Source: Massilibacillus massiliensis (GTDB lineage: Bacteria > Bacillota > Negativicutes > FLKF01). From it: a stretch of DNA of 64,000 bases. Of this stretch, positions 1-64,000 are shown one piece after another. The notes under the pieces were generated by a model. It did not search any database and was not told where the DNA came from. It saw only the letters and a program-made list of their open reading frames with translations. The position numbers and the translations under genes were made by a program. Numbering within the stretch: the stretch's first letter is position 1; each line of letters opens with the position of its first letter. The DNA lies in the NCBI RefSeq assembly GCF_900086705.1, contig NZ_LT575483.1:2981516-3045515 (forward strand). Reading direction: 5' to 3'.

Positions 1-424
1 TAATCCGTCCGCCATTAGCCATACGGCTGGCCGCTTGCTGACAAGCAAAGTAGGTTCCTTTTACATTGATAGCAAAACTTTTATCGAAATCTTCTTCGGT
101 TATAGCCGCGATCGGTTTTCCAATCATAATTCCGGCATTATTGACTAGGATGTCGATCTTCCCATAAGTTTCCACCACTGTTTGAAATAGACGTTCTAGT
201 TCAGTAACCCGGCTGATGTCCGCCTGGACTGCTATTGCTTCACCACCTTGCTTTTTAATTCCAGCCACAACTTCGGCTGCTTTTTCCGAATTTCCGGCAT
301 AATTGATTACAACTTTTGCGCCATTAACCGCCAGTTCTTCTGCGATTGTTTTACCAATACCACGGGAAGATCCTGTGACCAAAGCCACTTTTCCCGTAAG
401 TTGTTTCTCTTGAATTTGAGTCAT
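1..424 (-). CDS. SDR-family oxidoreductase (3' end cut by window edge)
   Basis: Short-chain dehydrogenase/reductase, likely an NAD(P)H-dependent oxidoreductase of the 3-oxoacyl-ACP reductase/glucose dehydrogenase type. The first ~141 residues are visible. They carry the Rossmann cofactor motif TGSSRGIG near the N-terminus and the NNAG motif of the family. The catalytic Tyr-x-x-x-Lys lies beyond the window. The start is ATG at 424, with GGAGG about 11 bases upstream on the minus strand. It lies 61 bases downstream of a co-oriented TetR gene, so the pair probably forms an operon. Substrate is unknown. Confidence 0.85.
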   Translation of the reverse strand, partial: MTQIQEKQLTGKVALVTGSSRGIGKTIAEELAVNGAKVVINYAGNSEKAAEVVAGIKKQGGEAIAVQADISRVTELERLFQTVVETYGKIDILVNNAGIMIGKPIAAITEEDFDKSFAINVKGTYFACQQAASRMANGGRI

Positions 425-485
425 TTGTTCATCATCCTCCTAACTATTCAATTATAAAAAATCATTTGACGTACGTGGAAGTTTA

Positions 486-1091
486 TTATTTCCTTTCAAT
501 GTCACGCAAACCTTTAAGTATTACCTCAACTATTTTTTTTAGCAACTCATCCCTCCGTTCATCTTTATGATCCAGCACCATCCGTGGATGGTGAAAGGAT
601 ACAGTGGATTCAAATAAGAGATGAACCAAATCTTCTGGTGACTCCGCATGGATTTCTCCAGTTGCGATTGCTTTCTGTACAAGTATTAAAAGTTGTTGAT
701 TAAGATTCGTTAAGTGTTGTATAACAAATGGCTTTAATTGCTCTACCGCCATGTTAAACGATTTATAGATTTCTGGGTCTTTTAGAACTTTTTCTTTTTT
801 GAGTTCGTGATATTTCAAAAACCATTTTACAATCAACTCGCACGGGGGTAATTTCTGTTTCGTAACAAGCTTTAATTTATTGTCCATTTGCACAAGCCAT
901 CGTTCAGATACGGCATCAAGTAATGCTGCTTTGTCAGGAAAATGATTATAAAGCGCAGCCTGACTTATTTTAAGCTCCCTTGCAATATCTGTTAAGCGGA
1001 ACTTTTCAAAGCCATGGTATCGTATTTTTTCTTCGGCGATTTGCAACGCTTTTTCTTTAATTTCTTCAGAAGTTAGGCCGGTTTTCGGCAT
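486..1091 (-). CDS. TetR/AcrR-family transcriptional regulator
   Basis: A 201-residue TetR-type repressor. The N-terminal helix-turn-helix (about residues 10-60) reads FRLTDIARELKISQAALYNHF, written here as the family pattern of an HTH followed by a Tyr-x-His-Phe turn. The remaining ~140 residues are the variable ligand-binding domain. It precedes a co-oriented SDR oxidoreductase and probably controls it and itself. An AT-rich palindrome at 1212-1239, upstream of this gene, is a candidate operator. The ligand is unknown. Confidence 0.85.
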   Translation of the reverse strand: MPKTGLTSEEIKEKALQIAEEKIRYHGFEKFRLTDIARELKISQAALYNHFPDKAALLDAVSERWLVQMDNKLKLVTKQKLPPCELIVKWFLKYHELKKEKVLKDPEIYKSFNMAVEQLKPFVIQHLTNLNQQLLILVQKAIATGEIHAESPEDLVHLLFESTVSFHHPRMVLDHKDERRDELLKKIVEVILKGLRDIERK

Positions 1092-1211
1092 AGTATAATT
1101 ACCTCACATTTCATTGCACTTTAGATAAGATACCCCAAATAGTGTTATTTTTTACGTAACGCTGGCATCGCTACACATACAACATATAATTGATTAAATT
1201 GCATATGTTAT

Positions 1212-1239
1212 ATGTTATATAAATTATAATTTATAACAT
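1212..1239. promoter_or_regulatory. AT-rich palindrome, candidate TetR operator
   Basis: Arms ATGTTATA and TATAACAT flank an AT-only centre. It lies about 120 bases upstream of the TetR start at 1091. Assignment to that regulator is inference from position only. Confidence 0.3.
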
Positions 1240-1368
1240 GTAACTTAGTCAATGAATGATTTTCTTTAGTTATCTGCAAAAATTCATACTGTCAAGTATT
1301 TTACTGCTTGATCTATATCGGTCGATGAGATGTTTATAGTGAATGATCATCATAACGTTTACATTGAA

Positions 1369-1406
1369 CGTGCTTTTCGCCAACTCTCGCCCTATCTGTC
1401 CATAGT
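1369..1406 (-). repeat. Repeat family B, remnant of left end
   Basis: Read on the minus strand this matches the left end of the family B repeat: CTATGGACAGATAGG followed by a GAGAGTTGGCG-type stretch and AAGCACG. The same stretch occurs at 10828-10862. The rest of the element is missing, so this is a decayed or partial copy. Confidence 0.6.
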
Positions 1407-1423
1407 TTGTCTATAAGTTGCTG

Positions 1424-1454
1424 GCTATCGTAATATGCGATAGCTAGTTTTTTT
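1424..1454 (+). terminator. T-tailed hairpin
   Basis: Arms GCTATCG and CGATAGC with a 7-base loop, followed by TAG and a run of seven T. No plus-strand gene ends just before it. It may belong to the repeat remnant next to it, or act as an attenuator in a long leader. Confidence 0.5.
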
Positions 1455-1613
1455 GCATAAAAGAAAATTATATATATGTGTGATTCCAGCGGGATTAGGT
1501 AATAAGTAAAAAACATGCAAGTGATAGCCTTGATGAAAGTTCGCATACTTCATAGTATTTACGGGAGACTGTAACAAAAGATTTTTTTAGTAGACATTTC
1601 AGCAATATACAGG

Positions 1614-1642
1614 TTAACAAAATATAGTAAATAGTATATAAT
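1614..1642 (+). promoter_or_regulatory. araD promoter
   Basis: A TTAACA -35 box (1614-1619) and a TATAAT -10 box (1637-1642) with a 17-base spacer, about 45 bases upstream of the araD start. Confidence 0.65.
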
Positions 1643-1659
1643 GTATAACAAGTAAAATA

Positions 1660-1674
1660 AAATGTCATACATTT
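1660..1674. promoter_or_regulatory. Candidate AraR operator at araD
   Basis: Perfect palindrome AAATGT-CAT-ACATTT, just downstream of the predicted transcription start and next to the ribosome binding site. Its centre matches two sites upstream of the kinase gene (3863-3880 and 4103-4115). It resembles the AraR operator of Bacillus, which also has TGT and ACA half-sites around three bases. Repression by the araR product at 2577 is inferred. Confidence 0.55.
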
Positions 1675-1687
1675 AGGAGGACGTAAA

Positions 1688-2410
1688 ATGCTGGAAGATT
1701 TAAAGAAAATCGTTTTCGAGGCCAATGAGTTGCTGCCGAAATACAAGATGGTAACATTTACGTGGGGGAATGTATCGGGAATTGATCGAGAAAGAAAACT
1801 TATGGTGATAAAGCCCTCTGGAATAGACTATGAAAAGATGAAAGTAGACGATATGGTCGTCGTGGACATGGAAGGAAATGTGATCGAAGGTGCGTATAAT
1901 CCATCGTCTGATACGGACACGCATATTGCGCTGTATAAAGCATGTCCGGAAATAGGCGGAATTGTACATACGCATTCGCGTTATGCAACGGCATGGGCGC
2001 AGGCCTGCGAGGATATTCCGGCACTGGGGACGACGCACGCGGATGATTTTTATGGTTCGATACCTTGCACTAGAGCGATGATAAAAGCGGAAATTGCAGG
2101 CAACTATGAGAAAGAGACAGGTAACGTAATCATAGAAACCTTTAAAAATAGGAACCTTGATATGATGTCCATTCCCGGGGTGTTGGTGTACTCTCATGGA
2201 CCGTTTGCCTGGGAAAAAGACCCTATGGCAGCCGTAAAAAAAGCTGTAATACTGGAAGAAGTGGCTTTTATGGCGTATCATTCTGTGACGATTAATGAAA
2301 AGTTGAAACTTATGCAGCAGGATCTTCTGGATAAGCATTACCTTCGCAAGCATGGTGTAAATGCTTATTATGGACAAAAGAAAGAAGTCGCAGCTTGTGT
2401 AGAGAAGTGA
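1688..2410 (+). CDS. araD: L-ribulose-5-phosphate 4-epimerase
   Basis: Class II aldolase-fold epimerase that interconverts L-ribulose 5-phosphate and D-xylulose 5-phosphate, the last step of bacterial L-arabinose catabolism. At 240 residues it is the usual length. The zinc-binding histidines of the family are at H94 and H96 ([11 protein letters not shown]) and H170 (SHGPFAW). The HADDFYG-type segment follows the first pair. The start is ATG with AGGAGG upstream. It is the first gene of an arabinose regulon but is separated from the kinase and isomerase by the regulator gene. An AraR-type operator overlaps its leader. Confidence 0.92.
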
Positions 2411-2576
2411 TATAAATTCTGCTTTGGATGAGTTTGTATAGGTTTTTGCGTTTATCAAACGAATGCCGTGTTCATGCACACATATGGCGCATATAAAGGC
2501 TGGACAAATCAGTAAAAATCATTCATAATTATTAGATAAAATTGTGTGAATATGAAAAGATGGGGCATTTGATTAA

Positions 2577-3671
2577 ATGAGAAACATATCCAAATATGTA
2601 GAATTGATGAATTGGTTGGAAGCGCAGATTTTGGACGGAAGTTTGGCATTAGGAGAAAAAATCCCGTCTGAAAATGAACTGGGAGAAAAATTTTCGATAA
2701 GCCGTCAAACTGTACGCCAAGCGACGAGTGCACTGGAAAGCAGAGGTTTGCTGAAACGGCGCAGAGGATCTGGTACATATGTAAAATACTCATATGAAGA
2801 TCAAGCTGCTCCATTTAGCTCGGCAAAAACAATTGGTGTTGTGACAACGTATCTGAATGACTATATTTTTCCGGATATTATCAAGGGCATCGATCATGTA
2901 TTGATAAAAAATGATTATTTTGTCCAGATGTCGCTGACGTATAATAATATGGAGAGAGAAGCCAGCGTCCTCAATAATCTGTTGGCGAAGAATATTGAGG
3001 GGCTGATCATCGAACCGGCCAAAACCGGTCTGCCGAACATGAATGCAGATTTATATGATCGGCTAAAGCAGATGGCGATACCCTGCGTGTTTATAAATGC
3101 CACGTATCCCAATATGGATATTCCTTGCGTAGCGATGGATGATTATGCTTGCGGAAAAGAAGCCGTGGAGTATTTGGTGAAAAACGGGCACAAGAAGATC
3201 GGCGGTCTGTTTAAACTTGATGATATGCAGGGGAGACTCAGATATGCAGGGTGTGTTGATGCTTTGCGCCGACAACGAATCAACTTTGCTGACAGCGATT
3301 TAATATGGTATACGACGGAAGATAAAAATGAAACCTTTATGATGCATTTTTGTGAACGGATCTTAAAGATCAGCGAAAATTGTACAGCCATGGTTTGCTA
3401 TAATGACCAGATGGCCAAGGAAATCATAAAAATTTTATATCATGCGGGCAAAAAGGTGCCAGAGGATATTTCTTTGATCAGTTTCGATGACTCTAGCATC
3501 GAATTTCAAATGGAATTTGGTTTTGGTCTTACTACCTTTAGGCATCCTAAGGAGGAGCTGGGGCATGTCGCGGCTGAAACGCTGCTCAAGCTGATCAAAG
3601 GACAGGCGGCTGACGATGTCAAATTTCCGCCGAATCTTGCTGAAAGAACATCAATAAAAAATTTGAAGTAA
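2577..3671 (+). CDS. araR: GntR/LacI-type arabinose repressor
   Basis: A 364-residue chimeric regulator of the AraR type. It has an N-terminal GntR winged helix (about residues 5-70, including SENELGEKFSISRQTVRQA) and a C-terminal periplasmic-binding-like LacI/GalR sugar domain (about 80-364). In the family, L-arabinose releases the protein from DNA. It sits between araD and the kinase gene, and three palindromes of one type lie upstream of those genes. The ATG has a weak ribosome binding site, which would suit a low-abundance repressor. A long hairpin follows its stop codon. Confidence 0.88.
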   Translation: MRNISKYVELMNWLEAQILDGSLALGEKIPSENELGEKFSISRQTVRQATSALESRGLLKRRRGSGTYVKYSYEDQAAPFSSAKTIGVVTTYLNDYIFPDIIKGIDHVLIKNDYFVQMSLTYNNMEREASVLNNLLAKNIEGLIIEPAKTGLPNMNADLYDRLKQMAIPCVFINATYPNMDIPCVAMDDYACGKEAVEYLVKNGHKKIGGLFKLDDMQGRLRYAGCVDALRRQRINFADSDLIWYTTEDKNETFMMHFCERILKISENCTAMVCYNDQMAKEIIKILYHAGKKVPEDISLISFDDSSIEFQMEFGFGLTTFRHPKEELGHVAAETLLKLIKGQAADDVKFPPNLAERTSIKNLK

Positions 3672-3730
3672 TGCGAAATATAACGCCTGCCGAATCTTTA
3701 CCAGATCCGGCAGGCGTTATATTTCGCATT
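3670..3730 (+). terminator. Terminator after araR
   Basis: A 23-base-pair hairpin with arms at 3670-3692 and 3708-3730 (GCGAAATATAACGCCTGCCG in the left arm), followed by CTTTTG. It overlaps the araR stop codon. It separates araR from the kinase-isomerase-transporter genes. Confidence 0.8.
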
Positions 3731-4187
3731 CTTTTGTTTAAAGTAATGATTGCTTAGAGTTCAGCGATAAAAATTAAAGTAGTGTCCATTTATAAAAAAT
3801 TTATTCATAATATTTCAAATAGGTATTTACAGGAAAAAAGAAAAGTTGTATTATAAAAATATAAAGTTGTATGACATATTAAAAAGGAGGAATTTAAAGA
3901 GAATTGTTTAGTATTAAGTGTACAAGTGATGGACTCCGTTTTTTATGACAGGCTGTAAATTTTCACTATACCAGAAAAGATATATGTTGTAGTGATGAGG
4001 GCTTGCATATAGGATGAGGCAGGTTCTTGGAGTGATACTCGGTATTATTTGATTTTGTTTGTAATTAGTCTGAAAAATCACAACTTTCTATATATAATAA
4101 AAAGTCATACTTTATTTTAAATTGTATTATATATAAGAACGAGACTAGCGTGATAGGATTCGGAATTTGGGAGGTGTACTGTTTTTA
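3731..4187. promoter_or_regulatory. Leader region of the ribulokinase gene with two AraR-type operators
   Basis: No gene is seen. Two pseudo-palindromic sites with the same centre as the araD operator occur. One is at 3863-3880 (TTGT-ATG-ACAT core) and is directly followed by AAAGGAGG at 3884-3890, though no credible ORF starts there. The other is at 4103-4115 (AAAGT-CAT-ACTTT). The first module looks like a promoter-operator-SD set that has lost its gene, or a duplicated control region. Confidence 0.5.
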
Positions 4188-5798
4188 ATGAATTTAGTAG
4201 AAATTTCTCAAGCAATAAAAGAAGGTCGTATTTCCCTTGGAATTGAGCTTGGATCCACACAGATCAAATCGGTGCTGGTAACTGATGATTTTAAGACTGT
4301 AGCGTCAGGTTGTTATGTTTGGGAGAACCAGTATAAGGAAGGCATATGGACTTATCCTTTGGATCAGGTCTGGGAAGGTATCAGGGAAAGTTACAGACAG
4401 TTAACAGCAGATGTTAAAAGTAAGTATCATCAGTCTTTGGTTCACATCGGCTCGATTGGTATCAGTGCTATGATGCATGGTTATCTGGCTTTTTCGGAAG
4501 ATGGTGAGTTGCTAACTCCTTTTAGAACTTGGCGGAATAATACAACTGGCCCGGCTACAGATCGGTTGACAGAATTATTTGGTTTCAATATTCCGCAGCG
4601 TTGGTGCATTGCGCATTTATATCAGGCTGTTTTGAATGAAGAAGAACATGTCAGGAAGATAGCGTTCATTACCACTTTGGCAGGTTATGTACATTGGAAA
4701 CTTTCCGGGCAGAACATCCTTGGCATCGGTGATGCCTCCGGCGCTTTTCCGATTGATGAACAAGCGGGCACGTACAATGAAGAATTTTTAAAATGTTTCA
4801 GCCGATTGACGGAAGTAAAAAAATATCCATGGAATATTCATGATATCTTGCCTAAAGTGCTCAAAGCAGGGCAACTTGCCGGAAGATTGAGTGAAGAAGG
4901 CGCGAAACTGCTGGATGTCAATGGAAATCTTGCCAGCGGCAGCATAATGGCCCCTCCGGAAGGAGATGCCGGTACCGGAATGGTAGCGACAAATAGTGTC
5001 CGGAAACGGACGGGTAATATCTCGGTGGGGACTTCTGCTTTTTCGATGGTGGTTTTGGATAAGCCGCTGGAAAAAGTGCATCGCGACATTGACATCGTAA
5101 TGTCACCGGACGGTTTTCCTGTAGCGATGGTACATATCAATAACTGCTCATCAGATATCAATGCATGGGCGGAAATTTTCAGGCAGTTTGCTGGTCGGCT
5201 TGGCGTTGATTTAAAGCCGGATAAATTGTATGAAGCATTATTCCTTGTGACTGCAAAGGCAAATCCTGATGCAGGCGGACTTGTCAACTATAGCTATTTG
5301 TCGGGAGAAAATATCACGAAAATGTCCGCGGGACGGCCTTTATTTGTCAGAACGCCGAATTGTGAATTTTCTTTGGCGAATTTTATTTTAACGCAGCTTT
5401 ATTCCGCGTTTGCTCCATTGAAAATCGGGATGGATATTTTAAAAAATGAAGAACAGATAAACACCGAAGTTCTTATTGCACAGGGCGGACTATTCAAAAC
5501 ACCGGTAATTGCCCAGCAGATTTTAGCCAATGCGCTCGACACACCGATTACAGTTATGAAGACTGCAAGTCAAGGGGGACCTTGGGGGATGGCGGTGCTG
5601 GCATCGTACGTGAGAGAAGGTGCTGAGAATATGAGTCTTGAGGATTTCTTAGACCAAAAAGTTTTTGCAAATCCCGAAGCAATGACTTTGAACCCTGAGC
5701 CAATAGGCGTCAGTGGATATGAAAAATTCATCAAGCTCTATCAGGCAGGTTTGTCTGTTGAACAAAATGCGATTGATAAGCTCAAGGAGAGAAAATGA
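4188..5798 (+). CDS. FGGY-family carbohydrate kinase, probable L-ribulokinase
   Basis: Sugar kinase of the FGGY family (about 536 residues), with the N-terminal phosphate-binding motif GIELGSTQIKSVL and a C-terminal actin-like ATPase half. Its place between araR and araA makes L-ribulokinase, phosphorylating L-ribulose to L-ribulose 5-phosphate, the likely role. The sequence is closer in feel to xylulokinase-like FGGY proteins that replace classical AraB in many Firmicutes, so the symbol is left open. The start is ATG at 4188, with GGGAGGTG about 13 bases upstream. In-frame extensions to 4167 would overlap that site. Two AraR-type operators precede it. Confidence 0.8.
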   Translation: MNLVEISQAIKEGRISLGIELGSTQIKSVLVTDDFKTVASGCYVWENQYKEGIWTYPLDQVWEGIRESYRQLTADVKSKYHQSLVHIGSIGISAMMHGYLAFSEDGELLTPFRTWRNNTTGPATDRLTELFGFNIPQRWCIAHLYQAVLNEEEHVRKIAFITTLAGYVHWKLSGQNILGIGDASGAFPIDEQAGTYNEEFLKCFSRLTEVKKYPWNIHDILPKVLKAGQLAGRLSEEGAKLLDVNGNLASGSIMAPPEGDAGTGMVATNSVRKRTGNISVGTSAFSMVVLDKPLEKVHRDIDIVMSPDGFPVAMVHINNCSSDINAWAEIFRQFAGRLGVDLKPDKLYEALFLVTAKANPDAGGLVNYSYLSGENITKMSAGRPLFVRTPNCEFSLANFILTQLYSAFAPLKIGMDILKNEEQINTEVLIAQGGLFKTPVIAQQILANALDTPITVMKTASQGGPWGMAVLASYVREGAENMSLEDFLDQKVFANPEAMTLNPEPIGVSGYEKFIKLYQAGLSVEQNAIDKLKERK

Positions 5799-5912
5799 AG
5801 CTTTTTTAAGCAAGGATTCAAAACATCGAGTTAGGTCTTAATAAACTGAAAATTTCAAATTTAATCAATAGGATACTCTATCCATATTGGTGAATCAAAG
5901 GAGTAATGAAAA

Positions 5913-7337
5913 ATGTTATCAGTTCCAGCGTATGAATTTTGGTTTGTCACCGGAAGTCAGTTTCTTTATGGGGAAGAGCAATTAAAACAGGTTGCTGATG
6001 ATGCACAGGATGTTGTGAAAAAATTAAATACGAGCGGCAAGCTTCCCTACAAGATTGTATTTAAAGATGTTATGACGACTGCCGACGGGATCACGAGATT
6101 TATGAAAGAAGCGAATTATAACGACAATGTTGCCGGCGTTATCACTTGGATGCATACTTTTTCACCGGCAAAAAATTGGATTCGTGGTACGAAGCTGCTG
6201 CAGAAGCCATTGTTACATTTGGCAACGCAGTATTTAGATAAAATTCCTTATCAGACAATCGATTTTGATTATATGAATCTGAATCAAAGTGCGCATGGCG
6301 ACCGTGAATATGGGTATATCAATGCCCGCCTGCGTAAAAATAATAAAATTGTTTATGGCTACTGGGGTGATGAAGAAATTCAAGAAGAAATTGCCCGTTG
6401 GGAAGATGTAGCTGTGGCTTATAACGAAAGCTTTAAAATTAAAATCTGTCGTTTCGGTGATACCATGCGCAATGTTGCTGTTACTGAGCTTGACAAAGTG
6501 GAAGCGCAGATTACACTAGGTTGGACGATCGACTATTATGGTGTTGGCGACTTGGTAGAAGAAATCAATAAAGTCAGCGGTACTGATATAGATGCCGAAT
6601 ACAAAGCTTTGCAGGCACAATATACACTGGTTCAAGGCAACAACAGTGCGGATAAATTTGAACATTCAGTACGCGTTCAACTGAAAGAATATCTTGGCAT
6701 TAAAAGATTTTTGGAACGCGGTGGCTATACAGCCTTTACTACAAATTTTGAAGATCTGCACGGTCTGGAACAACTGCCTGGTCTTGCAAGCCAATTGTTA
6801 ATGCGTGATGGATACGGTTTTGGAGCCGAGGGCGATGGAAAATCAGCAGGGTTAAGCAGATTGCTGAAGATTATGGCGCATAACAAACGGACTGCTTTCA
6901 TGGAAGATTATACGCTTGATCTGCGAAAAGGGCATGAAGCGATCTTAGGGGCACACATGTTGGAGGTAGATCCATCGATTTCCAGCGAAAAGCCACGTGT
7001 TGAAGTGCATCCACTCGATATCGGTGGGAAGGGAGATCCGGCACGCCTTGTGTTTACTGGCTCTGAAGGAGATGCGATCGATGTAACGCTTTCACATTTT
7101 TCCGACGGTTTCAAACTGCTTAGTTATCCGGTAAATGGTAATAAACCGGAAGCAGATACGCCTCATTTGCCAGTGGCTAAGCAATTATGGACACCAAAAG
7201 TTGGCCTTAAAAAAGGATCGATTCAATGGATTCAAAATGGCGGCGGACATCATTCTGTCTTTTCCTTTGTATTGACAGAAGAACAAATCAATGATCTGGC
7301 TGGGATGTTCGGTATCGAATCAATTGTGATTGAATAA
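5913..7337 (+). CDS. araA: L-arabinose isomerase
   Basis: Cytoplasmic isomerase converting L-arabinose to L-ribulose, Mn2+-dependent in the family. The 474 residues match the usual length. The metal and catalytic positions are present: E306 (GAEGDGK), E331 (FMEDYT), H348 (GAHMLEV) and H446/H447 (GGGHHSVF). The ATG follows AAAGGAGT. It lies 114 bases after the kinase with no terminator between them, so co-transcription is likely. A hairpin follows at 7355-7395 before the transporter. Confidence 0.95.
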
Positions 7338-7354
7338 GTCTGTCGATGAATAGC

Positions 7355-7395
7355 GGTTGCATTTCAGGTGAGTTTGTACCTGAAATGCAAACCGA
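7355..7395. promoter_or_regulatory. Hairpin between araA and transporter
   Basis: Arms 7355-7370 and 7379-7395 pair over about 16 bases (GCATTTCAGGT with ACCTGAAATGC) with one bulged base. There is no T run after it. It could be an RNA processing or stability element that sets transporter expression within the operon. Confidence 0.45.
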
Positions 7396-7570
7396 TCGAT
7401 TAGATGAAGGTTTACCGATTTTCGGGTCCGAAGGGCATTGAGCGTCTCTTTATAGAGACAAGGTGCTTAAACGGAGTGGTTATCGGAGTAGAAATTGCAT
7501 TGAGGATATTGGCGTTGGGAGAATCTCAAAATGACTGTCAGTATCTTCTGTATAATGGAGAGGTGCAAAA

Positions 7571-8986
7571 ATGGAAGAGACAAAAAAAATATCAAGTCGT
7601 TATATTTATTTCTTCGGAGCATTTGGTGGCATTCTTTTTGGTTATGATATCGGTGTTATGACTGGGGCACTGCCCTTTTTAACACATGACTGGCATCTTA
7701 CGGATGCCTCAACGATTGGCTGGATCACATCTTCGGTTATGTTCGGGGCCATTTTTGGCGGCGCTTTGGCAGGACAGCTTGCGGATAAATTGGGGCGACG
7801 TAAAATGATTTTGATTTCAGCCGTACTATTTGCAATTTTTGCTTTACTGTCGGGGATAGCTCCCGATGAAGGGCAAACTTATATGATCATTGTTCGTGTA
7901 TTTTTGGGGCTGGGGGTTGGCGCAGCATCAGCCTTAGTACCAGCCTACATTTCCGAGCTGGCACCGGCACGTATGCGCGGACGGCTTTCCGGGATCAATC
8001 AGACCATGATCGTTTCTGGTATGTTGATTTCCTATGTTGTAGATTTTTTAATGAAGGATTTACCGGGTGAAATGTCTTGGCGGTTGATGCTGGGCTTTGC
8101 TTGTCTGCCGGCTGTTGCCTTGTTTTTTGGTGTCTTGCGCTTGCCTGAATCTCCTCGTTATTTGATTAAGAACGGTCAGTATGATGAGGCACGGAGAGTT
8201 TTGAGCTATGTTCGCCCGGAGAATGAAATTGACGACGAACTCAGAGAAATCAAAGAGACCGCAGCACAAGAAAATCAATCGGATAAACAAACGAGCTGGG
8301 GAACACTGCTTAGCAGTAAATATCGTTATCTGCTGATTGCCGGAGTCGGTGTCGCCGCTTTTCAGCAATTTCAAGGAGCAAATGCAATCTTTTATTACAT
8401 TCCTCTTATCGTGGAAACGGCAACCGGCAGTGCAGCGACAAATGAATTAATGTGGCCGATCATTCAAGGGATTATACTTGTTCTTGGATCGCTGGTATAC
8501 ATATGGATTGCAGAAAAATTCAATCGGCGCACACTTTTGATGGTTGGGGGCTTCATCATGGGGTTGTCCTTCATTCTGCCGGCGGTCATCAATTGGCTCA
8601 TTCCGGGCACAAGTCCGATGATGATTGTATTTTTTCTATCTATTTATGTTGCCTTTTATTCGGCTACATGGGCGCCAATTACATGGGTTTTAGTAGGCGA
8701 AATATTTCCGTTGGCTATTCGCGGCCGCGCAGCAGGCTTGGCGTCATCGTTCAATTGGATCGGTTCCTGGTTGGTCGGATTACTGTTTCCTATTATGACG
8801 GGTGCTATGTCGCAGGCGGCGGTGTTTGCTATCTTCGGTGTCATTTGTATGATGGGGGTAGTATTTGTAATGACGCGTGTCCCGGAAACCCGCGGACGCA
8901 CACTGGAGGAAATTGAGCAGCAGGAATCAGGGCTATTGGATCGGAATCGTATGTCTCAGGTAAACAAATCGAAATTTTCAGTATAA
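7571..8986 (+). CDS. MFS sugar/H+ symporter, probable arabinose importer
   Basis: A 471-residue major facilitator of the sugar porter family (AraE/XylE/GalP type) with 12 predicted membrane segments. It has the sugar-porter signatures: DKLGRRK after segment 2, PESPRYL at the end of segment 6, and PETRGRTLEEIE at the C-terminus. Context in the arabinose cluster makes pentose uptake by proton symport the likely role. The start is ATG at 7571 with GGAGAGGTG just upstream. A strong terminator (9143-9192) lies downstream. Substrate specificity is inferred. Confidence 0.85.
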   Translation: MEETKKISSRYIYFFGAFGGILFGYDIGVMTGALPFLTHDWHLTDASTIGWITSSVMFGAIFGGALAGQLADKLGRRKMILISAVLFAIFALLSGIAPDEGQTYMIIVRVFLGLGVGAASALVPAYISELAPARMRGRLSGINQTMIVSGMLISYVVDFLMKDLPGEMSWRLMLGFACLPAVALFFGVLRLPESPRYLIKNGQYDEARRVLSYVRPENEIDDELREIKETAAQENQSDKQTSWGTLLSSKYRYLLIAGVGVAAFQQFQGANAIFYYIPLIVETATGSAATNELMWPIIQGIILVLGSLVYIWIAEKFNRRTLLMVGGFIMGLSFILPAVINWLIPGTSPMMIVFFLSIYVAFYSATWAPITWVLVGEIFPLAIRGRAAGLASSFNWIGSWLVGLLFPIMTGAMSQAAVFAIFGVICMMGVVFVMTRVPETRGRTLEEIEQQESGLLDRNRMSQVNKSKFSV

Positions 8987-9381
8987 AGTAAATTTTATTT
9001 TTGAACTACAGCTTTGAAACATATGTTTAAACTCGGAGAAGATGCAGTAGCAGACTTCGCAAAACTTTAAGCGCATGAAGTTTTTTATGTAAAACTTATA
9101 TAAAGTTGTTGAATAATCAGAGTATTCAATAGACTCTATCATAAATGTTGAGGAAATCAGAAAAGCTGATTTCCTTCAACATTTATTTTTTTGCAAAGGA
9201 TGGAACATAACGCTAATTTTTGTTTAAATTAGCGCTACGGTGAAAAAGCTAAAGCGGTTGTCAGATAAAAAGTGGATATCCCTTTGTAAAACAAGCTATA
9301 AATTCGGGTAATTTGACACATTGACAGACAACTTGACAACTTGATATCATGGAGGTGAATTTTGTATGTAAAGGGGATTTT
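8987..9381. other. Intergenic region with terminator
   Basis: No gene is seen. It contains the terminator at 9143-9192. Upstream of the DUF1266-like gene are several short TTGACA-like repeats (9313-9341), of which one may be a -35 box. Confidence 0.5.
9143..9192 (+). terminator. Terminator of arabinose operon
   Basis: Arms AAATGTTGAGGAAATCAG (9143-9160) and its near-complement ending at 9184 pair over 18 bases, followed by A and seven T. Confidence 0.85.
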
Positions 9382-10812
9382 ATGAATAATAAGTATATCG
9401 CATTAACATCTATGTATCGTTATGGAATTTTGTACATGGCGGATAAACCGACACCGGAACAAATCAAGCACACGATAACAACAACCAATCCACATACTGT
9501 AATTCCAGGTAGCAAAATGCTCGTGAAAAAAGCATTGCGTGATAATTATGGAGTCGCAAATAAGGCAGATATGGAACAGGTTATTGAAGATCTGATGTAT
9601 GGAGTATGGATGGACTCTATGGTGTATGCTGCGCTTATTGCGTTGTTTCTTGATAAACCTGACGAATTTACAGAGTTATCAACCGAACAGGTAGAAGCGT
9701 TTCTTTTAGATAAAAATCGTTTGCAAACATATCAGGAGAGATATGTTTCTGCATGGAAACTTGCCGGAATGGAAGTAGATGAAGGTGAAGTTACAGCAAA
9801 TTTTGAAAAAGCTATACAGGGATATTTCACTTTGGAGCAGAGACCTTTACTCGCGCAATTGGCGGAGCTTTTTCAAAAGAATAAAGCATGGCTTTCCTAT
9901 ACAGATCAGCTTTCTATGGCTGCTTTTCAGTTCTCGCGCATTATTTCTATCATCGCCGATTCGTTCCTTTGTGGTTATATTATAGAAGAGGAAACAGAGC
10001 AAAGGCTTAATTATTATGGTGCACTTGCAGAGCATTTGTTTAAGAGCTGGGAGTCATTTTTATTTAGCGCAATTTTGGGCAAGCAGTTGATGTCGACAGC
10101 AAGCGGAACCTTTATTATTGATGGGAAAGATTATATTGAAAATTGCTATAAGATCGCAGTGCATCCTGCAAAAATTCTAGCAATATCCGGTTTGTGGGCA
10201 GATTCTGATTTAACAAGATTTTGTACCTGCATCGAAAAAGAATATGATGTATCTTTGGAGGAAGGGGAAGTAGCGGTAGGAGAATCTGATCCGATGCTTT
10301 CATTTGTAGAAACTGTAGTTTTACCGATATTTGAGAAATATGGAGTAGAATATTTGTTTGATCAAGACGCATGCCAGTATTCCTATACCGTTCCGGTTGC
10401 GGATGTTACGTCTGATGATTATGAGCTGATAAATGACGATGTAAAGAATGTGAAATTTGACTATGGTGCAGATGAGATTCCGTTTATGTTAAATGGCAAC
10501 AAATTATTAGTTACAAGTAAGAAAATTTATGTTCAGGAGAAAAAGTTCCTTTTCTTCAATAAAAAAACCCATGTATTCAATTGGTCGGATAAGTTGCAGT
10601 TCTCTTATAAGTTTGGTAAGTTAGACGACGTCTTATTTATGATCAATGAGATTGTAGCATTTACACTTCCACGTAATTATAAAAAATTTGGCATGGGTAT
10701 GATGGCAGACAGCCAGTTAAATAAAGAAGAGATCTTGGAGCGTTATGGTAAAGATATAGAGAATGCTCTACTTGCCTTTTCAGAACTTAACGAGGTTTTG
10801 GGAAAACAGTAA
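9382..10812 (+). CDS. DUF1266-like protein of unknown function
   Basis: A cytoplasmic protein of about 476 residues. The central part matches my recollection of the DUF1266 pattern: a bulky hydrophobic stretch, GYIIEEETEQ, then SWESFLFSAILGKQL (GYI-E-E ... SW--F-----G+). The C-terminal ~130 residues look like a separate beta-rich domain resembling a PH-like/GRAM fold (KKIYVQEKKFLFFNKKTHVF). No signal peptide or membrane segment is seen. The start is ATG at 9382, behind AAAGGGGA; the upstream in-frame ATG at 9349 has poorer context. It stands alone between two terminators, and its function is unknown. Confidence 0.65.
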   Translation: MNNKYIALTSMYRYGILYMADKPTPEQIKHTITTTNPHTVIPGSKMLVKKALRDNYGVANKADMEQVIEDLMYGVWMDSMVYAALIALFLDKPDEFTELSTEQVEAFLLDKNRLQTYQERYVSAWKLAGMEVDEGEVTANFEKAIQGYFTLEQRPLLAQLAELFQKNKAWLSYTDQLSMAAFQFSRIISIIADSFLCGYIIEEETEQRLNYYGALAEHLFKSWESFLFSAILGKQLMSTASGTFIIDGKDYIENCYKIAVHPAKILAISGLWADSDLTRFCTCIEKEYDVSLEEGEVAVGESDPMLSFVETVVLPIFEKYGVEYLFDQDACQYSYTVPVADVTSDDYELINDDVKNVKFDYGADEIPFMLNGNKLLVTSKKIYVQEKKFLFFNKKTHVFNWSDKLQFSYKFGKLDDVLFMINEIVAFTLPRNYKKFGMGMMADSQLNKEEILERYGKDIENALLAFSELNEVLGKQ

Positions 10813-10827
10813 GCAGCGTTTAGACAA

Positions 10828-10923
10828 CTATGGACAGATAGGTTGCGGGTCGGCGATAAGCACGTATTTGAGCATTTCTCACTGAAGGGCATCTATCTTC
10901 GTAATCGTTTATAAGTGGAACGA
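10828..10923 (+). repeat. Repeat family B, internally shortened copy
   Basis: Starts with CTATGGACAGATAGG and ends with TTTATAAGTGGAACG, like the full copies at 54061 and 62659. The inner variable stem and its conserved loop are missing. It lies 15 bases after the stop of the DUF1266-like gene. Confidence 0.75.
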
Positions 10924-10948
10924 AGTTAGCTATTTTTATTTTGGCTAT

Positions 10949-10995
10949 AAAATGATGAGGTCATCGCATTTTTAATGCGATGACCTCATCATTTT
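10949..10995. terminator. Perfect 22-bp hairpin between repeats B and A
   Basis: Arms 10949-10970 and 10974-10995 are perfectly complementary over 22 bases (GATGAGGTCATCGCATT in the left arm) and end in TTTT. It holds the same place as the hairpin pairs at 54240-54307 and 62578-62649. It shares with the GCCGCATTTTAATGCGGC hairpins only the top of the stem. Confidence 0.8.
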
Positions 10996-11002
10996 CGTGC
11001 TT

Positions 11003-11175
11003 GGCTTTTTCCGGAAAAATACGTTCCGAAGGATGAAAAAAGATCAATTTACGTTAAGAAATCCATTTGTTTGAGCGAAGCGAGTTTTGGATTTTAGTAA
11101 GTTGATCTTTTTTCAAGTGTTTTGGAGGTTTGTGGCCTAGACTTTTTGGTCCGTTTGTGGCAATGACAAAAGGAC
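11003..11175 (+). repeat. Repeat family A, copy 1
   Basis: Shares with the other copies the ends GGC(C)TTTTTCCGGAAAAAT...ACGTTCCGAAGGATG and CCTAGACTTTTTGGTCC...ACAAAAGGAC. Its 17-base stem (11036-11052 with 11097-11113, core GATCAATTTAC) differs from every other copy. It is fully paired, with one U-G wobble on the plus strand. Confidence 0.85.
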
Positions 11176-11328
11176 ATATATGCATTTAGGGATACACAAA
11201 AATTTTTATGAATAAACGCTTAGGAGTGCAGCCGTGTTTTTTATCTCAACTTTAGGTAAGTATAAGAATCATATTTTTAGAGAAAAATAGTAAAGGAGGA
11301 ATATCTTTTAAAATAAAGGAGCTTTTGT

Positions 11329-12273
11329 ATGACTGAAAAAAACACCCAAAGCTGTGCCCTAGGTGCTGCTGCTGCGTATCAGCTTGCTGATATAATAAAA
11401 ACAACACCGCAATTCGCGTCGATTACGCCGCGATGGCTGACAAAATTATTGGATTGGAAACCGTTAGAGACTGGGGTATTCAGATTAAATAAAGTGAAAG
11501 AAGGACAGACGCCGTTAGATATACTTTGCAGGCAGAAAGATAACGACAACATTCCCGAAGGTTTTGTAGATTATGAACCTAAACCTCGTGAGTACATATT
11601 AAAATCGATATCTTCGGTAATCAATTATCACACGCGTATATCGGACTTGTATAGTAGTCCTTATGACCAAATTACAGAACAACTTCGTTTAGGAATTGAA
11701 TGTATTAAGGAAAGACAAGAAAGTGAGCTCATTAACAATGATCATTATGGGCTTTTAACAAATATCGCTAGTTCGCAGCGAATTCAGAGTCGTAGTGGAT
11801 ATCCTACGCCGGATGATATGGATGAACTGATCGCAAAAGTATGGAAAGAGCCGTCTTTTTTTCTTGCGCACCCTAGAGCGATTGCCGCGTTTGGTCGTGA
11901 ATGTACAAAACGTGGTGTCCCACCTGCAACTGTGACATTATTTGGTGCGCAGTTTTTAACCTGGAGAGGAATTCCCCTTGTTCCCACTGATAAATTATTG
12001 GTTGATGGGCAAAAAAGTCCAAAAGATAAGGCAGGAAAAACGAACATTCTTCTTGTTCGTACGGGAGAGAAAAAGCAAGGTGTGATTGGTCTTTATCAGG
12101 CAGGTCTTCCGGGAGAACAGTCTCGGGGATTGTCGGTAAGATTCATGGGGATTGATAAAACTGGAATTGCGTCTTATATACTATCTTTATATTGTTCTGC
12201 TGCGATTTTAGTTGATGATGCGATTGCTGTGCTTGAAAATGTCGATGTAGGAAATTATTATGAGTATAAATAA
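11329..12273 (+). CDS. Family 2A encapsulin shell protein
   Basis: A 314-residue HK97-fold shell protein of the SrpI type (family 2A encapsulin), which assembles a proteinaceous nanocompartment. Recognised from the conserved stretches ISDLYSSPYDQITEQLRL, KERQESELINN, YPTPDDMDELIAKVWKEP and FFLAHPRAIAAFGRE, and from GLSVRFMGIDKTGIASYILS near the C-terminus. Length is typical and there is no signal peptide. ATG at 11329 follows AAAGGAG. It overlaps the downstream desulfurase gene by 14 bases, so the two are translationally coupled. In known systems this shell encloses a cysteine desulfurase through the N-terminal extension of the enzyme. It is often annotated as a 'major membrane protein I homologue' or 'phage capsid-like' protein. 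Confidence 0.93.
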   Translation: MTEKNTQSCALGAAAAYQLADIIKTTPQFASITPRWLTKLLDWKPLETGVFRLNKVKEGQTPLDILCRQKDNDNIPEGFVDYEPKPREYILKSISSVINYHTRISDLYSSPYDQITEQLRLGIECIKERQESELINNDHYGLLTNIASSQRIQSRSGYPTPDDMDELIAKVWKEPSFFLAHPRAIAAFGRECTKRGVPPATVTLFGAQFLTWRGIPLVPTDKLLVDGQKSPKDKAGKTNILLVRTGEKKQGVIGLYQAGLPGEQSRGLSVRFMGIDKTGIASYILSLYCSAAILVDDAIAVLENVDVGNYYEYK

Positions 12274-13882
12274 TTGTACAAATCTAGAAGTGGATATTGC
12301 AAAGCTGCGAGAAGATTTTTTTCAGCAGCAGAATGATCAGATCCCAGATCCCTCTGTGATAGCCGCAATGGCAAATGTATATTTCCCTGAATTTGGACAT
12401 GGTGAGAAATCAGTACCATTAGAGAACGGCGTCCCGACGGTAGATTTTATCAATGCAATTCCAGTTGCAATTGAAGAGGACTTTGGTAAAGAATCTTCGG
12501 TAATCAGTCAGGGGCAATCGCAGCCGTTTGATTTTCTAGGAGAAGCAAGGCCGATCTTTACGGAGTGCGAAAATACGGCAGATAAACATAGGAATATTGC
12601 CGCTGATGAAATGATTGAACGGGATACCATGATAGATTTTGGGGTGGGAATTCGTTCAGAAGTGTGTATGCAATCCAGTCCGATGGATGTGCAAGCAATC
12701 CGTAAGGATTTTCCCATTCTAGAGGAGCAAGTTAATGGGAAGTCATTGATATGGTTTGATAACGCAGCGACAACACAAAAACCAAAATATGTGATTGAGC
12801 GCTTAGCTTATTTCTATCAACATGAAAATTCTAATATACACCGAGCTGCGCATACATTGGCTGCTCGTGCAACCGATGCATATGAGGAAGCAAGAGATAA
12901 AGTCAGAATGTTTTTGCATGCAGCTTCTTCGGAAGAAATTGTGTTTGTCCGTGGGGCCACAGAAGCGATTAATTTAGTTGCGCAAAGCTTAGGAAAATAT
13001 CAATTGCAAAAAGATGATGAAATCATTGTGAGTATGCTGGAACATCATGCAAATATTGTCCCTTGGCAAATGCTCTGCCTAGAAACAGGTGCTAAGCTTC
13101 GTGTGATTCCTGTTGATGAAACTGGACAAATTCTTTTACCTGCATATGAAAAGCTTTTGAATGCGAAGACTAAAATTGTCGCAGTTGCGCATGTTTCTAA
13201 CGCACTGGGTACGGTTACACCAGTAAAAGAAATCGTAAAAATTGCGCATCAATATGGAGCAAAAGTGCTCATTGATGGCGCACAGGCAGTTTCTCATATG
13301 CAAGTAGATGTGCAGGACATAGACTGCGATTTTTATGTCTTTTCGGGACATAAAATTTACGGACCTACGGGAATCGGTGTTTTATATGGAAAATCTGAAA
13401 CTTTGAACACGATGCATCCTTATCAGGGTGGTGGAAATATGATTGCGGACGTTACGTTTGAAAAAACGTTATACAGAGAATCTCCCAGCCGATTTGAGGC
13501 CGGCACGGGAAATATTGCGGATGCAGTTGGTCTGAGTGCGGCAATTGATTATGTACTTTCCGTAGGCATGGATCGGATTCATCGTTATGAACATGATTTG
13601 CTACGGTATAGTATGCAGGCGCTGCAATGTGTGCCGAAGTTAAGGCTCATTGGAACGGCAGAGGACAAAGCTGGTGTTATCTCTTTTGTTATAGATGGTT
13701 TCACGGCCACAGCTATTGGCAAGGCATTAAGCGAAGAAGGGATTGCTGTTCGTGCGGGACATCATTGCGCACAGCCAATTCTAAGAAGATTTGGATTAGA
13801 AGCTACCGTGCGAGCTTCGCTCGCGTTTTATAACACCCGCGAAGAGGTAGACGCCTTGGTTGCATTACTTTGTAAACTGTAA
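12260..13882 (+). CDS. Cysteine desulfurase with N-terminal encapsulin cargo domain
   Basis: PLP-dependent enzyme of the SufS type, releasing sulfur from L-cysteine as enzyme persulfide and giving alanine. The catalytic domain starts near residue 145 (AIRKDFPIL). The PLP lysine is K365 (SGHKIYGP) and the persulfide cysteine is C503 (RAGHHCAQP). The first ~144 residues are not part of SufS. They are acidic, probably disordered, with short hydrophobic islands (IPDPSVIAAMANVYFPEF near 28-45, and FDFLGEARPIF). This is the arrangement of cargo-loading domains of family 2A encapsulin desulfurases. The ATG lies inside the last codons of the shell gene. There is no SufU/SufE or other Suf gene nearby, so a role in sulfur storage or supply rather than general Fe-S assembly is inferred. 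Confidence 0.93.
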   Translation: MSINNCTNLEVDIAKLREDFFQQQNDQIPDPSVIAAMANVYFPEFGHGEKSVPLENGVPTVDFINAIPVAIEEDFGKESSVISQGQSQPFDFLGEARPIFTECENTADKHRNIAADEMIERDTMIDFGVGIRSEVCMQSSPMDVQAIRKDFPILEEQVNGKSLIWFDNAATTQKPKYVIERLAYFYQHENSNIHRAAHTLAARATDAYEEARDKVRMFLHAASSEEIVFVRGATEAINLVAQSLGKYQLQKDDEIIVSMLEHHANIVPWQMLCLETGAKLRVIPVDETGQILLPAYEKLLNAKTKIVAVAHVSNALGTVTPVKEIVKIAHQYGAKVLIDGAQAVSHMQVDVQDIDCDFYVFSGHKIYGPTGIGVLYGKSETLNTMHPYQGGGNMIADVTFEKTLYRESPSRFEAGTGNIADAVGLSAAIDYVLSVGMDRIHRYEHDLLRYSMQALQCVPKLRLIGTAEDKAGVISFVIDGFTATAIGKALSEEGIAVRAGHHCAQPILRRFGLEATVRASLAFYNTREEVDALVALLCKL

Positions 13883-13892
13883 AGAAGTGTTG

Positions 13893-14681
13893 TCAATTGT
13901 AGGGGAATACATACGGTTTCTTTGGTGCTTCAATCTGTTTCACTGAAGTGACCTTGATAAAAGGGACTGTTTTGTTCTCCTGTTGCTTTACTTTTAGATT
14001 TCCTTCAATTGAAAGCCACGTTCCGTCTGCATAGTTTTCGGCATTTTTTATTTCACACGTAACGCCATAGGGAAGCGAATCTGCGACACAGCATGTAATT
14101 ACATAACGGACAAGAGAAAGTTGACCTGTGGTATCTGGACTGCGAAAAACGAAACCTGTCATAGAGATTTTTTTATCCAGATAATCTTTGGCAAAATCGT
14201 TGATTTCACTTACTGCTTCCGTATAATTTAAATCAGTTACTTGGATTGTATCGATTTGATGAAATTGCTTGGCCAATGGTCGCGGTACATCTTGTATCAT
14301 CCCTGACGGATTGTTCAGCAACAAGGTATTATTTAAACCTTTACTGCTTACCAGATTTGCATTCAAAGTATTCGTTGGCAAGGCTGCGGCTAATAGAAGT
14401 ACGATGAAGAATGGAACATAAGAGAGTTGACTCAATTTAGAATGATTGTGAGATTCGGAAGAATGTAAAAAGGTATCAAACAAGCGTATGATCAGCATCG
14501 GTAATAGTAAGCAATAAGATATCTCTGTAAAAATAATAAATTTTGGATTAATATATAAAGGAAGTTGTTCTGTTAGATCAAGCCAAATCAGAAAAACCCA
14601 AAAACCGAAAAGTAAGATGGTTTGCGTAAATGCGTTCATATTGAGCGCATTTTTTTGTTTTTTGTGAACGCGAGATCTCAA
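13893..14681 (-). CDS. TIGR03943/DUF1980-type permease subunit, copy 1
   Basis: A membrane protein of up to 262 residues (YcgQ type). Predicted membrane segments lie near residues 15-35, 45-65 and 85-105. A soluble C-terminal domain (about 150-262) contains VRYVITCCVADSLPYGVTCE, which is shared almost word for word with the protein at 17585. The family works with a PF03773-type permease, and that gene lies 14 bases upstream. The double-cysteine CC is kept in both copies and could bind metal. An internal ATG at 14639 is an alternative start. It converges on the desulfurase gene with a 10-base gap. The transported species is unknown. Confidence 0.8.
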   Translation of the reverse strand: MRSRVHKKQKNALNMNAFTQTILLFGFWVFLIWLDLTEQLPLYINPKFIIFTEISYCLLLPMLIIRLFDTFLHSSESHNHSKLSQLSYVPFFIVLLLAAALPTNTLNANLVSSKGLNNTLLLNNPSGMIQDVPRPLAKQFHQIDTIQVTDLNYTEAVSEINDFAKDYLDKKISMTGFVFRSPDTTGQLSLVRYVITCCVADSLPYGVTCEIKNAENYADGTWLSIEGNLKVKQQENKTVPFIKVTSVKQIEAPKKPYVFPYN

Positions 14682-14694
14682 TTGTCTAACCTCC

Positions 14695-15612
14695 TTAAAG
14701 TTGATTTATGATATACGCTGAGCAAGCACATAAAGTAATAACCGTAAAAGTCAACAATAAAACAAAGCGTAGTTTAAATGCGTGCAAAAGCATAAGCGTA
14801 TTTTTTACATCGACCATTGGACCTAAGACCATGAAAGCAACAAGTGATCCTGGCAAAAAACTTGAACTAAAAGAGGCAGCGATGAAGGCATCTGCGGCTG
14901 AGCACACAGAGATGAGGAAAGCAAATAACATCATGACGCCAATGGAAAGGATGGGGCTTTGCCCCACCGATAACAAGGTTTCACGCGGCAAGAAGATTTG
15001 TGCTAATGCGCCTAAAATGGCACCACAGAGTAAATATTTTCCCATTTCAAAAAATTCATTACTTGCATCTCGAATCGTATAAATGATTTTGTCAAAAAGA
15101 GAATGCTGCCCTCCGTATTCATTGGCTGTATGCGAGCAGCAACTGCATAGAGCCTGAGAAGGATGGGGAGATTTTAATGCAGTACGTTTGAAACAGAAAT
15201 CCAGCATGAGTCCAACAAAGCAAGCAATGAAAATTGCAATTCCAAGTCGAAAAAAAACCATATCACTATTCATGCGAAAGGCATACAGCGTTGCAGCAGC
15301 AGCGACAGGATTGGTGATCGGTGCCGCCAGCATAAAAGCGATGGCAGTATGTAATGGAACACCTTTCATTAATAAACGGCGTACGATTGGAACGATGCCA
15401 CAATCACACATTGGAATAATAAAGCCCAACAAACTGGCGATGATGACACTGAAAAATTTGTTTTTAGGCAGGATTTTATGAATGGCTTGTTCCGTGACGA
15501 AATTATGAATTAAAGCCGAAACGATAACGCTGAGCAGCATAAATGGAAAAGCTTCAATGATAATACTGAGCAATATGATTTTGAAATTGATTAAATTATT
15601 CCAATCCATCAT
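14695..15612 (-). CDS. PF03773-type permease (YcgR/ArsP-like), copy 1
   Basis: A 305-residue permease with about eight membrane segments, made of two similar halves. The conserved signatures are PMCDCGIVPIVRRLLMKGVP and, in the second half, SVCSAADAFIAASF. The middle hydrophilic loop carries the cysteine-rich CSCCSHT. Relatives include ArsP, which exports organoarsenicals, and uncharacterised permeases paired with TIGR03943 proteins. It forms an operon with the downstream TIGR03943 gene. The copy at 16623 has the same gene order on the other strand. Metal or metalloid transport is plausible but not shown. Confidence 0.8.
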   Translation of the reverse strand: MMDWNNLINFKIILLSIIIEAFPFMLLSVIVSALIHNFVTEQAIHKILPKNKFFSVIIASLLGFIIPMCDCGIVPIVRRLLMKGVPLHTAIAFMLAAPITNPVAAAATLYAFRMNSDMVFFRLGIAIFIACFVGLMLDFCFKRTALKSPHPSQALCSCCSHTANEYGGQHSLFDKIIYTIRDASNEFFEMGKYLLCGAILGALAQIFLPRETLLSVGQSPILSIGVMMLFAFLISVCSAADAFIAASFSSSFLPGSLVAFMVLGPMVDVKNTLMLLHAFKLRFVLLLTFTVITLCACSAYIINQL

Positions 15613-15782
15613 AGTGGATAAATAAGTTTGTAAGGATAATAAGTTTTCCAGAAGAATTCCTCCATATATAGTTTATCATTATAAAATACATATGCAGGTT
15701 GCATTGCGTATAGTATGCAAGAAGTAATTTAATTACATAATGTAGTGTGTTTCAATGTGCAATAAGCCTTTAAAATAAAAGA

Positions 15783-15823
15783 GGATGTATTAAGATTTTA
15801 TTTCTAAAAATCTTAATACATCC
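15783..15823 (-). terminator. Terminator of the CotF-like gene
   Basis: Stem of about 17 bases (GGATGTATTAAGATTTT and its complement), downstream of the minus-strand coat gene. It is followed on that strand by CTCTTTTATTTT. Confidence 0.6.
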
Positions 15824-15897
15824 ATAAACGAATAGATTTCCTTTTCTCATTGCTGCAAACAGACCGAAAATTCTAAGACAGATCCGAGTGGCAAGTT

Positions 15898-16401
15898 TTA
15901 TTGGACGCTGTACATATTATGACTGCTCATGTAGTTGAAAATTCCTTCGCCATGTTCTTGTTCTTCTTTTTGAATATGGTTTAATGCTTGCCGAGTTTGT
16001 GCATTGGTAAATTCAAAGATGGCGGTGTCATAAGCACCCGAGACATATTTTTCAGTCATCAACATGTCACTGCAAAGCATCATGTCCTTTTGGTTTGGAA
16101 CGGATGCATTTGTTGTAGCTTGCGCTTGTGTATTATTTTGTTGATTCGACTGCGCAGGTTGTTGTTGTGAGGAAGATTGAGATTGCTGTGATTGTGATTG
16201 ATTCATATTAGGGACTTGACCATTTAAAATTGATTCAATGGTATTCAGATGTTGCTGTTCTTGTTGTGCATAGGTTTGAAACAATTGTTTAAGATTTGGG
16301 TCTGTAGCCTGCTGCGCATATTTTTGATACTTTTCAATACAAATCTTTTCGTGTGATTTTTGATCTTGGAGCAACTGCGTTTCTTTTTGAGTTAATGGCA
16401 T
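15898..16401 (-). CDS. CotF-like spore coat protein
   Basis: A 167-residue protein with ferritin-like helices of the CotF/YhcQ spore coat family. An N-terminal helical pair (QDQKSHEKICIEKYQKYA, then QQEQQHLNTIE) is joined through a Gln/Ser/Asn-rich linker (about residues 70-100) to a second helical part (MMLCSDMLMTEKYVSGAYDTA). The DMLMTEK and EQEHGEGIFNY segments are typical. Presence in the coat or spore interior is inferred from the family. GGAGG precedes the ATG. It sits between two divergent permease clusters and shows no functional link to them. Confidence 0.8.
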   Translation of the reverse strand: MPLTQKETQLLQDQKSHEKICIEKYQKYAQQATDPNLKQLFQTYAQQEQQHLNTIESILNGQVPNMNQSQSQQSQSSSQQQPAQSNQQNNTQAQATTNASVPNQKDMMLCSDMLMTEKYVSGAYDTAIFEFTNAQTRQALNHIQKEEQEHGEGIFNYMSSHNMYSVQ

Positions 16402-16622
16402 AGTTTTGCCTCCTTTTTAGTTTTTAGTATTTTGCCCAAGAAATAGAATAATATTACTTTTAAATCTAAACGGCTTGCATCTCCAAATCATAGTTTTATA
16501 GGTTGCTACATTTTTTGCAATCGCTTACAATATACAAAGATATAAGAACAATGTTTTTATATAGGGTATGAAATATACTTTGAGAAAATTTTATTTGCTT
16601 AAAGTAATAAGGATGGATTCAT

Positions 16623-17555
16623 TTGGAGATATTCGACTTTGAGACGTGGCAAGTTATTCTTAATTTTAAAACAATATTTTTAGGAATTATTATTGAGGCA
16701 TTACCTTTTATTCTAATTAGTGTAATCGTTTCATCCATATTACATAATTTTGTTTCTGAAGAATTGATACAGCGGGTACTACCAAAGGATAAGATGGCGA
16801 GTATTGTGTTATCTTGTTTGATAGGAATTGTTTTTCCTGCTTGCGACTGTGGAATGGTACCGATTGTTCGTAGGCTGGTTAGGAAAGGCGTACCTTTATA
16901 TTGTGCGGTCGCCTTTATGCTTTCAACACCTATTATAAATCCGATTGTCGCTGTGGCTACTGCGTATGCATTTAATAGTATTGAAATGGCTATAGCAAGG
17001 TTGGGCATTGCTTTTTTAGTCGCCTATATTAGTGCAGCGCTCGTCAGTGAAGCATTTGCAGGTACAGAATTAAAAGATGAACAAGCTGACGACGGACATG
17101 ACCATCATCATGGGGGTTGCTGTGCGTGTCACGCGCATTCTGAACAACGAGTTACAGCAAGTGGAAAGTTCTTGCGTGTTTTAGATGATGCATGTAGTGA
17201 ATTCTTTGAAATGGGCAAGTATTTAATTATTGGATCTTTTCTAGGGGCGATAGCACAAACTTTTATACCAAGAGCAACGTTGCTAAGTGTTGGGCATGAA
17301 CCGGTTTTATCAATTTTTGTAATGATGGTGTTTGCTTTTTTAATTTCGGTGTGTTCCACAGCGGACGCCTTTATTGCTTCATCCTTTAACACCAGTTTTA
17401 CGCCGGGGTCCTTAGTTGCATTTATGGTATTTGGACCAATGATCGATATTAAAAATATATTCATGCTTTTGCACGCTTTTCGTTTAAGATTTGTCATCTT
17501 TTTAGTTACGATTGTTTCAATATTGTGTGCATTCACAACGTACATGTTTTTATAA
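16623..17555 (+). CDS. PF03773-type permease (YcgR/ArsP-like), copy 2
   Basis: A 310-residue paralogue of the permease at 14695, with the same signatures (PACDCGMVPIVRRLVRKGVP and SVCSTADAFIASSF). Its central loop is much richer in metal ligands, with DDGHDHHHGGCCACHAHSEQ near residues 158-177, compared with a short CSCCSHT in copy 1. This suggests metal binding and possibly a different affinity or metal. The start is TTG, with AAGGATGG 6 bases upstream. The TIGR03943 partner follows after 29 bases. Confidence 0.8.
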   Translation: MEIFDFETWQVILNFKTIFLGIIIEALPFILISVIVSSILHNFVSEELIQRVLPKDKMASIVLSCLIGIVFPACDCGMVPIVRRLVRKGVPLYCAVAFMLSTPIINPIVAVATAYAFNSIEMAIARLGIAFLVAYISAALVSEAFAGTELKDEQADDGHDHHHGGCCACHAHSEQRVTASGKFLRVLDDACSEFFEMGKYLIIGSFLGAIAQTFIPRATLLSVGHEPVLSIFVMMVFAFLISVCSTADAFIASSFNTSFTPGSLVAFMVFGPMIDIKNIFMLLHAFRLRFVIFLVTIVSILCAFTTYMFL

Positions 17556-17584
17556 ATGCATAGAAAGAAAGGAGGCGGAAGCAT

Positions 17585-18337
17585 ATGTCGAAATTAAACA
17601 AGGAGGCTGTAGTAAGAACCGTAATATTATTAGGTTTTGTTTTATTGCTATTTTGGCTCATCATGACAGAGCAAATTACTTTGTATGTTCATCCTAGAAT
17701 TATAAACTTAATTAAATTATCGAATGGTTTATTTTTTATGATGTTTTTATTGCAGTGCTGGAAGTTGAAAAAGACTTGGAATAAATCTACGGAGCAATCC
17801 AAATGTTGCAGCAGGTACTGGCGCTATTCTCCGTTCTTTTTCACGCTGGCAATTGCTATACTGTTACCCAATACTTCGCTTAACGCGAGTCTAGTTCCTA
17901 ATAAAGGGCTGAATAGCCAAGTGACCAATGCGATTTCTAAACAAAATGATCGGCCAATTGTAGCTGAGATGCGGAATGCTAATTTAATCAGAGTATCGGA
18001 TACCAATTTTCTTGATGTTATGTCCGAGCTGCAACGTTTTCCTCAAGCGTATGTGGGGAAAGAAATTGATATGAAAGGTTTTATCTATATAGATGGGTCA
18101 ACGCCTCAGGCACATTTTTCTTTAATTCGATTTGTTGTAGGCTGCTGTGTAGCTGATGCTCTTCCGGCCGGTGTTTTATGCGAAATGGATCATGCCGATG
18201 AATATCATAATGGCGATTGGTATCAAATTCAAGGTGTTATAGAGAACAATACACGTGATGGAAAAACTTCTCCAGTTGTTAAAGTAACATGGATTAAGGC
18301 AGTTCCTAACAATACTACGCCATATGTTTTCCCTTAA
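17585..18337 (+). CDS. TIGR03943/DUF1980-type permease subunit, copy 2
   Basis: A 250-residue paralogue of the protein at 13893, with N-terminal membrane segments and a C-terminal soluble domain with RFVVGCCVADALPAGVLCE. The segment NTSLNASLVPNKGLN near the third membrane helix is also shared. ATG at 17585 follows AAAGGAGG. It ends 28 bases before a bidirectional terminator. Confidence 0.8.
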   Translation: MSKLNKEAVVRTVILLGFVLLLFWLIMTEQITLYVHPRIINLIKLSNGLFFMMFLLQCWKLKKTWNKSTEQSKCCSRYWRYSPFFFTLAIAILLPNTSLNASLVPNKGLNSQVTNAISKQNDRPIVAEMRNANLIRVSDTNFLDVMSELQRFPQAYVGKEIDMKGFIYIDGSTPQAHFSLIRFVVGCCVADALPAGVLCEMDHADEYHNGDWYQIQGVIENNTRDGKTSPVVKVTWIKAVPNNTTPYVFP

Positions 18338-18365
18338 ATCAGTACTTGCTTTTATCACAACAAAA

Positions 18366-18407
18366 GCCCCTCATTCGTAACCTTAGGGTGTGCGAATGAG
18401 GGGCTTC
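18366..18407. terminator. Bidirectional terminator
   Basis: Arms GCCCCTCATTCG and CGAATGAGGGGC, flanked by AAAA on the left and TTCTT on the right, between convergent genes. Confidence 0.85.
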
Positions 18408-18424
18408 TTATAAATACGGCAAAA

Positions 18425-18913
18425 TCAATATATAATAAGTCGATCTTGTTTACCTCTATTTACTTTTTGAGGATAAATATAGCCGATAAAATCGCCTTGA
18501 CTGAAAAGTATGCTAAAATCAAGAGAAGTTTGTATTGGAGTACCATCTTTATGCAGTGCTTCATAAATGATATGATCGGTAGTTACTTGACGGATTATGC
18601 CGACGGATACCTCCTGCTTAGCATTTTTCCAAAGTATAATTGCACCGATTTGGGCCTCTTGCGGCGCTGTTTTCTCTATCCAGCCAAATTGCGCTGCATT
18701 TAAAAACCAGTCGTCAGCATCACCACTCCAATTCATTCCTGGGGCGGGGGCTATTTTGTCAAATTCTTGTGCGATATAGCCGAGCGCTGGCGTTGGAAGA
18801 TGCTTGTACCATGGACTCGCATCAGGATCACAGTCGCAAGCCCAAGCTGTAGTAGGAATCAAGAATATGAGAAACAGTGTATAGATAATTTTTTTCAAAC
18901 GCATTACTTCCAT
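18425..18913 (-). CDS. Secreted CHAP-like protein, probably catalytically dead
   Basis: A 162-residue protein with an N-terminal signal peptide ending near TTAWACDC. The rest resembles a compact CHAP (cysteine/histidine amidohydrolase) domain: NWSGDADDWFLNAAQFGW, then AQIGAIILWKNAKQEVSVGII and IIYEALH. In active CHAP domains the region before VGII carries the catalytic His, and a Cys precedes the first helix. Neither is in the expected place here, so an adaptor or binding role is more likely than hydrolysis. Third in a minus-strand run after YibE/F and a DsbA-like gene. The start could be any of three nearby codons. Family assignment is tentative. Confidence 0.5.
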   Translation of the reverse strand: MEVMRLKKIIYTLFLIFLIPTTAWACDCDPDASPWYKHLPTPALGYIAQEFDKIAPAPGMNWSGDADDWFLNAAQFGWIEKTAPQEAQIGAIILWKNAKQEVSVGIIRQVTTDHIIYEALHKDGTPIQTSLDFSILFSQGDFIGYIYPQKVNRGKQDRLIIY

Positions 18914-18937
18914 TCTAAAATTAAATTTACCTTGCGC

Positions 18938-19549
18938 TTAATAAGCGGTTGATATTAATAAAGAATCAATCATTTGTGAGAAAGCTTCAATGGAATCAGC
19001 TTTCGCTACATGTATTCCATTGATGAAGAAATTGGGTGTATGGTGAAACCCTAGTTTATTTGCTTCTTCCATATCATTTTTGATGTCTTCTTCAATTACT
19101 GGGTCGGCAAGGTCACGATTTAATTGATTTTTTTGTGTTGGGGATAATTTGAGCTTATCCACGAAGTATTGCAGTCCGGAATTGCCTCTTTTTAAAACAG
19201 ATTGTTCTGTCATCGTCAAATCGTAAAATTCCCAGGCTTTTTCTCCATCTTGCCTAGCTAGGGCTTCAAAGACTTGTGCTGCAGACATCGCGTAGGGATG
19301 TGTGTCATGTGGATAGTGCTTTAACTTTAACTGCACTTTGCCATCATATGTCTGGAGTATCTGGTCAACTATTTTTTTTGAATCGACACAATCAGGACAT
19401 TGAAAATCAATGTATTCGACAATTGTAATGGGCGCTAGAGGATTGCCGCGAATCGCTTGTGCTGATACAGTAGAAAAGTTTATACACGCATAGATCATGA
19501 TCATGCAACTGAATATAATTTTTGCATTTTGGTAGAGCATCTTCTGCAT
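18938..19549 (-). CDS. DsbA/DSBA-like thiol oxidoreductase, exported
   Basis: A 203-residue thioredoxin-fold protein of the DsbA/BdbD-like family with a signal sequence or anchor (about residues 8-30). The active site is CPDC (YIDFQCPDCVDSK). A helical insertion and the cis-Pro region HHTPNFFINGIHV follow, as in the family. It acts in the envelope on cysteine pairs. The gene lies 36 bases after yibE/F-like and 24 bases before the CHAP-like gene, so one operon is likely. Confidence 0.85.
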   Translation of the reverse strand: MQKMLYQNAKIIFSCMIMIYACINFSTVSAQAIRGNPLAPITIVEYIDFQCPDCVDSKKIVDQILQTYDGKVQLKLKHYPHDTHPYAMSAAQVFEALARQDGEKAWEFYDLTMTEQSVLKRGNSGLQYFVDKLKLSPTQKNQLNRDLADPVIEEDIKNDMEEANKLGFHHTPNFFINGIHVAKADSIEAFSQMIDSLLISTAY

Positions 19550-19585
19550 TTTTCTCCTCCCATTTATAAAATTAAGTGTTTGTTA

Positions 19586-20710
19586 TTAATGTTTCTTATG
19601 TTTATCGCAAAATAGATAGGCAGCGATACAAGCTGTCAGGGGTATTGCGCAAATTAGGCCAATACTTCCTGTAAGCGCTCTTACGATTTCGGTCACAATT
19701 AAATTTAAATTCAGGATTCTCGTGAAGGAAAGATCTTTTTGTACGGATATTAATAAAAGTAAGGGTAGGGACGAACCCACATAAGCTAAAATTAGCGTAT
19801 TTGACATCGTTCCCATAATGTCACGACCGATATTCATGCCTGTCCTAAATAATGTTTTAAAACGTACTTCCTTTGCATGCTCTTTTACTTCGTTGATTGA
19901 AAAGGCTATAGAAATCGCTACATCCATTACAGCTCCTAATGCACCTAAAACCATCCCGGCGAATAAAATTCCTTGAAAATCTACATGGGATAAAGCGGTT
20001 GCTTTTAGCATGATAGCTTCTTCATTTTCTAAGCCGGTTAAGTGCATAAAATAGATGGATAGTTTAGATAAAATACCTGCGATTATGACACCGCTGACCG
20101 TACCTAAAATGGCGGCAAGCGTTTTTTTGTTCCAACCGCTGATGAAGGTTTGAGAAATAATTGCAATGACTGTACAAAGTAAAAAAACCATGAGACCAAT
20201 ATCTAAATGATTTTCTTTTAAAATTTGATTTAAAAACACGCTAAAAATTAAAAAGCAAGATAGAGCAATCACAAGAATTGATTTAAATCCAACCATTTTT
20301 CCAAAAATCAATAAACAAACGACAAAAATTCCAGCTAGCCAATACATATAAGTATCACGCTGAAAATCGCTGATATGATATTCGATTTTACCGGTGTGAT
20401 GAATTGCTGCGACAATTACCTTGTCACCTTCATGTACTTCCATCGTACCAAATGCAGATCTTTCAGGTTGGTTATTTATTGTAGTGATTTCTTGTTCTGC
20501 TTCACTGCCAGAGGTCAATTTTATTTTAACCAGATCTTGTTTGCTAAATTTCATTTTTTGAAAGGACTGATTTTCTATAGGCTGGACGGAAATCACAACG
20601 CCCTTTTCATATTGTATTTTAGGGGCTTCGGTCTGAGCATTGGCGATTGATGGGAAAATCATTATACAAAATATGATGGATAGTATGTAAGATAAATAGT
20701 TATTTTTCAT
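19586..20710 (-). CDS. YibE/F-family membrane protein
   Basis: A 374-residue protein with a signal sequence (cleavage likely after IANAQ), an extracytoplasmic domain of about 100 residues, then about seven membrane segments. The family signature region is ATALSHVDFQGILFAGMVLGALGAVMDVAISIA, of which LGALGAVMDVAISIA is the most typical. Members are multi-pass proteins of poorly known function. It is divergent from the TetR-RND cluster. Confidence 0.82.
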   Translation of the reverse strand: MKNNYLSYILSIIFCIMIFPSIANAQTEAPKIQYEKGVVISVQPIENQSFQKMKFSKQDLVKIKLTSGSEAEQEITTINNQPERSAFGTMEVHEGDKVIVAAIHHTGKIEYHISDFQRDTYMYWLAGIFVVCLLIFGKMVGFKSILVIALSCFLIFSVFLNQILKENHLDIGLMVFLLCTVIAIISQTFISGWNKKTLAAILGTVSGVIIAGILSKLSIYFMHLTGLENEEAIMLKATALSHVDFQGILFAGMVLGALGAVMDVAISIAFSINEVKEHAKEVRFKTLFRTGMNIGRDIMGTMSNTLILAYVGSSLPLLLLISVQKDLSFTRILNLNLIVTEIVRALTGSIGLICAIPLTACIAAYLFCDKHKKH

Positions 20711-20859
20711 TAAATAGTTTTCAACTCCATAATAGTATTAAATAGTAATGTTCTTATTTAATACATTATAATAGATTTGTCATAAAAAGCAAATAAAAGG
20801 ATAATGAAATATGGATAAAGGAAACAAAATGATATAAACGTATGAGGTAGAATTTTCAA

Positions 20860-20888
20860 TTGACAGTTAAAATTTTTTATATGATAAT
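20860..20888 (+). promoter_or_regulatory. Promoter of the TetR gene
   Basis: TTGACA (20860-20865), a 17-base spacer and GATAAT (20883-20888). A TetR-type operator lies directly downstream. Confidence 0.7.
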
Positions 20889-20895
20889 AATTGCA

Positions 20896-20915
20896 TACCG
20901 TCTAGTAGGTCGGTA
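20896..20915. promoter_or_regulatory. TetR-type operator, autoregulatory
   Basis: Imperfect palindrome TACCG...AGTAGGTCGGTA just downstream of the -10 box. It shares the TACC/GGTA half-sites with the operator at 21566-21583. Confidence 0.5.
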
Positions 20916-20936
20916 GTATGGGGAGACGATAATGTA

Positions 20937-21518
20937 ATGAAAGAAAATATTATTCGGGTTGCTTTAAGTTTGTTTTTAAAACGAGGCTATAAATACGTTT
21001 CTTTAGTAGATGTGGCTGCAGAAGTGGGCATAACGAAAGGCGGAATTTATCACTATTTTTCTAGTAAAGAAGATTTGTTAGATGCCGCTGTACATTATTT
21101 ATTTGACCAAATGGAAGCCAAGTATATGGAGATTTTTAATCGTAAAGGCAGTTTGCAGCAGGTATTGCATTCTATTTTGGTCGAACGAGAGCTCAGTGTG
21201 TATGCGCAAAATATGCTAGGAATGGAGCAATCAGATTATCGTGAAAATCATGCAAGTTTTATACTGGAAGTGATGAATCATTTTCCAAAGATACAAGAAC
21301 GTATTGATGGGAGTCATGTGATGATTTGTCAGGCGATTGAAAAAAGATTGAAAGCCGCTGTTTCGAAGGGCGAAATTCGCGCCAATACAGATGTACATGT
21401 TCTGGCAGTTATGATCTTAGCAATGCTGAATGGACAAATATCGCTGGGCGAAAAATTGAATAATCTCGATGTTCGTAAACAGATGACAGATAGTTTTTTA
21501 CAATTGATATGTTCTTAA
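20937..21518 (+). CDS. TetR-family repressor of the RND efflux genes
   Basis: A 193-residue TetR protein with an N-terminal HTH (VSLVDVAAEVGITKGGIYHYF, residues about 22-42) and a helical ligand domain. It lies directly upstream of the adaptor and pump genes in the same direction. Matching palindromes occur before this gene and before the adaptor. This supports autoregulation and control of efflux in response to a pump substrate. Confidence 0.85.
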   Translation: MKENIIRVALSLFLKRGYKYVSLVDVAAEVGITKGGIYHYFSSKEDLLDAAVHYLFDQMEAKYMEIFNRKGSLQQVLHSILVERELSVYAQNMLGMEQSDYRENHASFILEVMNHFPKIQERIDGSHVMICQAIEKRLKAAVSKGEIRANTDVHVLAVMILAMLNGQISLGEKLNNLDVRKQMTDSFLQLICS

Positions 21519-21565
21519 AAGAAATAAGCCTCCGAATTTAATGTGAGGTTATTTTTCTATTCTAA

Positions 21566-21583
21566 ACCTACCATCCGGTAGGT
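21566..21583. promoter_or_regulatory. TetR-type operator before the efflux genes
   Basis: Palindrome ACCTACC-ATCC-GGTAGGT with perfect 7-base arms, 55 bases before the adaptor start. Confidence 0.6.
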
Positions 21584-21637
21584 ATGCTTAAAGGTGCAGC
21601 GATTGAGGTTTAATTGGAATTAAAGGAGGCATATAGA

Positions 21638-22732
21638 ATGAAGGGGCCTAAGTTTAAATATTGGTTCGTACCATTGGTTTTGTTGGTGGGTGTGTTTTTT
21701 GTATTTCAAAGTGGTGTTTTTTCCAAGGAAAAGATAACAGCAGAAACGAATGACGGAGTCGCTGTGCGTGTTATGGATGCGCAGTATACACAGGCCGTGT
21801 CAGGGCTTTCTTTGAATGGTTCTATTGAAGGAAAAACTTCCGCAACGATCAGTGCAAAAATTGCGGGGAAAATTGAGCAAGTTCTAGTCGAAGAAGGACA
21901 AGCGGTAAGCGTTGGTGATCCTTTAATTCGTTTAGAAAGTGTCGAATTAAGCAATGCAGTACGTACTGCAAAAGATGCTTTAACCAAGGCTGAGGTCAAT
22001 TATGATTTGGCAAATGCTGATTATAATCGTTATCAAAAATTATATAGTCAAGGTGCTGTTTCTCAGCAGCAATTAGATACAGCAGAAGCAAAATTAAAGA
22101 GCGCGCAAGCTGATTTATCAAGTGCATCAGTCAGCTGTGACAATGCAAATCAACAATTAGGGTATGGCGTGGTAACAGCACCTGTAGATGGTGTCGTTGC
22201 AAATAAAACAGCAACTGTAGGTCAAGTGGTATCCTCTGGTACAGCTTTAATGGTCGTACAGGATATCAGTCAGGTGCAAGCTGTTGTAAATATTGAGCAA
22301 AAAGATTTAGGACAGGTTAAGGTTGGACAAATGGCTGAGATTAAAGTAGATGCCTATCATGATAGGATATTTACCGGGCTTGTTGATGGCATGAATCCAG
22401 AGGCGGATTCTGGCAGTCGAATGTTTAGAACTAAGATCAAGGTAGACAATGAAGATGGTGCGTTAAAAGCGGGAATGTTTGCCAAGATTCAATTAGTTAC
22501 TGGTGAGCCGATACAAGTTCTTAGTGTACCGCAATCAGCGGTTATTCAGAAAAAAGGTTTATATTATGTGTTTACTTTAGAAGACGGAAAGGCGGTTCGT
22601 CATCAAATCGAGATTGGGCAAGCCGATCATGATTCTATTCAAATTAAAAGCGGTTTACAGCAGGGAGACAAAGTAATTGTTAGTGGCGTAAATCAATTAA
22701 AAGACAATGAAGCGGTTAAAGTAGCTGAGTAG
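21638..22732 (+). CDS. RND efflux periplasmic adaptor (membrane fusion protein)
   Basis: An HlyD/AcrA-family adaptor of 364 residues. It has an N-terminal membrane anchor, a lipoyl half-motif (SAKIAGKIEQVLVEEGQAVSVGDPL), a coiled-coil hairpin (about residues 90-160), a second lipoyl half (TAPVDGVVANKTATVGQVV) and beta-barrel domains. It links the inner-membrane pump to an outer-membrane channel. ATG at 21638 is behind AAAGGAGG; the TTG at 21614 lies upstream of that site and is rejected. The pump gene follows after 13 bases. Confidence 0.92.
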   Translation: MKGPKFKYWFVPLVLLVGVFFVFQSGVFSKEKITAETNDGVAVRVMDAQYTQAVSGLSLNGSIEGKTSATISAKIAGKIEQVLVEEGQAVSVGDPLIRLESVELSNAVRTAKDALTKAEVNYDLANADYNRYQKLYSQGAVSQQQLDTAEAKLKSAQADLSSASVSCDNANQQLGYGVVTAPVDGVVANKTATVGQVVSSGTALMVVQDISQVQAVVNIEQKDLGQVKVGQMAEIKVDAYHDRIFTGLVDGMNPEADSGSRMFRTKIKVDNEDGALKAGMFAKIQLVTGEPIQVLSVPQSAVIQKKGLYYVFTLEDGKAVRHQIEIGQADHDSIQIKSGLQQGDKVIVSGVNQLKDNEAVKVAE

Positions 22733-22745
22733 AGGGAGATAGACA

Positions 22746-25700
22746 ATGAAAATTACGGATATAAGCTTAAAGCGTCCAGTATTTGCGACAGTTACGATTT
22801 TAGCGCTTGTTGTTTTAGGATTATTTAGCTATATCTCATTAAATGTAGATGAATATCCTAATGTGGAAATTCCTGTTGTAGCGGTTACTGTAAGTTACCC
22901 TGGAGCTTCGCCTGAGCAGGTAAAGTCAAAGGTTACGCAGAAAGTGGAGGAAACTGTCAGCGTTATAGCGGGGGTTGACCATATTACTTCAACAGTGCAT
23001 GAGGGTAATTCAACAACGGTAATTCAATTTACAATGGAAACTTCGGCAGCCACAGCGGCACAGGATGTTAGAGATAAAGTTGGACGTTTGCAAGGCGATT
23101 TTCCTGATGATGCTGAAGCTCCGGTAGTTACCAGATATGATCCGTCGGAAACTCCGATTGCATCTATTGCATTAACAGGGAATATCAGCCAGCGTGAATT
23201 GACGGTGATTGCCCAAGATACTGTAGCAGATCGCTTAGAATCTATCAATGGTGTAGCGGCTGTTAACGTACAAGGTGGATTGGATAGAGAAATTCAAATT
23301 TATATGGATAGCAACAAATTGGCTGCGTATGGGTTGACGATTCCCGAAGTGACGAATAGTTTACGCAGTGAGAATATGGAAACTCCTGGCGGTAAGGTCA
23401 CAGATGGAACAAGGGAGACCAGTTTGCGGACGATGGGAAGTTTAGCCACGCCGCAGGAAATTTTGGATTTGCCGCTTGTAAGAAGAGACGGTGTACAACT
23501 ATTTGTTAAGAATATTGCTTCGGTAGAGGATACAACAAAGAGTGTTGCTTCAATTACAAAATTAAATGGTAGTCCGGCCATCGGGCTGGATATTATGAAA
23601 CAATCCGGTAGTAATACAGTTGAAGTGGCAAGTCATGTAAAAAAAGAACTTGAAGCAATGAAAAAAGATTTGCCTTCAGGTGTAGAAATCTCTTTAGTGA
23701 GAGATAACTCCAAAAATATTAACGAATCGATTCACGATGTATTGTTTAATTTAGTTTTTGGTGGTGTATTGGCTGTTGCGATCGTATTTTTATTCCTAGG
23801 AAATTGGCGGAGTACAATGATTGCGGCGATTGCTATTCCGACTTCGATTATTACTTCATTTTTAGCGATGAAAGCTTTAAATTTTACACTGAATACAATG
23901 TCACTTTTAGCACTGTCCTTAGCGGTTGGACTTTTAATTGACGATGCAATTGTGGTTATTGAAAATATTGTACGTCATTTAGAAATGGGCAAGGACAAAT
24001 TTAAAGCGGCTTCAGAGGGAACAGATGAAATTGGGCTGGCAGTTACAGCGACAACGTTAACTTTAGTGGCTGTATTCCTTCCGGTTGGTATGATGACAGG
24101 CGTTGTGGGGCAATTTTTCAAAGAGTTTGGGATTACGATTGCGGTAAGTGTACTAGTATCGCTGCTCGTTGCATTCACGTTAACGCCGATGTTATCATCT
24201 AAATATTTAGATCATAGCAGTAAAACATCCTCCACCGGCAGAATAAAGCGTTTATGGGATACTTTTAACGACAAATTTAATCAGGCAACAAAGCGATATG
24301 GTGAATTTCTTGCATATGCTTTAGGGCATCGAAGTAAAGTAATGCTTATCGTTGGGGCTTTATTTGTTGGTAGCTTGGCATTAACACCATTGTTAGGGTC
24401 GACCTTTATTCCTGATTCGGATAGTGGTGAGATTACGATCAGTGCCAATGTAGATCCGGGCATGAGTGTGCAGGCAGTTGGAATGATTGCCGACAATATG
24501 GACCAAGTCATCCGGACCTTGCCTGAGGTTACGACAACCTATAGTAATACCGATAGCCGGAGTATCAATATTTTAACGAAGCTTACAGAAAAGGGTGAAA
24601 GAAAGCGCAGCGATAATGCGATTATTGTTGAATTGCGTGAGAAGTTAGATGGCATTCCGGGGGCACAGGTTAGTGTTTCTAAAAAATCCGGTATGTCCAG
24701 TGGAAAGCCAATTTCATTGGTAATTCAAGGACCTTCATTGGATACTTTAGCCGATATTGCAGAACAGGTTGAAGCGATGATGATGACGACATCAGGCGCT
24801 GTGGATATAACGTCTAGTCATGAAGCGGGAAATCCGGACGTACAAATCATTGTAAATCGTGATCAAGCATCTGATTTAGGCGTATCCACTTCTTCGATTT
24901 CAGGTACGTTGCAGACGATGTTTAACGGTACTGTCGTATCAGAGTTTAAAGAAGATGATGATGCTTATGATATCCGTCTGATTCTAGCTCCTGGGGATCG
25001 TAAAGATCTGTCAGATGTAAATCATATCTATTTAGCAAGTTCGAATCGAGATAGAAATGGACAAACCATTATGGTACCTTTATCTCAAATTACCGAAACT
25101 GTTTATGCAACAAGTCCTACGCAAATTAAGCGCTATGATCGTCAGGATCAGATCACAATTTCCGCTAATTTAAGAGATGGTGTAACTTTAGGGGAATTTA
25201 ACAAAGAGTTAGACAAAAAACTAGGGACAATTCAGTTACCGGAAGGGTATCAGTTTGTAACTACTGGACAGTCAGAACAAATGTCGGATGCCTTCACAGG
25301 CATTGTCGTAGCATTGGCATTGGCCGTCTTATTTATCTTCTTTGTATTAGCTGCCCAATTTGAAAGTTATATCGATCCATTCTCAATCATGTTAGCATTA
25401 CCGTTGGCGATCATTGGTGCGATTCTGGGGTTAGTGATTGCTGGCAGTACGATTAGTATGATGTCTTTAATTGGTGTAATTATGCTAATGGGGCTAGTGA
25501 CCAAAAATGCGATCTTGCTTATCGACTTTGCAAAACAGTCGATGGAGAAAGGGGTAGAACGCAATCAAGCATTGGTTGATGCAGCCCTTGTCCGGATGCG
25601 TCCGATTATGATGACCACATTGGCCATGATTTTTGGGATGCTACCTTTAGCTTTAGGTGTAGGTCCGGGGGCGGAAACACGAGCGCCTATGGCACATGCC

Positions 25701-25850
25701 ATTATCGGCGGTCTGGTTACTTCAACCATATTGACGCTGGTTGTAGTTCCGGTCGTTTATACTTTGCTTGATGATATAAAGACTAAAAATTTCAGAGAAA
25801 AAATTAGCGCATTTTTAGTTTCTATCTTTAAAAAGAAGCGCGTAGAATAA
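22746..25850 (+). CDS. RND multidrug efflux pump (AcrB/MexB type)
   Basis: A 1034-residue hydrophobe/amphiphile efflux RND protein with 12 membrane segments and two large periplasmic loops. Proton-relay residues are visible: the Asp pair in LLIDDAIVVIENI (segment 4) and the Lys in LMGLVTKNAILLIDFA (segment 10). It drives drug/proton antiport from membrane and periplasm outward, which implies a diderm envelope. No outer-membrane factor gene follows, so a channel such as TolC must be encoded elsewhere. A family A repeat begins on its stop codon. Confidence 0.94.
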   Translation: MKITDISLKRPVFATVTILALVVLGLFSYISLNVDEYPNVEIPVVAVTVSYPGASPEQVKSKVTQKVEETVSVIAGVDHITSTVHEGNSTTVIQFTMETSAATAAQDVRDKVGRLQGDFPDDAEAPVVTRYDPSETPIASIALTGNISQRELTVIAQDTVADRLESINGVAAVNVQGGLDREIQIYMDSNKLAAYGLTIPEVTNSLRSENMETPGGKVTDGTRETSLRTMGSLATPQEILDLPLVRRDGVQLFVKNIASVEDTTKSVASITKLNGSPAIGLDIMKQSGSNTVEVASHVKKELEAMKKDLPSGVEISLVRDNSKNINESIHDVLFNLVFGGVLAVAIVFLFLGNWRSTMIAAIAIPTSIITSFLAMKALNFTLNTMSLLALSLAVGLLIDDAIVVIENIVRHLEMGKDKFKAASEGTDEIGLAVTATTLTLVAVFLPVGMMTGVVGQFFKEFGITIAVSVLVSLLVAFTLTPMLSSKYLDHSSKTSSTGRIKRLWDTFNDKFNQATKRYGEFLAYALGHRSKVMLIVGALFVGSLALTPLLGSTFIPDSDSGEITISANVDPGMSVQAVGMIADNMDQVIRTLPEVTTTYSNTDSRSINILTKLTEKGERKRSDNAIIVELREKLDGIPGAQVSVSKKSGMSSGKPISLVIQGPSLDTLADIAEQVEAMMMTTSGAVDITSSHEAGNPDVQIIVNRDQASDLGVSTSSISGTLQTMFNGTVVSEFKEDDDAYDIRLILAPGDRKDLSDVNHIYLASSNRDRNGQTIMVPLSQITETVYATSPTQIKRYDRQDQITISANLRDGVTLGEFNKELDKKLGTIQLPEGYQFVTTGQSEQMSDAFTGIVVALALAVLFIFFVLAAQFESYIDPFSIMLALPLAIIGAILGLVIAGSTISMMSLIGVIMLMGLVTKNAILLIDFAKQSMEKGVERNQALVDAALVRMRPIMMTTLAMIFGMLPLALGVGPGAETRAPMAHAIIGGLVTSTILTLVVVPVVYTLLDDIKTKNFREKISAFLVSIFKKKRVE

Positions 25851-25990
25851 AAGTCTAGGGCGCGAATCTTCAAAATACTTGAAAAAAGACCGACTTACTA
25901 AAATCCTAAGCTTACTTTGCTAAACAAACGGATTTTTTAGGTAAGTCGGTCATCTTTTATCCTCCAGATTGTATTTTTCTGAAAAAGGTC
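25849..25990 (-). repeat. Repeat family A, copy 2
   Basis: Inverted relative to copies 1 and 4. It begins within the stop codon of the RND gene (AAAAGTCTAGG). The paired stem is 25888-25898 (GACCGACTTAC) with 25941-25951 (GTAAGTCGGTC). The outer end (TTTTTCTGAAAAAGGTC) is degenerate compared with other copies. Confidence 0.8.
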
Positions 25991-26148
25991 GGGTACGATA
26001 ACAAAAGTTGCCACGTTTTGATGCACAAATCCTTTTTATACGAAATAATGAGGTTGTTTGTTTTTGTATGTTTAAATTTTGTTGTTTTCAGGTTTACTTT
26101 TGTATTATACTAAAAACAAAAATGAAGTTAGTTTTGGAGGTAGTTGAC

Positions 26149-26649
26149 GTGAATATTTTTGATTATGCTTTACAGATGGAATTAGATGGTGAACAATATT
26201 ATATGCGTTTAGCGGAGAAAGCAAATCATGATGATTTGAAGAAAGTTTTCATGGATCTTGCGAAAGATGAGCAGCGTCATCATCAAATTATTCAGTCCGT
26301 TCAAAAGGATACGCCAGAAAAATTGCAGGAAAATCCTCTTTTACATACAGTACAAAATGTTTTCATTTTGGATACAGATTCTTTAATAGAGGACAAAACA
26401 TTGGTTACAAAATTAAAGAAAGAGCCCGTTGACGTATATTTATCCGCATTGGAAAAAGAAAAAGAGAGCGTTGAACTCTATAAAAAATTGCGGGATGAGT
26501 TGAGTGGACAGGTAGAAAAAGATCTTTGTGCAAAGCTTATGCAAGAAGAAGAAAAGCATATGGAGATTATAGAAAATATCATTGATATGTTCAATCGTGT
26601 AAATGATTGGGTGGAATCTGCCGAATTTAATCATCGTGAAACATATTGA
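26149..26649 (+). CDS. Ferritin-like (rubrerythrin-type) diiron domain protein
   Basis: A 166-residue four-helix protein of the ferritin-like/rubrerythrin clan. Metal-ligand patterns are visible: MELDGEQYYMRLAEKA, then DEQRHHQII, then EKEKESVELYKKL and EEEKHMEII. That makes two E-x-x-H-type pairs spaced as in diiron carboxylate bundles. There is no rubredoxin domain. It is probably involved in oxidative stress or iron handling. The start is GTG at 26149 behind TTTTGGAGG; the ATG at 26008 has no such site. A family B fragment starts 7 bases after the stop. Confidence 0.8.
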   Translation: MNIFDYALQMELDGEQYYMRLAEKANHDDLKKVFMDLAKDEQRHHQIIQSVQKDTPEKLQENPLLHTVQNVFILDTDSLIEDKTLVTKLKKEPVDVYLSALEKEKESVELYKKLRDELSGQVEKDLCAKLMQEEEKHMEIIENIIDMFNRVNDWVESAEFNHRETY

Positions 26650-26655
26650 TGTATA

Positions 26656-26704
26656 CTTCTCACCAACCGGCAGCCTATCTTCGTACTAGTATATAAGTGG
26701 AACG
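26656..26704 (+). repeat. Repeat family B, right-end fragment
   Basis: Matches the right end of full copies: ACTTCTCACCAACCGGCA, then CCTATCTTCGTACTAG and ATATAAGTGGAACG. The left half is absent. Confidence 0.75.
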
Positions 26705-26748
26705 AATGCTAAGTTATTAACATAAATATAGTAGTTTTCTACAGTCTG

Positions 26749-26775
26749 AAACCGACCGAGTGTCGGTTTTTCTTT
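26749..26775 (+). terminator. Terminator
   Basis: Arms AAACCGAC and GTCGGTTT, followed by TTCTTTTTG, downstream of the ferritin-like gene and the repeat fragment. Confidence 0.75.
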
Positions 26776-26862
26776 TTGTCATGAAATATTGTATTCATTT
26801 GTATTTTCTATAAACTTTCTTGAATATGTTAGTCATAAGAAAGTTCTTTTGGAGGAATTAGA

Positions 26863-27678
26863 ATGGGATACTATGTTCGTGTTGAATCAAATGTAAGAGT
26901 TTACGTAGAGGATCTTAATCCGGAATGTAAAAATACGATTGTATTTTTACATGGCTGGCCAGCGAATCAGAGAATGTTTGAGTATCAATTTAATCAACTA
27001 CCCAAGCTGGGATTTCGGTGTATTGGTATTGATACTCGAGGCTTTGGCAAATCGGATAAACCTTGGCATGGATATGATTATAACCAATTGGCAGATGATG
27101 TTTACTGTGTGATTGAAAAGCTAAAGCTATGTGATATTACGCTTGGCGGGCATTCGACTGGCGGAGCGATTGCAGTACGATATATGGCGCGTCATAAAGG
27201 GTTCGGAGTAGCGAAATTGGCTTTGTTTGCAGCGGCAGTTCCATCGCTGATTCAACGTAAGTATTTTCCTTATGGATTAGAGAAATCAGCTGTTGACCAG
27301 ATTATTGAGGGTACTTACACCGATCGGCCTAAAATGCTGCAAGGGTTTGGTGATATTTTTTTCTTTCAGTATAAGACAGAAGCACTCAATCAATGGTTTT
27401 TTCAATTGGGATTAGAAGCGGCGAGCTGGGCAACTGCTGCCGTTGCCCAGACTTGGATCAAGGATGAAAAATTGTTTGCAGATATGGAAAAAATCTGTGT
27501 TCCAACCTTGATTATGCACGGAATTCATGATCAAGTTTGTCGTTTTCCATTAGCGCTTGCGCAAAACCAGGGAATTGCGAATTCTCATCTGATAGAATTC
27601 AAATATAGCGGGCATGGTTTAATGTTTGATCAACAGGATAAATTTAATAAAGAGTTGGCAAAGTTTGCGAAACAATAA
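26863..27678 (+). CDS. Alpha/beta hydrolase
   Basis: A 271-residue alpha/beta hydrolase-fold enzyme. The oxyanion-region motif is FLHGWPANQRMF, the nucleophile elbow is GGHSTGGAI (Ser), the acid is in GIHDQVC (Asp), and the base is in YSGHGLMFDQ (His). It is close in type to non-heme chloroperoxidases, esterases and meta-cleavage-like hydrolases. No signal peptide is present. ATG follows TTGGAGG. Substrate cannot be told from sequence. Confidence 0.88.
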   Translation: MGYYVRVESNVRVYVEDLNPECKNTIVFLHGWPANQRMFEYQFNQLPKLGFRCIGIDTRGFGKSDKPWHGYDYNQLADDVYCVIEKLKLCDITLGGHSTGGAIAVRYMARHKGFGVAKLALFAAAVPSLIQRKYFPYGLEKSAVDQIIEGTYTDRPKMLQGFGDIFFFQYKTEALNQWFFQLGLEAASWATAAVAQTWIKDEKLFADMEKICVPTLIMHGIHDQVCRFPLALAQNQGIANSHLIEFKYSGHGLMFDQQDKFNKELAKFAKQ

Positions 27679-27786
27679 AATTTGCTTTGATATATTCACG
27701 CATGTGAATATATTTTTTTTATGCCTAAAAATGCCAGTTATATTGTTGGAAATATTGTAGATTCTATTGATGAAGAGGTGATGTGC

Positions 27787-27951
27787 TTGTCAGATTTAGA
27801 TGAGGTATTAAAAAGCATTGAAGAATTGCGAAGCAAGCTCAACAAAATAGCAGAGGGAAGGGCTTTGACCGATCCGCAAGTTGTATCTGCAAGTCAAAAT
27901 TTAGATGCACTGCTCAATGAATACCAAAGACTAATTAAAGACAGAAAATAA
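27787..27951 (+). CDS. Spo0E-like sporulation regulatory protein
   Basis: A small protein of about 54 residues. It contains the Spo0E-family pattern IEELRSKLNKIAEG, then LTDPQVVSASQNLDALLNEY (the SQ-x-LD motif). In Bacillus such proteins dephosphorylate phospho-Spo0A and delay sporulation. The likely start is TTG at 27787, 6 bases after GAAGAGGTG; ATG at 27781 and in-frame ATG at 27721 are possible but less well placed. It shows that the host is probably a spore-former. Confidence 0.78.
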   Translation: MSDLDEVLKSIEELRSKLNKIAEGRALTDPQVVSASQNLDALLNEYQRLIKDRK

Positions 27952-28085
27952 AAATTATCATATTTATAGCATTCTTTCATCTAATGTATGCTTGATCGTA
28001 CATCAGATTGTAAACAAAATAAAAAAATTCACATAGTGAATAAGCGATATGCATTTGTCTGAAAGCATAAATATAAATGGTCAAA

Positions 28086-28130
28086 AAAAATCCGTAAACT
28101 ATATTAATAAAATATAGTTTACGGATTTTT
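28086..28130. terminator. Bidirectional terminator
   Basis: Perfect 20-base arms (AAAAATCCGTAAACTATATT and its complement), A-rich on one side and T-rich on the other, between the convergent Spo0E-like and ahpF genes. Confidence 0.88.
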
Positions 28131-28134
28131 GAAT

Positions 28135-29664
28135 TTAGTTACGAATTAAGTAATCGAAAGCACCGAGGGCGGCAGTTGCTCCAGAACCCATGGAAATGAT
28201 GATCTGTTTGTAGGCACTGTCCGTGCAATCTCCAGCTGCAAATACACCAGCAAGGCTGGTTGCACTATGTTTGTCAACGACAATTTCACCTAATCGGTTG
28301 CGATCGACAACTTCACCAAGCCAGTCCGTATTTGGGACTAGACCGATGAGAACAAATACACCTTCCAACTCTAAGTGATGAGAAGTACCGGTTGTACGTT
28401 CTGTATAGGTAATACCATTTACTTTGTCAGTACCGGTAATTTCATTTGTTTGTACATTTTTTAGTACAGTGACATTTGGTAATTTGTAAAGACGCTGTTG
28501 CAACACCTGGTCGGCTTTCAGCTCTGGCATGAATTCGAGAACTGTTACATGCTGCACGATTCCAGCCAAGTCAATGGCTGCTTCGATTCCAGAATTTCCA
28601 CCGCCTATGACAGCAATGCGTTTGCCTTTAAAAATAGGTCCGTCGCAATGAGGACAATAAGCCACGCCTTTATTTTTAAATTCTTTTTCACCTGGTACGC
28701 CTACATTACGCCAACGGGCACCGGTTGCAAGGATCATGGTTTTACTTTTCAGAATAGCACCATTTTCTAATTCAAGTTCAAGCCAATCTTTTTTTGTTAA
28801 TTGTTTGGCTCGCTGTGCTTTTATGATATCGATGTCATATTCTCTGATATGTGCATCTAAATCAGCAGCCAGCTTTGGTCCTTCTGTATATTTAACACCA
28901 ATAAAATTCTCAATCCCTAAAGTTTCTTTTACTTGACCGCCAATTTGTTCGGCTACAATACCGGTACGAATTCCCTTGCGCGCCGCATAAATGGCTGCGC
29001 TGGCACCGGCAGGTCCACCGCCTACAACTAAAACATCAAAGGGATCTTTCGGTTCTAGTGGGGCTGCGACGATTGTTGGGGAAAGCTGGGTAAGGATTTC
29101 TTCCAGCGTCATGCGTCCACTATTAAAATATGTGCCGTTCAAGTAAATGGTTGGTACGGCCATGATATCTTTTTGCTCTACTTCTGCTGTAAATGCTGCT
29201 CCATCCACCATCGTATGCGAAATACCCGGATTTAGTATACTCATTAGGTTTAGGGCTTGCACGATTTCAGGACAGTTGTGGCAGCTAAGATTAATATAAG
29301 ACTCAAAATGATAGGTTCCTTGAATGGCTTTAATTTGATCAATGATATGAGGTTCCACTTTTGGTGGACGCCCGCTAACTTGAAGCAAAGCCAAAACCAG
29401 TGAATTGAATTCATGTCCTAACGGAATTCCAGCGAATACTACGCCATAATCATGACCATTTCGTGTCACATTAAAGCTAGGGGTTCGCGGCAAGACAGCA
29501 GTCTCTATTTTGATTTTGGAAGACAAGTCAGCGATTTCATTGACCAAAGCAGTCATATCACTGGATACAGCATCAGAACCTGTACTTACTTTAAGTACGA
29601 TATCGTCTTCCAGCAGTTGAAGATATTGATTTAATTGATTTTTAATTTCTGAATCCAGTAACAT
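28135..29664 (-). CDS. ahpF: Alkyl hydroperoxide reductase subunit F
   Basis: A 509-residue flavoprotein disulfide reductase that passes electrons from NADH to AhpC. The N-terminal double thioredoxin fold carries CHNC ([10 protein letters not shown]). The C-terminal half is thioredoxin reductase-like with FAD motif [17 protein letters not shown], active site CPHC (AYCPHCDGP), NADH motif [15 protein letters not shown] and FAD motif FAAGDCTD. Length is as in E. coli AhpF. It lies 12 bases after ahpC. Confidence 0.95.
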
Positions 29665-29676
29665 TTTTTGTACCTC

Positions 29677-30240
29677 TTAAATCTTGCCGACCAAATCAAG
29701 ACTAGGTTTCAGTGTTGCTGAACCTTCTTTCCATTTGGCAGGGCAGACTTCTTTCGGATTTTTGCGGATATATTGTGCCGCTTTAATTTTATTGAGCAGG
29801 GTGCTGGCGTCACGCCCAATACCACCTGCATTGATTTCAACTGCTTGAATGATTCCATCAGGATCTATGATAAAAGTACCACGGTCTGCCAGCCCTTGGC
29901 TTTCGATCAATACGTCGAAATTTCTAGCCAATGTGTGAGATGGATCACCGATCATTGCATACGTAATTTTGCGAATTGCATCTGATGTGTCATGCCAAGC
30001 TTTGTGTGTGAAGTGCGTATCCGTGGACACGGAATATACTTCAACTCCTAATTCTTGTAATGCTGTATAATGATTTTGCAGGTCCTCAAGTTCTGTAGGG
30101 CATACAAATGTAAAATCGGCCGGATAGAAGCAGATCACGCTCCATTTTCCCTTAAGGTCGGCTTCTGTTACTTCAACAAAGGAGCCGTTTTTATAAGCTT
30201 GCGCTGTGAATGGTTGTACTTCTGTACCAATTAATGACAT
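29677..30240 (-). CDS. ahpC: Alkyl hydroperoxide reductase subunit C (peroxiredoxin)
   Basis: A 187-residue typical 2-Cys peroxiredoxin that reduces H2O2 and organic peroxides. The peroxidatic cysteine is in [12 protein letters not shown] and the resolving cysteine in [11 protein letters not shown] near the C-terminus. First gene of the ahpCF operon. Its promoter overlaps Fur/PerR-like boxes (30273-30336), so peroxide or iron control is likely. Strong AGGAGG upstream. Confidence 0.96.
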
Positions 30241-30670
30241 GGTTCATACCTCCTAAAATTTCATTTCTAAATTTAATAATCAATAATGATTATCTGTTGA
30301 CTCTTATTATTTCACAAGTGAGAATGATTGTCAATATATAAATTGATAAATTTTAATTTTTTTGTAGGATATTCCAAAAATATTTAATGGAGTAATGATT
30401 GAAAAAGAGTATATGCGATCTATTAAAAGATAGGTTGTTTAAATTCATGCTATCAGCTGAAAACGCATTGAAGTGGAAGTTTATGGCTAAAAATTAGGAG
30501 TTTTAGCTTATAGAAATTATTTAAACTAAGACCATATTACCATTTTTGACAAATTAAACTAAAAATAGAAGGAAAGTTGTGCTTGATATTAGAATTTTTC
30601 ACTTATGCAAGTAAAATCTATATTTGCATAAGTACTTATAAAGTTTTAACGAATAATTGGGGGTAACATT
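30241..30670. other. Intergenic region: ahpC promoter on the left, hairpin on the right
   Basis: No gene is seen. It contains the ahpC promoter with Fur/PerR-like sites and, near the DUF2167 gene, an inverted repeat CTTATGCAA...TTGCATAAG at 30602-30632 that may be an operator. Confidence 0.5.
30273..30336 (-). promoter_or_regulatory. ahpCF promoter with two Fur/PerR-like boxes
   Basis: On the minus strand, TTGACA (30334-30329) and AATAAT (30311-30306) are separated by 17 bases. One Fur/PerR-like box (GAGAATGATTGTCAAT) covers the -35 and spacer. A second (AATAATCAATAATGATTATC, about 30274-30293) lies downstream of the start. Both resemble the GATAATGATTATC-type consensus. Confidence 0.6.
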
Positions 30671-31711
30671 TTGAAGAAGTTTTTACGTATTTTATTGGGT
30701 AGTATTTTCATGGTTTTATTTGTTTCATCTACAGTATTGGCGGCAAATGCAGCGAATGAAAATGAAGTGAACAGGGCACTTGATGCTGCAGAAAGAGTAC
30801 AGCAGAGTGGCCCGAAAGAAATAAAATTAAAGGATCAAGCAGTGATCAATTTACCAAAGGGGTTTATTTTCATACCACAGCCAGAAGCTGGAAAACTTTT
30901 ATCTGCATGGGGGAATCCGAATTCTAAGGATCTCTTAGGTATGATTTTTTCTGAAAATCAACAAGATGATTATATGGTTGTAGTAAAGTATTATTCCGAA
31001 GGCTTTATTAAAGATGATGATGCAAAAAATTGGGATGTTGAAGAATTATTTGATAGTTTGAAAGAAGGAACAGAAGAAGGAAATAAAGAAAGAGTAAAAA
31101 AAGGAATTCCTGAATTAGAAATTATCGGCTGGGTGCAAGAACCTAAATATGATGCAACAAAAAAACAGCTGGTATGGGCTTTATCGGCACAAGATAAAGG
31201 TACGAAGGCTACTTTAGCAGAGCAAAGTATTAACTATAATACATATGTTTTAGGCCGAGAAGGTTATTTAACAATGAATTTGGTGACAAGTGTGGACAAG
31301 ATTGAGCTTTATAAACCACAAATTGCAAAATTGTTAGATAGCACAACGTTTGTAGAAGGAAAGAAATATACAGATTTCAATTCATCTACAGATAAAGTTG
31401 CGGAATATGGATTGGCAACTTTGGTTGCAGGTGTGGCTGCAAAAAAATTAGGCTTTTTTGCATTGATTGCGGCATTTGCATTAAAATGGATTAAAGTATT
31501 AATTGTTGCAGGGGCTGGGCTTGGCGCATTAATTTTAAAGTTTGTTGGCAAAAAGAAAAAGGACCAAGAAGAACCGGAAGAGGCAGTTGAAGAGATTACC
31601 ACAGCGCAGGATACGGTATCGGCAGAAACAGAGCTGATAAAAGAAACAGATGAAACCCCATCAGAAGAGACAAAACAAAAAATAGAATCTGAAAAGGAAC
31701 CAAAAGCATAA
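30671..31711 (+). CDS. DUF2167 membrane-anchored protein
   Basis: A 346-residue protein with a signal peptide (about residues 1-24, cleavage near VLAANA). The exported domain matches DUF2167 (INLPKGFIFIPQPEA, YSEGFIKDDDAKNWD, IIGWVQEPKYD). A C-terminal membrane segment (about 255-295) and an acidic cytoplasmic tail rich in Glu follow. The likely start is TTG at 30671 behind GGGGGT. It precedes a site-2 protease-like gene with an 81-base gap, and the two may work together in the envelope. Function of the family is unknown. Confidence 0.75.
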   Translation: MKKFLRILLGSIFMVLFVSSTVLAANAANENEVNRALDAAERVQQSGPKEIKLKDQAVINLPKGFIFIPQPEAGKLLSAWGNPNSKDLLGMIFSENQQDDYMVVVKYYSEGFIKDDDAKNWDVEELFDSLKEGTEEGNKERVKKGIPELEIIGWVQEPKYDATKKQLVWALSAQDKGTKATLAEQSINYNTYVLGREGYLTMNLVTSVDKIELYKPQIAKLLDSTTFVEGKKYTDFNSSTDKVAEYGLATLVAGVAAKKLGFFALIAAFALKWIKVLIVAGAGLGALILKFVGKKKKDQEEPEEAVEEITTAQDTVSAETELIKETDETPSEETKQKIESEKEPKA

Positions 31712-31792
31712 ATTTATATGCAAGTTTTCAGGGAGAGGAAACGATATGATCATGTAAAGATCTAAATGCATGACATAACAATTTTATAAAAG

Positions 31793-32500
31793 ATGAAAAT
31801 CATTTTATTATTACTGAGTTCTTTAAAATTTGGCAAAATATTAACTACAGGCGGTACAATGGTACTGTCTGTAGTGACGTATGCATTTATTTATGGCTGG
31901 AAGTATGCAGTAGGTTTAGTAGGTCTTATTTTTATACATGAGATGGGGCATTATCTGGCGGCGAAACAAAAAGGGCTTGATGTCGGGGCACCTGTATTCA
32001 TTCCTTTTGTTGGGGCATGGATTGCATTGAAAGAAATGCCGCGTGATGCAGAAACAGAAGCTTATGTTGGTTTTGGCGGACCTTTACTAGGAACGATAGG
32101 AGCATTGCTTTGTTATTTCGCAGCCCGTGAATGGAACAATACTTTACTGCTAGCAATCTCTTATTCGGGATTTTTTATTAACTTATTTAATCTTATTCCC
32201 ATTCCGCCATTAGATGGAGGACGTATTACGGGTGTTTTGTCGCCGCGTTTATGGTTGCTGGGGCTGCCAATTTTAGTGGCAGTTTTCATCTATCATCCAA
32301 ATCCATTGTTGATTTTTATTGCAATTTTAGCGATTCCGCAAGTTTGGAAAACATTTAAAGATAAAGAAAATGCGGAATCAGAGGCGTATTACTGTGTTTC
32401 ATTAGAGGCGAAGTTCATGTATGGTACATATTATCTCGCTTTGATCATCTTTTTAGCGATGATGGTAGATGGGGTACATCAACTTTTACCTGCTCGCTAA
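31793..32500 (+). CDS. M50 (site-2 protease-like) membrane metalloprotease
   Basis: A 235-residue polytopic protein of the M50 peptidase family. The zinc motif is HEMGHYLA (segment 2) and the third ligand lies in NLIPIPPLDGGRI. Likely intramembrane protease or a close relative. No PDZ or CBS domain is attached. The ATG has a weak ribosome binding site. A well-formed site upstream (AGGAAACG at about 31737) leads only to a three-codon ORF, so translation may depend on the DUF2167 gene before it. Confidence 0.82.
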   Translation: MKIILLLLSSLKFGKILTTGGTMVLSVVTYAFIYGWKYAVGLVGLIFIHEMGHYLAAKQKGLDVGAPVFIPFVGAWIALKEMPRDAETEAYVGFGGPLLGTIGALLCYFAAREWNNTLLLAISYSGFFINLFNLIPIPPLDGGRITGVLSPRLWLLGLPILVAVFIYHPNPLLIFIAILAIPQVWKTFKDKENAESEAYYCVSLEAKFMYGTYYLALIIFLAMMVDGVHQLLPAR

Positions 32501-32543
32501 CAGGCATATGTGATCCTAGACATAATTTGTCTACACGCTGAAT

Positions 32544-32574
32544 GAAGGCAAAAGAGTTTTACTCTTTTGCCTTC
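32544..32574. terminator. Bidirectional terminator
   Basis: Arms GAAGGCAAAAGAGT and ACTCTTTTGCCTTC, between convergent genes; it overlaps the end of the minus-strand gene. Confidence 0.8.
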
Positions 32575-33227
32575 ATTATTTTTTGTAGTATTTCTTCTTC
32601 TAAAATTCCGGTGGATGGAACCTTACGCCAGGTGTCATTTATCTTTTCTTCAAAGGTCATATCCATATGAAAGATTTGGAATGTGTTGAATTCTCCGCTT
32701 GTAGAGTAGATCACGGTTTTTAGACGAATCGCCGAGGGGAAAGATGTTGTCAAAATGTAATCAAGCATATGAGGATCTTGAGAATTTAATTCTCCGGAAG
32801 TATAAAGAAGACCCCATTGTTCGTCAAATTTTTGTATCGGCAGTACTTGTTTGAGTGATGGACTTGATTGTATAGTGTGTGCTACATTTTGTATGGTTAA
32901 TGAATTCGGAGAAAGTAAGAAAATGGATTGTTCTGTTGATTTTGTAAGTTGCTTGGGGGAAACGCGTGTTTTGTAGATCTGCTGGTTTCGTTCGATCAGT
33001 ATTTCTGTGGAAGTGTCCATGACTTTTTGATTTGCATTTTCATCTAGGGGAAGGAGTTGGTCGGCAGGACGAATTCCGGCATAAAACGCCGGCCCGAAAA
33101 GGTGAACTGCTATGACCTTTAGATCTTCATCGATAATCAGACCTTTACTGACAGGGAGTGTTGATTTAGCAAAGCCGGTTGCTGTAAAAGAGAGTAAAAG
33201 GAAAAGAATAAAGACAGTTTTTTTCAA
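32559..33227 (-). CDS. Exported protein with PDZ-like segment
   Basis: A 222-residue protein with an N-terminal signal peptide (cleaved near TGFAKST). Residues about 35-80 look like part of a PDZ domain (VIAVHLFGPAFYAGIRPADQLLPLD). The rest has mixed beta structure with no motif that I recognise. It is transcribed alone towards the M50 protease gene. Role unknown. Confidence 0.6.
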   Translation of the reverse strand: MKKTVFILFLLLSFTATGFAKSTLPVSKGLIIDEDLKVIAVHLFGPAFYAGIRPADQLLPLDENANQKVMDTSTEILIERNQQIYKTRVSPKQLTKSTEQSIFLLSPNSLTIQNVAHTIQSSPSLKQVLPIQKFDEQWGLLYTSGELNSQDPHMLDYILTTSFPSAIRLKTVIYSTSGEFNTFQIFHMDMTFEEKINDTWRKVPSTGILEEEILQKIMKAKE

Positions 33228-33587
33228 AGGATATGCACCTCTCTAACAATAATAGATCTTAAATCGTAGACAAATAAAATATTTGTGACAGCAAATTAGA
33301 AAGTAAATGAAACTCTACGTGCTGATATACTTAAATTCTAGTATGGATCTGGTGTTTGTCAAGAAAGATTACTGAAATATCTTTTTTATGCTATTAACTT
33401 GAACCCAATATCTTACGATACAGATTGTAGATAAAATAAAAATATGCCTATAAGTAAATAGGCAATCAGCAATTACATTCCATTTATAACCCAATACGAA
33501 AATTGGTTGTTAAATCGTGGCTTGTTGTCATAGTTTTTTTACATGCAGGCTGTAGCAGATCTAAAAATAAGTAAAGGCGGATTTTTT
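33228..33587. other. Intergenic region, no clear feature
   Basis: AT-rich. I see no gene, strong hairpin or repeat in it. Confidence 0.5.
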
Positions 33588-33722
33588 ATGATTGAAAAAG
33601 TAAGTAAGATTTCAAAAATAGACACTTTACATCGATTTAATCGCAAAGTCCATTTGAAAGTAAAACTTAAAAGTCGTTTTCGCAGGTTGTTAGATAAAAA
33701 AATAAGTGCGTTGAAAAGGTGA
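33588..33722 (+). CDS. Small very basic protein (44 aa), hypothetical
   Basis: ATG at 33588 follows GTAAAGGCGG at good spacing and opens a 44-codon frame ending in TGA. The product is rich in Lys/Arg (about 17 of 44 residues), with a likely helix KVHLKVKLKSRFRRLL. No known family is recognised. It stands alone 126 bases before lemA. It might be a small nucleic-acid-binding protein or chance, and the ribosome binding site is the main support. Confidence 0.4.
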   Translation: MIEKVSKISKIDTLHRFNRKVHLKVKLKSRFRRLLDKKISALKR

Positions 33723-33792
33723 AGTTTTTGTTGAAAAGACGTTTCATATTTTTAAAGCAAAGTGTAGTATGAGTAGAATTTATAAAATCATG

Positions 33793-33799
33793 GTATAAT
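33793..33799 (+). promoter_or_regulatory. lemA promoter -10 box
   Basis: TGGTATAATG, an extended -10 type box about 50 bases before the lemA start. The -35 box is poor. Confidence 0.5.
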
Positions 33800-33848
33800 G
33801 TAAACATAATCTAGCAAATAAATTTTTACATAGAATGGAGGAAGGTTT

Positions 33849-34400
33849 ATGAAAGGTTGGATGATTGCTGGTATTGTTGCGGTAATTGTTGTGGTGATGG
33901 CAGTGAGTGGATATAATAGTTTGGTTGGAATGAATGAGGATATCAATGGGAAATGGGCGCAGGTGGAAAATCAACTGCAACGCAGGGCTGATTTGATTCC
34001 GAATTTAGTCAATACGGTCAAAGGGTATGCTGCCCATGAACAAGCGGCAATTCAGTCAGTGGCAGATGCGAGAGCAAAACTTGCCGGTGCACAAACTCCA
34101 GCAACGAAAGCAGAAGCTGATGGTGAATTGAGTGGTGCTTTAAGCAGATTGCTGATGGTAGCAGAAAACTATCCGAATTTAAAAGCGGATCAAAACTTTC
34201 GTGCGTTGCAGGATGAACTTGCTGGGACAGAAAATCGTATGACGGTTGCTCGCCAAGATTATAATAATACGGTACAAGTTTTTAATACAAAGGTGAAGAC
34301 CTTTCCATCCAGTATATATGCGGGAATGTTAGGATTTTCTGAACGTGAATATTTTAAAGCGGCGGAGACTAGTAAAACAGTTCCTGAAGTAAAGTTTTAG
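33849..34400 (+). CDS. lemA: LemA family protein
   Basis: A 183-residue LemA protein with one N-terminal membrane segment (about residues 4-22) and a long helical cytoplasmic domain. Conserved signatures are NGKWAQVENQLQRRADLIPNL, of which QRRADLIPNL is the hallmark, and the C-terminal YNNTVQVFNTKVKTFPS. It is next to a TPM-domain protein, a common pairing. Molecular function is not established. Confidence 0.93.
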   Translation: MKGWMIAGIVAVIVVVMAVSGYNSLVGMNEDINGKWAQVENQLQRRADLIPNLVNTVKGYAAHEQAAIQSVADARAKLAGAQTPATKAEADGELSGALSRLLMVAENYPNLKADQNFRALQDELAGTENRMTVARQDYNNTVQVFNTKVKTFPSSIYAGMLGFSEREYFKAAETSKTVPEVKF

Positions 34401-34445
34401 CATAGTTACTGAAAGCTGCAACGGCTAAAAGGCAGGTGAACTCGT

Positions 34446-35201
34446 TTGTTAAAGAAATCGTTTATTAGCATATTGATATTGTGTTTTGCATGTATGAGTT
34501 CTGTCGCTTTGGCAAAGGCAGAGATTCCCCCAAAACCGACAAACAGTATTTATGTGCAGGACTACGCACATGTTCTTTCTGATCAGACAAAGCAGAAAAT
34601 AAATCGTATGGGTGATGCACTGCAAAGACAAACAAAAGCCCAAATTGTGGTAGTAACAACAAAAACGCTTCAAGAGATGCCGATTGAAGCGTATAGTCTG
34701 GAGATTCTTCGTCAATGGGGCGTAGGTGATCGAACTTTAAATAATGGAGTTGTAATGCTGGTTGCGGTGGATGACAAAAAATCAAGATTGGAAATTGGCT
34801 ATGGATTAGAGGGAGCGCTTCCTGATGGGAAGACCGGTGAAATTCAGGATACGTATATGTTGCCATATTTTAAAGCCGGTGATTATGAAAGTGGTATCGT
34901 TAACGGCTATTTTGCTTTAACCAATATTGTTGCTGATGAATATGGTGTAAAGGTGGCTGAACAGGCAAAACCGGAAAAAGCACCTGAACCTCGAGAAGCA
35001 AGTTTTTTTGATACATTGTTTACGGCTGCTGGGGTTGTGGGAATTGTAGCCTTGGTACTTTTAGATTTTATATTTTTCGGTGGTCGGTTTACGACGTTAA
35101 TTCTGGCGATTCTCAGCTCTCGCGGAGGAAGACGAGGAGGCGGCGGAGGCGGATTCGGCGGGGGCTCCGGAGGCGGCGGAGGATCCAATCGCGGTTGGTG
35201 A
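34446..35201 (+). CDS. TPM-domain (YgcG-like) membrane protein
   Basis: A 251-residue exported, membrane-anchored protein. It has a signal peptide (about 1-24), a TPM domain (about 35-170, with VQDYAHVLSDQTKQKIN and RLEIGYGLEGALPD), a membrane segment (about 198-220), and a Gly-rich C-terminal tail ending SNRGW. Start is TTG at 34446 behind AGGTGA. Likely forms a unit with lemA. TPM domains have been linked to phosphatase or photosystem repair roles elsewhere; no role is assigned here. Confidence 0.88.
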   Translation: MLKKSFISILILCFACMSSVALAKAEIPPKPTNSIYVQDYAHVLSDQTKQKINRMGDALQRQTKAQIVVVTTKTLQEMPIEAYSLEILRQWGVGDRTLNNGVVMLVAVDDKKSRLEIGYGLEGALPDGKTGEIQDTYMLPYFKAGDYESGIVNGYFALTNIVADEYGVKVAEQAKPEKAPEPREASFFDTLFTAAGVVGIVALVLLDFIFFGGRFTTLILAILSSRGGRRGGGGGGFGGGSGGGGGSNRGW

Positions 35202-35318
35202 CAAAATTTTTTTCTTTTAGATATATGAATTTATGAAATATAGGTTATAATAGGGATAGGAATACACATTTTATATACTATTTTTACGTAATGTATTTGA
35301 ATTTAGGAGGTTGTTATA

Positions 35319-35483
35319 ATGGCAAAATGGGCTTGTGTAGTTTGCGGTTATATTTATGATGAAGCTGAGGGAGATCCTGATAATGGGATTGATCCGGGTG
35401 TGACTTTTGAAGAATTGGGCGATGATTTTGTTTGCCCTTTATGTGGTGTCGGTAAAGATGAATTTGAAGAAGTAAATGAATAA
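35319..35483 (+). CDS. Rubredoxin
   Basis: A 54-residue rubredoxin with both iron-binding CxxC pairs (CVVCGYIYD and [11 protein letters not shown]). An electron carrier, in anaerobes often serving rubrerythrin- and superoxide reductase-type detoxification. ATG at 35319 follows TTAGGAGG. A TATAAT box lies about 70 bases upstream, and a terminator follows at once, so it is a single-gene transcript. Confidence 0.96.
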
Positions 35484-35490
35484 TAGATAA

Positions 35491-35526
35491 ACAAAAACTA
35501 CCAAATGTTTGTTTGGTAGTTTTTGT
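35491..35526. terminator. Terminator after rubredoxin
   Basis: Arms ACAAAAACTACCAAA and TTTGGTAGTTTTTGT, 15 bases each with a 6-base loop; it can serve both converging genes. Confidence 0.85.
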
Positions 35527-35547
35527 TTTGCTTTGCGTATTTTTATT

Positions 35548-36087
35548 TTAATGTGTCATTTTGTGCAGGCGAGGCAGCCAGCCGCGTTTAAGCATGAGCT
35601 GCAATAATTTATAATCCCAGTCTAAGCCCCGATTGAGGAGATCTTTATACATCATAGCAACATCTACTTGGTAGGACTGATGCAGGGCAGTCAGCATTGC
35701 CATTTGTGAGGCTTTTGCCATGGTGCCTACAGCGATTGCGATTTCTCCATCTGTCAAATGTGCATCAGGGTCGATGGAAAGCGATTTTTTATGAAGCGTA
35801 CGATGACTGAACGTTAGATTTGGGATTTGGTTTCCGTTTTCTTGGAGAATTTCTTCGGATTGGTCAATTACGACACGCGTATGCGTAGATAAAGCTTCTT
35901 TAATCAGCACTTTTAAGTCTTCATCTTGTGCATGGTTGTATAACACTTCTAACAAAGCTACATTGTAGCGTCCTTGAGCAACCACACCGTAGAGTGTTGC
36001 TGCTTCGAGATAATTCAATGGTTCTTTGTCGAAAAAGTTATTAAATAATACGCGTGTTTCTTCGTTGATTTTGTCAAGGATAGACAT
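35548..36087 (-). CDS. DUF3231-like protein
   Basis: A 179-residue all-helical cytoplasmic protein that looks like one DUF3231 (ferritin-like) unit: EAATLYGVVAQGRYNVALLE and TDGEIAIAVGTMAKASQMAMLTALHQS with scattered His/Glu. DUF3231 is common in spore-forming Firmicutes and often occurs as a tandem repeat; here there is only one. AGGGAGG precedes the ATG. Function unknown. Confidence 0.65.
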   Translation of the reverse strand: MSILDKINEETRVLFNNFFDKEPLNYLEAATLYGVVAQGRYNVALLEVLYNHAQDEDLKVLIKEALSTHTRVVIDQSEEILQENGNQIPNLTFSHRTLHKKSLSIDPDAHLTDGEIAIAVGTMAKASQMAMLTALHQSYQVDVAMMYKDLLNRGLDWDYKLLQLMLKRGWLPRLHKMTH

Positions 36088-36340
36088 CGTAAAACCTCCC
36101 TAAAATTTAATTGTATGTTCAATTTATAGGATTACCATTTTTAACAGATAAATTCGATAAATTTAATTAATGTTAGAATAATAATTTCGTTGATTTTTAA
36201 AACCTAGTTTGCTATACTTTACATAAGGAAACTTCATCCCATAATATGTATGGCTTGTAGTTATAAAGATGTTGTACGCCCTTTTTGCATGCAAAGAGGA
36301 GGATTGGCACGTCTTAAATAAGAGGAGGTTTTTGTTTATT

Positions 36341-37276
36341 ATGAAAGTTACAGTTGTTGGAGCAGGTAATGTTGGTGCTACAGTTGCGAATATTATCGCA
36401 TTAAAAGGTTTTGCTAGTGAATTGGTATTATTGGATATCAAAGAAGGTGTTGCAGAAGGTAAAGCTATGGACATGATGCAAACTTCTCATATGATGGGTT
36501 TTGATACCACAATTATTGGTTCCACGAATGATTATAGCAAAACAGCTGGTTCTGCAGTCGTTGTAATTACATCCGGTATTCCTCGTAAACCTGGTATGAC
36601 GCGTGAACAATTAATTGGTACAAATGCAAAAATCGTTAAAAGTGTTGTAGATGAGATTTTAAAATACTCACCAGATGCTGTATTTGTAGTAATTTCCAAT
36701 CCAATGGATACGATGACTTACTTGACTCTTAAAGATAGCGGCGTTCCTAAAAACCGTATTATTGGTATGGGCGGTATGCTTGACAGCAGTCGTTTCAGAT
36801 ATTATTTAAGCCAAGCTCTAGGTTGCACACCTACGGATGTTGATGGAATGGTAATTGGTGGTCATGGTGATACTACAATGATTCCTCTTGTTCGTTTTGC
36901 TACTTATAGAGGTATTCCTGTTACACAAATCTTAGATAAAGCAACTTTGGATAAAGTAGTGTCTGATACTATGGTTGGTGGCGCTACATTAACTGGTCTT
37001 CTTGGTACTTCCGCTTGGTATGCACCAGGTGCAGCAGGCGCTACAGTAGCTGAAGCAATTGCAACGGATGCAAAAAAATTAATTCCTTGCTGTGTATCGC
37101 TTGATGGTGAATACGGCGAAAAAGATATTTGTATCGGTGTTCCAGTAGTTCTTGGTAAAAACGGTATTGAAAAAATCGTTGATCTTAAATTAAATGCTGA
37201 AGAAAAAGCTTTATTTGATAAGAGCGTTGAAGCTGTTCGCAAAACAAACGCATTATTAAATGAATCTTTATCCTAA
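36341..37276 (+). CDS. mdh: Malate dehydrogenase
   Basis: A 311-residue NAD-dependent dehydrogenase of the LDH-like MDH type. The nucleotide fold motif is GAGNVGATVA, followed by Asp in LLDIKEG (NAD preference). Substrate-binding Arg occurs in IPRKPGMTREQL. Catalytic His is in GGHGDTTMIPLVR. It interconverts malate and oxaloacetate. The start is ATG at 36341 behind AGAGGAGG; upstream in-frame ATGs lack this. Two copies of one terminator follow. Confidence 0.94.
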   Translation: MKVTVVGAGNVGATVANIIALKGFASELVLLDIKEGVAEGKAMDMMQTSHMMGFDTTIIGSTNDYSKTAGSAVVVITSGIPRKPGMTREQLIGTNAKIVKSVVDEILKYSPDAVFVVISNPMDTMTYLTLKDSGVPKNRIIGMGGMLDSSRFRYYLSQALGCTPTDVDGMVIGGHGDTTMIPLVRFATYRGIPVTQILDKATLDKVVSDTMVGGATLTGLLGTSAWYAPGAAGATVAEAIATDAKKLIPCCVSLDGEYGEKDICIGVPVVLGKNGIEKIVDLKLNAEEKALFDKSVEAVRKTNALLNESLS

Positions 37277-37307
37277 GTAAGTTTTACATAAGTATATATG
37301 TAGCGAT

Positions 37308-37334
37308 AAAAAGCAGCCTTTTGGCTGCTTTTTT
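37308..37334 (+). terminator. mdh terminator, first copy
   Basis: AAAAGCAGCC-TTTT-GGCTGC hairpin with six T. Its 23 bases 37312-37334 recur exactly at 37435-37457. Confidence 0.9.
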
Positions 37335-37348
37335 AGCGTGTAGGCATA

Positions 37349-37377
37349 CTATGGACAGATAGTTTATAAGTGGAACG
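37349..37377 (+). repeat. Repeat family B, minimal copy
   Basis: ACTATGGACAGATAG joined directly to TTTATAAGTGGAACG: the two outer ends of a B element with the whole middle missing. A GTGATTTT...AAAATCAC hairpin (37392-37422) follows, in the place held by other hairpins next to B copies. Confidence 0.75.
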
Positions 37378-37433
37378 AATGTAATTGTTTTGTGATTTTT
37401 AACATAACTATTATAAAATCACTACATACTGAG

Positions 37434-37457
37434 AAGCAGCCTTTTGGCTGCTTTTTT
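37434..37457 (+). terminator. mdh terminator, second copy
   Basis: Exact 23-base duplicate of the first terminator, 123 bases downstream, flanking the minimal B copy. Confidence 0.9.
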
Positions 37458-37581
37458 CGGTTGCAGATAACTTTCTTGTATTTTTATAAAGGATTTATTC
37501 TTTTTGTGTATAATAAATTTATTATGTCGTGTTTTTAGGGGAATCTTACTAGAATAAAAATAAATTTCGGGAGGCAGCCAA

Positions 37582-38382
37582 ATGACAGTTAAGTTGTTTG
37601 TTACAGATTTAGATGGTACGTTATTGAATAAAAATCATGAAGTTTCGGAAGAAAATAAGACTGCAATTCGTGAGATTGCAGCGAAAGGGATTACAGTAAC
37701 AATTGCGACTGGAAGAATGTACGCTTCTACGCTTCCTTATGCAAAACAGTTGGGCGTGGATGCACCGATTATTACTTATAATGGAGCATTGATAAAAACT
37801 GTTTCGGGTGAAGTGCTCTTTGAGAGATATCTTGATCCTGCTGTTGTTGCGGAAATTTATGATTATTGTAAAGAACAAGGCTGGTATATTCAATCCTATG
37901 CAGATGATGTGTTATATTTTAGAGAACATGATGAAAAAGCGAAAAGTTATGAATTTTTGGCAGGATTAAAAGGTGTTGCACTAGGTGACAAATTATATGA
38001 AGTTATAGACAAGGTTCCTAAAATGTTAATTATTACGAAGGACGGCGCTGAGAGTGATGCGGTTGTAGCAAGCTTAAGAGAGCGTTTTAAAAATTCTATT
38101 TTTGCTACGAAATCAAATCCAGAGTATGTTGAAATTGTCAATCCAAATGTGAATAAAGCAGTTGCATTGGATATTTTAATGAAAAAGCTGCATTTAACAA
38201 AAGAGGAAGTCATGGCAATTGGTGATTCGGATAATGATTTGCCAATTTTGAAAACAGCTGGGTTCAGTATTGCGATGGGGAATGCAAGAGATCATGTAAA
38301 AGCCATTGTATCAGCGGTGACCACAGATTGTGAGCATAGTGGTGTTGCGGCAGCAATTCATCAATATATTTTAAATAAATAG
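37582..38382 (+). CDS. Cof-type HAD-IIB phosphatase, copy 1
   Basis: A 266-residue haloacid dehalogenase-superfamily phosphatase of the Cof/YidA type. Motif I is DLDGTLL (nucleophile Asp), motif II is near TIATGRMY, the Lys is in PNVNKAVAL, and motif IV is GDSDNDLPIL. The IIB cap lies in the middle. Such enzymes dephosphorylate sugar phosphates or flavin precursors; the substrate is not predictable. A close paralogue follows after 12 bases. Confidence 0.9.
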   Translation: MTVKLFVTDLDGTLLNKNHEVSEENKTAIREIAAKGITVTIATGRMYASTLPYAKQLGVDAPIITYNGALIKTVSGEVLFERYLDPAVVAEIYDYCKEQGWYIQSYADDVLYFREHDEKAKSYEFLAGLKGVALGDKLYEVIDKVPKMLIITKDGAESDAVVASLRERFKNSIFATKSNPEYVEIVNPNVNKAVALDILMKKLHLTKEEVMAIGDSDNDLPILKTAGFSIAMGNARDHVKAIVSAVTTDCEHSGVAAAIHQYILNK

Positions 38383-38394
38383 GCAGGAAAAGTT

Positions 38395-39192
38395 ATGGCG
38401 ATAAAATTAATTGTGACTGATTTAGATGGAACTTTATTAACGGATGATAAAATGATTTCCGACCGGAATAAAGCGGCAATTGCAAAAGCACAGGAGCAAG
38501 GTGTCATGGTAACGGTTGCTACCGGACGGATGTGTCTTGCTGCTGCACATTATGCAAGATTGATAGGGGTTACTTTGCCGATTATCTCTTGCAATGGCGG
38601 ATTAGTGAGACCTTATACGGGTGAAGCCTTATTTATGCATTGTTTTGAAAAAGATCTTGCTAGAGAAGTGATTGCATTATGCTACGAACGTAACTGGCAT
38701 GTGCAATGGTATGTAGATGATAAAGTCTATGTGCGCGAATTTGAAGAGAAATTTTTTAAAGGGTTTAAGGTACTCGGTCGTTTTTCAGTGACGGAAGTTG
38801 GCGACGATTTCGAAAATTATCTTGATCATGTGATCCAAATTGTAGTTCGTGATATGGATGGAAAAATTGAGGAAATACAAAAGGCGGTCAGCACGCAGTT
38901 TCATGGCAGGCTGACGGTACAGCAGAATACGAATGTAAGTGTGGATATCGATGCACTTGGCATTAACAAAGCAGTGGGAATTGAAGCATTAATTCGGGAA
39001 TTGGGAATAAAAAAAGAGGAAGTCATGGCTTTCGGAGATGCTGATAATGATCTTGATATGTTAGGCTATGTGGGCTTAGGTGTGGCAATGGGAAATGCAA
39101 TTGATAAAGCAAAAGAAATTGCAAAGGTGGTCACTGCAGATAATGAACATGATGGTGTGGCAGTTGCAATTGAAAAATATGTTTTAAAATAA
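38395..39192 (+). CDS. Cof-type HAD-IIB phosphatase, copy 2
   Basis: A 265-residue paralogue of the preceding gene with the same motifs (DLDGTLL, TVATGRMC, GDADNDLDML) and similar ends (EHDGVAVAIEKYVL vs EHSGVAAAIHQYIL). The tandem arrangement suggests local duplication followed by divergence in the cap domain, hence different substrates. The IS110 region follows. Confidence 0.9.
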   Translation: MAIKLIVTDLDGTLLTDDKMISDRNKAAIAKAQEQGVMVTVATGRMCLAAAHYARLIGVTLPIISCNGGLVRPYTGEALFMHCFEKDLAREVIALCYERNWHVQWYVDDKVYVREFEEKFFKGFKVLGRFSVTEVGDDFENYLDHVIQIVVRDMDGKIEEIQKAVSTQFHGRLTVQQNTNVSVDIDALGINKAVGIEALIRELGIKKEEVMAFGDADNDLDMLGYVGLGVAMGNAIDKAKEIAKVVTADNEHDGVAVAIEKYVLK

Positions 39193-39353
39193 TAAAAATG
39201 AATTAAAATGCATTCATTCTATTTATAAAACAACTTTGCAGTTTACACTAAACTCGATACTTTTCTTTTGGCATTGCCCCAAAATAAGATGCAACGCAAG
39301 CGGTAGCATCACCATGAACGAAAACAATGATGTATAATTAAAGTATGGCATAA
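39193..39353. other. Intergenic region leading into the IS110 element
   Basis: No gene is seen. A TATAAT box at 39333-39338 fits a promoter for the structured RNA at about 39345. The left end of the IS cannot be fixed by eye, since this family lacks terminal inverted repeats. Confidence 0.5.
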
Positions 39354-39508
39354 GGTCGATTCTTTTTGAGTCAAGAACTCGACCCCAAAATTGATATGAT
39401 TTCCTGCTTGCACCACATATTGTCCAGCCCCTTCGGGCGAAAGGACGTGTAGTAAAGTAATAACTTACAGGAAGTCACGCCATATTTTATCTACAAGGGG
39501 ATGGTATT
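39345..39508 (+). ncRNA. Candidate IS110 bridge RNA
   Basis: The region upstream of the IS110 transposase folds into ordered hairpins. One is 39354-39384 (GGTCGATTCTT with AAGAACTCGACC, one bulge). The other is nested: TTCCTG (39401-39406) pairs with CAGGAA (39468-39473) around GTCC/GGAC and GCCC-CTTC-GGGC (39422-39446). A -10 box lies about 12 bases upstream. Position, size of about 160 bases and two-domain layout fit the bridge RNAs known for IS110-family elements. The guide loops were not matched to target or donor. Confidence 0.55.
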
Positions 39509-40729
39509 GTGGACATAACTTATGAGCGTTGTTGTGGGATTGATGTACACAAAAAGATGATAGTTGCCTGTCTAATCTGTGGTGGAAAGCAGCAACTTCG
39601 TCAGTTTGGTACAACGACAAAAGAACTGAGAGATTTATCAGCTTGGTTAGTTGACGCCGGTTGTCAAATGATTGCCATGGAAAGTACCGCTTCCTACTGG
39701 AAACCATTGTACAATATCTTTGAGCTTTCCGATCTCAATGCCATGGTAGTAAATGCCCAGCACATGAAAGCTTTGCCTGGTCGTAAGACCGACGTCAAAG
39801 ATGCAGAATGGATTGCCGATCTTCTTCGACATGGGTTACTAAAAGCAAGCTATATTCCAGACCGTGAACAACGGGAACTACGGGAAATCTCTCGCTATCG
39901 CAAGAGCTTGATTGATGAGCGAAGCCGAGAGCTGAACCGATTGCAGAAAATGCTAGAAGGAGCCAATGTGAAACTATCCAGTGTAGTAAGTGCCATCAAC
40001 GGCAAGAGTTCCAGGCGACTTTTGGAAAGCATTGTCCAAGATAAAAAGCTTGATGAAGACGAGATTTTAAGGCTGCTTCATCCTAGTATGCACGCTAAAC
40101 TCAATGAAATCATGGCTTGCGTTGATGGAATTATTTCGCCCTTGCAACGCAGATTGCTTCGTAATGTCTTGGATCATATTGACGATATGACAAAACGTAT
40201 CGAAGATATGGACAAACTAATCAAAGACTACTTGAACAAATATGAAGAAGCCATCGCAGCCATAGATGAAATACCGGGTGTTGGGAGAATCAGTGCAGAA
40301 ACAATCTTAGCGGAAATCGGATTAAATATGAATCGGTTTCCAACCGAAAGACATATTAGTTCTTGGGCTGGTGTGGCGCCAGGTAACCATGAGAGTGCAG
40401 GGAAACGAAAGAGTGGAAAAACTACGCATGGAAATACAACATTAAAAGCTATGTTAGTACAATGTGCTAAGGCTGCGCAAAAGACGAAGGGAAGCTTTTT
40501 TTCAGCTCAATATCAACGGATTGCAGCGCGAAGAGGAAAAAGCAGAGCCGCCGTAGCTGTGGCTCATTCCATACTAATCGCTATTTACTACATACTAAAA
40601 GCAAAAGTTCCTTATCGAGAGTTAGGTTCGGAATATTACAATCAATTTAACCGAGAGAAGAAAATACAATCCTATTTGAAGAAATTAGCGGCTTTGGGTT
40701 GGGAGCGCCCCACCACAGCTACAACCTGA
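39509..40729 (+). CDS. IS110-family transposase (DEDD recombinase)
   Basis: A 406-residue intact transposase. The N-terminal RuvC-like DEDD domain has GIDVHKK (Asp), MESTASYWKPL (Glu) and KTDVKDAEWIADLL (Asp pair). The C-terminal transposase_20 domain has IPGVGRISAETILAEIG and FPTERHISSWAGVAPGNHES, which include the serine thought to act in strand exchange. Starts at GTG 39509. Full length with no stop or frameshift, so the element may be active. Confidence 0.93.
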   Translation: MDITYERCCGIDVHKKMIVACLICGGKQQLRQFGTTTKELRDLSAWLVDAGCQMIAMESTASYWKPLYNIFELSDLNAMVVNAQHMKALPGRKTDVKDAEWIADLLRHGLLKASYIPDREQRELREISRYRKSLIDERSRELNRLQKMLEGANVKLSSVVSAINGKSSRRLLESIVQDKKLDEDEILRLLHPSMHAKLNEIMACVDGIISPLQRRLLRNVLDHIDDMTKRIEDMDKLIKDYLNKYEEAIAAIDEIPGVGRISAETILAEIGLNMNRFPTERHISSWAGVAPGNHESAGKRKSGKTTHGNTTLKAMLVQCAKAAQKTKGSFFSAQYQRIAARRGKSRAAVAVAHSILIAIYYILKAKVPYRELGSEYYNQFNREKKIQSYLKKLAALGWERPTTATT

Positions 40730-41105
40730 TTGTCTATATACGATATTTTTTGTCCTGAATTATAGGGCTTGTCTTTGTGCGTCCTTTTTCTAGGATATAG
40801 AAGAGGTTTTCATAGTAAAGAAACAAAAAGTCTAGGCCAAAAACCTCCAAAATACTTGAAAAAATACCGACTTGCTAAAATCTGTAAACTCACTTCGTTC
40901 AAACAAACAGATTTTTTCACGCAAGCCGGTATTTTTTCATCCTTCGGAGCGTATTTTTCCGGAAAAGGCCAAATAAAAATAGATACGGTAGAACGTTCAC
41001 CTTTTTATCAAACTGTAATTTTTACATTTTGCTTTTTTTGTTATTTTGCCCTATAATTGAAATGACTTTATTCAAATTAAGTAATTCACTTAGGAGGTGG
41101 TAAAT
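40730..41105. other. Intergenic region with repeat A and rapZ promoter
   Basis: No gene is seen. It contains the right flank of the IS, repeat A copy 3, and a CCTATAATTG -10 box at about 41050-41057 for the rapZ operon. Confidence 0.6.
40825..40970 (-). repeat. Repeat family A, copy 3
   Basis: Stem 40859-40875 (core TACCGACTTGC) pairs with 40921-40937 (GCAAGCCGGTA). The single non-Watson-Crick position is G-U when read on the minus strand. Ends AAAAAGTCTAGGCC and TTTTTCCGGAAAAGGCC match the other copies. Confidence 0.85.
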
Positions 41106-41996
41106 ATGGAAGACTTTCGTCTCGTTATAATCACAGGACTATCTGGAGCAGGTAAGACACAAGTAAGCCGGCATATGGAGGATCTAGGATACTTTTGTGT
41201 AGATAATTTACCGCCGATGTTTATTCCTAAATTCGCAGAACTTTGTACACATTCTGCAGGACGCGTGAACAGAGTTGCATTGGTTGTCGATACGAGAAGT
41301 CGGGAATTTTTTGATACGCTGATGCATGTTTTAGATAAAATGGATGAACAGGGATTTACTTATGAAATCGTTTTTATGGAAGCGTCTGATGCCACGATTA
41401 TTCGTCGCTATAAGGAAACGCGCCGCCGTCATCCGATGGCTCCAACTTCACGGATTAGTGATGGGATTGCCAAGGAAAGAGAACGATTGAAACTGGTTCG
41501 CGGCAGAGCAACCCATATTATTGATACATCTGATTTAAAAAAATCAGTGTTAAAAGAAAAAGTCATTAACTGGTTTGGCTCAAGAGCCGATGGAGAGTCG
41601 ATGAATATCACGGTATTGTCTTTTGGGTTTAAATTTGGTATGCCGTTAGATGCAGATATGGTGCTTGATGTACGTTTTCTGCCAAATCCATTTTACATAG
41701 AGTCGCTTCGACCTAAAAGCGGTGCAGTGCCAGAGGTTGCTGAATATATAGAAAAATGGCCAGTGACGAAGCAATTTATCGAAAAATTAGATGATATGAT
41801 TACCTTTTTAGTGCCAAACTATGTAAAGGAAGGTAAGAGTCAATTGGTAATTGCGATTGGCTGTACAGGCGGGATGCATCGTTCTGTATTTATTGCAAAA
41901 AGAATTTTTGAACTTTTAAAAAATCAAGGGTATGCAGTAAATTTGGAACATCGTGATCTAATGAAGAATGAAGTTTTAGAACATCCTCAAAATTAG
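41106..41996 (+). CDS. rapZ: RapZ/YvcJ nucleotide-binding protein
   Basis: A 296-residue P-loop protein (GLSGAGKTQVSRHMEDLG) with the RapZ C-terminal domain (VLSFGFKFGMPLDADMVLDVRFLPNP and GCTGGMHRSVFIA). In E. coli it is an RNase adaptor controlling GlmS sRNAs; in Bacillus YvcJ binds nucleotides and affects competence. ATG at 41106 follows TTAGGAGGTGG; a GTG at 41097 would overlap that site. First of the conserved rapZ-yvcK-whiA cluster. Confidence 0.95.
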   Translation: MEDFRLVIITGLSGAGKTQVSRHMEDLGYFCVDNLPPMFIPKFAELCTHSAGRVNRVALVVDTRSREFFDTLMHVLDKMDEQGFTYEIVFMEASDATIIRRYKETRRRHPMAPTSRISDGIAKERERLKLVRGRATHIIDTSDLKKSVLKEKVINWFGSRADGESMNITVLSFGFKFGMPLDADMVLDVRFLPNPFYIESLRPKSGAVPEVAEYIEKWPVTKQFIEKLDDMITFLVPNYVKEGKSQLVIAIGCTGGMHRSVFIAKRIFELLKNQGYAVNLEHRDLMKNEVLEHPQN

Positions 41997-42022
41997 TTTT
42001 TTGTAAATATAGGAGTGTTTGT

Positions 42023-43357
42023 ATGCACTTATTAAAATGGTTATATCCTGGACTAAAATTTAAACGATGGCTGGTTTTGTTTGCACTGGGTGTTATGCTT
42101 GCCAGTTTGGGTTTAGCATTTGTTTTAAATTATAAATATATCGGTAATTTGGAAGAAGCCATTTTTAAGGCTGTTTATATGTCGACGGGAACGTATAATT
42201 ATACGGCAACGGCAGTGATTGGTTTAGCGGTTATCATTGTCGGTTTTGCTGTGATGCTTTTTGCTACACGGATGATTATTCGTTCCGTTATTACGGTTCT
42301 CATTCCTGATAATTCGGATAATCTGGTAGATTTGATTTACGAGAAACGTAAACTGAATCGCGGACCAGCAATTACTGTAATTGGTGGTGGGACAGGATTG
42401 TCGGTATTGCTTCGTGGAATAAAAAATGCGACGAGTAATGTAACGGCCGTAGTGACGGTGGCTGATGATGGTGGTTCCTCGGGACGTCTTCGGGAAGATT
42501 TAGGTATGATTCCACCGGGCGATTTGCGCAATTGCTTGGTAGCACTTGCCGATACAGAGCCTTTGATGGAAAAATTATTTCAGCATCGATTTGGCGGTTG
42601 TGGTGATTTGGCCGGGCATAGTTTTGGTAATTTATTTATTGCGGCTATGACAGAGGTGCTCGGTGACGTAGAGAAGGCTTTAAAAGAATCTAGTAAGGTT
42701 CTTGCTGTAAAGGGCCGCGTATTACCTGCAAGTACCCAAAGAGTACGCTTGATTGCGACGATGACGGATGGGACAATCGTCGAAGGTGAATCGAAAATTC
42801 CGCTTGTACATAAACGGATTGATCGTGTACATCTTTATCCGCCGGAAGTTGAACCAGTCAAGAGTTCACTTGATGCAATCGCTGATGCGGATGCGATTAT
42901 TTTAGGACCGGGCAGTCTATATACCAGCGTGCTGCCTAATTTGTTAGTCAATGGTGTAACGGAAACACTTCGTAAGAGCCGTGCAACTAAAATTTATATC
43001 TGTAATGTAATGACCCAGCCTGGCGAAACCGATGGTTATACAGCTTCTATGCATGCAAAAGCGATTCTTGATCATGTAGGCCCTGGGGTGATTGATTATG
43101 TGTTGGTAAATGATCAAGAAGTGAATCCGGTGATTCAAGAAAAATATGCAAAAGAAGGCTCCTATCCTGTGCAAGTGGATGAAGAGGCTCTGATAGATCT
43201 GGGGATACGGTATTTAAAAGCGGATATTGTAAGTGAAGCAGATGCTGGTCATCATGATCCGGTAAAATTATCAAGAAACATTATGAATTTAGTAAATAAA
43301 GGGTCAGATAATATCATGGATTATTATTTGATGAATGGAAAGAAATCTAAGCATTAA
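42023..43357 (+). CDS. yvcK: YvcK/CofD-like gluconeogenesis factor
   Basis: A 444-residue protein. The N-terminal two membrane segments (about 15-35 and 65-90) are followed by the CofD-like domain with GGGTGLSVLLRGIK, ADDGGSSGRLREDLG and PPGDLRNCLVAL. In Bacillus YvcK is needed for growth on gluconeogenic carbon and for cell shape, and binds UDP-sugars. Many homologues lack the membrane part. 26 bases after rapZ. Confidence 0.93.
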   Translation: MHLLKWLYPGLKFKRWLVLFALGVMLASLGLAFVLNYKYIGNLEEAIFKAVYMSTGTYNYTATAVIGLAVIIVGFAVMLFATRMIIRSVITVLIPDNSDNLVDLIYEKRKLNRGPAITVIGGGTGLSVLLRGIKNATSNVTAVVTVADDGGSSGRLREDLGMIPPGDLRNCLVALADTEPLMEKLFQHRFGGCGDLAGHSFGNLFIAAMTEVLGDVEKALKESSKVLAVKGRVLPASTQRVRLIATMTDGTIVEGESKIPLVHKRIDRVHLYPPEVEPVKSSLDAIADADAIILGPGSLYTSVLPNLLVNGVTETLRKSRATKIYICNVMTQPGETDGYTASMHAKAILDHVGPGVIDYVLVNDQEVNPVIQEKYAKEGSYPVQVDEEALIDLGIRYLKADIVSEADAGHHDPVKLSRNIMNLVNKGSDNIMDYYLMNGKKSKH

Positions 43358-43371
43358 AGGAATGAAGGCTA

Positions 43372-44319
43372 TTGTCATCGTTTTCAGCAGAAGTGAAAAA
43401 TGAATTGGCGAGAGTTGTAGCAAATGATACTTGCTGCAGGTTCGCAGAACTGGTTGCGTTGTTGCGTATGGGCGCTTCTGTATCGATTGGAAGCAGGATG
43501 AATTTAGGTATCAATTTTTCTACCGAGAATGCAGCAATTGCGAGAAAAATGCTCACTTTAATAAAGGATAATTTTAAATTAAAAACAGAAGTTGTTGTCA
43601 GTCGGGCGCGGCGGTTAAAAAAGAATAATAGTTACTTAATCCGAGTTGTTCCAGCACCGGCAGTGGGAGAGCTATTACATACACTGGGAATTATGCAGGG
43701 TGAAAATTTAAATGTCAGCAGCGATGAACGGATGCTACAGAAAACTTGCTGTAGACAAGCCTATTTGCGAGGCGCTTTTTTGGGCGGCGGTTCTGTAAGC
43801 AAACCCGAGGGGGATTATCATTTGGAACTGGTAACAGGCAACATCAATTTTGCTAATACGTTATCCAATATATTTAAGAAGTTTCAAATGCCGGTTGGAC
43901 TGACGGATCGAAAGAATGATTATATTGTCTATTTAAAAGACAGTGAGGCTATTGTTGATTTTTTGGGATTAGTTGGGGCGGAGGAAGCCATAGTTGAATT
44001 TGAAGTTGCGCGGAATGTAAAAGATGTTCGCAATCAAGTGAATCGTTTGGTTAATTGTGAAACGGCAAATTTGCAGAAGACCGTCAATGCGGCTGTACGG
44101 CAATTAGAACGAATTAAAATTATCGAGCAGAAAATTGGATTAGGACGGCTGCCAGCAAATTTAAAAGAGATTGCTTTGCTGCGTTTAGCACATCCGGAGG
44201 CAAATTTACAAGAACTTGTTGAGGCAAATGATCATAAGATTGGCAAATCGGGGATGAACCATCGGTTGCGTAAATTAGAACAAATTGCAGTAGAATTGAT
44301 AGAAGGTGAAGAAGAGTGA
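43372..44319 (+). CDS. whiA: WhiA DNA-binding protein
   Basis: A 315-residue WhiA protein with an N-terminal LAGLIDADG-like domain (AYLRGAFLGGGSVSKPEGDYHLEL) and a C-terminal HTH (RLAHPEANLQELVE, then KSGMNHRLRKLEQIA). It affects division and sporulation in other Gram-positives. Starts with TTG at 43372. Its stop overlaps the start of the deacetylase gene (GTGA). Confidence 0.95.
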   Translation: MSSFSAEVKNELARVVANDTCCRFAELVALLRMGASVSIGSRMNLGINFSTENAAIARKMLTLIKDNFKLKTEVVVSRARRLKKNNSYLIRVVPAPAVGELLHTLGIMQGENLNVSSDERMLQKTCCRQAYLRGAFLGGGSVSKPEGDYHLELVTGNINFANTLSNIFKKFQMPVGLTDRKNDYIVYLKDSEAIVDFLGLVGAEEAIVEFEVARNVKDVRNQVNRLVNCETANLQKTVNAAVRQLERIKIIEQKIGLGRLPANLKEIALLRLAHPEANLQELVEANDHKIGKSGMNHRLRKLEQIAVELIEGEEE

Positions 44320-45089
44320 GGGTAAAAAAAGCAGTTATGGCGCTAGGTGCTTTTCTTGTTGCAGGTATCATCGCAGTAACGGTCAGTTGTGTGATTGCAC
44401 CAGAAAAAGGAGTACCAATCCTTGCTTATCATAGTATTGATAACGATGATGGGACATACAGTGTTTCGCCAGTCGAGTTTGAGCAGCAGATGCAATATTT
44501 AAAAGAGCAGGGCTATACGGCAATTTCATTATTGGAGTTTGCTAAAGCGAAAAAAGGAAAATTTGTTTTGCCGGAAAAGCCGATTATTATAACGTTTGAC
44601 GACGGTTATGCAAATAATTATACAACGGCTATGCCGATTATGGAGCAATACGGAATGAAAGGCACGGTGTTCATGGTAGTCAATGACATCGGCAAGGATG
44701 AAACGTATTTTACGTTAGAACAATTGAAAGATTGGCAGGCGCATCATATGGAGATTGGCTCGCATACGGCGAATCATGTGCCATTGGCAACCTTGTCAAG
44801 TGAGCAGAAAAAAGAAGAGATTTTTGCATCCAAAATATTAATGGAATGGAAAGGTCTAAATACAGTATTTTTTCTGGCATATCCATTTGGCAGTTTTGAT
44901 GCAGAATCAGAAGCATTGTTAAAAGAGAACGAATATCTGGGTGCACTCACAGGAAAAAGTGGTTTGAATACATTTGATACCAATCCTTATTTGCTGCATC
45001 GAGTCAATGTACCGAATCCCAGATTGGGGTTAACGGAATTTAAACTACGTTTATTAAAAGCCAATGTGTATACAAGATTAGGAATGTAG
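44316..45089 (+). CDS. Polysaccharide deacetylase (NodB domain), membrane-anchored
   Basis: A 257-residue exported deacetylase with an N-terminal membrane anchor (about 5-28) and a NodB/CE4 domain. The metal Asp pair is in ITFDDGYANNY, the His motif in EIGSHTANHVPL (H-x3-H), and a later catalytic region in FFLAYPFGSFD. It removes acetyl groups from peptidoglycan or exopolysaccharide amino sugars. Starts at GTG 44316, overlapping whiA by 4 bases, so it is coupled to the rapZ cluster. Confidence 0.88.
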   Translation: MRVKKAVMALGAFLVAGIIAVTVSCVIAPEKGVPILAYHSIDNDDGTYSVSPVEFEQQMQYLKEQGYTAISLLEFAKAKKGKFVLPEKPIIITFDDGYANNYTTAMPIMEQYGMKGTVFMVVNDIGKDETYFTLEQLKDWQAHHMEIGSHTANHVPLATLSSEQKKEEIFASKILMEWKGLNTVFFLAYPFGSFDAESEALLKENEYLGALTGKSGLNTFDTNPYLLHRVNVPNPRLGLTEFKLRLLKANVYTRLGM

Positions 45090-45144
45090 TTTCAATTAGA
45101 ATAAGAGCGATGATATTATATGCATGATTTGTAGGGGGAAAAGA

Positions 45145-46227
45145 ATGAGAGTTTTAAGTACTTTGTTGGCTGGGGTTATCTTTGGAATGGGTTTGATGAC
45201 GTTTATGACAGGTGAAGCAGCTGCTAAGACTGCGAATAAGTCACAATTAAATTTAATGAATTTGCCGGAATGGAAAGTTATGTCGGCAGATGTTGGCGGC
45301 ACTTTGTTATTTTCTGACAGTCCGGAAATTGTAGAAGAGGATGGTATCCTTTACTCTGATACGGTACAGGGAAAAACAAGATTGCTCTATTATCATTTAA
45401 ATGGAACGCAGTCACCGAAAAAAATTGTGGCTGTTTTAGAAAATACGACAGATCAAGATGTGGATATTACGATTAGTAATTATGCCTTTGGCGGTCCAAG
45501 CGCAGATTATTTGTATGTAGGGAAGACTACACAGGAGCAATATTTTAAGAATGCAAATATTGCATTTGCCCATGTACCGGCACACGGTAAAAAATTATTG
45601 AGTGCAAAGTTGGATAAAATTGTTGTGGATCCAGAAAAATTAGTTTATGGGATTTTTGATTTTAATGCAGTAGTACCATTAAAGGTTACGATGCTCATGC
45701 TGCCAGTAAATGAAAATCCACTTACTTTTGTTGATCGTGCTAAAGTTTTGCCAGCTGATAAAGCGAAACTTCGTGGAACTTTTACCGGAATGGATCGGAT
45801 CATAAAAGGTGAAAAAGTGTATAACGGGAAAAGAGACGGTAATGTCGCAATCACTTTAGCCGATGGTAAACTTGATCAGTATCGTACCGGGATTGATGCA
45901 ACAGATGGCAGTATTGTCGAGAACTACGGCAACTATGGAATTTTATATAAGATTCATATTCCAACGCAAGGCTTTGGTAAAACCAACTATTATTTAAATC
46001 CACGTGGTGGTGTATATGCCGGGGCACTCAATATCAAGAGAAGCTCTCAGGAAAAAGGGGATATGATCCCAACACCATTGAACAAACCTTTCTTCGGTGA
46101 AAATAACAGTTCAACAGATATTACTTTCTTAGGGCAATATAATAATTTTGATGAGTTATGGATTGAATTTTCACCACCAGGCGCGTCGAATCTGCCGGCG
46201 AGATTGATTTTACAGCCGCAAGATTGA
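45145..46227 (+). CDS. Exported protein of unknown function
   Basis: A protein of about 360 residues with a signal peptide (cleavage near GEAAAKT). The mature part is beta-rich, with KIVAVLENTTDQDVDITISNYAFGGP resembling an extracellular immunoglobulin-like strand pattern. A later NPRGGVYAGALNIK segment and a final ARLILQPQD follow. It looks like copper amine oxidase-type or other surface-associated exported proteins of Firmicutes, but I cannot name the family. ATG at 45145 behind GTAGGGGG. A short terminator hairpin lies at 46294-46320. Confidence 0.6.
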   Translation: MRVLSTLLAGVIFGMGLMTFMTGEAAAKTANKSQLNLMNLPEWKVMSADVGGTLLFSDSPEIVEEDGILYSDTVQGKTRLLYYHLNGTQSPKKIVAVLENTTDQDVDITISNYAFGGPSADYLYVGKTTQEQYFKNANIAFAHVPAHGKKLLSAKLDKIVVDPEKLVYGIFDFNAVVPLKVTMLMLPVNENPLTFVDRAKVLPADKAKLRGTFTGMDRIIKGEKVYNGKRDGNVAITLADGKLDQYRTGIDATDGSIVENYGNYGILYKIHIPTQGFGKTNYYLNPRGGVYAGALNIKRSSQEKGDMIPTPLNKPFFGENNSSTDITFLGQYNNFDELWIEFSPPGASNLPARLILQPQD

Positions 46228-46293
46228 TACAGAATGGATTCGATAAAACTTGCTTAGTAGTTGAAAAAAAGATAAAATAAAGGGTAGTCATAT

Positions 46294-46320
46294 AAATAAG
46301 ATGTGTATCTTATTTTTCAT
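46294..46320 (+). terminator. Terminator before the SCIFF gene
   Basis: Arms AAATAAGAT and ATCTTATTT with a 4-base loop and a T tail. Confidence 0.6.
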
Positions 46321-46353
46321 ATGAAGTATTTTGCAATAAGGAGGGCTATATCG

Positions 46354-46494
46354 ATGGCTAAACGTATTACAACTGTGAACAAAGCTTCTCTTCAAGCTAC
46401 AGTACATACTGGCGGCTGTGGCGAATGCCAGGCATCTTGCCAATCAGCTTGCAAAACATCCTGCACTGTAGGGAATCAAGTTTGCGCAAAATAG
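46354..46494 (+). CDS. scfA: SCIFF ranthipeptide precursor
   Basis: A 46-residue precursor of the SCIFF family (six cysteines in forty-five residues). It has the usual N-terminus MAKRITTVNKASLQATVHTG and six Cys at 22, 25, 29, 33, 37 and 44. In clostridia the partner radical SAM enzyme forms a thioether from a Cys to a Thr. ATG at 46354 follows AAGGAGGG. A hairpin after it (46507-46530) may set the peptide-to-enzyme ratio. Biological role of the family is not settled, though quorum or regulatory roles have been proposed. Confidence 0.95.
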   Translation: MAKRITTVNKASLQATVHTGGCGECQASCQSACKTSCTVGNQVCAK

Positions 46495-46506
46495 GCTGCA
46501 AAAATA

Positions 46507-46530
46507 GCCTCTTGCCTAATGGCAGGAGGC
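46507..46530 (+). terminator. Hairpin between scfA and scfB
   Basis: GCCTCTTGCC-TAAT-GGCAGGAGGC with one wobble pair, followed by TTGTTTGTTG. It is weak as a terminator, so probably a partial terminator or 3' stabiliser. Confidence 0.6.
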
Positions 46531-46649
46531 TTGTTTGTTGTTATAGACCGATAATATTCGATGCATGTATCAAGCGGACATCGAAATGAGCAGATTATCG
46601 AGAAAATAAATGAAAGCCAATGATTTTTAGATGGGAGAATTGTAAGTTC

Positions 46650-48005
46650 ATGCAGAAAATACACAAATTTTATTTAAACGGCATGTACATTATGTTGGAT
46701 ATTAATAGCGGAGCCGTACATGTAATAGATAAAATGATTTACGATCTTATGGATCTTTATGATGGGACAAACCGTGCGGAGGTTTTAGCAGCATATAGTT
46801 CTAAGTATGATAAAAATGATATGATGGAGGCACTTGAAGAACTTGAAGAATTGATTGCAACGAAGCAGCTTTTCGCGCCAAGTATTGACGTTCCGCCGAC
46901 ATTTAGCCAAGAACCGTTGGTCAAATCGCTCTGCTTACATGTTGCACATGATTGTAATTTACGTTGTAAATATTGTTTTGCAGGTACGGGAGACTTCGGA
47001 CATGACAGAAGTTTAATGAGCAAGGAAGTTGGCGAAAAGGCTGTAGATTTCATCATTGCAGGCAGCGGACAGAGAAAGCATTGTGAGATTGACTTCTTTG
47101 GCGGCGAGCCACTAATGAATATGCCAGTTGTGAAACATGTAGTCGAATATGTCCGTAAACGGGAAAAAGAGACAGGTAAAGAATTTAAATTGACACTTAC
47201 TACAAATGGTGTATTGTTGAATGATAAAAATATTCAATATTTAAATGACAATCATATCAGTGTAGTTCTTAGCTTGGACGGACGGAAAGAAGTACATGAC
47301 CGCATGCGCCCCAATGTTGCAGGAAAAGGCAGTTATGATAATGTCTTAGCAAATTTTAGAAAGCTGGTCGACGCACGCGGAGGAGAAAACTATTTCTTGC
47401 GCGGAACTTTTACCGCGTATAACCTTGATTTTACTGCCGATGTACTCGATATGGCTGACCAAGGGTTTAAACTTTTGTCGGTTGAACCGGTCGTTGCAAA
47501 GGAATGTGATTATGAAATTACCGAGGCGCATTTGCCGAAACTCTTTGAAGAATATGACAAATTGGCTGAGGCTTATATTCAGCGAAAATTAACGGACAAT
47601 GGATTTGAATTCTTCCATTTCAATATGGACATCAATAATGGACCATGCGTGGCGAAACGTCTTAGCGGTTGTGGAGCTGGTCACGAGTATTTTGCAGTAG
47701 CACCAAATGGGGATTTATATCCTTGTCATCAATTTGTCGGGCGTGATAAATATTTGCTAGGCAATCTTTTTGATGGTGTTACAAATCAAGAAATGCCGCA
47801 GCATTTTCGTCAGGCACATGTGTTAAATAAACCTGAGTGCAGCAAATGCTGGGCGAGGTTCTATTGTAGCGGCGGCTGTCATGCAAATGCCGATTTATTT
47901 CATGATGATATAAAAATTCCTTATGAAATTGGTTGTAAACTGCAGCAAAAGCGTATGGAATGTGCAATTATGATTCAAGCAAAATTTGCAATGCTTGCAA
48001 ATTGA
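46650..48005 (+). CDS. scfB: SCIFF radical SAM maturase
   Basis: A protein of about 451 residues. It has an N-terminal peptide-recognition (RRE-like) domain, a radical SAM core with CNLRCKYCF (CxxxCxxC), and a C-terminal SPASM/twitch region with clustered cysteines (CGAGHEYF, YPCHQFVG, CSKCWARFYCSGGCHAN) for two auxiliary Fe-S clusters. It installs the thioether in the SCIFF precursor encoded just upstream. ATG at 46650 behind GGGAGA; the ATG at 46620 is upstream of that site. Confidence 0.94.
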   Translation: MQKIHKFYLNGMYIMLDINSGAVHVIDKMIYDLMDLYDGTNRAEVLAAYSSKYDKNDMMEALEELEELIATKQLFAPSIDVPPTFSQEPLVKSLCLHVAHDCNLRCKYCFAGTGDFGHDRSLMSKEVGEKAVDFIIAGSGQRKHCEIDFFGGEPLMNMPVVKHVVEYVRKREKETGKEFKLTLTTNGVLLNDKNIQYLNDNHISVVLSLDGRKEVHDRMRPNVAGKGSYDNVLANFRKLVDARGGENYFLRGTFTAYNLDFTADVLDMADQGFKLLSVEPVVAKECDYEITEAHLPKLFEEYDKLAEAYIQRKLTDNGFEFFHFNMDINNGPCVAKRLSGCGAGHEYFAVAPNGDLYPCHQFVGRDKYLLGNLFDGVTNQEMPQHFRQAHVLNKPECSKCWARFYCSGGCHANADLFHDDIKIPYEIGCKLQQKRMECAIMIQAKFAMLAN

Positions 48006-48081
48006 TCTACTCGTAAATTAGCGATGGGAAGAATGCTTTTGTATAAGTAAAAGCATTCTGGTTAAAAATAAATAAATGATA

Positions 48082-48118
48082 AAAATCCTGTTTTGTTTCA
48101 TACAAAGCAGGATTTTTT
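48082..48118 (+). terminator. Terminator after scfB
   Basis: AAAATCCTG-TTTTG with CAAAG-CAGGATTTT and a T run. Confidence 0.8.
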
Positions 48119-48214
48119 TGTATGAGTCAGAACATTACAAGCAGTAGATAAATTCCAATAAGATACAACATTAGAATTATATATCATATAATTAAGAAAA
48201 ATTATAGAATCGTA

Positions 48215-48243
48215 TTGACAATCGATACTCTATGCGTTAATAT
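48215..48243 (+). promoter_or_regulatory. Promoter of the cggR-glycolytic operon
   Basis: TTGACA (48215-48220), 17-base spacer, TAATAT (48238-48243). Confidence 0.7.
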
Positions 48244-48248
48244 ATCTG

Positions 48249-48287
48249 TGGGATATAAAATGAACCAGTGGGGTAAAAAATAACCCA
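48249..48287. promoter_or_regulatory. Tandem CggR operator
   Basis: Two imperfect palindromes spaced exactly 20 bases: TGGGAT...GAACCA (48249-48267) and TGGGGT...AACCCA (48269-48287), directly after the -10 box. Two in-phase half-operators, as in the Bacillus CggR site, fit tetramer binding. The core sequence differs from Bacillus. Confidence 0.6.
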
Positions 48288-48294
48288 GAGGACA

Positions 48295-49353
48295 ATGGCT
48301 GTGAAAGAAATCGATAAAATTATAAAATTGCAAAAAAAAATCGCACCTGAACTAGTAAATCTTATTGAGGAACGTTATAAGATATTAAAACACATTCGTT
48401 ATAATCAGCCAATTGGCAGAAGAGCACTGGCAACGCAATTGGAGCTGAGTGAGTGCAGTATTCGCAATGGTGTTAAAGTATTAAAAAATGCAGGACTTCT
48501 GCAATTGTCTGGATTGGGCATGTCAGTGACCGATGAAGGGCAAGCGATGGTCAGCTCTTTAACCGAGTATGTGGATGCGTTGAATGGATTGGCTAAATTA
48601 GAAATCTATCTGGCAAATGAACTTGGTGTAAACGAAGTGAAAATTGTGCCGGGGGACAGCGAAGCTGATCGGTGTGTGTTTTTGGAATTGGGACGAGTGG
48701 CAGCGCGTATATTAGTTGATGTTTTATCAGATAATATGGTCATTGCCGTAAGCGGCGGATCTACAATGGCTGCAGTAGCAGAGGCTGTAGATGTAGCTAT
48801 GGCAGGAACCTTAGTTGTTCCGACACGTGGCGGTCTTGGCGAAAAAGTTGAGCGTCAAGCCAATCATGTCGCGTCTGTTATGGCAGGAAATTTGGGTGGA
48901 GAATATAGACTTTTACATATTCCTGAAATTTTAAACGATGAAGCGTTAGAGGCGATTAAAGCAACCGATAGTACAGTCGCTGAAATAGAGCAATTGATAA
49001 AAAATGCAGATGTTTTGGTGCATGGAATCGGCAGAGCTGATGTAATGGTCAGCAGACGCAATCATATGCCAAAAATAGCAGAAAAGATTTGCAAACTTGG
49101 TGTTGGAGAAACACTTGGTCATTATTTTGATTTAGAAGGTAAGTGTATTTACACGTACTGTAGCAATGGTTTTCGTCTGAATGATCTGGTAGGAGTTGGT
49201 AGAGAAATTGCGGTAGCCGGCGGCAAACATAAAGCCGAGGCTATTCTTGCAGTAACTAGGGCAGGCAGTAAGGATGTTTTGGTTATTGATGAAGCCGCTG
49301 CTAGGTCTATTCAGTCAATAATAAAATCTGAGAAATCTCAGAAAACATTTTAA
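48295..49353 (+). CDS. cggR: Central glycolytic genes regulator
   Basis: A 352-residue SorC/DeoR-family repressor. The N-terminal winged helix is [28 protein letters not shown] (about residues 42-70). The C-terminal sugar-phosphate-binding domain has [15 protein letters not shown] and GIGRADVM. In Bacillus, fructose-1,6-bisphosphate relieves its repression of gapA-pgk-tpi-pgm-eno. Here it heads the same operon and has a tandem operator before its own start, so it is autoregulated. Confidence 0.93.
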
Positions 49354-49376
49354 AATTTTTTAGGGGGTATTTCACA

Positions 49377-50390
49377 ATGGCAGTAAAAGTAGCGATCAAT
49401 GGTTTTGGACGTATTGGACGTCTTGCGTTTAGACAAATGTTCGGGGCAGAAGGATATGAAGTTGTAGCAATCAACGACTTAACAAGTCCTAAAATGCTTG
49501 CACATCTATTGAAATATGATTCTTCACAAGGCAGATATGCTTTAGCAGAAAAAGTAACAGCTGGTGAAGATTCTATTACTGTTGATGGTAAAAAAATCAC
49601 GATTTATGCAAAAGCTAACGCAGCTGAATTACCTTGGGGCGAACTTAATGTAGACGTAGTACTTGAATGTACTGGTTTCTACACTTCCAAAGAAAAAGCT
49701 TCTGCACATATCAAAGCAGGTGCTAAAAAAGTTGTTATCTCTGCTCCAGCAGGCAACGACCTTCCTACAGTTGTATATAATGTTAACCATAATGTATTAA
49801 AAGCTAGCGATACAGTTATTTCTGCAGCTTCTTGTACTACAAACTGCTTAGCTCCTATGGCGCAAGCACTTCATAAATTAGCTGCTATTAAAAGCGGTAT
49901 TATGAGCACAATTCATGCTTATACTGGTGACCAAATGACTTTAGACGGCCCTCAAAGAAACGGTGACTTAAGAAGATCCCGTGCTGCAGCAGTTAATATC
50001 GTTCCTAACTCCACTGGTGCTGCCAAAGCAATCGGTTTAGTTATTCCTGAATTATTAGGTAAATTAATCGGTTCTGCACAACGTGTTCCAGTTCCAACTG
50101 GTTCAACTACAATCTTGATTGCAGTTGTTGATGGTAAAGTTACAGTAGATGAAGTAAATGCAGCAATGAAAGCAGCGGCTACTGAATCTTTCGGTTACAC
50201 TGAAGAACAATTAGTTTCCAGTGATATCGTTGGCATCAGATACGGTTCATTATTCGATGCTACACAAACAATGGTATCAGAACTTGATAATGGTACTACA
50301 CAAGTGCAAGTTGTTTCTTGGTATGACAATGAAAACAGCTATACAAGCCAAATGGTTCGCACAATTAAATATTTTGCAGAACTTAAATAG
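49377..50390 (+). CDS. gap: Glyceraldehyde-3-phosphate dehydrogenase
   Basis: A 337-residue type I GAPDH. It has NAD fold [12 protein letters not shown], Asp in [10 protein letters not shown] (NAD preference), catalytic Cys in [15 protein letters not shown], and [13 protein letters not shown]. It oxidises glyceraldehyde 3-phosphate to 1,3-bisphosphoglycerate. Codon use is strongly biased (many GCT/GGT/AAA), as expected for high expression. 23 bases after cggR. Confidence 0.97.
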
Positions 50391-50407
50391 TTTTTTGTGA
50401 TCTTAAG

Positions 50408-50438
50408 GGTCCGGCCTTGTTTGGGCCGGGCCATTTTT
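50408..50438 (+). terminator. Hairpin between gap and pgk
   Basis: GGTCCGGCC and GGCCGGGCC with one wobble pair, then ATTTTTAA. It may partly terminate, or protect the 3' end of cggR-gap mRNA. Confidence 0.65.
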
Positions 50439-50461
50439 AAATTTAAAGGAGGCTTATTACA

Positions 50462-51646
50462 TTGAATAAAAAGAGTATAAAAGATATAGATGTAAATGGA
50501 AAAAAAGTTTTTGTCCGCGTAGATTATAACGTACCAATGGATGAAGAATTAAATATTACCAATGATACTAGAATCAGAGCTACACTACCTACTTTAAATT
50601 ACTTATTAGAACATAATGCAGCACTTGTGCTTGCTTGTCATCTTGGACGTCCAAAAGGAGAACGGGTGGCAAAATTTTCTGTTCAGCCAGTGGCAAAGCG
50701 TTTAGCTGAATTAATTGGTAAAGAAGTGAAATTTGCACCTGATTGTGTTGGCGCAGAAGCGGAAAAAATGGCAGCTGATTTAAAACCAGGTCAAATTCTT
50801 TTGTTAGAAAATCTTCGTTATCATAAAGAAGAAGAAAAAAATGATCCTGCTTTTGCAAAACAATTGGCAGCACTTGCAGATGTGGCTGTGAATGACGCAT
50901 TTGGTGTTTCTCATCGTGCACATGCTTCCGTTGAAGGCATTACGAAATACATTGAAACTGTTGCAGGATTTTTAATGGAAAAAGAAATTCAATTTGTTGG
51001 GCAAACCGTTGCAAATCCAGAACGTCCTTTTGTTGCAATTATTGGTGGAGCAAAGGTTTCTGATAAGATCGGTGTCATTTCTAATTTAATTGAAAAAGTA
51101 GATACATTGATCATCGGTGGCGGTATGGCGCATACGTTTGATGCTGCAAAAGGCTATGAAATCGGTAAGTCTATTTGCGAACCGGATAAATATGAATTGG
51201 CATTAGATTTATTAAGACAAGCTGAAGCAAAAGGCGTAAAAGTGGTATTGCCAGTTGATCTTGTAATCGCTGACAAATTTGCTCCAGATGCAAATACTAA
51301 AATCGTTGATGTAGATAAAGTGGATCCAGCATGGGAAGCTTTAGACAGCGGTCCTAAGACTTCTGCGCTTTATGCTGAAGCTTTAAAAGATGCAAAAACA
51401 GTTGTTTGGAATGGACCTATGGGTGTTTTTGAGATGGATGCCTTTGCAAAAGGAACAGAAGCAGTTGCGCAAGCAGTTGCAGATTCTTCGGCAGTTAGTA
51501 TCGTTGGCGGCGGTGATTCTATCGCAGCACTTAAAAAGACTGGACTTTCTGATAAAATTACACATATTTCAACTGGCGGCGGCGCAACATTAGAGTTCTT
51601 GGAAGGTAAAGTTTTACCGGGAATTGCAGCACTTGCTGATAAGTAA
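50462..51646 (+). CDS. pgk: Phosphoglycerate kinase
   Basis: A 394-residue Pgk with substrate motif RVDYNVPMDE, AFGVSHRAHAS, and nucleotide motif GGGDSIAALKK near the C-terminus. It transfers phosphate from 1,3-bisphosphoglycerate to ADP. Starts with TTG at 50462 after AAAGGAGG. Confidence 0.97.
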   Translation: MNKKSIKDIDVNGKKVFVRVDYNVPMDEELNITNDTRIRATLPTLNYLLEHNAALVLACHLGRPKGERVAKFSVQPVAKRLAELIGKEVKFAPDCVGAEAEKMAADLKPGQILLLENLRYHKEEEKNDPAFAKQLAALADVAVNDAFGVSHRAHASVEGITKYIETVAGFLMEKEIQFVGQTVANPERPFVAIIGGAKVSDKIGVISNLIEKVDTLIIGGGMAHTFDAAKGYEIGKSICEPDKYELALDLLRQAEAKGVKVVLPVDLVIADKFAPDANTKIVDVDKVDPAWEALDSGPKTSALYAEALKDAKTVVWNGPMGVFEMDAFAKGTEAVAQAVADSSAVSIVGGGDSIAALKKTGLSDKITHISTGGGATLEFLEGKVLPGIAALADK

Positions 51647-51658
51647 TGAATGATTTAC

Positions 51659-51688
51659 TGCGGCGGTGCTAATGCGCACGTCCGCAAT
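51659..51688 (+). promoter_or_regulatory. Hairpin between pgk and tpiA
   Basis: Imperfect hairpin TGCGGCGGTGC-TAAT-GCGCACGTCCGCA with no T run. It is probably a processing or stability element. Confidence 0.4.
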
Positions 51689-51760
51689 GAATCTAAAGAA
51701 TATAAATGCAGGTTGTTTTTCATAATTTTAAAAATAAAATGTTTAGGGGGATTTTAAATT

Positions 51761-52510
51761 ATGCGTACACCTATTATTGCGGGTAACTGGAAAATGCACA
51801 ACACAATGGCAGCTGGTACTGCTTTGGTTAAAGAATTGTCAGCTTTAGTAAAAGATGCGAAGAATGTTGAAGTTGTTGTTTGTCCTACGTTTACTGCTCT
51901 TTCCGCTGTAAAAGAAGCAGCGAAAGGTACGAATATCCATGTAGGAGCACAAAATATTCATTGGGAAGAAAAAGGTGCTTTTACTGGTGAAATTTCGGCA
52001 GAAATGTTGAAAGAAATCGGTGTAGAGTATGCGATTATTGGTCACTCTGAACGTCGTGAATATTTCGGCGAAACAGACGAAACTGTAAATAAAAGAACAA
52101 AAGCAGCACTTGCGGCTGGCATCATTCCAATTGTTTGCTGTGGTGAATCTTTGGAAACTCGTGAAGCTGGTACAACAAATGATTTTGTCGGTGGGCAAAT
52201 TAAAGCGGATTTAGCTGGATTAACGGCAGATCAAGTTGCTGGTCTTGTTATCGCTTACGAACCAATTTGGGCGATTGGCACTGGTAAAACAGCGACTTCT
52301 GATCAAGCAAATGAAGTTTGTAAATTCATTCGTGAAACGATTGCCGGTATTTTTGGCAAAGAAGCAGCTGAAAAAGTGCGGATTCAATATGGCGGCAGTG
52401 TAAAACCTTCTACGATTTCTGAGCTTATGGGTAAGAGTGATGTGGATGGCGCTTTAGTTGGCGGTGCTTCCCTTAAAGCTGGAGATTTCAGTCAAATTGT
52501 AAAATTTTAA
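51761..52510 (+). CDS. tpiA: Triosephosphate isomerase
   Basis: A 249-residue TIM barrel. It has N-terminal GNWKMHNT (Lys), the catalytic His region [12 protein letters not shown], catalytic Glu in [14 protein letters not shown], and the phosphate loop YGGSVKPS. Interconverts dihydroxyacetone phosphate and glyceraldehyde 3-phosphate. Confidence 0.97.
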
Positions 52511-52529
52511 TTTAGGTGGATGAAATAGA

Positions 52530-54059
52530 ATGGAAAAATTAACTGCACCTGTAGCATTAGTTATTTTAGATGGTTGGGGTGTTGGGGATTCAAACGATTC
52601 TAATAATGCAATTGCCATTGCAAAGACACCCGTCATGGATAGTTTGATGAAAAAATATCCAAATACAACCTTAAAGTGTTCTGGAGAAGCGGTTGGACTA
52701 CCAGATGGACAAATGGGAAATTCGGAAGTTGGGCATTTGAATATCGGAGCTGGACGAATTGTTTATCAGGAGCTCACTCGCATTACGAAGGCAATTCGAG
52801 ATGGTGAATTCTTTAATAATCCAGTCCTTTTAGATGTGATTGAAAAGGTAAAGAAACAGAATAGTGCCCTGCATTTGATGGGCTTAGTATCTGATGGCGG
52901 TGTACACAGCCATAACACGCACTTATATGCGTTGTTAGAATTAGCAAAGAAACAAGGTTTGAAAGAAGTCTATGTGCATGCATTTTTAGATGGTCGTGAT
53001 GTACCGCCATCAAGTGCGGCCGAGTATGTGCAACTGCTTGAAAAGAAAGTTGCTGAAATTGGTGTGGGAAAAATAGCGACTCTTTCCGGTCGTTACTATG
53101 CCATGGATCGTGATAAACGCTGGGAACGTGTTGAAAAAGCATATTTAGCAATTGCTTGCGGCGAAGGTGAGAAAGCTAAAAGTGCAGTAGATGCCGTAAA
53201 AGCTTCCTATGAAGCGGGCAAAACTGACGAATTTGTAATACCAGTTGCAATTGGTGCGTATGCTGGTATGAAGGAAGGCGACGGCGCAATATTCTTTAAC
53301 TTCCGTCCGGATAGAGCAAGAGAATTGACGCATGTCTTTACTGACAAAGAGTTTGATGGATTCAGTCGTAAAAAAGGTTATATAGACCTTGCTTTTGCGA
53401 CGATGACACAATATGAAAAAGGGCTCAATGTCACAATTGCCTATGAACCGCAAACTTTGACCAATACGCTTGGCGAGGTATTGCACAAAGAAGGCATGAA
53501 ACAGCTTCGAATCGCTGAGACTGAAAAATATGCCCATGTTACATTCTTCTTTAATGGCGGGGTAGAAGCACCGCTTGAAGGTGAAGAACGTATTTTAGTT
53601 CCTTCTCCGAAAGTTGCAACCTATGATTTGCAACCGGAAATGAGCGCAAATGAAGTTACGGATAAAGTCGTTGAACAAATTCGTGCGAAAAATCATGATG
53701 TCATTATCCTTAACTTTGCAAATGGTGATATGGTTGGTCACACCGGCGTTCTTTCCGCAGCTGTCAAAGCGGTTGAAACAGTAGATGCATGTGTAGGTCG
53801 CTTAGTTGAGGCGATGCAGGCAGTAAATGGTACAGTTTGTATCACCGCTGACCATGGCAATGCAGAGATGATGTTGGATACTGTGACAGGTGAACCATTT
53901 ACAGCACATACGACAAATGTTGTACCGTTCATTGTTATTTCTGATAAAATTGCGAAAGTAAATACAGGTCGTTTATGTGATATTGCACCTACCTTATTAG
54001 ATATTGCAGGTGTGAAGGTTCCACAAGAGATGACTGGGAAATCTTTAATAGGTGGATAA
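52530..54059 (+). CDS. gpmI: Cofactor-independent phosphoglycerate mutase
   Basis: A 509-residue Mn-dependent mutase of the alkaline phosphatase superfamily. Metal Asp is in LVILDGWG, the phosphoserine nucleophile in [17 protein letters not shown], substrate Arg/Asp in FLDGRDVPP, and C-terminal metal ligands in ADHGNAEMM and [11 protein letters not shown]. Last gene of the operon here; enolase does not follow. A composite B+A repeat begins 2 bases after the stop. Confidence 0.97.
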
Positions 54060-54060
54060 A

Positions 54061-54233
54061 TGAGGACAGATAGGCGGCGGGTTGGCGATAAGCACTCATC
54101 TGCGTCGTTGCATGAAGGTGCTGTTCGTCGACGTACGCCAGTACGACTCCTTCACAGCCCCTTCATGCGCCTAGCATCTGAGCACTTCTCACCAACCGGC
54201 AACCTATCTTCGTACTAGTTTATACGTGGAACG
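54061..54233 (+). repeat. Repeat family B, full copy
   Basis: A large imperfect palindrome. The basal arms (GACAGATAGG... and ...CCTATCTTCG) enclose a variable stem GCATGAAGGTGCTG / CAGCCCCTTCATGC and a conserved tip TCGTCGACGTACG-CC-AGTACGACTCCTTC. It ends TTTATACGTGGAACG. Confidence 0.9.
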
Positions 54234-54239
54234 TATTTT

Positions 54240-54274
54240 AGTAGATGGTATTCACTTTGTGAATACCATCTACT
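54240..54274. repeat. Perfect hairpin inside the composite repeat
   Basis: Arms AGTAGATGGTATTCAC and GTGAATACCATCTACT with a TTT loop, 16 base pairs. The counterpart at 62614-62649 has matched base changes in both arms. Confidence 0.85.
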
Positions 54275-54285
54275 TTGTCTTGAGC

Positions 54286-54314
54286 CTGCCGCATTTTAAT
54301 GCGGCAGTTTTTTT
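54286..54314 (+). terminator. T-tailed hairpin inside the composite repeat
   Basis: CTGCCGCATT-TT-AATGCGGCAG followed by seven T. It would terminate the glycolytic operon. Confidence 0.85.
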
Positions 54315-54322
54315 CGTCCTTT

Positions 54323-54496
54323 GGCCTTTTCCGGAAAAATACGTTCCGAAGGATGAAAAATGACCGGCTTACGTTAAGAAATTTGCATGTCTGAACGAAG
54401 TGAGTTTGCGAATTTTAGTAAGCCGGTCATTTTTCAAGTATTTTGGAGGTTTTAGGCCTAGACTTTTTGGTCCTTTTGTGGCAATGACAAAAGGAC
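54323..54496 (+). repeat. Repeat family A, copy 4
   Basis: Stem 54356-54372 (AAAAATGACCGGCTTAC) pairs perfectly over 17 bases with 54418-54434. Flanks match copy 1 closely. Confidence 0.9.
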
Positions 54497-54567
54497 ACCT
54501 ATGCATATAGAGGTATTAAGATTTTTAGTGCGATTGCTTTATTTATATGTAATCCATATAAATAAAT

Positions 54568-54621
54568 TTTACAAATTTTTAACATAGCGATAACAAATCT
54601 TTCCTTTTAAAAGTCTACAAT
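54568..54621 (+). promoter_or_regulatory. Pho boxes and promoter of the phosphatase operon
   Basis: Three direct hexamers TTTACA, TTAACA and ATAACA start at 54568, 54579 and 54590, an exact 11-base period, which matches PhoP/PhoB boxes of Gram-positives (TT-ACA repeats). A TACAAT -10 box follows at 54616-54621. It implies induction by phosphate starvation. Confidence 0.65.
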
Positions 54622-54633
54622 GAAACTACAGAG

Positions 54634-54744
54634 CTAGTACCTTGCGCAAAAAAATACGCTGCTTAGCTTACGAAACTTTTTCACAATATCCAAAATCTTT
54701 ACACCCTGATATCAGATTTGACCATAGTTAAGTCAAGGTACTAG
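54634..54744. promoter_or_regulatory. Long-range inverted repeat in the phosphatase leader
   Basis: CTAGTACCTTG (54634-54644) and CAAGGTACTAG (54734-54744) are perfect complements 89 bases apart. The second arm is followed by TTTTTA. In the mRNA it could form a closed leader domain or an attenuator ahead of the ribosome binding site. Confidence 0.45.
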
Positions 54745-54785
54745 TTTTTAATATTTCGTTTATATTGAAGGAGGACGCGTTGAGA

Positions 54786-56582
54786 ATGGAATATAAACTG
54801 CCAAAGAATTTAAGGAAGAGTGCATTGGGTTTATGTACAGCATTTACTGTACTTGGTTGCATGACAGGGGCGACAGCAAGTGGTTTTGCAGCACCTTATG
54901 TTATGCAGCAGACTTCATCAATTACAGTATTACCAATTGATCATGCAAAGTTGATTGCTGGACAGAAATTTGATTTTTTAATTGAAGTAAAAGATGCAGC
55001 AACAAATGATATTCAAGTGACGATTAATGGTAAATCAGCAGAAAAATATTTTGGGAAAGCTGCCGTTGTTTCTATGGATGGAACTATGGCGACCTATCGT
55101 ATTGATCAAGTTGAGATGAAAAAAGCTGGCAATATAGACATTGTTGTAAATGCAAATGGTAGTAAGCGCGTTGTAAATTATAATATTGTTGCAGATAAAG
55201 CACAGAAAAAAGCAAAGAATGTAATTCTTTTTGTCGGCGATGGCATGAGTTTGCAAGCACGTGAAATGGCACGTATTTTGTCAAAAGGCATGACTGAAGG
55301 AAAATTTAACGATACGCTTGAGATGGAAAAGTTATCGAACATGGCGATTGTAACGACTTCTGGTTATGATTCATTGGTTACGGATTCTGCAAATAGTGCA
55401 TCTGCATATGCTACGGGACAAAAAGGTGTAGTAAATTCTATGGGCGTTTATGCCAATAGCACGAAAGATCCGCTTGATGATCCAAATGTGGAGAATATTG
55501 TGGAACTTGTGAAACGTACACGCGGCATGTCAACAGGTTTAGTGACGACTTCGAATATTACAGATGCGACTCCGGCTGCTATGGTAGCGCATACTCGTAA
55601 ACGCAGTGAACAAAATTTTATTGCGCAAAATATGCTGGATGAAATGCATCGTCCGGATGTTATTTTGGGGGGCGGTGCAAGACAATTCTTACCGATGAGC
55701 ACACCAGGTTCAAAACGAAAAGATGAAGTAAATGTCATTGATGAGTTTAAAAATCTTGGCTATCAATTTTCTGGAACGAAATCAGAGCTTCTTGCGACTC
55801 CGAAAGATTCAAATAAGTTGTTAGGTTTATATCAATTGGACAATTTAAATGTGTATATTGACCGGGAAATGACAAAAAATCCTAAAGTATTGGGCGGTTT
55901 TCAAGATCAACCGGGGCTTGTGGATATGACGAAAAAAGCGATTGATACGCTAAGCAAAAATAAAAATGGTTTCTTTTTAATGGTTGAAGGTGCCTGTATA
56001 GATAAACAATTGCACACGATGGATTGGCAAAGAGCCGCATATGATAATATAGAATTAGATAAAGCGGTTGGTGCAGCCAGAACTTTTGCAAAACAAAATG
56101 ATGATACGTTAATTATTGTCGTTGCCGATCATTCTCATGGAGCTAGTATCACGGGTACATATCATGAAAAAGACGGCAAAACGGGACGAGAAGCTGTACG
56201 TACGTATGCAAATGCAGGCTTTCCGACTTTTGAGGATAAAGATGGCGACGGATATCCGGAAAATCCGGATCCAGATGTAACTTTAGCCGTACAATATGCA
56301 AATCATCCAGATGTGAATATGGATTATAGGTTTAAACCGGAGCCGATATCACCAGCAATCATGGCAAATGATAAAGCAATTGCCAATCCTAACATAAAAG
56401 GACAGTTTTTTGAAGGAAACATTCCTGCAGATGAGAGCTCAGAGGTACATTCGGCTGATGATGTAATCTTGAATGCCGATGGCCCGGGCGCGGAATATTT
56501 TAAAGGGGTTATGGATAATACGGAAGTATTCTTTGGAATGGTACGTGCCCTTGGAATTGATGGAAATAAAAACAATAAATAA
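54786..56582 (+). CDS. Alkaline phosphatase (exported)
   Basis: A protein of about 598 residues with a signal peptide (about 1-40, ending TASGFAAP) and an N-terminal beta domain (about 45-140). The alkaline phosphatase core starts with FVGDGMSLQAREMARI. The nucleophile serine lies in VTDSANSASAYATG, the metal ligands in MVEGACIDKQLHTMDW and VVADHSHGASITGTYH. A DKDGDGYPENPDPD segment near 485-498 looks like a calcium-binding loop. It is a zinc/magnesium enzyme releasing phosphate outside the cytoplasm. Pho boxes upstream fit this role. The start may also be TTG 54780 or 54765. It heads an operon with a zinc-type transporter. Confidence 0.93.
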   Translation: MEYKLPKNLRKSALGLCTAFTVLGCMTGATASGFAAPYVMQQTSSITVLPIDHAKLIAGQKFDFLIEVKDAATNDIQVTINGKSAEKYFGKAAVVSMDGTMATYRIDQVEMKKAGNIDIVVNANGSKRVVNYNIVADKAQKKAKNVILFVGDGMSLQAREMARILSKGMTEGKFNDTLEMEKLSNMAIVTTSGYDSLVTDSANSASAYATGQKGVVNSMGVYANSTKDPLDDPNVENIVELVKRTRGMSTGLVTTSNITDATPAAMVAHTRKRSEQNFIAQNMLDEMHRPDVILGGGARQFLPMSTPGSKRKDEVNVIDEFKNLGYQFSGTKSELLATPKDSNKLLGLYQLDNLNVYIDREMTKNPKVLGGFQDQPGLVDMTKKAIDTLSKNKNGFFLMVEGACIDKQLHTMDWQRAAYDNIELDKAVGAARTFAKQNDDTLIIVVADHSHGASITGTYHEKDGKTGREAVRTYANAGFPTFEDKDGDGYPENPDPDVTLAVQYANHPDVNMDYRFKPEPISPAIMANDKAIANPNIKGQFFEGNIPADESSEVHSADDVILNADGPGAEYFKGVMDNTEVFFGMVRALGIDGNKNNK

Positions 56583-56603
56583 GTAAAAGGGAGGCAAATC
56601 AAA

Positions 56604-57140
56604 ATGAAGAGACTAGTACAATGGAGTATCGGCATATACTTTGGGCTGTTGCTGGCTAGTGTTTTTTCACCATATGATTCGCCTAAACAGGCGGTTCCGA
56701 TTGCGGAATCGCCCCTTTTCTTTCGGACAGCACAGGCTGCATTTTGGGATGGATGGTTTAATGAAACGCCGATTGATATACAGTTCTCAGAAATGTATGA
56801 ATCCGTATCATCGTTAGGAATTACGATGTCGGGTAAACTGCAAAATGCCGAAGGACATCGCGTACGTATGGTAGGGTTCATGGCGCCGCCGTTAAAACCT
56901 ACGATTCATTTTTTTGTACTTACACGGGAGCCGATGGCAATCTGCCCATTTTGTTCTAGTGATGCCGATTGGCCAAGTGATATTGTTGTTGTGAAACTCA
57001 GCGAACCTATAACATCATTGCCATTTGATAAACCAATTTATGTGACGGGAAAATTGGAATTGGGAACGCAGGTAGATGAGGAGACAGGATTTGTAAGTTT
57101 GGTTAGAATTCAAGCCGATAGTTTAGAAGCACTCGATTGA
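56604..57140 (+). CDS. Exported DUF3299-like protein (ZrgD-like)
   Basis: A 178-residue protein with an N-terminal signal/anchor (about 6-24). The core matches the DUF3299-type pattern: GHRVRMVGFMAPPLKP, then FFVLTREPMAICPFCSSDADWP with a CxxC that could bind metal, and PIYVTGKLELG. In Vibrio a similar protein (ZrgD) is encoded with the ZrgABC zinc transporter; my assignment is by recollection of that family. 21 bases after the phosphatase, and followed by ABC ATPase and permease genes. Confidence 0.65.
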   Translation: MKRLVQWSIGIYFGLLLASVFSPYDSPKQAVPIAESPLFFRTAQAAFWDGWFNETPIDIQFSEMYESVSSLGITMSGKLQNAEGHRVRMVGFMAPPLKPTIHFFVLTREPMAICPFCSSDADWPSDIVVVKLSEPITSLPFDKPIYVTGKLELGTQVDEETGFVSLVRIQADSLEALD

Positions 57141-57180
57141 GTAAATCAAGAAGATGTAAAAATTTTTAAAGTGCGGAGAA

Positions 57181-57861
57181 ATGAATATGCTGGAAATTAA
57201 AAATTTGCTCAAACAAGTAAGTCTGCCAAATGGCAAAATTTTAACGATTGCAAGAGTGGATGCGTTAAAGGTCAATTCAGGTGAGCAAATGTTGTTGGTT
57301 GGTCCGAGTGGTTCAGGAAAAACGACATTGCTGCATATGATCGCAGGGCTGCTCATCCCCACAAGCGGTATGGTTAAATGTGATGACGTAGAAATAAATC
57401 AATTATCTTCAAAAGAATGTGATCAGTGGCGGGCCCAAAATGTTGGCTACATTTTTCAGAAATTAAATTTGCTGAATGGATTGACTGTAGGAGAGAATAT
57501 CAGGATTGCTGCTCATTTTGCCGGACAAAAAGATCGTGCTAAAATTCTTAAAGATGCTAAAGAACTGCTGGAGATCGTCGGTCTGGCTGATAAGCTGCAT
57601 ATGAAGCCAAATCGACTAAGTGTCGGTGAACAGCAGAGAGTAGCTGTGGCCAGAGCAGTAATTAATAAGCCTAAACTTATCTTAGCAGATGAACCAACTG
57701 CCAGCTTAGATCAAGAGAATGCAGGTATTATTTTAGATTTGCTCAAAAAACTTTGCAGTGAAAACAATAGCAAGCTGCTAATCAGTACCCATGATCCGAT
57801 TGTTATGGGGAAATTCGGACATTGTTATGAGATGAGAATGCAAAGGGAGGCGGCAGTATGA
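57181..57861 (+). CDS. ABC transporter ATPase (LolD/MacB type, ZrgC-like)
   Basis: A 226-residue ABC ATPase with Walker A GPSGSGKTTLL, Q-loop YIFQKLNLLNG, signature LSVGEQQRVAVARA, Walker B LILADEPTASLD and H-loop STHDP. It belongs to the LolD/FtsE-like subfamily. Its stop overlaps the permease start (ATGA). An in-frame ATG at 57187 is an alternative start. Confidence 0.9.
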   Translation: MNMLEIKNLLKQVSLPNGKILTIARVDALKVNSGEQMLLVGPSGSGKTTLLHMIAGLLIPTSGMVKCDDVEINQLSSKECDQWRAQNVGYIFQKLNLLNGLTVGENIRIAAHFAGQKDRAKILKDAKELLEIVGLADKLHMKPNRLSVGEQQRVAVARAVINKPKLILADEPTASLDQENAGIILDLLKKLCSENNSKLLISTHDPIVMGKFGHCYEMRMQREAAV

Positions 57862-59099
57862 CACATTTGCTGATCATCTGGCGGAATATTTGGGAGAAAC
57901 CTTTACAGAGTGCTTTGAGTATCCTCTTGATTGGCTGTTCGATAGCTTTGACAATCGTTGTTATGCTGCTTGCGGCAAGTATTCAGCAAGGTCTGATTAA
58001 AGCGGCAGAACCATTCGATTTAATTGTAGGAGCAAAGGGGAGCCCCAATCAATTGGTGTTAAATACTGTGTTTTTACAGGATATACCGATTGGAAATATT
58101 GGATATGATTTAGTCGATGAACTAGAAAAAAATCCATTGGTAGAATCGGCGATCCCAATTGGGTTTGGCGATAATTATCGCGGTTTTCGTATCATCAGTA
58201 CGGAAGAAGAAATTTTCACGCATACGATAAAAAGCGGTGCACCGATTTGGCTTCAGCTAGAGCAGGGAAGAAAATTTTCGGCTCCGTTCGAAGCGGTTAT
58301 TGGAGCGAAGACTGCAGCGGAGACTGGACTTCGGATCGGGGATCAGTTTTCTTCTTCACATGGTGTAGTTGCGGGAAACAGTGGAGACGAGCATGCAGAG
58401 AAGTTTACAGTGGTCGGTATTTTAAAAGAACTTCACGGCCCTTATGACAGCGGTATTTTAGTTTCTTTAGAGAGTACTTGGAAACTGCATGAACATAATG
58501 GACATGATGGAGAGCAGAAACACGATGAGACTGTGGCGATAGAGCATGATGAAAATCACGATCATGAAAAATCTACGACGGTAATTTTAGTAAAACCTAA
58601 AGGATATGCCGAAGCGATGCAGCTTTATCAACAATTTCAGAAGCAACACGATGCACAATTGATTTTTCCATCTCAAGTTGTAGTCAAGCTATTTGCAATT
58701 TTAGGTGAAGGTCAGAAAATATTACAGATCATTGGCTATGCAGTGCTTGCTATGGCACTTCTTGTCAGTGCATTTTCTTTATATTGGTCAGCACTCAGCC
58801 GAACCAGAGAACGGGCAATTTTGCGATCGATTGGTGCAGGGAATCGTGATATTTTAGCAATTGTATTCGGAGAGGGTGTAATTTTAATTACAAGCGGGAT
58901 TGTATTTGGAACAGCCTTAGGTCATAGTGCCTTTTCGATGATTGCACGTGTTTTACAGCAGAAGACCTCTATTGCAATTACGGGAAGCTTTACGCTAGGT
59001 GAAGCTAATATGCTAATAGCGGTACTGATTGTTGGTATCTTGGCGAGTGTTGTGCCGGCGGTGCACACTGCGAAATCGGATATTGGTGATGGACTATAG
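57858..59099 (+). CDS. FtsX/MacB-type ABC permease with His-rich loop (ZrgB-like)
   Basis: A 413-residue permease with one N-terminal and three C-terminal membrane segments (FtsX fold; RTRERAILRSIGAGNRDI before the last part). The large outer domain holds a His/Asp/Glu-rich stretch near residues 212-238 (HEHNGHDGEQKHDE, then EHDENHDHEKS), which strongly suggests binding of zinc or a similar metal. ZrgB of Vibrio has the same general layout. The histidine-rich ZrgA partner is not seen here. Confidence 0.8.
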   Translation: MTHLLIIWRNIWEKPLQSALSILLIGCSIALTIVVMLLAASIQQGLIKAAEPFDLIVGAKGSPNQLVLNTVFLQDIPIGNIGYDLVDELEKNPLVESAIPIGFGDNYRGFRIISTEEEIFTHTIKSGAPIWLQLEQGRKFSAPFEAVIGAKTAAETGLRIGDQFSSSHGVVAGNSGDEHAEKFTVVGILKELHGPYDSGILVSLESTWKLHEHNGHDGEQKHDETVAIEHDENHDHEKSTTVILVKPKGYAEAMQLYQQFQKQHDAQLIFPSQVVVKLFAILGEGQKILQIIGYAVLAMALLVSAFSLYWSALSRTRERAILRSIGAGNRDILAIVFGEGVILITSGIVFGTALGHSAFSMIARVLQQKTSIAITGSFTLGEANMLIAVLIVGILASVVPAVHTAKSDIGDGL

Positions 59100-59133
59100 T
59101 GTTTAAGTAAAAAAATGTAGTGAAGTAAATGAC

Positions 59134-59214
59134 AAGCATAAGTGATCACGCAGCGCATTCTGTTTGCAACTCAAATGTGGCCGATTGCGTGATTCATCTT
59201 ATGCTTATTTTATG
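59134..59214 (+). terminator. Large hairpin after the transporter operon
   Basis: AAGCATAAG pairs with CTTATGCTT and ATCACGCA with TGCGTGAT around a 33-base loop, followed by ATTTTATG. Confidence 0.6.
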
Positions 59215-59222
59215 CAAAAAAA

Positions 59223-59262
59223 TAATGTTGAAATAAGCTTTCATTTCGCTTATCTCAACATT
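59223..59262 (-). terminator. Terminator of the minus-strand gene
   Basis: AATGTTGA-A-ATAAGC and GCTTAT-C-TCAACATT, then T/A-rich flanks on both sides. Confidence 0.6.
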
Positions 59263-59304
59263 GGTGCGTGAATTTTTATAATCAGTTAAATCTTATGAAG
59301 TAAA

Positions 59305-59901
59305 TTAGACGGATAGTTGAATCGAAGATGTGGCAGATGTCGGATTTGCAGCACTGCTTCCGGCATTTTTTGCTTTTGCTGCAGCATTCCATGCGACATT
59401 ATATATACTGCAAAGTTCGACTTGACGAGCATTTTCGGCCTTTGTACTAAAGGAGGTCCAGCCGTTATTTGAATAAGTAGCGACCATTTCACCATTATCG
59501 TCGTAAAACTCAGCATAAGTTAGGCTTTTCGCTTCTTTGTGGTATTTGGCAGTGCCAAAGAGGTAATCAATCAAGTTAAGCGGCTCAGGCTGCGTTTTAT
59601 TATTTTTGTATATTGCCGTTAGGCCATTGGAAATAATACTTTTTCTATCTGGCGAAACAACAGAAACATAACTTTTTTCTAAGCTTCTAAAACCAGCCGA
59701 GTCAGATTGAAATTTTCCAGCCGCTTGGTCTTTTTTTGCTTGATCAATGATTGCTTTTTGGTATTTTCCCTCACTCATGGCGGGGGCCGTTTTTGTATTG
59801 AATTGAAAACCGGTATAGTCAGGTAATTTTGCATTGCCTGTTTTTTTTGTATTAGAAACTAGCTGACTTTGTGCAAAAGTATTGTAATTTTCTATGCGCA
59901 T
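59305..59901 (-). CDS. Hypothetical protein
   Basis: A 198-residue protein with no signal peptide or membrane segment and no family that I recognise. Its N-terminus (MRIENYNTFAQSQLV) and Ala/Ser/Thr-rich C-terminal tail ending IQLSV recall secreted axial or flagellum-associated proteins, which also lack signal peptides. The FliD-like protein at 62848 has a similar composition. The link is weak. GGGAG precedes the ATG. Confidence 0.5.
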   Translation of the reverse strand: MRIENYNTFAQSQLVSNTKKTGNAKLPDYTGFQFNTKTAPAMSEGKYQKAIIDQAKKDQAAGKFQSDSAGFRSLEKSYVSVVSPDRKSIISNGLTAIYKNNKTQPEPLNLIDYLFGTAKYHKEAKSLTYAEFYDDNGEMVATYSNNGWTSFSTKAENARQVELCSIYNVAWNAAAKAKNAGSSAANPTSATSSIQLSV

Positions 59902-60331
59902 TTTTTATGTACTCCCTATACTGTAATTTTACTGAAGCGCTTAAATGGTTATTGATTTTATGCAAACTTTGCTTTTTATGTATGCGGCAATGTCAGTAAC
60001 CAATTTACTACCTTCTATACTATATATCGAAGTTTTTAATAGAAACTAAAGTCGAAGAAGTAAATATGTAAAATTAATCCAATGTATTTTGATGAAGGAG
60101 AATATTTAGTTGCATTATTTTAATCATTTTAGCACATAAAACTCATTTTATAACAATAGAACTAAAATTTGACAAATTGTACATAAAATGATATTATTCT
60201 AATGAATTTATAAATTATATTTATAGGAGCGTGGTGAATATATCGGGTGTAATTAATGTATAGTTGATTCATATATAGTATTTATACAAAAGATCAGATC
60301 TAAATATTAATATAAAAGGAATGTTTTAAAA
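59902..60331. other. Divergent intergenic region with chemoreceptor promoter
   Basis: No gene is seen. A strong sigma-A-type promoter lies at 60169-60197: TTGACA, 17-base spacer, TATTAT. The leader to the chemoreceptor is about 130 bases. Confidence 0.6.
60169..60197 (+). promoter_or_regulatory. Chemoreceptor promoter
   Basis: TTGACA (60169-60174), 17 bases, TATTAT (60192-60197). Confidence 0.75.
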
Positions 60332-62371
60332 GTGAAGTATGATAAACAATTCAATACAGTTAGAGCGAAGTTTTTAATTACACTAATCCCTTTGTTTATA
60401 TTAAGTTTTGTTATTTTATCGGGAATTAGCTATTATGTCGCAAATAAAGCTTTATTAACAAGTGCAGATGAAATTGCGCGTGAAGTAGGCGATAAATTTG
60501 CGGTGAAGATTGCAAATGAAATTGATGAAAAAATGATTCGTTTAGATGAGTTAGCAGCTATGCCGGAAATTGTCGACGGAGATGAGGCGGCAAAAGTTAA
60601 AACTTTAGCGGCGGCAAAAAATAGAAGTGCCGGTTTTGATATGATTTGCTATACAAATTTAGATGGTGTAGCGATTAATGAAACTGGTTTACATATGGAA
60701 CGCGGCGACCGTGAATACATAAAAAAAGTAAAAGAAACGAAGAAAGCTTATGTTTCTAATCCATTTGTTTCGGGAACAAGTGGAAAGTTGATTACAGTTT
60801 TGGTACGCCCGGTGATGAAGAATGATACGTTAATTGGGTATGTTTTTGGAACGATTAGTTTAGAAAATCTGTCAAAAATGATGGAACAAGTAAAGTTTAA
60901 AGAAACTGGTTATGGGTATCTCGCAGATCATTCAGGTTTGGTATTAGGATATGGAACCAAACCTGAAATGGCGGGTAAATTAAATTTGACGGAGAAAAAA
61001 GTAAATCCAGAATTGAATTCTGCCGGAACAGAACTTGATGATCGTTTAATCAATGGGTTTAAAGATGTAGCGGCTTCCGGCAAGCAAACTTCATCTGCGT
61101 ATACAACTTCTTTAGGGATAGATTCCGTGGCGGTCATGACACCGGTTGAACTGGATGGACGCCGTTGGATTATGGTTGTGACTGCACCGAAAGCAGAAGT
61201 GCAGAGCGAGGCTATGTTATTGTTTAAGGTAATGACAGGAATTTCTATTCTATTTATTCTTTTAGCGATTTTTGTTATTTACTTTTTTGCAAAACGTATT
61301 TCTAAGCCGATTGAAACCATCCGTGATGAATGTGCTGTCTTAAATACTGGAGATTTGCGACAGGATCATGTGAGTGTAGTTTCTAAAGATGAAATTGGAC
61401 AGTTATCCAGTGGTTTTCACGATATGAGAAAAACATTACGCAAACTGATTCAAAAGATGCAGGATCAGTCCCAACAAGTTGCCAGTGCTAGTGAAGAGCT
61501 TACGGCAGGTGCACAGCAATCTGCAGAAGCGGCTACGCAAGTCGCTGCTTCAATTACAGAGATTGCGCAAGGGGTAGAAAAACAATCTGCAGTAGCGGAT
61601 GAAGTAAATGGTGTTGCGCAGCGTTTTTCCGGCAGTGTTACACAAATTGCTGTAAAGTCACAGGATATCGTTGGAATCGTGGAAGAAACTTCAGAGAATG
61701 CCGGGCAAGGACGTGAAGCAATTGCTAGAGCAGTTTCTGAAATGGAGCAGATTGGCGAAGGATCAGAGGCAATTCAACAAGCGATTACGAAATTAGATAA
61801 AGGATCGCAAGAGATTAGCAATATTGTGGAGTTGATTTCTAATATAGCCGGACAGACCAACCTGTTGGCATTAAATGCAGCCATTGAGGCAGCGCGTGCC
61901 GGTGAACAGGGGCGTGGTTTTGCAGTCGTTGCAGAAGAAGTAAGAAAACTTGCGGAAGAATCCAATCAATCTTCGAAAAAGATTGGCGATCTTGTGCAGT
62001 TTAATTTGGCAGATATGCAAGAAGCTGTTATAGCGAGTAAAGAAGGTATTGAGCGTGTTGCCGTCGGCATAGAAGCAGTAAAATCAGCAGATGAAATTTT
62101 TAAAAATATTGTTCGGTCTATTGATAATTTATCAGAAGAAATTACGAGTATTTCTTCTGAAATCAGCCAAATGGCGACTGGCAGTGCAAGCATGTTAGAT
62201 TCTATTGCCAAGATTGATGATGTAAGTAAAACCAATGCAGCCGAAAGTGAGGCAGTATCCGCTGCTACCGAAGAACAATCCGCGGCAATGCAGGAAATTG
62301 CTTCAGCAAGTCAAAATCTAGCAAATTTAGCAACTGAATTGCAGTCAGCTGTAGCAAGATTTAAGGTTTAA
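60332..62371 (+). CDS. Methyl-accepting chemotaxis protein with Cache domain
   Basis: A 679-residue chemoreceptor. It has membrane segment 1 (about 14-36), an extracellular dCache-type sensor (about 40-295), membrane segment 2 (about 300-322), HAMP ([16 protein letters not shown] onward) and a cytoplasmic signalling coiled coil with the hairpin tip [40 protein letters not shown], whose core is [16 protein letters not shown]. It signals to CheA/CheW. Starts at GTG 60332 behind AAAGGAATG. No other che genes are near. Confidence 0.94.
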
Positions 62372-62389
62372 TAAAAAAATGGGGGGGGA

Positions 62390-62562
62390 TGTCCTTTTGG
62401 CATCGACCCAAAAGGACCAAAAAGTCTAGGCCTAAACCTCCAAAAAACTTGAAAAAATAGTGGCTTGCTAAAATCCTTAACTCGCTTCGCTCAGACAAAC
62501 GGATTTCTTTACGCAAGCCACTATTTTTTCATCCTTCGGAACGTATTTTTCCGGAAAAGGCC
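62390..62562 (-). repeat. Repeat family A, copy 5
   Basis: Stem 62452-62468 (AAAAAATAGTGGCTTGC) pairs perfectly over 17 bases with 62513-62529. The loop holds CTCGCTTCGCTCAGACAAAC, the most regular version of a loop seen in all copies. Confidence 0.9.
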
Positions 62563-62577
62563 GGGGACGCAAAAAAA

Positions 62578-62597
62578 TGCCGCATTTTAATGCGGCA
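62578..62597 (-). terminator. T-tailed hairpin inside the composite repeat
   Basis: TGCCGCATT-TT-AATGCGGCA, preceded on the plus strand by seven A, so it ends transcripts running leftwards (from the FliD-like gene). Confidence 0.8.
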
Positions 62598-62613
62598 TTC
62601 AAACTGTAGACAA

Positions 62614-62649
62614 AGTAGCATGTATTCACCTAGGTGAATACATGCTACT
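62614..62649. repeat. Perfect 36-base palindrome inside the composite repeat
   Basis: AGTAGCATGTATTCACCT and its exact complement, with no loop. Counterpart of 54240-54274, with compensating differences at two stem positions. Confidence 0.85.
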
Positions 62650-62658
62650 AAAATTTTC

Positions 62659-62833
62659 GTTCCACTTATAAACTAGCACGAAGATAGGTTGCCGGTTGGT
62701 GAGAAGTGCTCAGATGCTAGGCGCAATAATGGGGCTGCGAAGGAGTCGTACTTCCGTACGTCGACGAGCAGCCCCATTATTGCAACGACGCAGATGGGCG
62801 CTTCTCGCCGACCCGCGGCCTATCTGTCCTCAG
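62659..62833 (-). repeat. Repeat family B, full copy
   Basis: Plus-strand RNA would form about 30 basal pairs with one mismatch and six G-U pairs. An internal loop follows, then a perfect 16-bp stem GCAATAATGGGGCTGC / GCAGCCCCATTATTGC and the conserved tip GAAGGAGTCGTAC-TTCC-GTACGTCGACGA. The inner stem sequence differs from the 54061 copy. Confidence 0.9.
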
Positions 62834-62847
62834 TGTATCAATGAATA

Positions 62848-63582
62848 TTATGCATATAAGTCTGCAAGCAACCCAAGCGATGCTGAGGATGTAGTCATTT
62901 TTGTAAAATCGGGGAAAGGGACTAGATCACTCGCTCGATTGCTTGCAATTTTAATTTTTGTATAAGCTTGATTGGCAAGCCCTGTTGAACCGCCTAACAA
63001 GGATTGCACAGAGCCGTATTCATTTTTAACGGCATCTGTTAAAGCTTCTTTGTCAGCTGCCATAGTTCCATCCTTTTGTACCGTTATGCCAATCGTTGCG
63101 AGTGATTTTCTTAAACTGCTTGTTCCGCTGGAAAAGGAGACGGATAGTGCAGATAATGCGGAAGAAGTATTAGAATTTTTATTAAATAATTTAGTAGTCG
63201 CATTGTAATCGTCGACAAAAGCAGTAATACGATCAACGGTGTCTTTCGTGGAGGTATCGGTATTTTTTAATGTATCGGTGAGTTTTGCTGAAGAAGTCTG
63301 TAGATTCGTAGAAGTAGACGCAAAAGCCGGATAGAAAGCATTGGAGGTTTTTGTGTATTTTTGCATCGTTGCTAAAATGAGTCCAGGATCGGCTGCAGCG
63401 TTTTTTGAAGAAAAACTTGAATTCCAGAGTGTTTGATTTGAAGAAGAGGTAGAACCGGAATTGAATAAATAATCGTAGGAATTAGAGGTTGAAAGAACAG
63501 AATTAAATTTACTGTTGTTTTTGGCAAGTGTATATTTTAAATAAGACATATTACTTTGTGCTGTTACGGAATTGACATTCAT
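62848..63582 (-). CDS. FliD-like flagellar protein, short form
   Basis: A protein of about 244 residues, Ser/Thr/Asn-rich, with no signal peptide. The C-terminal half resembles the C-terminal domain of the flagellar cap protein FliD: VDRITAFVDDYNATTKLF, then SLATIGITVQKDGTMAADKEAL, and AVKNEYGSVQSLLGGSTGLANQ. The central D2/D3 cap domains of FliD are missing, so it is either a minimal cap-like protein or a related exported axial protein. ATG at 63582 follows AGAGGTGA. The stop codon lies 14 bases from the composite repeat. Confidence 0.6.
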   Translation of the reverse strand: MNVNSVTAQSNMSYLKYTLAKNNSKFNSVLSTSNSYDYLFNSGSTSSSNQTLWNSSFSSKNAAADPGLILATMQKYTKTSNAFYPAFASTSTNLQTSSAKLTDTLKNTDTSTKDTVDRITAFVDDYNATTKLFNKNSNTSSALSALSVSFSSGTSSLRKSLATIGITVQKDGTMAADKEALTDAVKNEYGSVQSLLGGSTGLANQAYTKIKIASNRASDLVPFPDFTKMTTSSASLGLLADLYA

Positions 63583-63945
63583 AAAAATCACCTCTTAACT
63601 TTTTATATTTCGTTATTTATCTATTTCATCGGCATTTTTGTTGTACAACTTAAATAAATTCAATAAAAATATAAGCTTATGGATAAACCATGCTCGTAAT
63701 ATTCTTTGTCTTGCTAAAGGAAAGGCAGCAAAGTATATGGGAAGTGATGGAGATGAGAGGAGTTTTGAGGAAACTTGCAGCTATCTGCTTTAACGGCATA
63801 TTGGCTGAAATCGGCAGGAATAGGATGATTTTGGGCGGTTCGCCAAAGTCATGAGATCAATGCTATAATAGATTTGTAAAGCTATTAAACTTTACAAATA
63901 AAGAACAACATAGATTGATGTTGTTCCTATAAGGGGTTAGATATT
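63583..63945. other. Intergenic region with SMR promoter and leader hairpin
   Basis: No credible gene is seen. A TATAAT box lies near 63863-63868. A hairpin GAACAACAT-AGATTG-ATGTTGTTC at 63903-63926 sits in the predicted leader just before the ribosome binding site. Confidence 0.5.
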
Positions 63946-64000
63946 ATGCTACAGTGGTGTGCGTTATTTTTAGCAATCATTACTGAAGTAACTGGCACGA
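63946..64000 (+). CDS. SMR-family transporter (5' part only)
   Basis: The first 18 codons read MLQWCALFLAIITEVTGT, the typical start of small multidrug resistance proteins (EmrE/SugE/Gdx), including the conserved membrane-embedded Glu (E14) that couples proton exchange. ATG follows AAGGGG. The rest lies beyond the window, so the sub-type (drug or guanidinium exporter) cannot be told. Confidence 0.75.
   Translation, partial: MLQWCALFLAIITEVTGT

Follow-up and report, generated by a model that had tools for sequence, protein, structure and literature searches.

A dispersed two-stem hairpin with a conserved junction, a one-stranded wobble bias and replaceable inner modules in bacteria of many phyla

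Hairpin B is a non-coding repeat of about 120–170 nt with two stacked stems, which is spread through the genomes of many bacterial phyla in tens to hundreds of copies. We consider it reasonably probable that it is a trans-mobilised, non-autonomous mosaic hairpin of the REP/BIME kind, whose inner module moves between copies. If this is true, a conserved non-coding mobile element has stayed uncatalogued in many phyla despite the 50–100 scored copies that a genome may hold. The wobble bias of its fixed strand would offer a clean means of asking whether dispersed bacterial palindromes are under selection as ssDNA or as RNA, and the retention of outer stems around replaced inner parts at orthologous sites makes module exchange among dispersed repeats directly testable.

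The window, i.e. the whole 64-kb stretch of Massilibacillus massiliensis DNA that was analysed, holds two full and two degenerate copies of hairpin B (Table 1), found in a search with R1, a covariance model built from 38 copies of the window genome. The first-pass annotation had placed the full copies at 54061–54233 and 62659–62833, and both hairpins are present there. Copy 1 begins 2 nt past the stop codon of a gpmI-like gene (52530–54059, + strand); copy 2 comes after a fliD-like gene (62848–63591, − strand), with an MCP-like gene (60332–62371, + strand) on its other side. On the plus strand, the segments 54050–54245 and 62650–62845 fold with z scores of −4.65 and −11.43, respectively, and none of 200 shuffles was as good in either case. 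When the minus strand of copy 1 is folded as RNA, the energy is −86.5 kcal/mol (z −8.04), and the two strands of this copy folded as DNA give −41.0 versus −35.1 kcal/mol. The energies of copy 2 are −104.8 kcal/mol for the model strand, which is defined as the strand of hairpin B that folds best, and −78.8 kcal/mol for the opposite strand. In copy 2 the plus strand forms, as had been described, some 30 basal pairs interrupted by one mismatch. The inner stems had been said to pair although their sequences differ, and they do so, with an unbroken run of 16 pairs in copy 2 and two runs, of 9 and 5 pairs, separated by one mismatch in copy 1.

The model strand reads, in order, a conserved flank of about 24 nt, the outer stem, the junction GATGCTAGGCG / CAACGACGCAGATG, the inner stem and the tip CGTAC-NNNN-GTACG. 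The tip is indeed found in both window copies, but the proposed loop sequence, GNNA, fails elsewhere and all four loop bases vary. The tip had also been taken as the part kept in sequence; the most deeply conserved part is the junction, which is common across phyla, while tips vary. CGCCCTAGTAC replaces CGTCGACGTAC in 3 of 40 copies of the window genome. Judging from the letters, the AGAT present on both junction arms would allow tandem G·A pairing in the model strand and would give C·T mismatches in the complementary one. At the base of the inner stem the gene-sense strand reads CTG-CGTC-GTTG.

Both full window copies form the left part of a longer composite that continues with a further hairpin, a terminator and a second element, "A". 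Such an arrangement, with a variable hairpin, an intrinsic terminator and repeat A, is frequent for the hairpin B copies of the window genome; the right part accompanies hairpin B in many copies and also occurs without it. By folding energy, repeat A favours the strand opposite to that of hairpin B in most copies. Deletions between short direct repeats within hairpin B were also seen.

Table 1. Hairpin B copies and associated features in the window
Feature	Position	Strand	Remarks
Full copy 1	54064–54233	− (model strand, the strand under structural selection)	R1 match, 204.3 bits
Copy 1, junction, 5' half	54168–54178	−	Reads GATGCTAGGCG on the model strand; common to many phyla
Copy 1, junction, 3' half	54097–54110	−	Reads CAACGACGCAGATG on the model strand; common to many phyla
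Copy 1, inner module (inner stem + tip)	54111–54167	−	From sequence; module replaced as a unit in a related genus
Copy 1, tip	54132–54136, 54137–54140, 54141–54145		CGTAC, loop, GTACG
Composite right part, copy 1	54240–54515	+	Hairpin 54240–54274; terminator-like stem 54286–54307 and T run; repeat A to about 54515
Full copy 2	62658–62829	+ (model strand)	R1 match, 191.8 bits
Copy 2, junction, 5' half	62713–62723	+	GATGCTAGGCG, from sequence
Copy 2, junction, 3' half	62783–62796	+	CAACGACGCAGATG, from sequence
Copy 2, inner module	62724–62782	+	From sequence
Copy 2, tip	62747–62751, 62752–62755, 62756–62760		CGTAC, loop, GTACG
Composite right part, copy 2	62390–62655	−, inverted	Hairpin, terminator, repeat A; inverted repeats I3, I8
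Truncated copy	10832–10922	−	Outer stem only, without inner module; R1 49.6 bits; aligned by eye with a full copy
Fragment	about 26655–26707	−	One outer arm and conserved flank only; direct repeat D4; partial R1 match

A DNA search of the window genome returned at least 40 full-length copies with 85–100% identity, and the R1 search found at least 47 copies on the 4-Mb chromosome, spread over 2.7 Mb. In the alignment of 38 copies, 98.7% of the cells at the 51 proposed pairs are standard pairs, and double-sided changes occur at 15 pairs, compared to 5.8 ± 1.3 after shuffling. None of 500 shuffles reached the observed value on any of five covariation measures, and pairing falls to 27–49% when the partner is slid by 1–3 columns. 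The view that the stems are kept by pairing and not by sequence is thus borne out. Copies with unpaired inner stems, which had been named as evidence against it, were searched for and are rare; truncated copies without the inner part exist.

R1 matches occur in 26 of 60 genomes of the Negativicutes, the class of the window genome. The exact junction, GATGCTAGGCG...CAACGACGCAGATG, was found in at least 118 stretches of the genome collection, when about 0.06 are expected by chance according to our own estimate. Among the matches listed are Desulfobacterota, Chloroflexi, Rokubacteria, Bdellovibrio, Myxococcales, Gemmatimonadetes, Acidobacteria, Pseudomonas, Acidovorax, Bacteroidales, Elusimicrobia, Phycisphaerales and others, and hairpin arms flank the junction on both sides in the cases inspected. 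Within the phylum of the window genome, 398 sampled genomes gave the exact pattern in the window genome only; the distribution is therefore patchy. The outer stem of a copy from a Pelosinus MAG (L210) is nearly the same as that of the window genome, and Sporomusa silvacetica (L195) carries a similar copy. A search of IMG/VR returned no match, and blastn with two queries from Desulfobacterota and Rokubacteria found none in plasmids or phages, which is a weak absence given the two queries. At the gathering score, Rfam 15 matches nothing in the window nor at the element in 18 multi-phylum loci. Weak Rfam matches at lax E-values looked like chance. A search of the open-access literature by sequence and by description yielded no account of hairpin B, and Skipping-rope RNA, considered as a lead, gave no usable paper. 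We thus found neither a catalogue entry (Rfam) nor a published description (open-access literature) of hairpin B.

In all 40 copies of the window genome, folding shows the strand antisense to the direction of the upstream gene to be the more stable one. Because the junction by itself tips folding energies towards one strand, the comparison across genomes rests on counts of G·U and A·C, taken from an alignment that treats both arms and strands symmetrically and so presupposes no strand. In the outer stems, the G·U:A·C ratio on the model strand is 145:24 in the window genome, 63:2 in G001, 36:5 in G053, 27:2 in G048 and 153:23 in 118 loci of many phyla. Although single cells cannot be counted as independent events, the lineages can, and G·U far exceeds A·C in the outer stems of every many-copy lineage. 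The inner stems show 35:4 in the window genome and a weaker 61:32 across phyla; in G053 and the small-copy f5 genomes they lean, with small numbers, the opposite way, and in some others too they depart from the outer-stem bias. The multi-phylum bias holds in both gene orientations, i.e. 24:4 at loci whose model strand is that of the mRNA and 56:12 at antisense loci. A transcription-linked mutation bias would not behave in this way, and selection on a single folded strand explains the counts better: it is the single-stranded fold of one fixed strand that is under selection. The same strand bias is expected if the selected form were RNA.

The occupancy of sites differs between species. Compared with G001, the window genome has one copy at the same site and in the same orientation (L028/L122) and one shared intergenic region in which the orientations are opposite (L032/L123), and most of the G001 copies compared have no counterpart among the window-genome copies compared. 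Turnover was followed in five congeners of a related genus (G053 and G448–G451), which has about 50–100 scored copies per genome, by looking up 14 G053 sites in the others; the evidence of gain, loss and inversion is accordingly evidence between species. Orthologous sites are empty in several cases (e.g., L110, L112 and L117 in G449, and L104, L105 and L114 in G451), and the hairpin is inverted at the orthologous site of L110 in G450. No clear target-site duplication was seen at the empty sites of these congeners, whose flanks are too diverged to define junctions.

When a site is shared in the same orientation, mean identity is 89% for the outer arms and 63% for the inner modules. Of the 28 pairs, 25 have the lower identity in the inner module (Wilcoxon p = 1.9e-7, for pairs that are not independent). 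Part of this inner divergence consists of nested palindromes, which at several sites are inserted at the same positions, in the tip or in the junction's 3' half. Pairs without length change have outer and inner identities of 0.97 vs 0.66 (L110) and 0.93 vs 0.73 (L101). L110 in G053 and L117 in G451, a different site in another species, have inner modules of 62 nt that are identical letter for letter, and within G053 both main outer types are found combined with both main inner types. The lower inner identity, the shared module and the mixed types together indicate that inner modules behave as units that move between copies. Inner-stem variability is not a matter of compensated point mutation alone: at orthologous sites, the related genus replaces whole inner modules under an outer stem that persists. 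Replacement was observed in that genus; the inner stems of the window genome differ mainly by compensated point changes.

In the window genome, 37 of 40 copies come shortly after a co-directional gene, most of them no more than 60 nt from its stop codon, so that the selected strand is the antisense strand there. The preceding genes are dispersed and often housekeeping. Across phyla, under a strict rule, the model strand is antisense at 43 loci and sense at 25, and placements near genes are at gene ends in 84 cases and at gene starts in 39. If the origin is placed at the GC-skew switch near 2.1–2.3 Mb, 40 of the 47 copies of the window genome have their model strand on the leading-strand template. 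The earlier expectation of a wobble-consistent strand is right in that a single strand is selected, but this strand is antisense to the preceding gene in those 37 copies, which means that hairpin B is not a feature of the mRNA of that gene in the window genome.

An RNA role for hairpin B is possible. This explanation, which takes up the first-pass proposal of a protein- or RNA-binding hairpin, holds that a promoter of its own or a convergent one drives transcription of the model strand, that the conserved junction binds a protein or an RNA, and that at gene 3' ends the hairpin protects mRNA, terminates transcription or exerts antisense control. It would account for the covariation and its G·U intermediates on a single strand, for the conservation of an internal junction and for the location of copies at gene ends, and also for the Sporomusa-like genomes, where the hairpin lies directly 5' of the 23S rRNA and the model strand is the rRNA strand. 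We nevertheless consider it unlikely, because of the antisense position of the selected strand in the window genome, the mixed orientation to genes across phyla, the existence of orthologous genes that lack the hairpin or carry it inverted, and the absence of any matching Rfam family.

According to the reading preferred here, that of a mosaic hairpin mobilised in trans, a trans-acting enzyme would recognise the model strand as a hairpin while it is single-stranded. The single-stranded form could be DNA that replication or repair leaves unpaired, or else a transcript, and ssDNA is presumably the main one. Copies would spread in trans to gene 3' ends and other intergenic sites; they are lost and can invert. 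In genomes with many copies, the module inside the conserved junction is swapped as a unit for that of another copy, plausibly by conversion during the repair of a cleaved (extruded) hairpin, with another copy as template. Binding of the folded strand, in DNA or RNA form, by a protein would be the simplest reason for the conservation of the junction sequence. It might even be, as we suggest tentatively, that the junction is where an undescribed enzyme of wide distribution recombines or cleaves the folded single strand and so exchanges modules between copies, in which case bacteria of many phyla would carry interchangeable hairpin cassettes at gene 3' ends. An all-against-all comparison of the ORFs near copies, made in search of a linked gene, returned only housekeeping families and artefacts of rRNA regions; no gene family, and hence no parental gene, was seen to recur next to hairpin B.

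The Y1 (HUH) tyrosine transposases of the genome could be the mobiliser, hairpin B being then a REP-like element whose model strand is the single strand that is cut. The single-strand hairpin and the distribution at gene ends are indeed REP-like, and a Y1 gene is present in 25 of 26 hairpin-positive Negativicutes genomes, compared to 21 of 34 negative ones (p = 0.0018). However, the rank correlation of Y1 counts with copy number disappears once genome size is taken into account (partial rho about 0), as it does among genomes of at least 2.5 Mb (p = 0.30). None of the four Y1 loci of the window genome is flanked by hairpin B in the R1 search, the copy-rich G053 has one weak Y1 match, and the position of the model strand on the leading-strand template is opposite to that expected from a simple lagging-strand mechanism. 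This origin is thus improbable. It is still harder to believe that the copies are inert debris, neutral palindromes whose pairing is kept by template-switch correction in replication, because this correction, although it would yield double changes without selection and although the deletions mentioned above are seen, is strand-blind, yet the G·U bias is one-stranded in many lineages and both gene orientations, and because the junction, which is conserved across phyla, is not a perfect palindrome.

Among known systems, intergenic multicopy palindromic families have been reported in Geobacter genomes, one class being described as similar to sequences in many other genomes (PMC2700814, PMC2996986). 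The likeness to hairpin B is one of description, and part of the family may have been noticed already. Integron attC sites resemble hairpin B in their working only, as imperfect hairpins after a stop codon in which structure matters more than sequence and the strand opposite to the gene folds. Hairpin B copies follow dispersed genes, unlike attC sites, which stand in cassette arrays, and the attC end boxes RYYYAAC and GTTRRRY are absent from the 38-copy consensus, as read by eye.

Bacterial MITEs and long palindromes of the ERIC/YPAL type are similar in size (about 100–250 bp), and are likewise non-coding, dispersed, hairpin-forming and found at transcribed intergenic positions. In hairpin B no terminal inverted repeat of a known IS was seen, nor a clear target duplication at the empty sites with their diverged flanks; unlike both groups, it is conserved at an internal junction and not at its ends, and it spans phyla (the comparison with ERIC/YPAL being by description, with use of the summary in PMC3733652).

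Together with the MITEs, the nearest known kind is that of the REP/BIME elements of the GTAG- and CGTC-tagged superfamilies (PMC3733652), which are also multicopy extragenic palindromes of many phyla, lie mostly downstream of genes, fold as single strands and form mosaics. By the broad REP/BIME definition, that of multicopy extragenic palindromes enriched downstream of genes, hairpin B belongs with them (37/40 in the window genome; 84 vs 39 across phyla). Di Nocera et al. (2013, PMC3733652) described CGTC repeats, which likewise lack a linked transposase. Assignment to the GTAG-REPs with a flanked RAYT/Y1 was rejected, no R1 match being found around the four Y1 genes of the window genome, and membership of the CGTC-REPs is excluded by the size of hairpin B and the internal position of its tag. 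REPs measure 20–40 bp with a single short stem, which is of 8–9 bp in the CGTC types, and have an unpaired tag at one end (PMC3733652), whereas hairpin B measures 120–170 nt, has two stacked stems, shows the tag-like CGTC of its gene-sense strand nowhere but within the hairpin, at the junction, and has inner modules that are replaced inside an outer stem that is kept.

Across the whole Massilibacillus massiliensis chromosome (G000:C6), all 47 copies of hairpin B lie between 1.1 and 3.77 Mb, and none of the 47 is found in the terminus-proximal third. The orientation of the hairpin switches along with the GC skew near 2.1–2.3 Mb, and 40 of the 47 copies are consistent with this pattern.

Repeat A, which stands beside copies of hairpin B in a composite, is a second multicopy structured element, with covarying stems of its own and the layout GGCCTTTTCCGGAAAAATACGTTCCGAAGGATG-variable stem-...TTTTTCAAGTATTTTGGAGG. 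Solo copies are present across the same genome. The strand that folds better is mostly the gene-sense strand for repeat A, and the opposite one for hairpin B.

In congeners of G053, two further palindromes are repeatedly found inserted within the hairpin, each always at its own place: one interrupts the tip, the other the junction's 3' half. Five short-form copies of the M. massiliensis genome (L018, L034, L038, L039 and L041) are flanked on both sides by terminator-like hairpins of one kind, the two having identical stems and partly different loops.

The genome also encodes RAYT-like Y1 transposases of about 255 amino acids (L278–L280). The genes L278 and L280 have GGGACAAGGGGACAG-type flanks of their own, which are unrelated to hairpin B.

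Coordinates and sites of the features (site/genome: hairpin site of congener G053 looked up in another congener)
Feature	Location	Strand	Description
Repeat A	window 54308-54515	+	multicopy structured element
Repeat A	window 62390-62577	-	multicopy structured element
Nested palindrome insertions	L112/G451, L117/G450, L118/G448; and L117/G451, L117/G448, L118/G450, L103/G450		
L278-L280	about 1.262, 1.267 and 0.964 Mb, own genome		RAYT-like Y1 genes

In the Sporomusa-like genomes G004, G023 and G055, the 16S–23S spacer of several rRNA operons carries a copy of the hairpin directly before the 23S rRNA (L139–L154), where it might affect rRNA processing.
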